Below are positions 1 to 36,814 of a stretch of 36,814 bases of DNA, piece after piece. Under the pieces are notes generated by a model, which was not told where the DNA came from, did not search any database, and saw only the letters and a program-made list of their open reading frames with translations. Both the position numbers and the translations under genes were made by a program. Every line of letters starts with the position of its first letter. The first letter of the stretch is position 1. The DNA is from Gemmatimonadota bacterium (lineage in GTDB: Bacteria > Gemmatimonadota > Gemmatimonadetes > Longimicrobiales > Gaopeijiaceae). The stretch is from NCBI GenBank assembly GCA_007121775.1, contig SKJY01000095.1, forward strand, positions 1 through 36,814, in the 5' to 3' direction.

Positions 1-150
1 AACGCTCATGAGCAGTTGCACCGCCCGCGCCGTGGTCGGGGGCAGTTGGATGGCCGGCAGCCCCCTGGCCTCCATGACCTCACGAATCCGCTTCAGGTGC
101 GGATCCTCCTCCGCGAACAGCTTGGACACGAAGCCCTCAGTGGGTCCCAT
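1..150 (-). CDS. O-methyltransferase-like protein, N-terminal fragment (runs off window)
   Basis: Minus-strand translation from 150: MGPTEGFVSKLFAEEDPHLKRIREVMEARGLPAIQLPPTTARAVQLLMSV; resembles the N-terminus of family 3 O-methyltransferases. Truncated by the window edge. Confidence 0.5.
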   Translation of the reverse strand, partial: MGPTEGFVSKLFAEEDPHLKRIREVMEARGLPAIQLPPTTARAVQLLMSV

Positions 151-164
151 CTCGGAGGTTCGGC

Positions 165-1358
165 TCACTCCCGCTCCTCCGACAGCCGCCGCAGCGCCTC
201 GGTCAGGAGGTCGTCGGAGGTGGCATAGCTCAGGCGAACGTAGCGGTCGTCTCCAAAGGCGGCGCCGGGGACCAGAGCAACCCCGGTGGTCTCCAGGACC
301 CGGGAACACCACGCTTGGGAGTCGGAGACCTCCTTGGAGTATTCGCCATCAACCCGGAAGAAGAGGTAGAAGGCCCCCTCCGGCTCCACCAGCGTCAGCC
401 CCGGGAGACGCCGGCTGAATCCCTCCACCATGAGGTTCCGGCGCCGGAGGAAGGCCGTCACCATGTTCCCGATACTCTCCTGCGCCCGGACCGGATCGCT
501 CAGAGCCCGAAGCGCGGCGTACTGGGAGGGGGTGGCGGCGTTGGAGGTGGTGTGGCTCTGGAAGGCGGCCAGCTTCCTGGCCACCTCGGGCTCGGTCACC
601 GAATACCCGATCCGCCACCCGGTCATGGCAAAGCACTTGGAGGCGCCGTCAACGAGGACGTAGGGTCCGAGTGTGGAAGGCGGCAGATCCGAGAGGCTGG
701 GTGCATCCTCCCCAGCGCCGGTGAAGACGATGCGACGGTAGATCTCATCCGAGAGGATCCAGACCCCCCGATCCCGAGCCCACTCCGCCACAGCCTCAAG
801 CTCCTTCAGGGTATAGACCGTCCCTGTAGGGTTGGAGGGGGAACAGATGATGAGCCCTCGGGTGGAGGGCCCGGCAGCCGCCTCCAGATCCTCGGGCCGG
901 AGCTTGAATCCGTTCTCCTCCGGTCCCCGAACAGGGACCGGGTCGGCCCCACACAGCCCCACCATCTGGGGGTAGCTGGTCCAGTAGGGGCTGGCGATCA
1001 GGACTTGGTCTCCGGGCCCGAAGAGGGCGAAGCAAGCGTTCCAGAGGGCCTGCTTCGCTCCGGCGGTCACCACTACGCTGTCCGGAGAGATGGACCATCC
1101 CGCCCGGGAGCGCCTGGAAAGGTCGCTGGCCACCGCCTGCCGCAACTCCGGAAGCCCGGGCGCCGGGGTGTAGCGGGTGCGTCCGGTGCGTACCGCCTCC
1201 AGACCTCCCTCGGCGATCCAGGATGGCGTGGGAAAATCCGGCTCGCCCGCACTCAGATCGATGACGTCCCGTCCCTGGGCCCGGAGTTGCTTGGCCAGGG
1301 CGCTGACCGCCATGGTGGCCGACGGCTGGAGCGAAGCGATGTTGGAGCTGAATTCCAT
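165..1358 (-). CDS. Pyridoxal-phosphate-dependent class I/II aminotransferase (aspartate aminotransferase-like)
   Basis: Full-length 397 aa ORF with PLP lysine context DGASKCFAMTGWRIGY and SPSNPTGTVY motif. Confidence 0.93.
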   Translation of the reverse strand: MEFSSNIASLQPSATMAVSALAKQLRAQGRDVIDLSAGEPDFPTPSWIAEGGLEAVRTGRTRYTPAPGLPELRQAVASDLSRRSRAGWSISPDSVVVTAGAKQALWNACFALFGPGDQVLIASPYWTSYPQMVGLCGADPVPVRGPEENGFKLRPEDLEAAAGPSTRGLIICSPSNPTGTVYTLKELEAVAEWARDRGVWILSDEIYRRIVFTGAGEDAPSLSDLPPSTLGPYVLVDGASKCFAMTGWRIGYSVTEPEVARKLAAFQSHTTSNAATPSQYAALRALSDPVRAQESIGNMVTAFLRRRNLMVEGFSRRLPGLTLVEPEGAFYLFFRVDGEYSKEVSDSQAWCSRVLETTGVALVPGAAFGDDRYVRLSYATSDDLLTEALRRLSEERE

Positions 1359-1646
1359 GGGACGTCCCGTGGGAAGAGCCGGAGGGAAGGCGGAGCGTGC
1401 ATTGCCGGGGCCGCCCCGGCAATGGTCCGCCGTAGAGCCCGGAATATCTCAGCTTCCAGGCGGGGAGCAAGGGCAGGGGCCGATTCATGGGAGGTTGATC
1501 CACCCCCCCCGTTCCGGCGACATTGCATCCCCGGAGGCTGTCTTCCCGGAGGCCAGGCTCCTGAAGACCCGGATACCGCCGGAGAGACCCGACGGCTCCG
1601 AATGATATGAAACCCAGGTCATGGACGGGATCGCACCGCCGCCGCG

Positions 1647-2312
1647 GTGATCCCCGGTGTCGCGTTGAGCTCAGAGCCGCTTCTCTTCTTCTTCGATTTC
1701 GTGGACCCCGGGTCTTACCTGGTTCACGAACTCCTTCGTCGCGAAGCCGACCAGGGAGACCGACGCCACTCCGCCATCGTCTATCACCCGCTGGAACTCC
1801 GCCCTCCCCCGGCACCACTCCAGAACCCAGGCGCCCCGGAGTGGATGTCCATGACCCGGGGATTGGCGGAGACGGCGCGGGAGCTCTCCCTCCCCTTCCA
1901 GCAACCGGGCTTCATCCCATGGAGCCGGAAGGCTCACGAGTTGGCCCTTCACGGCCGGGAGGTGATGGCCCCATCCGGCCAGGGTGCCCTCCCTCTATAT
2001 CACCGACTCTTCCGCGCCCACTTTGAAGAGGGCCGGGACCTGGGAAGGGTCGATGTTCTGGTGAAGCTCGCTGAACAGGAAGGACTCGACGCGAGCGAAG
2101 TCCATGCCGTCCTGGGGGTGGATCGATTCAGCCCCGAAGTGGATGACCTCCGACGCCACGCCTTGGAGCGGGGCGTGAGGGGGGTCCCCACCCTGATCCG
2201 GAGTGGATCACGCCTGGAGGGCTTCCCTGGCGTCGCCGCCGTGCGTCGGTTCCTAGCATCCGTGGCGCCGGAAGCCCACCGGGATCCGCCATCCCATGGG
2301 AACACCACATGA
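1647..2312 (+). CDS. DsbA/GST-kappa-like thioredoxin-fold protein (2-hydroxychromene-2-carboxylate isomerase-like)
   Basis: FFFDFVDPGSYLVHELLRR N-terminus and C-terminal ARGVxGVPT-like motif (ERGVRGVPTLIRSG); GTG start. Confidence 0.72.
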   Translation: MIPGVALSSEPLLFFFDFVDPGSYLVHELLRREADQGDRRHSAIVYHPLELRPPPAPLQNPGAPEWMSMTRGLAETARELSLPFQQPGFIPWSRKAHELALHGREVMAPSGQGALPLYHRLFRAHFEEGRDLGRVDVLVKLAEQEGLDASEVHAVLGVDRFSPEVDDLRRHALERGVRGVPTLIRSGSRLEGFPGVAAVRRFLASVAPEAHRDPPSHGNTT

Positions 2313-2359
2313 GCGTATCGGGCCTTGCAGGCCCCAGACCACCAAGGAGATCGAACGTC

Positions 2360-2662
2360 ATGGCAGGCTATGTCCGAAAGACGGCAGCATCCCCGGCCCA
2401 GGTGCTGGAAGCGGCTGAGGGCTTTCTCCCCGAGCGACTCGGTCTGAACCGGACCAAGGGGTCCGGCCACGGGGCCACCTATTCCGGCACGGAGGGAACC
2501 GTATCCCTCCACGCCCACCGGCACGCATTGTACACCGAGGTGGTGGCCGAGACCGATCAACTGCGGACCTCTCGTATGGATTACGAGATCCAGATCTTCC
2601 TGAACCGGCTCCCGTACGAGCCTGAGGACCGGGGCGGCCGTGGCTCCGGAGACCCCTCCTGA
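2360..2662 (+). CDS. Hypothetical protein (100 aa)
   Basis: ATG at 2360 preceded by aaggaga; short ORF between two co-oriented genes. No family recognised. Confidence 0.6.
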   Translation: MAGYVRKTAASPAQVLEAAEGFLPERLGLNRTKGSGHGATYSGTEGTVSLHAHRHALYTEVVAETDQLRTSRMDYEIQIFLNRLPYEPEDRGGRGSGDPS

Positions 2663-2696
2663 CCGAAGCCCCCACACACTGACGACAGGACTCCGA

Positions 2697-4400
2697 ATGG
2701 ATTCGTTTGACCAGATGGGCCTTGCCCCCGAACTGCTGGAAGCCCTCACCGCCGAAGGTATCGAGGTGCCCTCGGGGCTGCAGGCCGATGCCATCCCCGT
2801 TCTAGTACGAGGCAACCCCGCGGTTCTGCGGGCCGGCCCGGGGGCAGGTGCCGCCGTTGCCTACGGCGCCGCACTCCTGAGCCGCCTGGAACCTGGCGGA
2901 GGACGGCCTTCCGGCGTGGTCCTCACCGGCACCCCTGAATCCGCCACGGGCCTGGCTCGCTCCCTGGGGAGACTCGGGATGGTCACCGGACACCGGTGCG
3001 CCGCACTCTCCACCGGTTGGGCGCTTCCTGGCCACGCCGACATCCTGGTGGCGACACCCGGGACCCTGGCCTCCGCCGTCCGGGCCGCCGAGGTGAAGCT
3101 CGATGGACTCCAGGCTCTGGTACTGGACGGTGCCGCCTTCCTTCTGGAGGGGGAGGGATCCCAGGACATTAGCCTCATACTGGACGCAGCCGAGTCCGAT
3201 GACTGGCAGGGGATCGTGGTGGCAGACCCCATCACCTCCGAGGTCCGTGAATGGGTCGATGCCCACATGCGCCGAGCCGTCTTCCTCCCGTCGGAGGCGG
3301 CGGGAGAGGACCTGGCGGAGGCTCCGGTGGAACGGGGCGAGATTCTTCTCCACGTGGTGGAACGTCCTGACATTCTCCGGGACCCCATGACCCTGGTGGA
3401 ACAACTCCTGGATGAGGAGATCCACCACGTCCTCCTCTTCTGTCGATCAGAAGACCGAGCGGCCGATGTGGGGGATATGCTGACCCTCCACGGGTTCGTG
3501 GCCGGAATGCCGGGAGACCCCGATACGCCGGTCTGGCTGGGTCTGGATGCCCTTGCCGACCGGAAGCGGGCAACGGACTCGGGGATTGATCCGGAGCAGG
3601 TGGCAACCGTTTCCCTGGACCTCCCTCTGGACACCGACACCCTGGACCGGCGTCACGGTGGACGTCCAGGACGTGCCGTTTGCGTCGCTGAAGGCCGGGA
3701 ACTCCCCCATCTCAGGCGCCTTGCCCGGGAAGCCGGATATCGTCTCGAGCCGCTCCCGGCGGCAGATTCCTCCCGCGACGCCGCGGTGCAGGCTTTCCGG
3801 GATCGGATCCGGCAAGCGCTGGAGACCCGGGATCTGGCCGCGTACACCACGCTGCTGGAGCCACTCCTGGACGAGTGGTCGGGTGTCGAAGTCGCGGCGG
3901 CCCTTGCCGCCCTCCTCCGGGATCGCGGCGTCACAGCGGTCGCCGCCACCTCCGGCGCGCCCCAGGCCCAGCGGGACGAGGGTGTTCCGGCCTCTGCCAC
4001 TCCCGTCGCCAGGCCCCCGGCCTGGACCCGGCTCTTCCTCAGCGTGGGCAGTCGGGATGGCGTCGGTCCTGGAGATCTTCTGGGAGCCATTACCGGGGAG
4101 GCCGGTCTCAAGGGCGACCAGGTAGGCCGCATCGACGTCCGTGACACCTTCGCACGGGTCGAGGTTCAGGACACTGTGGCGGGTAAGGTGATCCAAGCCC
4201 TGAACGGCACCTCCATTCGGGGACGGAGCGTGCGGGTCGACTTCGACCGGGGGACCAGCGGTTCCAGGGAGCGGGGCGGACCGGGATCGCGGGGTCGGGG
4301 ACCCGGAGGGCCGCGGGAACGAGGCCCCAGCGGGCCCCGCGACCGGGGCGGAAGCGGCAACCCGGGAAGACGTGGTCCCACTCGGGGTCCGGAGAGGTGA
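2697..4400 (+). CDS. DEAD-box helicase-like protein with DbpA RNA-binding domain and Arg/Gly-rich tail; ATPase motifs degenerate
   Basis: Q-motif LQADAIP, TPG motif, RecA2 VLLFCRSEDRAADVGDML, C-terminal DbpA-like WTRLFLSVGSRDGVGPGDLLGAITGEAGLKGDQVGRIDV, RGG-type tail. Walker A is GPGAGAAVAYG and motif II is VLDGAAF. Confidence 0.85.
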   Translation: MDSFDQMGLAPELLEALTAEGIEVPSGLQADAIPVLVRGNPAVLRAGPGAGAAVAYGAALLSRLEPGGGRPSGVVLTGTPESATGLARSLGRLGMVTGHRCAALSTGWALPGHADILVATPGTLASAVRAAEVKLDGLQALVLDGAAFLLEGEGSQDISLILDAAESDDWQGIVVADPITSEVREWVDAHMRRAVFLPSEAAGEDLAEAPVERGEILLHVVERPDILRDPMTLVEQLLDEEIHHVLLFCRSEDRAADVGDMLTLHGFVAGMPGDPDTPVWLGLDALADRKRATDSGIDPEQVATVSLDLPLDTDTLDRRHGGRPGRAVCVAEGRELPHLRRLAREAGYRLEPLPAADSSRDAAVQAFRDRIRQALETRDLAAYTTLLEPLLDEWSGVEVAAALAALLRDRGVTAVAATSGAPQAQRDEGVPASATPVARPPAWTRLFLSVGSRDGVGPGDLLGAITGEAGLKGDQVGRIDVRDTFARVEVQDTVAGKVIQALNGTSIRGRSVRVDFDRGTSGSRERGGPGSRGRGPGGPRERGPSGPRDRGGSGNPGRRGPTRGPER

Positions 4401-4475
4401 GCCTCGGCCCGGTGGGACGGGGGTGCTGACCCGGTCGGGGGCAGGGTGCTCCCTGCTCCACCTGCCTCACACGAA

Positions 4476-4513
4476 GAAGGGGCCGCATCCCCTGCGCGGG
4501 ATGCGGCCCCTTC
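4476..4513 (-). terminator. Intrinsic-type hairpin downstream of HU gene
   Basis: Perfect 16-bp stem gaaggggccgcatccc / gggatgcggccccttc with 6-nt loop, in the convergent gap between the helicase-like gene and HU; on the minus strand it is followed by ttcgtgt. Confidence 0.75.
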
Positions 4514-4566
4514 GACTGCGATGGGAGCCTGGTGGAGCCAGGCTCCAACGAGGGGAGAGCCCCGTA

Positions 4567-4851
4567 TTACTTCACCGCGTCCTTCAGCCCCTTGCCGTCC
4601 CGGAAGCCAGGCGTCTTGGTGGCGGCGATCTCAATGGTCTCACCAGTGCGGGGATTCCGACCGGTGCGAGCCTTCCGCTCCTTGGTCTCGAAGGTCCCGA
4701 ATCCGGTGATCTGTACCCGCTTCCCCGCCCCCAGGGCTCCCGCGATGATGCCCTTGTCGGTGTCGAAGAGCGCGTCGATCGCCTCTCCGGCCTGGGCCTT
4801 GGTGATGCCCGTGTGTTCGGACAGGGCGTCCACGAGCTCGGACTTGTTCAT
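4567..4851 (-). CDS. HU family DNA-binding protein
   Basis: MNKSELVDALSEHTGITKAQAGEAIDALFD...VQITGFGTFETKERKARTGRNPRTGETIEIAATKTPGFRDGKGLKDAVK is a typical HU sequence. Confidence 0.97.
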   Translation of the reverse strand: MNKSELVDALSEHTGITKAQAGEAIDALFDTDKGIIAGALGAGKRVQITGFGTFETKERKARTGRNPRTGETIEIAATKTPGFRDGKGLKDAVK

Positions 4852-5128
4852 GAGCTTCTCTCCTCGGTTGATTACAGTTCAGGGGCCGCCCAATCTGGAC
4901 GGATCCGAATGCTGCCGAATATTCGGAATCTGAAGACACCGAAAGCGCCACGCATTCGGCGCGGTGTCCATCCTCTTCGAACCGGGCGGTCCCATTGGCC
5001 CGGCAGAGGCTGGAAGAAGGCTAAAGGCGCCCGACGAGGCCGTCAAGAGAGATCCATGGCCGGGATATCGCCTGAATCCTCGCTTTGAGGGAATTCCCGG
5101 TGTAAGGAGAAGATGGCAAGGAGTCGGC

Positions 5129-5335
5129 TCAGAGGGGATCTCCTTCCAGCGCCCCCCGGAGCCGCATCACCGCCCACCCGAGTCCCATGACCAGGGCCGC
5201 CGGAATCGCCAGTACGAAGGCCAGGATGATCAGAACGAAGATGGGAACGAGGATCGGTGCCAGAAGGCTGCCCACCACATTCAGGGCGACCAGGACAAGG
5301 ATCCCCACCAGCAGGAACTTGAGGAGAGTGAGCAT
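5129..5335 (-). CDS. Small hydrophobic membrane protein (68 aa)
   Basis: MLTLLKFLLVGILVLVALNVVGSLLAPILVPIFVLIILAFVLAIPAALVMGLGWAVMRLRG, strongly hydrophobic; aaaggag upstream of ATG. Confidence 0.7.
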   Translation of the reverse strand: MLTLLKFLLVGILVLVALNVVGSLLAPILVPIFVLIILAFVLAIPAALVMGLGWAVMRLRGALEGDPL

Positions 5336-5437
5336 GGCGGGTACTCCTTTCAATGCGGGGTTTCGGTTCAGGGGTCGCGGGATCGCTGTCTCCCGCTCCC
5401 TCCTCCCTACGAGGGCCTTCCGTCCATGGTTTCAGAC

Positions 5438-5665
5438 ATGAGCCGGCTACGGATCTTCTCCAGGGAGGAGCTAGCGGAGCTTCGGAGCCTGCTGGCAGGG
5501 GGCGATCTTCTCCGCTGTCCTCGCTGCGGAGTAATCCTGGAGTCGAAACCTGTCCCCCGGCCGCCCGGCGTTGCCTATGTGCGGCGACGCCAATGGTACC
5601 TCTGCCCGTCCTGCGGCCGGAGCGCTGTCCTGGATCTTCCCCGTCCACACCCGCCCGTGATCTAA
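5438..5665 (+). CDS. Small zinc-ribbon-like protein (75 aa)
   Basis: Two CPxCG knuckles: LRCPRCGVILES...YLCPSCGRSAV. Confidence 0.7.
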   Translation: MSRLRIFSREELAELRSLLAGGDLLRCPRCGVILESKPVPRPPGVAYVRRRQWYLCPSCGRSAVLDLPRPHPPVI

Positions 5666-5762
5666 GGGGCGTACCTGCCGCTGAAGGGTTATCTTCCGCC
5701 GGTGGCTTCCACCGGCTTCCCGCCGGAGGCCCCGTAACCCCCAACCATCATTCCACTCCGGT

Positions 5763-6233
5763 ATGCCTCGACCCCGAGCCCAGGCCCCACCCTGCCACAT
5801 CGGCTGGCGAGAGTGGATCACCCTGAGCGCCGCCCCTTCGGTCCCCATCAAGGCAAAGATCGACACCGGGGCGCGCACCTCTGCGCTCCACGCCACGGGG
5901 ATCCGGTACGCCGCAGACGGACTCCTCCGGTTCATCATTCACCCCCACCAGCGGCGGGGCGGGGATGAGACGGAGTTGGTGGCGCCTCTGGTGGATCATC
6001 GTCAGGTACGGAGTTCCAGCGGGGCTGTAGAGCCCCGCCCCACTGTTCGGCTTGAGGTGGAGCTGGGACCACACCGCTGGCCGGTGGAGATCACGCTGAC
6101 ACGCCGAGACAGCATGGGCTTCCGGATGCTTCTTGGGCGCACAGCGCTTCGGGGGCGCTTCCTGGTAGATCCCGCTGCCTCCTTCCTTCTGGGATCCCCC
6201 TCCTCACCTACCCGCAACGGCCCCCTTGAATGA
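5763..6233 (+). CDS. RimB-like retropepsin-fold 'ATP-dependent zinc protease' family protein
   Basis: [16 protein letters not shown] motif, [17 protein letters not shown]-terminal motif, directly upstream of rimK. Confidence 0.88.
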
Positions 6234-7225
6234 GAATCGGCATCCTCTCCCGTAAGGCATCCCTCTACTCCACCGCCCGTCTCCTGGAGGCGGCCAGGGA
6301 GCGCGGCCACGACGTTCGGGTGGTGAACTACCTCCGCTGCTACATGGACATCACGGCCCGACGGCCCTCCGTGATCTATCAGGACCTGGTCACCGACCGG
6401 AACGCGCCGGAGGAGGAGCTTCGCTTCGAGGCGGTGATCCCCCGCGTCGGAGCCTCATACACCTACTACGGATCGGCGGTGGTCCGGCAGTTTGAAATGA
6501 TGGGTGTCTTCTCGGTCAATCCCTCCGAGGCCATCCTCCGCTCCCGTGACAAGCTCCACTCCATGCAGATTCTGTCCCGAGCCGGGGTTGGGCTCCCCAC
6601 CTCCACCTTCGCCCACTCCACCCGGCACACCAAAGGAGTGTTGGACCGCGTGGGCGGTCCTCCGGTCATCGTGAAACTCCTGGAGGGCACCCAGGGTGTG
6701 GGAGTGGTCCTGGCTGAGACCCGGAAGGCGGCGGAGTCGGTGATCGCCGCCTTCCGTCAGTTGGACGCCAACATCCTGGTCCAGGAGTTCATCAAGGAAG
6801 CGGGAGGTGAAGACCTCCGGGCACTGGTGATCGGAAATCGAGTGGTCGCCGCCATGATCCGGCACGCGGCCCCCGGTGAATTCCGCTCCAACCTCCACCA
6901 GGGCGGAACCGCCGAGGCGGTGGAGTTGACCCAGGACGAACGGCGGACGGCGGTTCAGGCCGCCCGGGCCATGGGGCTCTCGGTGGCCGGCGTGGACATG
7001 CTGCGCTCCAATCGGGGTCCGGTGGTCCTGGAGGTGAACTCGTCGCCTGGGCTGGAGGGGGTTGAGGGAGCCACAGGGGTGGATGTGGCGGGCCGGATCA
7101 TCGAGTACATCGAACGCAAGGTCCGGAGCCGAGCCCCCTCCACCGATCGACACTCCCCCGGCGCTCAGCCCGGAAACGGGGCCACGGACGAATCCAGCCC
7201 CGGGGGCAAGAAGGCTGATGGGTGA
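6230..7225 (+). CDS. rimK: RimK family alpha-L-glutamate ligase (ATP-grasp)
   Basis: [29 protein letters not shown]..., ATP-grasp motifs [20 protein letters not shown] and [23 protein letters not shown]; start overlaps the preceding stop. Confidence 0.95.
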
Positions 7226-8228
7226 GGCCACGGCTCCGGTGAGGGTGGCCGGTGAAGTCATTCCCCCTGGCCAGCGCTGCCGGATCGAGCTCCCCACGGG
7301 AGTGCTGGCCACGGGCCAGCCCCTCCCGCTCCCCATGGAGGTGCTCCACGGCGTCCGACCCGGGCCGCGTATCTGGATCAGCGCCGCCATCCACGGCGAC
7401 GAGTTGAATGGTGTGGAGATCATTCGGAAGCTCCTGTCCGAACTGAACCCGCAACGCCTTGCCGGCACCATCCTGGCCGTACCCATCGTCAATGTGCAGG
7501 GATTTCTTCTGGAGTCCCGCTATCTCCCGGACCGGCGGGATCTGAACCGGTCCTTCCCCGGGTCCCCGCGGGGGTCCATGGCCTCCCGGCTGGCCCACCT
7601 CTTCATGCACGAGGTGGTTCGGGGTTGCCACCTGGGGATCGACCTCCACACCGGGGCCGACCAGCGCACGAACCTCCCCCAGATCAGAGCCGATCTTTCG
7701 GACCCGGAAACCGGCCGCCTGGCCAGGGCCTTCGGTGCCCCCATCGTGCTCCACGCTACCCTCCGGGACGGGTCCCTGCGGGCAGCGGCCACTGCCCGAG
7801 GGACCAGGGTACTGGTCTTCGAGGGTGGGGAGGCGCGCCGTTTCGATCGGAGTGTGATTGAAGCCGGGGTATCGGGGATCCTCCGGGTACTCCGGGAATT
7901 GGGGATGCGGGCCGGCGGCCCCGCTCCCCGGGAAACCCCTTCCCTCGAATCCAGGAGCACCTCATGGATCCGGGCCGGGCGGGGCGGGCTCCTGCGCCTT
8001 GAAGTGGAGCCGGGAGACCGGGTGGAGAAGGGACGCCGGGTTGGGGTCATCCGGGACGCCTTCGGGGACAAATCCCTGCAGATCCGAACGAACCGGGCCG
8101 GCGTTGTGGTGGGGCTCACCCGCAGTCCCACCGTGAACCGGGGGGATGCCCTGATCCACCTTGCATCGGTGGAGGAGGGGACCGTCCGGCCCGCCGCCCC
8201 CCCCGACCGGGACCGGGACATGGATTAG
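7218..8228 (+). CDS. Succinylglutamate desuccinylase/aspartoacylase (M14-like) family protein
   Basis: [40 protein letters not shown] and C-terminal [22 protein letters not shown] barrel-like domain. Confidence 0.88.
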
Positions 8229-9922
8229 CCACCTCGGCCCCACCAGGCCCTCCGGTCCCACGACCGGGTACCGTCTCCACGGGTCGTCAACTCCCGGTAG
8301 GCGCCGAAGTAACCTTCGGCCGCCAGCGCATCTCCTGCTTCGAGAGCCGCGAGTCCCGCCAGGAATGTGGCTCGTCCACGGTGGGGCTCCCGTTCCAGAA
8401 CCCGACGGAATGATGCCAGCGCCGCCACCGGATCTCCGTCATCCAGAAGCAACTCCCCGTGCATCTCCCGGGCAGGGAGGAGGGGGCCCGGGGTCACGGG
8501 ATGCTTCTCCACCTCCTCTTCCAACACCGCTGCTCGGTCCAGAAGCAGGAGAGCCGCCGCCGTATCCCCCTGGCCATGGTGGGTCCACCCCCGCACCGCC
8601 AGGGCCTGCGCCTCCACGATACGGGACCAGTATGCCTCACCTGCCAACTCCAGTGCATCCCGGATCTCCTCCAGTCTCCCCGCCTCCATCTGTGCCCCCG
8701 TCAGGTCACCGATGCGAGCCATGCCCAGGCCCCGGGCGAAGTGCCGGACAGCCGTGGCCGGGCCCATGCCCGCGCCTGTTGGAGGAAGGGCGGCAGCGTT
8801 ATCCCAGTCGCCCAGTTCCAGTACGAGACGAGCCGACATGGCCTGCCAGTTGAAGGTATTCCAGGCAAGGCTCGGCTCCGGCAGCGCCTCCGCCGCAGCC
8901 AGCGCCCGATCCACGATCCCGGCAGCTTCCCGATCCCGGCCCTGTTGCAGGTAGGCATAGACCAGATAGTCCCATGCATGGACCCGCTCCCAGTCCCCTC
9001 CCGATGCTGCCGCCGAGCGGAGGTTGACCTCGATGGAACGGTCCCACATCCCGAGCCTCGTGAAGATGTGGGAGGGCATGTGGAGGGCGTGGGGGGCGTC
9101 CGGGGCGATCTCGGCGTATCGGAGGGCCGCATCCAGACCTCGCTCCGCCAGGGCCGGCGCGTCGTAGGCGTGGATGATGTAGTGGGCCAACCCAGGGTGA
9201 TCAGGCCGATGGAGGAAGAGATCCTCCAGCATGGCAGCCGCCCGTAGCTGCCGGGCAAAGGTAGTGTCCTCCGGGGGGGCCGCCGCCAGGAGGGCGAGTC
9301 CGAGGAAGACCTGGGCTTCCGTATCCTCCGGATGACGCCGCGCCATCTCCTCCATCTCCGCCTCCCAGGTCAGGCGCCGGGTAACCTCCGAACCGTCTGC
9401 TGCGAAGAGCGGGCGAAAGACAGCCACCCAGTCCCGTTCCCGAGGGGTGGCCAGCCCCGCCGCTTCGGCGCGATCCAGCGCCTCCCGGGCCTGCGAACGC
9501 CTCGCCTCGGGGATCGCTCCGGCGTAGGGATTGCCCATCCGGGTGATGGCCCGGCCCCACTCCGCCATTCCACAGGTGGGATCCAACGCCAATGCCTCCT
9601 GAAAGACCTCGTCCGCCTGCCCGAACCAGAAGGAGTGGAACATGGCCAGTCCCACCTCGATCCGTTCCTGGGCCAGTGGCTCGCAGGCGACGGGGAAGTG
9701 GACCCGTCCAACGCCCTCTCCCTCCACCCCACCGGCGACGAGGTGGCCCGAGTGGTCCTCCACCGGGACCTCGACCCCGCCCACCCCACCGGGTGGGTGA
9801 TGGTGGGCTCCACCGGGAACATCCGCCAGGCCGTCTCCATGGCCCGGCGCAGGGCCATCGGCACCGCACCCGGCGACGACACCAGCCAACCCCAGTACCA
9901 GAAGGGCGCGAAACGTCCTCAT
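8225..9922 (-). CDS. Tetratricopeptide-repeat lipoprotein
   Basis: Lipobox-like N-terminus LGLAGVVAGC; TPR-like repeats; family motif ALHMPSHIFTRLGMWDRSIEVN. Confidence 0.85.
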   Translation of the reverse strand: MRTFRALLVLGLAGVVAGCGADGPAPGHGDGLADVPGGAHHHPPGGVGGVEVPVEDHSGHLVAGGVEGEGVGRVHFPVACEPLAQERIEVGLAMFHSFWFGQADEVFQEALALDPTCGMAEWGRAITRMGNPYAGAIPEARRSQAREALDRAEAAGLATPRERDWVAVFRPLFAADGSEVTRRLTWEAEMEEMARRHPEDTEAQVFLGLALLAAAPPEDTTFARQLRAAAMLEDLFLHRPDHPGLAHYIIHAYDAPALAERGLDAALRYAEIAPDAPHALHMPSHIFTRLGMWDRSIEVNLRSAAASGGDWERVHAWDYLVYAYLQQGRDREAAGIVDRALAAAEALPEPSLAWNTFNWQAMSARLVLELGDWDNAAALPPTGAGMGPATAVRHFARGLGMARIGDLTGAQMEAGRLEEIRDALELAGEAYWSRIVEAQALAVRGWTHHGQGDTAAALLLLDRAAVLEEEVEKHPVTPGPLLPAREMHGELLLDDGDPVAALASFRRVLEREPHRGRATFLAGLAALEAGDALAAEGYFGAYRELTTRGDGTRSWDRRAWWGRGG

Positions 9923-11610
9923 TGGGCCTCCCGGGCCACCGTATCCAGATCCAGACGGCCCCGAGCTCCGAGACGGTTCAACCTTGCCTCCTCTTCCAGG
10001 GTCGGGTCAGCCGGCCGCTTTCGGTGCCAGTCGGTGCGGGCCTGGAATGCCGCCGCCACTGCCAGAAGCCGCTCTTCACCGAAGGGGGCTCCCCCGAGGA
10101 GAACACCATCCGGCACCTCCACCCCGGCCACCTCCCGCTTCCCCACGGGGAGCGCCAGCAGAGGAAGGCCGATCATGTCAAAGGGGACGTGGGTCTCCAG
10201 CGCCACCACATCACAGCGAGACAGAATGTCGTCCAGCACCAGACGAAGCAGCGCCAACTTGGCCCGCTGACCCTTCAGGTATTCGTCTCCCGAGACAAAG
10301 AGGCCCTGGATGAACGAGGTGAGGGTGACACCGAACAGGCGGACATCCTCTTTGAAATACGGGAGGAAGGGCTCTGCCCGCTCCACCAACCGAATGGCGT
10401 TGAGGGCTCCGGAGGTGAGTTCGTCCCAACCCTCTGGGAGAGGGATTTCCACCACCTGGACACCGGTGGCCTCCGTCTCTCTCAGGAAGTCCTGCCGGTT
10501 CTTCCCTCCGTCACCCCCACCATCCGCCCACCCGGGAAAAATGCCCAGGCGGGTTCCCCAGCGCACCCGAACCCGTCCCCCGTCCTCCAGGGGTGTGGCG
10601 GCGGTAAGGAGGTCCGGCACCGGGGGAAGCCCCAGCGTCCGCGGATCCCGAGGATCCTCACCGGCCATGGCCTGAAGGACCATGGCGGCGTCCCGGGCGT
10701 CCCGCGTCATGGGCCCCACATGGTCCCGTGTGTAGCTCAAGGGGATCACTCCGTCCAGTGAGACGCGGCCGAAGGTGGGCTTGAGGCCCGTGGCTCCCTG
10801 GGCCCGGGAGGGCATGGTGATGGAACCTCCGGTCTGGGTCCCCAGAGCCACGGGAGCCAGCCGCGCCATGACGGCCGTGGCCGACCCCGATGAAGAGCCA
10901 CCGGGGCTTACGTCGGGGCTCCCCGGAGCCCAGGCGTTCAGGGTGGTCACCTCGCCGTCGGGGGTCAGGGCTCTGGTGGTTGCCAGGGGGCCGAGCTGGC
11001 TCTTCCCCAGCATGATCGCTCCCGCATCCATCAGGGCCCTAACCAGCGTGGCGTCCCGGTCCGGCACGAAGTCTTGGAAGATGTGGGAATTGGCGGTCGT
11101 CCGGACCCCGGCGGTATGGATGTTGTCTTTCACGGCCAGGGGGACCCCGTGGAGGAGGCCCCGGACCGGTGCGTCATCCAGGGCCCGAGCCCGCTCTCGG
11201 GCCATCTGGTCGGTCACCTCGTTGAAGGCCTGGTAGACCCCATCCCAACGCCGGATCCGGGTCAGGAAGGCGTCGGTATACTCAAGGACCCCGAGACGAC
11301 CCTCTCGGATTAGCGCAGCCGCCTCCCACGCCGTGAACTCCACCGGATCGGTGGCCCCCATCCTGGAGGGGTCCGGAAGGGGAAGGGACCGGAAGAAGGT
11401 GTCCGCTGCCGCCGTCTCGCTCCCGGGCGGGGAAGCCGCTACCGAGCTCGAGGCACCTGCCCCGGCGCCGGCGGTCGCCGGAGCGCACCCCGCCACCGCT
11501 GCCGCCGCCGAAAGGGCACCCATCCGGACCAGGAAGCTGCGGCGGTCCACGAGGGCGTCCTGGGGGGGGATATCGCCGGCTATTCCTCCACTCCGGCCCG
11601 CTCCAGTCAC
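9919..11610 (-). CDS. Amidase (amidase signature family), twin-arginine signal-like N-terminus
   Basis: DRRSFLVRMGALSAAAAVAGC leader; GSSSGSATAVMARLAPVALGTQTGGSITMPSRAQGATGLKPTFGRVS amidase signature. Confidence 0.93.
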   Translation of the reverse strand: MTGAGRSGGIAGDIPPQDALVDRRSFLVRMGALSAAAAVAGCAPATAGAGAGASSSVAASPPGSETAAADTFFRSLPLPDPSRMGATDPVEFTAWEAAALIREGRLGVLEYTDAFLTRIRRWDGVYQAFNEVTDQMARERARALDDAPVRGLLHGVPLAVKDNIHTAGVRTTANSHIFQDFVPDRDATLVRALMDAGAIMLGKSQLGPLATTRALTPDGEVTTLNAWAPGSPDVSPGGSSSGSATAVMARLAPVALGTQTGGSITMPSRAQGATGLKPTFGRVSLDGVIPLSYTRDHVGPMTRDARDAAMVLQAMAGEDPRDPRTLGLPPVPDLLTAATPLEDGGRVRVRWGTRLGIFPGWADGGGDGGKNRQDFLRETEATGVQVVEIPLPEGWDELTSGALNAIRLVERAEPFLPYFKEDVRLFGVTLTSFIQGLFVSGDEYLKGQRAKLALLRLVLDDILSRCDVVALETHVPFDMIGLPLLALPVGKREVAGVEVPDGVLLGGAPFGEERLLAVAAAFQARTDWHRKRPADPTLEEEARLNRLGARGRLDLDTVAREAQ

Positions 11611-11876
11611 GGTCCCACCCCCGTTTCGTGGCTCCCCCTGTCCCCACCGGCGAGACCGCTCGGATAGAGGATAGGGGGCCAGGCGATGGGGTCCAGCGCC
11701 AGGTCGGCGACCACGGGCATCTGGTCCCGGAGCAACCGCCGGACCGCCGCCAGCACACGCCTCCGGTCGGCCGGAGCCCGGGCATCCTCTCCCGGCAGGA
11801 CCGAGAGATCGATCCCCATGTGGCGCAGCCGGAGTTCGATGAAATGGTCCAGTTCGTCGTCAGTGAGGGGATCCAT
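11607..11876 (-). CDS. Hypothetical protein (89 aa), overlapping the amidase start
   Basis: MDPLTDDELDHFIELRLRHMGIDLSVLPGEDARAPADRRRVLAAVRRLLRD...; 4-bp stop/start overlap with the amidase. Confidence 0.6.
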   Translation of the reverse strand: MDPLTDDELDHFIELRLRHMGIDLSVLPGEDARAPADRRRVLAAVRRLLRDQMPVVADLALDPIAWPPILYPSGLAGGDRGSHETGVGP

Positions 11877-12023
11877 GGCGTATGCAGGCTGGAGGTCACA
11901 TGCGGGAACCGTCGGTGAAGGGCGGGAGTCCCTCCTACGTACCTTCCACCGAGGTGCCCCACGGATGTCGAGGTGCTATCCTATCGGGCCGACCCTTTCC
12001 CCGACAGATCGAGCGTCCCGGTC

Positions 12024-13361
12024 ATGCTCTTCCCATTCAGCGCACTTCTCCTGCTGACCCTCGGGTCTGTGGGCGCACCGTCGACCGACCCGACCCCGGG
12101 AATGCAAACCGGCTCCGATTCGCTGCGCCTCGCGGCCTTCGATACGACGTGGACCCGGATCCGGGACACCCACTACGACCCGGAGTGGGGAGGGGTGGAC
12201 TGGTACGGCGTGCGAGATGAGTTCCGCCCCCTGGTGGAGGCATCAGAGTCTTCAGATGACTTTCACCGCATCATGGAAGAGATGCTGGACCGGCTGGGAG
12301 AGTCACACTTCGTCTTCATCCCGGCGACGGTGGCGGACCCGGACGTGACGGCCGCCGGCCGGGGAGATCCGGGGATGAGGGTTCGTTGGATCGACGGCGC
12401 CGCTCTGGTGACGGAAGTCCGTCCGGAGGGCGGTGCCGCCCGGGCCGGCCTGGCAGCCGGACACGAGATCCTGGCGGTGGAAGGGCAGGTGGTGGCGGAG
12501 CTCACCAAGGGGTTCCGGGAGTTGGATCAGGAGGCGGCGGCATGGATCGACGCCGTCCTGGCGGCGCGCATTCGAGGCACTCCCGGCCGGCGGCTCGCCT
12601 TGGAGATCCGTGATGGCGGCGACCAGGTTCGGGAGTTGGAGGTGGAACTGGCCGAACCGGCGGGAGAGTGGGTCCAATTCGGATACCTTCCTCCCTTCCG
12701 CCTGGAGGTCGAAGACAGGGAACTCCGCCCGCGGGGGGACGAGGGTCCGCGGATCGGGCTGATCCGGTTCAACGGGTGGTTTCCGTTGGCAGCCCCCCTC
12801 ATTGCGGAGGCAGTTCATCGCCACCGGTCCGGTGATGGCATCATCCTGGATCTGAGGGGGAACCCTGGTGGAGTGGGAGCTATGGCCATGGGCGTGGCAG
12901 GACACTTTCTGGACGACCGGGTGGAGCTGGGCGAGATGCGCACCCGGGATACGGCATTGCGGTTCGTGGTGAACCCCCAGCGGATCGGCCCGGACGGCTC
13001 CCGCGTACAACCCTTCCAGGGTCCTCTGGCGCTTCTGGTGGACACCCACTCCGCCAGCACCACCGAGATCTTCGTGGGAGGACTGAAGGCGCTGGGCCGT
13101 GGCCATCTGGTGGGAGAGACCACGGCTGGGCAGGTCCTTCCGGCCCACGTCGTCATCCTCCCCACCGGTGATCGCCTCATGCACGCCGTGGCCGACTTCA
13201 CCGCCTCCGATGGAAACCGATTGGAGGGCGCAGGGGTCCGACCCCATACGCCGGTCCCCCTCTCCCGGGAGGTTCTCCTGGCCCAGGGAGACCCCACGCT
13301 TGACCACGCGCTTGAGTGGATGCTGGCACAGAGCGCGGTCACAACCGAGAACAGCCCATGA
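12024..13361 (+). CDS. S41 family C-terminal processing peptidase with PDZ domain
   Basis: Signal-like N-terminus; PDZ-like AGLAAGHEILAVEGQ; DGIILDLRGNPGGVGAMAMGVAG and STTEIFVGGLKALGRGHLVGETTAGQVLPA catalytic region. Confidence 0.9.
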   Translation: MLFPFSALLLLTLGSVGAPSTDPTPGMQTGSDSLRLAAFDTTWTRIRDTHYDPEWGGVDWYGVRDEFRPLVEASESSDDFHRIMEEMLDRLGESHFVFIPATVADPDVTAAGRGDPGMRVRWIDGAALVTEVRPEGGAARAGLAAGHEILAVEGQVVAELTKGFRELDQEAAAWIDAVLAARIRGTPGRRLALEIRDGGDQVRELEVELAEPAGEWVQFGYLPPFRLEVEDRELRPRGDEGPRIGLIRFNGWFPLAAPLIAEAVHRHRSGDGIILDLRGNPGGVGAMAMGVAGHFLDDRVELGEMRTRDTALRFVVNPQRIGPDGSRVQPFQGPLALLVDTHSASTTEIFVGGLKALGRGHLVGETTAGQVLPAHVVILPTGDRLMHAVADFTASDGNRLEGAGVRPHTPVPLSREVLLAQGDPTLDHALEWMLAQSAVTTENSP

Positions 13362-14122
13362 GCCGCTTTCTCCGCCGACCTTCGATCCTCCTTCTGTGCC
13401 TCATAGCCCCGGCAGCCATCAACTCCCCGGCCACGGCGCAGGAACTCCCCGACGCCGACGCGCTCATTGAAAGGTACGTGGAGGCCATCGGGGGCCGTGA
13501 CGCTCATCTGGCCCCAGCGTCCATCCGCTTCTCCGGCACCCTCTCCATCCCGGCCATGGGGCTCACAGGATCCTTCGAACTCCTCCAGATCCCCGATGTG
13601 GGCTCGCGAATGAGCTCGTCGCTCCCCGGTGTGGGGGAACTCATGGTGGGATTCGATGGGCAAGTGGGTTGGTCCGTGGATATGCTCACCGGTCCGCAGC
13701 TCATGGAGGGAGACGAACTCGAGCACATGGGGGAGAGGGCCCTCGCCGCCGCCGCCTTCCGGGACCGAGCCCTGGTCCCGGAACGGGAGACGGTGGGCAC
13801 CCTCCAACTCCCTGAGGGCGCTTGCTACCGGGTTCGCCTGGGCTGGAGGTCGGGCCGGGAGACCTTTGACTGCTACCACCGTGAGTCCGGTCTCCTGCTG
13901 CGGTCCGAGGATGTCCAGGTTACGGAGCTCGGGGAGATTCCCAGCGTCACCGACTATTCGGACTACCGGGAGTTCCACGGGATGATCCTCCCCACCCGGC
14001 TACTCCAGTCCACCATGGGGATCGAACAGATCCTGGAGATCCGGGAGGTCACGGTGGATGACGCCGGCAGGGACGCCCTAACGCCCCCCACCCCCATTCA
14101 GACCCTCTTGGAGGGGAACTGA
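13358..14122 (+). CDS. Exported hypothetical protein (254 aa; LolA-like outer-membrane/periplasmic style)
   Basis: Signal peptide; ADALIERYVEAIGGRDAHLAPASIRFSGTLSIP; ATG overlaps the upstream stop. Confidence 0.75.
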   Translation: MSRFLRRPSILLLCLIAPAAINSPATAQELPDADALIERYVEAIGGRDAHLAPASIRFSGTLSIPAMGLTGSFELLQIPDVGSRMSSSLPGVGELMVGFDGQVGWSVDMLTGPQLMEGDELEHMGERALAAAAFRDRALVPERETVGTLQLPEGACYRVRLGWRSGRETFDCYHRESGLLLRSEDVQVTELGEIPSVTDYSDYREFHGMILPTRLLQSTMGIEQILEIREVTVDDAGRDALTPPTPIQTLLEGN

Positions 14123-14159
14123 GGCGGGGCCGACCCCGTCTTCCCCCCCGCGCCGCCCC

Positions 14160-15542
14160 GTGTCCCGAGCCTGGCTTCACCGCCACGTCCACGGTCTCAC
14201 CACCTTCGCCGCCCGGACGTATTACCGGATCACCGTGGCAGGGTCTCCGGTCCCCGGGAGCGGGCCCGTCCTATTGGTGGCCAACCACCCCAACTCCCTC
14301 CTGGATCCGGCACTGGTGGCCATCGCTGCCGGTCGTCCGGTACGCTGGCTGGCACGGGCCGGACTTTTCGAGCAGCGCAGCATTGGTTGGCTCATACGCG
14401 GTTCCGGCGCCATCCCGGTCCACCGACGGGGCGACCCGCTGCCGGAGGGGGTCCAAGATGGGCCGAAGAATGTCAACCTTCTGATGTTCGAGGCGGTTCG
14501 GGAGGCACTTCGGGAAGGGAGTGCCATCGGTATCTTCCCCGAAGGTCTCTCCCACTCCGCTCCCTCCCTGGCCCCTCTCAAGACCGGCGCCGCCCGGATT
14601 GCTCTGGGTGCCGCCGCTGAGGGGCTTGGGGAGTTTCCCATTCTCCCGGTGGGCATCACCTTCCGTGGAGGAAAGGAACGGTTCCGCTCCGAATCACTCC
14701 TCCTGGTGGGTCGACCGATTCGCTGGGCAGACCTGGCGGTCGCCGGGGAACGGGACGTGGAGGCCGTCCGGGACCTGACACAGCGCATTCATGCCGGTCT
14801 CTCTCGGGTGACGGTGAACCTGGAGACTTGGGATGACTTCCCCATCGTCGAAGGCGCCGAAGCCATCCACCACGCCGAGTACGGCCGCTCCCGCTCAACC
14901 AATCCCGTGCGCTGGCTCGCCCGCATGCGCAGGACTGCAGCCCTCCTGGACACCGCACGAGCTGTGGGCGACCAGGAAGTCCAGGCGGAGTTGGAAGCGG
15001 ACATCCTCAGGCACAAACGGGTCCTGGACTCGGTGGGGCTAGCCCCCCGGGATCTCCACCTTGTCCCCTCCGCCTCCGTCGCCGTGCGCTGGACCCTCAA
15101 GAACCTGGGCTTCTTCGGGGTTGCCGCCCCCCTTGCCCTCCTGGGAGCGGTGATCTTCTTCCCTCCCTACCGCTTGGTGGGGTGGGCCGAACCCCGCTAC
15201 CACCTCCCTGCAGACAAAAGAGCCACCTACAAGGTGCTGGGTGGCGCCACGGCGTGCGGGGGGTGGATCCTGATCCTTGCCGCCCTTCTCCGGGAGTTCT
15301 TCGGGTGGCAGCCGGCGCTGGCGGCGCTCCTCATCCTCCCGGTGCTGGGGATCATGACCCTGGCGATCCGCGACCGCTGGCAGACCGCCGCCACCGATCT
15401 CCGTCGCATCCTGCTCCTCAAGGGCCGTCAGGATCTACGCCAAAAACTCCTGGAGCGGCAGGCCGAGTTGGCCCGCCGCCTCCGCACACTCGGTGCCCGG
15501 GATGAGGCGGACGCTGAGCCGTCGATGAAGGCATCAGGGTAG
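14160..15542 (+). CDS. Lysophospholipid/glycerol-3-phosphate acyltransferase family protein with C-terminal membrane segments
   Basis: VANHPNSLLDPAL (NHxxxxD), GAIPVHR and IFPEGLSH acyltransferase motifs; GTG start. Confidence 0.9.
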   Translation: MSRAWLHRHVHGLTTFAARTYYRITVAGSPVPGSGPVLLVANHPNSLLDPALVAIAAGRPVRWLARAGLFEQRSIGWLIRGSGAIPVHRRGDPLPEGVQDGPKNVNLLMFEAVREALREGSAIGIFPEGLSHSAPSLAPLKTGAARIALGAAAEGLGEFPILPVGITFRGGKERFRSESLLLVGRPIRWADLAVAGERDVEAVRDLTQRIHAGLSRVTVNLETWDDFPIVEGAEAIHHAEYGRSRSTNPVRWLARMRRTAALLDTARAVGDQEVQAELEADILRHKRVLDSVGLAPRDLHLVPSASVAVRWTLKNLGFFGVAAPLALLGAVIFFPPYRLVGWAEPRYHLPADKRATYKVLGGATACGGWILILAALLREFFGWQPALAALLILPVLGIMTLAIRDRWQTAATDLRRILLLKGRQDLRQKLLERQAELARRLRTLGARDEADAEPSMKASG

Positions 15543-17078
15543 GTACTGCATGGGTGCTCCCGGCCCCAACGGAATCCCGAACACCATCCAGATCACCAGC
15601 ATGGGGATGGCGGTGAGGGCGAAGACGATGGAATACGGGAGCATGGCAGAGATCAGCGTCCCCAGGCCGATGTCCTTTTCGTACTTCTGGGCGAAGATGA
15701 TGACCAGGGGGTAGTAAGGAAGAAGCGGCGTCAGGATGTTGGTGAAGGAATCCCCGATCCGGTACGCGGCCTGGGTGAGTTCGGGTGAGTAGCCCAGAAG
15801 CATGAGCATGGGCACGAAGACCGGCGCCATGATGGCCCACTTCGCCGACGCGCTCCCGATGAACAGGTTGATAGTCGCCGAGACCAGAACGAAGGCCACC
15901 ACCAGGGGGATCCCGGTGAAGCCCACCGCTTCCAGACCGTTGGCCCCGGAAATGGCCACGATCAGGCCCAGATTTGACCAGTTGAAGAAGGCGATGAAGT
16001 GGGCCGCGACGAAGGCCAGGACGATGTAGGCGCCCATGGACGACATGGTCTCCGACGTCATGGCAGCCACCTCTCTGTCATTCCGGATCTTCCCGGTGAC
16101 GATCCCGTAGACCAGCCCGGGGAGGAAGAAGACGAAGAGCATGAGCGCCACAATGGACGACAGGAAGGGCGCGATATCGCCGTCCTCGCCCCGGAGAGCC
16201 CCGTCGCTGGGAACGGCGAGCCAAGCAATCACTGCCAGCGTGGCCAGGAGCGTGAGCCCCGCGGCCCAGAGCCCCCGACGCTCCTGAACGGTGAGCGCTT
16301 CCTGCTCTTCCACCTCCACCCCTCCGGTATACTCGCCCAGTCGGGGTTCCAATACCCGTTCCGTAACCCAGGTGGCTCCCAGGGTGAAGACGGGGACCAG
16401 GGCCGCCATGAGGTAGTAGTTCGCCGTCGGGTCCACCCGGTAGTCCGGGTCCAGGAGTTGGGCGGCGGGTTCGGTGAATCCCGCCAGGAGGGGATCGAGA
16501 GCCGTGAGGAAGAGGTTCGACGAGAACCCGCCCGATACGCCGGCGAAGGCCGCGGCTAGACCGGCGATGGGATGTCTCCCCATTCCGTGGAACACCACTG
16601 CGCCCAGAGGGATGAGCACCACGTACCCGGCATCCACCGCCAGCGACGAGAGCAGGCCGCCCAGCACGATAGCAGAGGTTACGAGCCAGCTCGGAACGCT
16701 CCGGACGAAGGCCTTGAGGGCCGTCTCGATCAGACCGGTCCGCTCTGCCACGCCGATCCCGATCATCACCACCAGAACCAGCCCCAGCGGCGGGAAGTCG
16801 GTGAAGGTGCGCGGCATCTCCACCAGAATCCGCTGGATGCTCTCGCCGGTGAGGAGATTCACCGCCTCGATCTCGTCCTGATCCGGAGCGGGGTGCATGG
16901 CTGACACGCCGAGATTGGCCGCCAGCCACGACGCGAGGAGTACTAGGCCCATGAAGATCACGAAGAGCGTGATGGGATCCGGCAGCCGATTCCCGGTGCG
17001 CTCCACGAAGTTCAGAGCCCGGTCGGCCAAACCTGCCGACGGGGTCCCGCTGGCTTTGTTTCCGTCTCTTTGCGACAC
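15534..17078 (-). CDS. AbgT family transporter
   Basis: LNFVERTGNRLPDPITLFVIFMGLVLLASWLAANLGVSAMHP; GSASAKWAIMAPVFVPMLMLLGYSPELTQAAYRIGDSFTNILTPLLPYYPL. Confidence 0.94.
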   Translation of the reverse strand: MSQRDGNKASGTPSAGLADRALNFVERTGNRLPDPITLFVIFMGLVLLASWLAANLGVSAMHPAPDQDEIEAVNLLTGESIQRILVEMPRTFTDFPPLGLVLVVMIGIGVAERTGLIETALKAFVRSVPSWLVTSAIVLGGLLSSLAVDAGYVVLIPLGAVVFHGMGRHPIAGLAAAFAGVSGGFSSNLFLTALDPLLAGFTEPAAQLLDPDYRVDPTANYYLMAALVPVFTLGATWVTERVLEPRLGEYTGGVEVEEQEALTVQERRGLWAAGLTLLATLAVIAWLAVPSDGALRGEDGDIAPFLSSIVALMLFVFFLPGLVYGIVTGKIRNDREVAAMTSETMSSMGAYIVLAFVAAHFIAFFNWSNLGLIVAISGANGLEAVGFTGIPLVVAFVLVSATINLFIGSASAKWAIMAPVFVPMLMLLGYSPELTQAAYRIGDSFTNILTPLLPYYPLVIIFAQKYEKDIGLGTLISAMLPYSIVFALTAIPMLVIWMVFGIPLGPGAPMQYLP

Positions 17079-17389
17079 GCCGCTTCCTCTCCCAGGTGGG
17101 CCTCAAATCCGGACTCCGGAACCCCACGACAGTTGCAGATCCTCGGCGGAAGTGCAATGGTCCGGCGAGTTGTGCGCAGCTTGGCGGAAGCGGGGGCCGT
17201 TCCGCCCTCCGGTTCCATGGAGAAAGCCGATTGGACCTTGGCGTCCGCTACCCCCTCATTCTCCAGGGTCGGCACGCTGGCAAATTTTGTGCTGTACAAC
17301 TCACCCAGGGTGGTGTAGTTTCCAGCAAGTGATGCGATTCGCGTCCAATAGTTTCAGGACAAAAACACCAGGAATGGCCGGGAGGGCAG

Positions 17390-18679
17390 ATGGCAAAGAC
17401 GTTGAAAAAGGGATCGGGTACGGAGGTCAAGCGGCGATGGAGGATCCCGCCACCGCTACTCCGGGACACCGAGGATCCGGGTCCGGAGGGCCTGGCAATC
17501 CTGGATGAGTTCCGAAGTGAACTCGGCGCAGTCCTCTGGAAGTCCCTCCGCGCCGTACTGCTCTGGTCCCAGGTACCGCCCAGCGACCGGAAGGGGATCT
17601 TCGCTCCGGACTTGGGTCGGGCTCGACTTCTTGAGATCCTGGCTCTCGGTATCGAGGACGACGACCTTCGCGAGCCTATGGAGACTCTCACCCAGGTCCT
17701 CTCCGCACCGGATTCCGTGGACCCGGAGATCATCGGCCTTGCGTGCCGACGGATCGCGGGTTGGGCCGAGACGACGGATGCGCCTCGCACATCCATCGAG
17801 TTCCTCCAGGTTGCGTCGCTGGCCTGTCCCGCCAACGCCCGGTTCGCGCTGGCCCTTGGTCGCGCCTGCCGGGACATGGGCCAGTTCTCCCGATCCGAGT
17901 CGTGGCTGCAACGGGCCATTGGACTGGCGCGACAATCGGCGGAGTGGGACGTCTACATCAGAGCTTACCTGGGCCATGGGAAGATGATGTTGCGACGGGG
18001 TGTCCTACCGGCTGCCCGCCGCAGTTATGTGAAGGCACTGCGCCGATCCGTTCGGCAGGGGATGAGGGAACTGGAGGCCATGGCGCTTCAGGACCTCTTC
18101 ATCCTGGAAGACAAGGCAGGGAATCTGGATCGCGCCGTCGACTATGCGTCCAGGGCTGTGGCCACCTTTGGCTCAAGCCATCGGGACCTGCCTCACCTGG
18201 CCCACGACATCGCCGTGTTCTGGATGCAGAGGGGAGACGTGGAGCACGCCTTCCCCGTCCTCCGGGAGGCGGTGGATCGGGTCCGGGATGTCTACCGCGG
18301 CATCGCTTTGGGCTCACTGGCTCGGGCCTCCGGCCTCAGGGGCGACGAAGCCGCCTTCGATTGGGCGACCATGGAGCTGGAGCGCTGGTGGGACGGCCCG
18401 GGAATCGCAGATGCTTGGGCCGAGGCTGCCCGCGGAGCAATGGCCCTGGCCCGGTTTGACGACGCCCGGGATCATGCCCGCCGGGCGGAAACCATGGCCA
18501 GACGGAGGGGAGAGAATCTTGTGCGCTTCGAGGCAGAGGCCCTCCTTGAGTCCATCCGGGCGGAAGAGGCCGCGAGGGAGAACCGGTCCGCAGACCGGCC
18601 CCCCCCCTCTCGACCAGAATCCGACCAGCTGGCCCGGGAGCTACTGAAGTCTCTGCAGGCCCAGCCGCTCAGCGTGTGA
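17390..18679 (+). CDS. Tetratricopeptide-repeat protein without recognisable signal peptide (429 aa)
   Basis: Helical repeats ANARFALALGRACRDMGQFSRSESWLQRAIGLAR..., ATG with ggagg upstream. Confidence 0.78.
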   Translation: MAKTLKKGSGTEVKRRWRIPPPLLRDTEDPGPEGLAILDEFRSELGAVLWKSLRAVLLWSQVPPSDRKGIFAPDLGRARLLEILALGIEDDDLREPMETLTQVLSAPDSVDPEIIGLACRRIAGWAETTDAPRTSIEFLQVASLACPANARFALALGRACRDMGQFSRSESWLQRAIGLARQSAEWDVYIRAYLGHGKMMLRRGVLPAARRSYVKALRRSVRQGMRELEAMALQDLFILEDKAGNLDRAVDYASRAVATFGSSHRDLPHLAHDIAVFWMQRGDVEHAFPVLREAVDRVRDVYRGIALGSLARASGLRGDEAAFDWATMELERWWDGPGIADAWAEAARGAMALARFDDARDHARRAETMARRRGENLVRFEAEALLESIRAEEAARENRSADRPPPSRPESDQLARELLKSLQAQPLSV

Positions 18680-18704
18680 CGCCTGCCCGGAGCGCGGTTG
18701 GTGC

Positions 18705-18851
18705 TCAGGTATCCGAACCGATGTACCCACACTGCACGAGGGTGCTCTGGGTGCAGTCGTCAGCGAGGTCGATGCCGGTGGGTCCCAAGTCACTGCAGGC
18801 GGCGAGGAGAGCAAAGGCGGCGAAGGCGGCGAGGATTCGGACGGTGCGCAT
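18705..18851 (-). CDS. Very small putative lipoprotein (48 aa), absent from the supplied ORF track
   Basis: MRTVRILAAFAAFALLAACSDLGPTGIDLADDCTQSTLVQCGYIGSDT: signal peptide with LLAAC lipobox; ggaga 7-8 nt upstream of ATG. Confidence 0.68.
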   Translation of the reverse strand: MRTVRILAAFAAFALLAACSDLGPTGIDLADDCTQSTLVQCGYIGSDT

Positions 18852-18980
18852 GGTCAGGTCTCCGATCTGTCGAGGATTGATTCGAGGGGGTCAGGCTGGC
18901 CCCTGCCAATCAGTATCGACCACAACTTGCGGCGCCCAACAATTGGATTCCCGGGTAAAACATACACATTCCGTCTAATT

Positions 18981-19799
18981 ATGAAGATCGCCCCCCGCCC
19001 ACTCATTGTATTGCACCCGGATCGCTTGCTTCGAGACCGTCTGCAACGCTTCTCCCGGAGCCGCTTCCAGATGGCCACCGTGGATGAATGGAGTGATCTT
19101 AGGGAGGCTGTAGCCGGTGCGCCGCCGGCCGCCGTCGTGGTGGTTGATCCGTATCACGGACAGGACCGGAATGGTGGGCCCTCTCCCCACCTCTACAACG
19201 TGCTGAAGGCATTTCCCTCGGCTACGGTCATCGCCGCCCTGGACTCGGACCCAGCCCGCTATCGGGATCTCTGGCTCCTGGGAGACTGGGGGATCGCGGA
19301 GATCCTTCAGATGGAGGAGGACGTCACCAGCGAGTCCATTCGGCGTCGGCTCTACACCGCCCGAGCCCAGCACATGAGACGCCTCCTGACCCACGATCGG
19401 GGTGCCCCACTCACCGGACGGGCCCGTTCCCTCATCGATGCGGCGGTAGAGACGGTCATGTCCGGGGGGCATCCCAAAGACCTGGCCTCCACGCTGGGCT
19501 TCTCGCCGTCCACCCTCCTTCGTTGGTGCCAACGATCCCAGCTCCCCACCCCCCGGAGGCTTCTCCTCTGGATGCGGGTCCTCTTTGCCTCGGCCCTCCT
19601 GGATGATCCGGGCCATACCGTCTTCAGCGTAGGGCTGGCCTGCGGATACTCCGGGGATCAGGCGCTGCGACGCGCCATCCGGTCGGTGGTTCCGTACACC
19701 CCCACCCAACTCCGGCGGATGGGGGCCTTCGAAACGGTATCGGAAGCGTTCTTCCGGGAACTGGCCGAACTCCGCGACGACCGGGCCGACAAACGATGA
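18981..19799 (+). CDS. AraC-type HTH regulator with N-terminal receiver-like domain
   Basis: C-terminal double HTH (HPKDLASTLGFSPSTLLRWCQRSQLPTPRRLLLWMRVLFASALLDDPGHTVFSVGLACGYSGDQALRRAIRSVVPYTPTQLR); N-terminal RPLIVLHPDRLLRDRL...AVVVVDPY. Confidence 0.8.
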   Translation: MKIAPRPLIVLHPDRLLRDRLQRFSRSRFQMATVDEWSDLREAVAGAPPAAVVVVDPYHGQDRNGGPSPHLYNVLKAFPSATVIAALDSDPARYRDLWLLGDWGIAEILQMEEDVTSESIRRRLYTARAQHMRRLLTHDRGAPLTGRARSLIDAAVETVMSGGHPKDLASTLGFSPSTLLRWCQRSQLPTPRRLLLWMRVLFASALLDDPGHTVFSVGLACGYSGDQALRRAIRSVVPYTPTQLRRMGAFETVSEAFFRELAELRDDRADKR

Positions 19800-20998
19800 C
19801 GGGCAGAGGCCGAAGTTCCAGGCGAGAGCGGGCGGGGCTGGATAGCTCCCACCGTGGGGATGTCCAGGGGCGCGAGCCACCGAGGGACGAACTCCAGTCC
19901 GTGGGTCTCATCTCCGCCGAGCTACTCCACGACCTGGCCAGTCTCCTGGCCCTGCTCGAGGGGAGGCTCGCCGTGGCCCGTTCAGAGGCCACACTTGGAC
20001 GCCCCAACTCCTCGGACCTGGCTCTGGTCCAGAAGGACACCCGGGAGCTCCGCCGGATGGTCCGGGATATCCTCGCGGAGCTGCATGCCGGAGAGGCGCC
20101 ACGGTCTTCGTCCTGGATGGTGGCTCCCCTCCTGGAGGAGTCGATCCAGCGTTGGCTGTCATCCGCTCCGAAGGTAGAGGCATCCCTGGAGATGCGTCTT
20201 CCAACTGGGTGTCGGGTCGCCGGCCCCCGTACGTTCCTGACCCGAGCCCTGGGCAACCTCATCCGCAATGCCTCCCGGCACGCCCGGAGCGCCATTCGCC
20301 TGTCCGCCTGGTCGGAAGATGACGACAGGATTCTGGAGATCCGGGTCGAGGATGATGGAAACGGGGTCCCGGAGGAGTTCCGAACCGTCCTCTTCGATCC
20401 CTTCATCTCCAGTCGCCAGGGTGGAGCCGGCCTTGGCCTGTCCTTCTCCCGCTGGGCCTGCCGGCGCCTGGGTGGCGATCTCGAGTTGCTCCCCTCTCCC
20501 GGGAGTCTGGGAGGCGCCGTCTTCCGCCTCTGGTTGCCCCTATCCCCCGCTTCAACCTCAGAAGTAGGCAAGGGCAATGCGGACCGACCCACAGGAAGCA
20601 CCCTCCTCCCCGCCGGGCTCCGGATCGCCGTGGTGGATGACGACCCAGCGCTCCGGAGGGTCCTCCGGCGACGCTTCGAGAGAGAGGGTGCTCGGGTCTT
20701 CCTGCCGGGTATCCCTCCCCGGGACCGGACCGGTGATCTCCTTGGCGAACTCGCCGCCTGGAATCCTCAGGTCATCCTCCTGGATCTGAACCTGGGATCC
20801 ATCTCCGGGGAGGACCTCTTCGAAACCCTCGCTCGTCGCTATCCGCATCTGGCCGGTCGGGTCATGATCCTCACGGGGGGAGGCCCTCCGGAGCGGGCTC
20901 TTGGGGTCCCGGTCATGAACAAGCTCCAGGACTGGGAAGAATTGATCCGTCAGATCGCCAACCTCCTTGAGGGAATGGAGCGACCGGGCGACAGTTGA
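19796..20998 (+). CDS. Hybrid histidine kinase with C-terminal receiver domain, no obvious sensor domain
   Basis: H-box-like ELLHDLASLLALLEGRL, N-box NLIRNASRHARSAIRL, G-boxes VEDDGNGVP and GGAGLGLSFSRWACRRLGGDLEL, then RIAVVDDDPALRRVLRRRF...VILLDLNLGSISGEDLFETL...VMILTGGG; ATGA overlap with the upstream gene. Confidence 0.88.
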   Translation: MTGRGRSSRRERAGLDSSHRGDVQGREPPRDELQSVGLISAELLHDLASLLALLEGRLAVARSEATLGRPNSSDLALVQKDTRELRRMVRDILAELHAGEAPRSSSWMVAPLLEESIQRWLSSAPKVEASLEMRLPTGCRVAGPRTFLTRALGNLIRNASRHARSAIRLSAWSEDDDRILEIRVEDDGNGVPEEFRTVLFDPFISSRQGGAGLGLSFSRWACRRLGGDLELLPSPGSLGGAVFRLWLPLSPASTSEVGKGNADRPTGSTLLPAGLRIAVVDDDPALRRVLRRRFEREGARVFLPGIPPRDRTGDLLGELAAWNPQVILLDLNLGSISGEDLFETLARRYPHLAGRVMILTGGGPPERALGVPVMNKLQDWEELIRQIANLLEGMERPGDS

Positions 20999-21091
20999 CA
21001 GGATCTCTCCCGGTGGAGAGCCTTCCCTCCTGACGGCTCACCTTGAGCCGGGCCCCGCCGGGCTCCTCCCTGCATTCCATCTTCAGGAGTT

Positions 21092-21976
21092 GTGCTCGTG
21101 GACCCCATCGTTCACAACTTCGACCCCTTCCTCTTCCGGATTGGAGAAGGGTTCGGGGTCCGCTGGTATTCCCTTCCCTACATGCTGGGGATGCTCTTCA
21201 CCTGGTGGTCGCTACGGAATGCGGCCCGCCAGCGGCGCATCCGTAATCTCACCGAGGCCGACGCTGAGAACTTCGTCCTCATCGCCATCGTGGCTGCCCT
21301 CGTAGGTGCCCGATTCTTCCACGTCTTCGTCTTCGAATTCGACCGCTACGGCTTTGACCCGGCAGCCTGGATCGCCGTGTGGCGGGGGGGACTGGCCTTC
21401 CATGGCGGACTCGTGGGAATCGTCCTCGCGGTCATCTGGTTCGCCCGCAGTCGCGGGATCGGGATCTACCGCCTGACGGACCGGATTGCGGTACCGGTGG
21501 CACTGGCACTGGCGCTGGGACGCATCGCCAACTTCATCAACGCCGAGATGTACGGAACTCCGTATGACGGACCCTTCTGCGTGGATTATTCGCAGAACCA
21601 GTACATGGCGAGGCCACCCCAGGAGTGCCGCCATCCCACCCAGCTCTACCAGATGTTGAAGAACTTCGGGCTGGCAGGCGGTCTCCTACTCCTGAGGGAG
21701 AGGTTACGTCCCCGTCCGGGAGTGATCACATGGTCCTTCATCGCCCTCTACGGGTGGATCCGCTTCGGCCTCATGTTCGTCCGGGATGAGCGTACCGTGG
21801 CCGCCGGGCTGACCCTCTCCCAGATCTTTTCGGGGCTCATGGGTCTGCTGGGGGTGGCCATGCTCATCTGGGTCCTCACCCACGATCCGGTGGAGGATCC
21901 GCCCGAGCGCACCGACAACCGCCCCCGTCCACGTCCCCGACGCCAATCGGGAACCGGTCGGCGGGAAGGTCGCTGA
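21092..21976 (+). CDS. lgt: Prolipoprotein diacylglyceryl transferase
   Basis: GLAFHGGLVGIVLAVIWFAR, LGRIANFINAEMYG, RHPTQLYQM and FGLMFVRDE motifs; GTG start. Confidence 0.95.
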   Translation: MLVDPIVHNFDPFLFRIGEGFGVRWYSLPYMLGMLFTWWSLRNAARQRRIRNLTEADAENFVLIAIVAALVGARFFHVFVFEFDRYGFDPAAWIAVWRGGLAFHGGLVGIVLAVIWFARSRGIGIYRLTDRIAVPVALALALGRIANFINAEMYGTPYDGPFCVDYSQNQYMARPPQECRHPTQLYQMLKNFGLAGGLLLLRERLRPRPGVITWSFIALYGWIRFGLMFVRDERTVAAGLTLSQIFSGLMGLLGVAMLIWVLTHDPVEDPPERTDNRPRPRPRRQSGTGRREGR

Positions 21977-22034
21977 CGGCGGGCGATCCGGGAACCCTAT
22001 AAGCTGAGTCATCGGCCCGGTGGCCCATCCAACC

Positions 22035-22700
22035 ATGACTTCTTCCCAAAGGCAGGACACCGTGACAACCGCCCTCCTCGTGGTGGATGTTCAGCCGGAT
22101 TTCCTTCCAGGCGGGCGCCTGGCCGTTGCGGAGGGGGACCGCATCCTCCCGGGGATCCGCAGGCTCATGGAGTCCGGTGCCTTCCACCTCCAGGTTGCGA
22201 CCCAGGACTGGCACCCCGCGGGGCATGCCTCCTTCGCGTCGGCCCACCAGGGGCGAGATCCCCTGGAAACCATCCAACTGCACGGGCACCAGCAGGTCCT
22301 CTGGCCCGACCACTGCGTTCAGGGATCACCCGGAGCGGAGCTGCACCCCGATCTTCCCTGGACCCGGGTCGATGCGGTGATCCGGAAGGGGACAGACCCG
22401 GCGGTGGATTCATATTCCGGGTTCCGCAACAACTGGGGCCCGGGAGGGGACCGCCCCCCGACGGGGCTGGAGGGATACCTCCGGGAACGAGGGATCCAGC
22501 AGGTAGTGGTCTGTGGGCTGGCCAGGGACTACTGTGTCCGCTGGACAGCCGAAGACGCCGCCGCCGCCGGTTTCGACACCACCATGGTCTGGGACCTCAC
22601 CCGATCTGTGGATCCTTCCGGAGACGACCTGCTCCGGAAGGAATTGGAGGCCGCCGGCGTCCGACTCGTGAACGCACAGCACCTGGAGACGTCCCCATGA
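22035..22700 (+). CDS. pncA: Nicotinamidase / isochorismatase-family hydrolase
   Basis: ALLVVDVQPDFLPGGRLAV, ATQDWHPAGHASFA, VLWPDHCVQGSPGAELHPDL, VVCGLARDYCVRWTAEDAAAAGF. Confidence 0.92.
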   Translation: MTSSQRQDTVTTALLVVDVQPDFLPGGRLAVAEGDRILPGIRRLMESGAFHLQVATQDWHPAGHASFASAHQGRDPLETIQLHGHQQVLWPDHCVQGSPGAELHPDLPWTRVDAVIRKGTDPAVDSYSGFRNNWGPGGDRPPTGLEGYLRERGIQQVVVCGLARDYCVRWTAEDAAAAGFDTTMVWDLTRSVDPSGDDLLRKELEAAGVRLVNAQHLETSP

Positions 22701-23224
22701 CGCACCGCCTCCCGATCCTCGCCGGCACCCTGACCCTCACCTTTGCCCTCACCGGCTGCGATCCCGCCCCAAGCCCCGATCTCGTGGGCGAGGCGGAAGG
22801 AGGCGCACGCTGGATCTCCGGTACGGTAGATGAGCGGTTCCAACAGATCGGAGACCAGATCCCTGGTTTCAGCGCCGCAATGTGGGAGGTGGCCCATCGC
22901 TACCGGGAACTCCACTGGGCCATCGAGGATGAGAATTGGGCCTACGCCGACTACCAGGTGGACAAGATCGCCGGTGCGGTTGAGCGAGGAATCATCCGCA
23001 GGCCCGGGCGGGCCGAATCGGCACGGGAGTACTTTCTCGGCGAGCCGGTGGACCGATTCCGGGCCGCGCTGGACGCCGGGAATCCCGACGACATCCTCAG
23101 GGAGTACGACGCCTTCACCACCGCCTGCAACGATTGCCACGCAGCCGAGTACATGTGGTTCATCCCGGTAGGTCCGCCTGCGGCCCGGAGTACAGTGGTC
23201 CAGCCTGGCACCGAGCTCCGGTGA
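22697..23224 (+). CDS. Small lipoprotein with CxxCH motif (cytochrome c-like)
   Basis: Lipobox TFALTGCDP; FTTACNDCHAAEYMWFIP. Confidence 0.75.
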   Translation: MTHRLPILAGTLTLTFALTGCDPAPSPDLVGEAEGGARWISGTVDERFQQIGDQIPGFSAAMWEVAHRYRELHWAIEDENWAYADYQVDKIAGAVERGIIRRPGRAESAREYFLGEPVDRFRAALDAGNPDDILREYDAFTTACNDCHAAEYMWFIPVGPPAARSTVVQPGTELR

Positions 23225-23253
23225 ACCCCGGCGCAGAACCACGCTGAACAGGA

Positions 23254-23286
23254 GCGCCGCCACCCCACGGTGCAGGGTGGCGGCGC
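23254..23286. terminator. Strong GC hairpin between the cytochrome-like gene and the APC permease
   Basis: Perfect 12-bp stem gcgccgccaccc / gggtggcggcgc with 9-nt loop; no T-tract, so termination is not assured. Confidence 0.45.
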
Positions 23287-23335
23287 CGGTTCGATTCCCT
23301 ACTTCCGCTCCCCCTCTCCTCCGGCTTTTCTCGCC

Positions 23336-24649
23336 ATGTCCGGTCCTGCAGGGAACAGCGGTACTCTGCTCCGAGAGGTGGGTCTCCCGGGAGCTGTATT
23401 CATGGGCTTGGGCTCCATCGTGGGCACCGGGCTCTTCCTCTCCCTGGGCATCGCCGCCGGCGTGGCAGGTAGCGCGATCCTTCTGGCCCTCCCCCTGGCA
23501 GCGCTCCTGGCTCTGGCCAACGGACTATCCTCGGCTCAACTCGCCGCCACCCATCCTGTAAGTGGCGGAACCTACGAGTATGGATACCGCTTCCTATCGC
23601 CAGGGCTGGGCTTCACCGCCGGGCTCATGTTCCTTCTGGCCAAGGGCGCATCAGCGGCCACCGCCGGACTCGGGGTGGGGGGCGCCGTCCTGCTGCTCCT
23701 TGGCGACGGAGCGCCCGGTGGCTGGCTCCTGGTGACGCTGGGAGCCGGCGCCGTCCTGCTCCTCACCCTCCTGGTGGGCGGTGGGATCCGACGCTCGAAC
23801 CTTGCCAATCTCGTCATCGTCGGGATCACCCTGCTCCTCTTCGCCTGGTTCCTCGTGAGCGGCACCATCACAGCCACCGGGACTGCCGAATCGGGGGTCG
23901 GACTGGAAGGCCTCTGGACCGACGCGGGAGATGTGGGTGCCGGAGCGCTATTCCACGCCACCGCACTCCTCTTCGTGGCCTTCACCGGGTACGGCCGGAT
24001 CGCCACCCTTGGAGAGGAGGTGAAGGAGCCCCGACGAACCATCCCCCGTGCCATATGGGCTACCCTCACCGTCGTCACCATCCTCTACATCGGCGTGGCG
24101 GCGGTAGCCCTGGCGGTTCTGGGGCCCGAGGGATTCGCCCGAGCCACGGACGAGACCTCAGCTCCCCTCCAGGTGGTGGCTGAGGCCATGGGATCCACCA
24201 CCTTGGCCGCAGCCATGGGGATCGCCGCCATCACCGCCATGGCCGGGGTGCTCCTCAACCTGATTCTGGGGCTCTCCCGGGTTGCCCTCGCCATGGGCCG
24301 CCGGGGTGACCTTCCCAGGGCGCTGGGGAAGGTTCATGTGGCAAGCGGCAGTCCGCGGGTGGCGGTGGGAGTGGTAGGCGCCGCCATCCTCCTCATGGTC
24401 CTGCTGGGTGATGTTCGAGCCACCTGGTCCTTCTCGGCCTTCACCGTCCTCATATACTACGGGATCACCAATCTGGCGGCCCTCCGCCTCTCGTCCGAGC
24501 AGCGGCTCTACCCCCGGTGGGTAGCGGTTGCGGGTCTTCTGAGCTGCTTCTTCCTGGCCTTCCAGGTGGAAGCCCGCTACTGGGCTATGGGACTCGGACT
24601 CCTAGCGGTGGGGCACCTTGGCCGCCTGGCCTTTCGGAAGATGGGATGA
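23336..24649 (+). CDS. APC family amino-acid permease
   Basis: REVGLPGAVFMGLGSIVGTGLFLSLG, multiple TM segments, FVAFTGYGRIATLGEEVKEPRRTIPRAI. Confidence 0.92.
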   Translation: MSGPAGNSGTLLREVGLPGAVFMGLGSIVGTGLFLSLGIAAGVAGSAILLALPLAALLALANGLSSAQLAATHPVSGGTYEYGYRFLSPGLGFTAGLMFLLAKGASAATAGLGVGGAVLLLLGDGAPGGWLLVTLGAGAVLLLTLLVGGGIRRSNLANLVIVGITLLLFAWFLVSGTITATGTAESGVGLEGLWTDAGDVGAGALFHATALLFVAFTGYGRIATLGEEVKEPRRTIPRAIWATLTVVTILYIGVAAVALAVLGPEGFARATDETSAPLQVVAEAMGSTTLAAAMGIAAITAMAGVLLNLILGLSRVALAMGRRGDLPRALGKVHVASGSPRVAVGVVGAAILLMVLLGDVRATWSFSAFTVLIYYGITNLAALRLSSEQRLYPRWVAVAGLLSCFFLAFQVEARYWAMGLGLLAVGHLGRLAFRKMG

Positions 24650-24687
24650 GACTGCATTTCGCCACCCTACCCAGCGGGTTCTGAGAC

Positions 24688-25173
24688 GTGACTGAGCCTT
24701 CCTCCTTCGGCCGCAACCGGGATGGAGACAGAGACCGGAGACCGCACGACGATCCCGATCTGGAATCCGACCTCCCGCCCGACCTGGACACCCTCCCGCG
24801 CCCCCCCTTGAGGGAGCTCATGGAGCGGACACCCAGCCGGCTGGCGCTGGAAGCGGTGGTGGGCGCCGGCGGTGGGATGGCCCTCTCCCTGGCCCTTCCG
24901 GAATGGGGGCTGGGCCCCTTCGGCTTCGCCGTGGCGGGGGCGCTGGCGGCGCCGGTAGCCCTCCTCCTGACTCCCGTCCACGGTTCCCTCTCCTACCGGG
25001 CCATCCGGTATGGATTCGGACTTTCCCTCCCGGTCATTCTGGTCACCTCCTTCGTGGTTGGGGCCGACGGCCTCCTCCTTGAAGACCTCCTGGTTCTGGG
25101 CCTCTTCCTCTTCTGTATCGGCGCCGTAGGCCACGGGGCCGTAGCCGCTGCCCTGGATCGATTCGAAGGCTGA
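24688..25173 (+). CDS. Hypothetical membrane protein (161 aa)
   Basis: Acidic N-terminus then several hydrophobic segments; GTG start. Confidence 0.65.
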   Translation: MTEPSSFGRNRDGDRDRRPHDDPDLESDLPPDLDTLPRPPLRELMERTPSRLALEAVVGAGGGMALSLALPEWGLGPFGFAVAGALAAPVALLLTPVHGSLSYRAIRYGFGLSLPVILVTSFVVGADGLLLEDLLVLGLFLFCIGAVGHGAVAAALDRFEG

Positions 25174-25307
25174 CTCCGCGCCATACGAGATGCCCCCTCA
25201 CATGGACAGATGCCCCAAGAGTCGGTTACTATGGATTTGTTTGGGGAGGAAGGCGTCCCTCGGACTCCCTCCTCCTGTGCACAACCCTCTTGAAGGAATG
25301 GTGGGAC

Positions 25308-25724
25308 ATGATTCGGAAGAGCCTCATGGGAGCCATGGTACTCCTCGCGGCCTTCGCGTTCGCGGCCTGTGACACCGTCACGGACCTGGGTGAGGTTTCC
25401 TTGGCTGGAAGTTGGGACAGTATGGGTGCCCTCCAAGCCGAAACCGGTGGCCTGAGCGTGTTCTTCGAGCACCCCGGCCCCGATGGAGCCTTTGGCGGGA
25501 GTTGGCGGGAGCGGGGCGCCACTGGGCAGGTAAGCGGCACGGTGACCGGTGGGTCCAATCAGGGAGGCCAGGTCACCTTCGTACTGCGGAACTTCCGGGG
25601 TCAGAACATGGAGTTCACGGGCCGGCTGAACAACCGGTTCGAGATGCAGGGTGACCTGAGTGGCCTCCCCCTCGATCGGCCTGCCGTCTTCCGCTACTAC
25701 AGCGCCCGCACCACCGCCAACTGA
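25308..25724 (+). CDS. Hypothetical lipoprotein (138 aa)
   Basis: MIRKSLMGAMVLLAAFAFAACDTVTDLGE lipobox; beta-rich Gly/Ser sequence. Confidence 0.72.
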   Translation: MIRKSLMGAMVLLAAFAFAACDTVTDLGEVSLAGSWDSMGALQAETGGLSVFFEHPGPDGAFGGSWRERGATGQVSGTVTGGSNQGGQVTFVLRNFRGQNMEFTGRLNNRFEMQGDLSGLPLDRPAVFRYYSARTTAN

Positions 25725-25735
25725 AACTCCATTCC

Positions 25736-27316
25736 ATGAAGCGAACCCACCCCCAGACCCGTCGGGGGTGGGGCGTTGCTCTTCTGGCGGCGCTCCTCCT
25801 CCCGGCGGCGCCGCAGCTCCATGCCCAAGCCGCTCCTCTCCAGGGGCTGGACGACTTCATCGAGGCGGGGATGGCCGAGTGGGGAATCCCCGGTATGGCG
25901 GTGGCCGTCGTCCACCGGGACCGGGTCATCCACAGTCAGGGCTATGGGGTCCTCCGCCTCGGTGAAGATCGAGCCGTGGATCAGCACACCCTCTTCGGGA
26001 TCGCCTCGGTCTCCAAGGCCTTCACGGCTGCGGCGCTTGGCATCCTTGTGGACGAAGGTCGCTTGGACTGGGACGATCCGGTCACCCGACACCTCCCCGA
26101 CTTCCGGCTCTACGATCCGTACGTCACGGAAACGGTGACCGTCAGGGACCTCCTGGCCCACCGGGTGGGGGTCGGTCGGATGACGGGAAACCGCATCCAG
26201 TGGCTCCCTGCCAGGGAGCGTACCGAACTCATGGAGCGAATCCGCCACCTGGGACCCGAGCAGACGTTCCGTAACGGCTACGTCTACTCCAACGTCATGT
26301 ACATGGTGGCAGGGGAGGTGGTCCGCGCCGTCTCGGGGCAGAGCTGGGACGATTTCGTGGAAGAGCGGATCTTCCGCCCCCTGGGAATGGACCGGAGCAA
26401 TACCTCCGTTACCCGGATCGCCCAAGGGGAGAACGCAGCCTGGCCTCACCAGGAGATCCGGGGTGAGGTGGTGCCCATACCCCGGCGGAACTTCGACAAT
26501 GTGGGTGCTTCCGCCTCCATCAACACCTCGGTGGACCAACTCACCACCTGGATGCGCCTCCATCTGGGTGAACCGGGTGAGGTGGATGGAATCCGCCTCC
26601 TTTCGCCGGGGAGCGTGCGGGAAATGCACCGGGCCCAGAACGCCCTCGGGGATGCCGGCCTCTCCGGTGGACTCGCCAGTTACGGGCTGGGATGGCGCAT
26701 CAGCAGCTATGAAGGACGCCGCATGTCCCAGCACGGGGGCGCCACCGACGGGATGAACACCACCCTGGTGCTCCTTCCCGAAGAGGAACTGGGGATCGTG
26801 ATCACCACCAACACCTTCAACTCCTTCATGAATGCGGTGGCCAACCGCATCATGGACCGGTTTCTGGAGATCGACGATCGTCCCTGGGACCGGAACATCC
26901 GCGCATCCTACCTGGCCTCCTACCAGCGGGCCATGGCCGCCAGGGATTCGGTGGATGCAGCCCGGGAGGAGGGGACGGACCCGTCGGGCCCCCTCACGGA
27001 CTTCACCGGGACGTTCTATGACCCGCTCTACGCCGATGTGGAGGTGACTCTTGAAGGAGACGAGCTGTCCATCGCCTTCTGGGGTGGTGACAACGATCAG
27101 GTCCTGACACTGGAGCACTGGCATCACGACACCTTCCGAGGGCACTGGCGAAACCCGGCTCAGCGGGAAGAGTTCGTCTGGTTCACCCGGGATGACAGCG
27201 GCGAAGTGAACCAACTCCACATCCGCTGGACACTTCGACCCCTTCTCCTTCAGGCAGGCACCTACCCGGCCAACTACACCCGGACCGTGACCTTCCAGCG
27301 GACCGACGCCCCCTGA
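25736..27316 (+). CDS. Serine hydrolase, beta-lactamase/class C family, DUF3471-like C-terminus
   Basis: FGIASVSKAFTAAALG (SxxK), YVYSNVMYMVAGEVV (YxN), MSQHGGATDGMNTTLVLLPEEELGIVITTN (HxG). Confidence 0.92.
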   Translation: MKRTHPQTRRGWGVALLAALLLPAAPQLHAQAAPLQGLDDFIEAGMAEWGIPGMAVAVVHRDRVIHSQGYGVLRLGEDRAVDQHTLFGIASVSKAFTAAALGILVDEGRLDWDDPVTRHLPDFRLYDPYVTETVTVRDLLAHRVGVGRMTGNRIQWLPARERTELMERIRHLGPEQTFRNGYVYSNVMYMVAGEVVRAVSGQSWDDFVEERIFRPLGMDRSNTSVTRIAQGENAAWPHQEIRGEVVPIPRRNFDNVGASASINTSVDQLTTWMRLHLGEPGEVDGIRLLSPGSVREMHRAQNALGDAGLSGGLASYGLGWRISSYEGRRMSQHGGATDGMNTTLVLLPEEELGIVITTNTFNSFMNAVANRIMDRFLEIDDRPWDRNIRASYLASYQRAMAARDSVDAAREEGTDPSGPLTDFTGTFYDPLYADVEVTLEGDELSIAFWGGDNDQVLTLEHWHHDTFRGHWRNPAQREEFVWFTRDDSGEVNQLHIRWTLRPLLLQAGTYPANYTRTVTFQRTDAP

Positions 27317-27333
27317 GTCCGGAGGCCGAGCCA

Positions 27334-28122
27334 TTGCAAGCCCGATGGCTGGGTTCAGGAGAACGGCCTCCCGTGCTCCTTCTCCATGGTTTCACCGGGT
27401 CATCCCGGAGTTGGCCCACCTTCCTCCTCAATGGACTCTCCCAGGATCGGCCGGTCCTGGCGGTAGATCTTCCCGGGCACGGCGCAACGCCCGCCCCGTC
27501 CCCAGGAGAAGGAGGATTCTCCGCTACTCTCGACGCTCTCGTCCGACTCCTCGATGCGGAGGGGATTTCCTCCGCCGACTGGATCGGGTACTCCATGGGG
27601 GGCCGCATCGCCCTTGCCGGGGCGCTCACCCACCCGCATCGGGTGCGCCGTCTCGTGCTGGAGAGCGCCTCGCCGGGCCTCGCCACACCCCGGGGCCAGG
27701 AACTCCGCAGAAGCCGGGATGAGACCCTGGCCCGGAGGATCGAGGAAGAGGGAATCGCCTCCTTCGTGGATTTCTGGATGGGCCTTTCCCTCTTCGCATC
27801 CCAGAAACGGCTCCCGGAACCGATGCGGCGGGCCACCCGGGAGGCCCGACTCCGGCAGGACCCTGACGCACTGGCCCTGTCTCTCCGAGCCCTGGGCACC
27901 GGGAGCCAGCCCTCCTACTGGCCCCAACTCCCCCACTTCGGGAAACCGGTGCTCCTTCTCACCGGCGCCTTGGACCGGAAGTTCCAGGAGCTGGCTGATC
28001 GCATGGCGAAGGCCCTCCCGGCGGCCCACCGTCACACCGTCCCGGAGGTGGGCCACGCCGTCCATCTGGAAGATCCTGCGGCCTGGGTAGAGGCGGTGGT
28101 CGCCTTCCTCGACGCCCCGTAG
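27334..28122 (+). CDS. Alpha/beta hydrolase, MenH-like
   Basis: LLLHGFTGSSRSWP, IGYSMGGRIAL nucleophile elbow, LVLESASPGL, catalytic GHAVHLEDP; TTG start. Confidence 0.85.
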   Translation: MQARWLGSGERPPVLLLHGFTGSSRSWPTFLLNGLSQDRPVLAVDLPGHGATPAPSPGEGGFSATLDALVRLLDAEGISSADWIGYSMGGRIALAGALTHPHRVRRLVLESASPGLATPRGQELRRSRDETLARRIEEEGIASFVDFWMGLSLFASQKRLPEPMRRATREARLRQDPDALALSLRALGTGSQPSYWPQLPHFGKPVLLLTGALDRKFQELADRMAKALPAAHRHTVPEVGHAVHLEDPAAWVEAVVAFLDAP

Positions 28123-28136
28123 GCTCTCGGATCTAC

Positions 28137-28850
28137 TCAGAGCCCCCAGGAGAGGGATTCCAGGCGAGACGGCGGTGACTCTCCGAAGAGTTCGAAGTAG
28201 ATGGTGGAGCCGGCTCGCCCCAGGGGATCGGCCTTCTCGATCACCTCCAGGTACGTTTCGTAGCAGTGGAGGGCGCGATGGGCCAGCGCCATATCTTCCG
28301 GAGACGCCTCCACGGCCACGGCGATATCCCCTTCCGCCGAGGTCTTGAGCCTGAAGATCCCGTCGTCCGCCTCCGACTCGGCCAGGGTGAAGAAGGCAAG
28401 GCGACGCGGAGCCACCTCGGGAAAGAGATCCCGGAGTTCACAGAAGACCCGCTTCACCACGGCGTGGGTGACCAGGTGGTCCGGGAATCCACTGATCCCG
28501 TGAACGGCATAGGTCACCACCACATCCGGGCGCACCCTCCGGATCTCCGCCTCCACTGCCTCCTCCAGCCGCCGGGGATCTTCCCGGGCCAGGCGCCCGT
28601 CGGGGAACTGGAGCACCGTCATCCCGCTGAGATCCAAGGCCTTCTCCACCTCAAGCATCTCGGCCAGGCGAACCCGCCCCATCTCCGCTTTGGAAAGCCC
28701 CAGGCGATGGCGCTGCTTCGTTGCCTCACCCCTGGTAAGGGTCAGGAGAAAGACCTTATCCCCGTCCCGGCGCTGCCGGGCAATGGCGGGAGCCGGCCCG
28801 AAACACTCGTCGTCAGGGTGGGGAAAGATGTAGAGAATGCGCACGAGCAT
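28137..28850 (-). CDS. PIG-L/LmbE family deacetylase
   Basis: MLVRILYIFPHPDDECFGPAPAIAR (PHPDDE); DVVVTYAVHGISGFPDHLVTHAVVKRVF. Confidence 0.93.
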   Translation of the reverse strand: MLVRILYIFPHPDDECFGPAPAIARQRRDGDKVFLLTLTRGEATKQRHRLGLSKAEMGRVRLAEMLEVEKALDLSGMTVLQFPDGRLAREDPRRLEEAVEAEIRRVRPDVVVTYAVHGISGFPDHLVTHAVVKRVFCELRDLFPEVAPRRLAFFTLAESEADDGIFRLKTSAEGDIAVAVEASPEDMALAHRALHCYETYLEVIEKADPLGRAGSTIYFELFGESPPSRLESLSWGL

Positions 28851-29083
28851 GGCTCCTGTCGGGGGTCCGCGTGGTAGAAGCAGGAGTGCAGCCGGCCTGT
28901 ACGGCTGCTCCCATAGCCATGGGGACACCATGGGGGGGCTCCGTCCGAAGAATGGCCTGCGGACAGACGAAACTCCACCCCCGCGAGAGCTTTGACGCCA
29001 CCCCATCCTTCCGCCATCATTGGTAGATTCCCTATCCGGTCCAGTCCCCGATCCTCCTCGTTCCATCCACCACGGACCAGCCC

Positions 29084-30139
29084 ATGCTACCACGCCTAGC
29101 TCTCGCTCTCGTCCTTGCCCTCGCCTCTCTCACCCTCATGGCCTGTGAGCCGGCAGAAACCGATGCCTCCCCCGAGCGGAGTGCCGTCGCCGCCGATTTC
29201 GGGATCGTGATCCACGGGGGCGCCGGGACCATCCTCCGGGAGAACCTCACCGAGGAGTTGGAGGGCCGCTACCACGAGGCGCTACGCTCGGCGCTCCAAG
29301 CAGGGTATGAGGTACTGGACGCCGGCGGATCCGCCATGGACGCCGTGGTGGCGGCGGTAGTCATCCTGGAAGACGAGCCCCTCTTCAACGCCGGTCGGGG
29401 GTCCGTCTTCACCAGCGAGGGGACGAACGAGCTCGACGCCGCGGTCATGGACGGTCGGGACCTTGATGCCGGAGCCGTGGCCGGGGTCACGACGCTGCGC
29501 AACCCCATCCTCCTGGCCCGTCTGGTCATGGAGGAATCGCCCCACGTCCTCTTCACCGGTGAGGGCGCCGAGACCTTTGCCGACCAGTTCGACCTGGAGC
29601 GGGTGGGTCCCGAATGGTTCTTCACCCAGGAGCGCTGGGACGCCCTGGAGCGCGCCCGTGAGCGGGAGGAGTTCACTCTGGGATGGCACCTGGAGGAAGA
29701 CCGGATGATCGGCACCGTGGGCGCCGTGGCCCGGGACCGGACCGGCAATCTAGCCGCCGCCACCTCCACAGGGGGCATGACCAACAAGCGCTTCGGCCGG
29801 GTGGGCGATGTGCCCATCATCGGCGCCGGCACCTATGCCTCCAACGCCTCCTGTGCCATCTCTGCCACCGGCCACGGTGAGTACTTCATCCGCAATGTGG
29901 TGGCCCGGGAGATCTGCGCCCGCATGGAGCACCGGGGTGAGACGCTGCAGGAAGCCGCCGATGCCGTGGTCATGGAGCAGCTCCTGGATCACGGAGGTAC
30001 CGGCGGAGTGGTGGGCATCGACCGGGATGGTCACATCACCATGACCCTGAACACCCCGGGGATGTACCGGGGTCACTTCCTTGCGGGCGGAGAACCCTTC
30101 ACCGCCATCTACGCCGATGAAGGCGACGGACGGCCATGA
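29084..30139 (+). CDS. Isoaspartyl peptidase/L-asparaginase (type 2 Ntn hydrolase), lipoprotein signal
   Basis: LASLTLMACEP lipobox; GIVIHGGAGT; GNLAAATSTGGMTNKRFGRVGDVPIIGAGTYA autocleavage region. Confidence 0.94.
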   Translation: MLPRLALALVLALASLTLMACEPAETDASPERSAVAADFGIVIHGGAGTILRENLTEELEGRYHEALRSALQAGYEVLDAGGSAMDAVVAAVVILEDEPLFNAGRGSVFTSEGTNELDAAVMDGRDLDAGAVAGVTTLRNPILLARLVMEESPHVLFTGEGAETFADQFDLERVGPEWFFTQERWDALERAREREEFTLGWHLEEDRMIGTVGAVARDRTGNLAAATSTGGMTNKRFGRVGDVPIIGAGTYASNASCAISATGHGEYFIRNVVAREICARMEHRGETLQEAADAVVMEQLLDHGGTGGVVGIDRDGHITMTLNTPGMYRGHFLAGGEPFTAIYADEGDGRP

Positions 30140-30951
30140 GCCTCGGTTCGCTCCTCCCGTTGGTGCTGATGGCCTCCCTGGCCCTCGCCCTCCCTTCCAC
30201 CCCCTCAGCCGGAGGCGATGACGTGCCTTCCTTCTCCTTCCGTGCGGCCCCGGTGGACGACCCGCGGCTGCAGCGGGCAGACTCTATCTTCGAGGCCGGT
30301 GATCCGGCGGAAGCCCTCCGCTTGGCCCTTCGGGTTTTGGAGGAGGAGGGGGAAGGGTATGAGGCTCTCTGGCGGGCGTCGTCCTTCGCCCTGGCCGTGG
30401 GGGTGGTGGAAGAAGCGGAGAACGGAAGGACCGACTTCTACGAGCGTGCCGTGGGGTACGCCCAACGAGCCCAGGCCATCCGTCCCCGCGGAATCAATGG
30501 CCTCTACTGGGAGGTGGCGGCCGTGGGCCGACTCGCCATGGGTGCCGGTCCTCGGGAGGCGGCGGGATATGCGGATCGAATCCGCGAGGGAGCCATGACG
30601 ATCCTGGAGCAGGAACCGGAGCACGCCGGGGCCCATCATGCCCTGGGAAAACTCTACTCCGAGATCATGAGCGTCTCGGGCCTCTCCCGCTTCTTCGGGC
30701 GAACCTTCGTACGAAGTGCGGCACTGGATGAGGCCAGTTGGACACTGGCCGAGGAGCATCTGGAGCGGGCCGCCCTCCTAGCCCCCGACATGATCCTCTT
30801 TCAGCTTGATCTGGCCCGACTCTACCGGGATCGCCGCCGCATGGATGATGCCCGGCGGGTCCTTGAGGCCGCCGCCCGTGCTCCCCTCCAGCAACCGGGA
30901 GACCGGATCTTCCAGGAGGAGGCACGCGCCCTTCTCCGGGAAATCTCCTGA
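30136..30951 (+). CDS. Exported TPR-like protein
   Basis: Signal peptide; helical repeats DSIFEAGDPAEALRLALRVLEEEGEGYEALWRASS...; ATGA overlap with upstream gene. Confidence 0.75.
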   Translation: MSLGSLLPLVLMASLALALPSTPSAGGDDVPSFSFRAAPVDDPRLQRADSIFEAGDPAEALRLALRVLEEEGEGYEALWRASSFALAVGVVEEAENGRTDFYERAVGYAQRAQAIRPRGINGLYWEVAAVGRLAMGAGPREAAGYADRIREGAMTILEQEPEHAGAHHALGKLYSEIMSVSGLSRFFGRTFVRSAALDEASWTLAEEHLERAALLAPDMILFQLDLARLYRDRRRMDDARRVLEAAARAPLQQPGDRIFQEEARALLREIS

Positions 30952-30958
30952 GAGGACC

Positions 30959-31897
30959 ATGAACGGGTCGCGGCGTGACAAGGGCGATCACCGTTCCCGG
31001 GACGGTGGGACAAGCTCGCCGAAGGCACCCGGCGGAGAGCCGGCCCGGGGGTCTGACGGAGAGCTGGACCGTCCTGCCCCGTCCCCGGAGGCTGGTGGCA
31101 GGTTCGACCGAGCGGCGCTGGACCGGGTGATCCGTCGGGCCTCGGAACTCCAGTTCTCCGCCGATGGAGATGCGGACCGCCCCCGGCTATCCGAGGCCGA
31201 GATCTTTCGCATCGGCCGGGAGGTGGGCCTGGACGCCGAGCACCTTCGGCGGGCCATGGGAGAGGTCCGCGCCGAATCCCTCCTCCCGGTCCTGGAAGGG
31301 GAAGGGACGGGAGTGGTGGACCGACTTGTAGGCCCTGCCATCCTCCGGGCCTCCCGGGTGGTGGATCGGGAGCCGGAGCCACTCCTCCGCACCATGGAGG
31401 AGTATCTGGATGTGGGCGAGAGCCTCCGGCGGATCCGCAAGCAGGGAAACCGGTCCCGTTGGGCTCCCGCCGAGGGGATGCTGGCCTCCCTCCAACGGGG
31501 ACTCAACTGGGGTGGGCGCACCTACGAACTGGCCCGGTGCTCATCGGTGGAGATGAGCATCGAGCCGCTGGGGGAGGGGCGCTCCGTGGTGGCGCTGGTG
31601 GCGGACCACTCCAAGCGCCGCGCTGAATCCACCTTCGGATGGACCGCGGGGCTAGGGATGGGCGGAGGGCTTGGACTGGGCCTGGGGATCGGGCTGGCCA
31701 CCGGGATCGGTCCCCTCCTGGTGGCGCCGGGACTGGTCCTGGGGGTCGGTGCCGGAGCCGTAGCCGCCCGCAGGGACTATGGATCCCAGGCCGCTCGCAT
31801 CCGCCTGGCACTGGAGGGGATCCTGGATCGCCTCGAAGCTGGAGAGCCGCTGCTGGGTGGCACCGCTTCCTGGCGGGACCGACTCATCCAGGGATAG
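30959..31897 (+). CDS. Hypothetical protein with glycine-rich hydrophobic C-terminal segment
   Basis: LSEAEIFRIGREVGLDAEHLRRAMGEVRAE N-terminal domain; GLGMGGGLGLGLGIGLATGIGPLLVAPGLVLGVGAGAVAA. Confidence 0.75.
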   Translation: MNGSRRDKGDHRSRDGGTSSPKAPGGEPARGSDGELDRPAPSPEAGGRFDRAALDRVIRRASELQFSADGDADRPRLSEAEIFRIGREVGLDAEHLRRAMGEVRAESLLPVLEGEGTGVVDRLVGPAILRASRVVDREPEPLLRTMEEYLDVGESLRRIRKQGNRSRWAPAEGMLASLQRGLNWGGRTYELARCSSVEMSIEPLGEGRSVVALVADHSKRRAESTFGWTAGLGMGGGLGLGLGIGLATGIGPLLVAPGLVLGVGAGAVAARRDYGSQAARIRLALEGILDRLEAGEPLLGGTASWRDRLIQG

Positions 31898-31939
31898 CGG
31901 GCACAGTAGGCCCCCCTTCCGTCCCCACCTCCCCGGTGC

Positions 31940-33619
31940 CTAGCGCACCAGCTTACGGTACCGGATCCGCTTCGGCTGCATTGCATCCGGCCCCATCCGC
32001 CGCTTCCGATCCTCCTCATACTCCTGGTAGTTCCCCTCGAACCAGACCACCTGGCTGTCACCTTCAAAGGCCAGCATGTGGGTGGCCACCCGGTCCAGGA
32101 ACCACCGGTCGTGGGAGATGACCACTGCGCAGCCGGGGAAGCTCAGCAGGGCGTCTTCCAACGCCCGGAGCGTGTCCACATCCAGGTCATTGGTGGGCTC
32201 GTCCAGGAGGATCACATTCCCGCCGTCCTTCAGGAGCTTGGCCAGGTGCAGGCGGTTACGCTCCCCGCCGGAGAGGACACCCACCTTCTTCTGCTGCTCC
32301 CCGCCCCGGAAGTTGAAGGTGGAGAGGTAGGCCCGGGAGTTCACCTCCCTCCAACCGAAGTCCAGGACGTCGTGGCCGCCGGACACCTCCTCCCACACCG
32401 TGTTCTCCGGGTTCAGGGCCTCCCGGCTCTGATCCACGTAGGAGAGGCGCACCGTGGAGCCGATGCGGATATCCCCGGAATCAGGTTCCTCCTCTCCCAC
32501 GATCATGCGGAAGAGTGTGCTCTTCCCCGCTCCGTTGGGTCCGATGATCCCGACGATGCCCCCTCGGGGGAGGCGGAAGGAGAGATCCTCCATGAGGAGC
32601 TTCTCATCGTACCCCTTGGTGACCCCGTTGAACTCCACCACATCCTCGCCCAGACGTTCGGGGCGGGGGATGATGATCTCGGCTGTGCGGATCTCTTCCC
32701 GCCCCTGCTGGCTCATGAGCTCCTCGTAGGAGCGGAGGCGGGCCTTCCCCTTGGACTGACGGGCCTTGGGCGACATGCGCACCCACTCCAGCTCCCGCTC
32801 GAGCGTCTTCCGGCGCGCCGACTCGGCCTTCTCTTCCCGGGCCAGCCGCTCTCCCTTCTGCTCCAGCCACGACGAGTAGTTGCCCTCGTAGGGGTATCCC
32901 GCGCCCCGATCCAGCTCCAGGATCCAGCCGGCCACATTGTCCAGGAAGTACCGGTCGTGGGTGATGGCCACGATGGTGCCCTTGAACTGCTCCAGGTGGT
33001 GCTCGAGCCAGGCCACCGATTCGGCGTCCAGGTGGTTGGTGGGCTCATCCAGGAGGAGAAGGTCCGGCTCCTCAAGGAGCACCCGGCAGAGGGCCACCCG
33101 GCGGCGCTCCCCTCCCGAGAGGGTGGTGACGTCGGCATCGGGGGGTGGCAGGCGGAGCGCATCCATGGCGATCTCCAGCTTCCGCTCCAGATCCCATGCG
33201 CCCACGGCCTCAATCTTCTCCTGGAGCTTGGCTTGCTCCTCAATGAGGGCGTTCATCTCCTCGTCGGTGGAGATCTCGGCGAAGGCGGCGTTCACCTCCT
33301 CGAAGCGGCGCAGGAGATCACGAGTCTCCTTCACCCCCAGCTCCACATTCCCCTTCACGTCCAGGGTGGGGTCCAGCTCGGGCTCCTGGGGGAGGTAGCC
33401 CACCTTCGTCCCTTTGGCGGCCCACGCCTCGCCCTGGAACTCCTTATCCACACCGGCCATGATGCGGAGCAGTGTGCTCTTCCCTGAGCCGTTGGCCCCC
33501 ACCACCCCGATCTTCGCGCCGGGGTAGAAGGAGAGCCAGATCCCCTTCAGGATCTCCTTCTTCGGGGGCACGACCTTGCGGAGGTCCTTCATGACGTAGA
33601 TGAACTGGGGTCCGGCCAT
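31940..33619 (-). CDS. ettA: Energy-dependent translational throttle protein EttA (ABC-F)
   Basis: Two ABC domains ([44 protein letters not shown]), EttA-type [36 protein letters not shown]. Confidence 0.96.
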
Positions 33620-33832
33620 GGTCTATCGCTGGGTGGAGGAAAGAAGAGCGGATTGAGGGGGTCGCTCCCACCGGGTTGTGGACTCCGGAACGATCCCGAA
33701 CCGGGAATCTATCGCCGAGCAGGGCCGCCGTCATGGGGACAGGATCGCGGAACGGTGTGCGGGGGCGGACCCTGCCGCTGCCTCGGGGGTGCAGTACCCT
33801 GGATCCCTTCCCCACACCCTGGAGTCCGGATC

Positions 33833-34318
33833 ATGGCACCACCCTCTTCCGCCCGCCCCACCCCCGAGTCGGTGTGGGACTATCCGCGCCCCCCACGCAT
33901 CGAGGCCAATGCCCTCTCGCTCCGAGTGGAGCATGGCGGTGAGGTCCTGGCCAAGACCAGCGCCGGGTACCGGATATTGGAAACGAGCCACCCACCCACC
34001 TACTATCTCCCTCCGGAGTCCGTGGACTGGAACCGCCTCGTCCCCAGCCGGACCCGCACCCTCTGCGAATGGAAGGGGCAGGCCCGTTACTGGTCTCTCC
34101 GAACGCCCGAGGGACTAATCCCGGACGTGTGCTGGGCCTACCCGGAACCCCGTGACCCGCGGATCCGAGACCACGTATCCTTTTACGCTGGGAAGGTGGA
34201 CGCATGCTTCGTGGATGGAGAGCAGGTGCAGGCCCAGGAAGGCTCGTTCTACGGCGGCTGGATCAACTCATGGATCAAGGGCCCGTTCAAGGGTGGTCCC
34301 GGAACCCGGGGGTGGTGA
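33833..34318 (+). CDS. DUF427 domain-containing protein
   Basis: SVWDYPRPPRIEAN...TYYLPPESVDW...CEWKGQARYWSL...VCWAYPEP...FYAGKVDACFVDGEQV is characteristic. Confidence 0.9.
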   Translation: MAPPSSARPTPESVWDYPRPPRIEANALSLRVEHGGEVLAKTSAGYRILETSHPPTYYLPPESVDWNRLVPSRTRTLCEWKGQARYWSLRTPEGLIPDVCWAYPEPRDPRIRDHVSFYAGKVDACFVDGEQVQAQEGSFYGGWINSWIKGPFKGGPGTRGW

Positions 34319-34319
34319 G

Positions 34320-35087
34320 ATGACCGATGACATGACGGAGCCCAGACGGCGCCTGCCGCTCTTCCCTCTACCGGTGGTTCTCTTCCCCGGGGCAGCCATG
34401 CCGCTACACATCTTCGAGCCCCGCTACCGGCAGATGGTGGCCCGGTGCTTGGAATACGACCGGAAGTTCGGACTCGTCTACCACGACCCGGACCGGATGG
34501 GCCCCTTCGGTATGGAGCCGGACCGGGTCGGGACCATCGCCGAGATCGGGGAGTTCCAGATCCTCCCCGACGGTCGCTCCCTCCTGGTAGCCACGGGGGG
34601 TCCGCGATTCCGCATCGTGGACGGCATCGAATCCGACACCCTCTACTACGAGGCGCTGGTGGAGCCCTTCCACGATGAGGGAGAGGGGGTAGAGCAGCTC
34701 ATGCCCCGCCGGCAGCGTACCCTCACGCTTTTCGAGGCCATCGTGGAGCGGATCCAGGAGGAAGAGGATCAGGATGGAGTGGAGGGCACCGCGGAGGTCC
34801 CGGCCCGCGGGGAAGACTCCACCGGTGATGCCAAGGGACTCGCCGGTGATGAAGAGGGCTTCGCCGGCGAAAGCCGGAACGGTACCCCCGATTCGGTGCC
34901 ACGCCCCGACGCCGGACCGGACCCGGCGGAAGAGGTCTCCTTCCAACTCGCAGCCCGGATCCGCATCGACCCCCTCTGGCAGCAGTCCCTCCTTGAGATC
35001 CGCCATGAATCGGAGCGACTGGACCGGCTGGATGAGCTTCTCAGCCGGGTCCTGGACGCCTCGAGGGGTGGGGAGGATGACGGGTGA
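34320..35087 (+). CDS. Lon-peptidase N-terminal (substrate-binding) domain protein
   Basis: RRLPLFPLPVVLFPGAAMPLHIFEPRYRQMVARCLEYDRKFGLVY. Confidence 0.93.
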   Translation: MTDDMTEPRRRLPLFPLPVVLFPGAAMPLHIFEPRYRQMVARCLEYDRKFGLVYHDPDRMGPFGMEPDRVGTIAEIGEFQILPDGRSLLVATGGPRFRIVDGIESDTLYYEALVEPFHDEGEGVEQLMPRRQRTLTLFEAIVERIQEEEDQDGVEGTAEVPARGEDSTGDAKGLAGDEEGFAGESRNGTPDSVPRPDAGPDPAEEVSFQLAARIRIDPLWQQSLLEIRHESERLDRLDELLSRVLDASRGGEDDG

Positions 35088-36355
35088 GACCCGGGTTGAT
35101 GGGGAGAGCAGCGAGGACGATCCCCGGTCTCTTCATCATCCTGGCGCTCGGCGGGTGTGTAGACAGGACCGACGAGGCCGCCGGGGTTGCACTCCTCTCC
35201 CTGACCGCTCCCCTCCCTGCCTCAGCAGGAGCAGGTATGCCCTTTGTGGCGGGGACGTCGGACGGATTCCTGGTGAGTTGGACCGAGCCCACTGGGGAGG
35301 TGGGAGCCGGAGGGATGGAGGAGTTCGCAGTCCGGTGGGCTGCCCTGGACCGGGAGGGAAACTGGTCTGAGCCCCGTACCCTCGCCGCCTCCGACGACTT
35401 CTTCGTGAACTGGGCCGACTTCCCCTCCATCGCCTACGGTGGTGAGGGGCGGATGGCCGCCCATTGGCTGGCCCGGAGCGGGGACGGAACCTTCGACTAT
35501 GATGTGGTGGTGAGCACCTCCACCGACGGAGGTGCCTCCTGGTCTGAGCCCAGGATCCTGCACAGCGACGGAGTACAGGCCGAGCACGGTTTTCTCTCCT
35601 TCTTCCCCCAGGCCGACGGGTTCGGAGCCGTCTGGCTCGATGGTCGGGAGATGCCTGGCGGGGGCCCCATGACCCTGCGAGCCGGCCTCGTTGAGTGGGA
35701 CGGCGCCACCAGGGATCTGGATGTTCTGGATGCCAGGATCTGCGAGTGCTGCCAGACCGGCGCGGCCCTTACCGACGAAGGTGTGGTGGTAGTCTATCGG
35801 GGTCGGAGTGCCGACGAGATTAGGGATATCCACGCAGTCCGGCAGGTGGATGGTCGATGGGAGGCTCCTTCCCCTGTCCATGCCGATGGATGGAACATCG
35901 CCGCCTGCCCGGTCAACGGCCCGGCCGTAGCCGCTCGGGGGATGGAGGTGGTCACCGCCTGGTTCACCGGCGCAGAGGAGATCCCGAGGGTACGCGTGGC
36001 CTTCTCCAGCGACGCCGGCGCCACCTGGGGTGACGCTGTGCAGGTGGATGACGGGGCCCCCTTGGGCCGGGTGGATGTGGTCATGCTTCCCGACCAGGGG
36101 GCCCTGGTGGTCTGGCTTGAGGCTGGCGCCGACGATGCCACGCTCCTGGCCCGGCGGGTGTGGCCTGACGGTCGACTCGCCCCCATCGCGGAATTGGCGG
36201 GCACCAGTGGGGCCCGTGCCTCCGGGTTTCCGCGGATGGCCGCATCCGAGTCCGGTCGGATCCTCCTTGCCTGGACGGAACCCGGCGGAGCCGGCGAGGG
36301 CGAGTCGGCGGTGAGGGCAGGGTGGGTGGAGGTGGAGATGGAGGAAGGCAGGTAG
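35084..36355 (+). CDS. Sialidase/BNR-like beta-propeller lipoprotein
   Basis: Lipobox LALGGCVD; STDGGASWSEP and SSDAGATWGDA Asp-box repeats; DARICECCQTG motif. Confidence 0.8.
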   Translation: MRPGLMGRAARTIPGLFIILALGGCVDRTDEAAGVALLSLTAPLPASAGAGMPFVAGTSDGFLVSWTEPTGEVGAGGMEEFAVRWAALDREGNWSEPRTLAASDDFFVNWADFPSIAYGGEGRMAAHWLARSGDGTFDYDVVVSTSTDGGASWSEPRILHSDGVQAEHGFLSFFPQADGFGAVWLDGREMPGGGPMTLRAGLVEWDGATRDLDVLDARICECCQTGAALTDEGVVVVYRGRSADEIRDIHAVRQVDGRWEAPSPVHADGWNIAACPVNGPAVAARGMEVVTAWFTGAEEIPRVRVAFSSDAGATWGDAVQVDDGAPLGRVDVVMLPDQGALVVWLEAGADDATLLARRVWPDGRLAPIAELAGTSGARASGFPRMAASESGRILLAWTEPGGAGEGESAVRAGWVEVEMEEGR

Positions 36356-36412
36356 GCGGTGGAGTGGTCCTCCCTGCCCCTTCCTGTTGGCCTCCTCCTG
36401 TTTGCCTCTTCC

Positions 36413-36521
36413 GGCTCTTCTCCAAACTCGGTGCAGCGGGGCCGCTGAGGGGCCGAATGAGGAGGCTGGGGCTTGTTCGTGGATGCTGTTGTGGGGGGAT
36501 GCTCCTGTGGCAGTACCACTG
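36413..36521. repeat. Direct repeat copy A (109 bp)
   Basis: Ungapped alignment to 36706-36814; 10 mismatches counted by eye (99/109). Confidence 0.92.
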
Positions 36522-36677
36522 AGGCCGGGCTTGCCCGACCAACACCGTGCACGAACAGGCGCGAGGGGATGGCCCACAAGGCCCTCAAGGCCGAGCGGAA
36601 GGGTCGGTTCGAACAACCGGGATCCAAACGACCCGAAAAGGCGTGGGGGAGGCTTGAGGATTCCGGCGGGATCCTCC

Positions 36678-36707
36678 CCAAAAATAGAATCTGGATTCTA
36701 TTTTTGG
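36678..36707. repeat. AT-rich perfect inverted repeat
   Basis: ccaaaaatagaatc-tg-gattctatttttgg: 14-bp arms, 2-nt spacer. Confidence 0.92.
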
Positions 36708-36814
36708 ATCTTCTCCAAATTCAGTGCAGCGGGGTGGCTGAGGGGCTGAATGGGGAGGCTGGGGCTTGTTCATGGATGCTGTTGTGGGAGGATGCTCCTG
36801 TGGCGGTACCACTG
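36706..36814. repeat. Direct repeat copy B (109 bp visible; may continue past window)
   Basis: Same 109-bp block as copy A, offset 293 bp, cut by the window end. Confidence 0.92.

Follow-up and report, generated by a model that had tools for sequence, protein, structure and literature searches.

The right edge of a contig from a Gemmatimonadota MAG raises the question of what kind of sequence is repeated there. The window analysed, 36,814 nucleotides in length, is the complete contig C48 (G000:C48:1-36814) of this genome (G000; 3.25 Mb, 367 contigs, 95% complete). A core at 36413-36521 (copy A) recurs at 36706-36814 (copy B) with 99 of 109 bases identical and no gaps, and eight of the 10 substitutions between the copies are transitions. 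The two copies are 293 bp apart, start to start, with 184 bp of intervening sequence. This direct repeat had been described in an initial annotation and was reproduced exactly by alignment. The last gene called by a codon model (35099-36355; forward strand, as are all window features below except the palindrome P) encodes a BNR-repeat-like protein, according to a sub-threshold Pfam match, and no gene is called beyond it, so the repeat block is intergenic, as first reported. The sequence to the left of copy A differs from that to the left of copy B, which had also been noticed. Two readings had been offered, a tandem array of about 293-bp units and a dispersed repeat family. We consider it probable that each of the two repeats is the left end of a non-autonomous, gene-less DNA transposon (MITE) with ISL3-type ends; the ends show a statistical preference for P, and we infer from the arrangement of the copies the nesting of one element in another.

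Searching the source genome with the core gave 35 places on about 33 contigs among the matches listed (E<=1e-3), with an E value of 1.9e-39 for the best other copy, far above chance, and the dispersed family is therefore real. Copies occupy intergenic sites of every gene orientation, and no gene is called inside them. The suspicion that a whole contig had broken at the repeat proved correct: C48 ends within repeat sequence, and six contig ends carry the repeat with bases identical to the very end, the pairwise shared length being about 104-117 bp. This is the pattern in which a k-mer assembly halts at a repeat, and the repeat accounts for one class of contig breaks in the MAG. The position of copy B at the extreme end of its contig might suggest an assembly duplication, but copies A and B differ at 10 sites, the stop point is common to six contigs that are identical over about 104-117 bp, as in a k-mer graph, and the 35 dispersed copies (among the matches listed) have different flanks. 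Duplication by the assembler can practically be dismissed.

The 109-bp length of the repeat is set by the end of C48, which truncates copy B, whereas the left edge at 36413 is not arbitrary and represents a true element end. The start of the repeat block coincides exactly with a terminal inverted repeat (TIR), GGNTCTTCTCCAAAnTnnGTGCAG, at which the repeat begins in about 24 distinct places (27 rows, about three of them chance matches). The TIRs are about 24 bp long and start with GGNTCTTC. In the window they lie at 36413-36436 in copy A (GGCTCTTCTCCAAACTCGGTGCAG) and, by TIR comparison, at 36706-36729 in copy B (GGATCTTCTCCAAATTCAGTGCAG). The same TIR as in copy A bounds a complete copy on C215, which is 282 bp long, has TIRs at both ends (GGTTCTCCTCCAGAC / GGGTCATCTCCAAAG) and is flanked on both sides by CTTCTTATG, a target-site duplication matching at 9/9 positions (8 bp with the TIRs aligned). 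This is the one perfect duplication on a single contig. Those at C166 and C324 are decayed (7/9 and 6/8), and inspection of the flanks of the C28 and C315 elements revealed no target-site duplication. Weaker TIR pairs occur at C166, C315 and C324, the match is weak for the right TIR of both C324 and C28, and many copies have just one recognisable TIR.

Empty sites are seen in related genomes. The gap between convergent genes that holds the C215 copy is 412 bp, versus 163, 181 and 310 bp between the orthologous genes in G005, G003 and G006, and at C300 the source genome has a gap of 346 bp where G001 has 83 bp and G003 has 45 bp. Neither P nor the hairpin Q (described below) was found in the orthologous gaps of C215 and C300 in the sister species. 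Two TIRs, a duplication and empty orthologous sites together identify the sequence as a gene-less mobile element; the repeat is a MITE and not a simple tandem array. Copy A (36413-36705), delimited by the repeat, its TIR and homology to other copies, is the left part of such a MITE-type element, running from the left TIR through Q to P. Its homology to other copies extends to about 36652 (36419-36652 and 36645-36710), and P is presumably part of the same element. Copy B (36706-36814), recognised by the repeat match and the shared contig ends, represents the left end of another element, truncated by the contig end. The conserved core and variable flanks of the initial annotation are more aptly seen as a TIR-bounded element adjoining a separate palindromic repeat. 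Like other bacterial MITEs, the element is short (282 bp in the best copy), gene-less, dispersed and intergenic, with TIRs, 8-bp duplications and AT-rich targets. It differs in its strong preference for one palindrome, and in that the bin yielded no cognate ISL3 transposase.

The palindrome P (AAAAATAGAATCTGGATTCTATTTTT, 36680-36705, strandless) is an inverted repeat within a 30-bp perfect palindrome at 36678-36707. Among the matches listed there are 77 copies of P in the source genome, 27 in G001 and 11 in G005, with 0-2 per genome in the rest of the genus, and a reversed control of P gave zero matches in the same searches. In the sister species P is solitary and occurs at varied, nearly always intergenic sites. 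The core, GAATCYRGATTC, is nearly constant, and the two adjacent base pairs often co-vary (TA/TA, CC/GG, GC/GC). Across species the flanking pairs change on both arms while the core is kept (window 36680-36705; L214-L231). P looks like a protein-binding or REP-like site. P was also considered as an intrinsic terminator, which we do not claim: a terminator scan gave no match, and P of the sister species (AAATGCGAATC..GATTCGCATTT) has no long T run and is found in divergent gaps as well.

In the source genome, 14 of the about 24 TIR starts directly adjoin P, always at one fixed position. When 26 flanking 8-mers were compiled by hand from the alignments, 16 resembled the P half-site AAAAATAG/CTATTTTT at 6/8 or more positions, versus 0.19% of random 8-mers. 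The flank of copy A, CCTCTTCC, is not AT-rich. At C292 the TIR is preceded by AAAATAG alone, beside a module (X) which stands before an intact P on C218, and the C292 site thus reads as a P split by insertion. P also lies inside the TIR-to-TIR elements at C324, C28 and C315, and at C315 and C43 a full P stands on both sides, which is unexpected from a simple 8-bp duplication. P is a genus-wide intergenic repeat and an insertion hot spot, in the sense of a statistical preference. Insertion sequences that target REP palindromes include ISPpu9, ISPpu10, ISPa11 and ISRm22 (PMC1525189), and these likewise insert into dispersed intergenic palindromes at a single fixed position. The families listed are IS3, IS110, IS4, IS256 and IS5, without ISL3 (PMC1525189). 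In the present case the target palindrome is, in addition, found inside the mobile elements. The locus offers a testable case of ISL3-type elements strongly preferring a palindromic repeat, and bears on the origin of bacterial intergenic mosaics.

Such mosaics could also arise in another way, as REP/BIME-type combinations of palindromic units and extra motifs that are spread by a Y1/RAYT transposase acting on single-stranded hairpins. P is indeed a short, dispersed, intergenic palindrome with 77 copies among the matches listed, the units form mosaics, and both Q and P are hairpins. Set against this, the 95% complete bin has no match to Y1_Tnp (PF01797), and the element on C215 is bounded by a TIR at either end and a perfect 8-9-bp duplication. 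Y1 transposition is not known to generate target-site duplications, and a TIR combined with such a duplication indicates a DDE transposase. We regard a REP/BIME mosaic as an unlikely account of the repeat, although P itself, separately from the MITE, could have a REP/BIME origin. The likeness to published REP/BIME mosaics with RAYT (PMC2817692) lies in the intergenic mosaics of palindromic units. The difference lies in the TIR and duplication, and in that the search for a Y1 transposase gene found none here.

If the repeats are MITEs with a preference for P, the spacing of copies A and B may be explained by the order of sequences around them. In G001 a convergent gene lies about 20 bp beyond the BNR-like gene, and it is this BNR-like orthologue of the window's neighbouring gene that fixes the empty site in G001. 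The orthologue of the convergent gene in the source genome (82% identity) is at the start of another contig, C321, and C48 and C321 were linked by this synteny. C321 carries a TIR end, GGAGAAGACCC, followed by CTATTTTT and then by a module (V) that elsewhere is the usual right neighbour of P. The same CTATTTTT precedes copy B, an 8/8 match across C48-C321. In the window it forms the right arm of P (36698-36705) and would be the left copy of an 8-bp target-site duplication, with its partner at L232:198-205 on C321. The simplest reading takes copy B for the left end of an element whose insertion into P duplicated 8 bp, and P-V for the right part of copy A's element. The target of copy B would then have been copy A's own P, with CTATTTTT as the duplicated 8-mer, and the length from a left TIR through the internal P (293 bp in the window and about 300 bp at two other loci) would set the spacing of a nested pair. 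As the elements carry P inside, they can serve as each other's targets.

Pairs with similar spacing are found at three loci (293 bp on C48, 307 bp on C207 and 309 bp on C158), which is the part of the tandem-array proposal that stands. A head-to-tail array of 293-bp units produced by unequal crossing-over or slippage would give such regular spacing, but the copies are mostly single and dispersed, copy B begins exactly at a TIR directly after P with a different flank to the left of copy A, and the C321 side shows a TIR end and the matching 8-mer CTATTTTT. An array of this kind is quite improbable, and the spacing of about 300 bp at C48, C207 and C158 fits better with nesting in the carried P, to which we infer it is due. 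Nesting of transposons in a target that they carry themselves would be a mechanism for generating regularly spaced non-coding repeats. Nothing here hints at a new molecular machine.

The element ends point to the transposition system involved. The MITE ends follow the ISL3 pattern, with a TIR starting GG[CGT]TCTTC and 8-bp duplications. In a published ISL3 element the 24-bp ends start with GG and the repeat, TTCTTTTT, is 8 bp long, a length described there as classical for ISL3; a recombined copy of it has the flank AATTTTTC (PMC7643977). Of 126 genomes from the same bacterial family, 20 encode ISL3 transposases, among them a full-length one in G005, which is of the same genus. The ends of these local ISL3 elements, where found, are mostly GG[CT]TC(T/C)TC.CC, and four of the elements have perfect 8-bp duplications (GGTTTTTC in G005). 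The inner TIR bases of the G005 element differ from those of the MITE, and no insertion sequence with ends identical to the MITE's was found among the ISL3 elements compared. The end motif, the duplication length and the AT-rich targets fit ISL3, an assignment made by motif and not by identity of the ends. CLJ-ISL3 / ISPst2 (PMC7643977) and the ISL3 elements of the family (L186, L188, L193, L205) share with the MITE imperfect ends of about 24 bp starting with GG, as well as 8-bp duplications at T-rich targets (TTCTTTTT, GGTTTTTC), but are about 1.4-3 kb long and encode a transposase, whereas the MITE encodes nothing. One single-contig genome of the same family, G034:C1 (L193, L205), has at least 10 ISL3 transposase genes that are nearly identical; the two of its elements that were analysed are 1641 bp long with perfect 8-bp duplications.

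The source bin has no match to the ISL3 transposase (PF01610, DDE_Tnp_ISL3), and no autonomous ISL3 element with a DDE_Tnp_ISL3 gene between such ends was found in it; as the bin is incomplete and its contigs break at repeats, one may have been missed. Mobilisation of the MITE probably depends on an ISL3-family DDE transposase that is encoded elsewhere and acts in trans. Literature searches for MITEs in Gemmatimonadota and for ISL3 insertion near terminators returned nothing relevant. Together, these observations suggest a probable new family of ISL3-type miniature transposons with a marked palindrome preference and self-nesting. We propose more tentatively, as something that may or may not hold, that an ISL3-type system of this Gemmatimonadota genus homes to a specific REP-like palindrome (core GAATCYRGATTC), and that its MITEs captured P, became mutual targets and so formed nested arrays of fixed spacing.

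The remaining part of the element is the hairpin Q, located about 40-60 bp past the TIR start and consisting of GTTCGTGGATGCTGTTG, a 48-49-nt loop and the opposing arm. In copy A it spans 36475-36556 (arms 36475-36491 and 36540-36556, 48-nt loop) and matches model R1 at 36465-36572 with an E value of 1.2e-23, the copy itself being in the model. In copy B its left arm, GTTCATGGATGCTGTTG, lies at 36768-36784, as identified by hairpin comparison. With the outer CCCCT/AGGGG, Q can be drawn as a 31-bp stem. Besides G001 and G005, Q is found in four further genera of the family, with one occurrence in a different family, and is a hairpin family older than the MITE. A collection-wide pattern scan for two-armed Q matched a single contig, PWZC01000064, and gave no sign of a broader distribution.

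The long arms of Q, its occurrence in other genera and a loop that stays near-constant at 48-49 nt though loop sequences differ in diverged copies would suit a repeated structured non-coding RNA gene or cis-regulatory RNA, with Q as the core and P as the terminator. Yet the repeat has no Rfam 15 match at the curated score (tRNAs elsewhere in the loci were the only ones), the folding of the full element does not surpass that of shuffled sequences (z -1.4), the terminator scan called none, and the intergenic sites are found in every gene orientation. The conserved RNA structure raised in the initial annotation was not borne out either, as the covariation of Q in an alignment of the copies is at or near shuffle level and not clearly above it; we claim neither structural selection nor an RNA function. 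An RNA of this kind is highly improbable. Q was also compared with the integron attC hairpin, which opens with RYYYAAC and closes with GTTRRRY. Q opens with GTTCGTG and closes with CACGAAC, the wrong box orientation, and was rejected as an attC site.

Further hairpin arrangements were seen beyond the window. In other species and genera (L085, L086, L088, L092, L101, L105, L108; G001, G030, G068) the arms of Q are kept (CCCCTnnnCGTTTGTTCTTGGATGCTGTTGG and its inverse) and the loops are of unrelated sequence and variable length. In another genus, L087:840-1110 (G008:C104) holds the Q arm in three direct and two inverted copies at 46-47-bp spacing, forming a nested palindrome array. Downstream of Q, a further hairpin, GATTTCAATCAC...GTGATTGAAATC, is present in two or three tandem copies (L017:1700-2000, L024:1800-2000). 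Partial tandem copies (GTGGGCCCGGCAGG...) at L020:1750-2050 (G000:C92) are similar to the final part of a tRNA-like sequence next to them.
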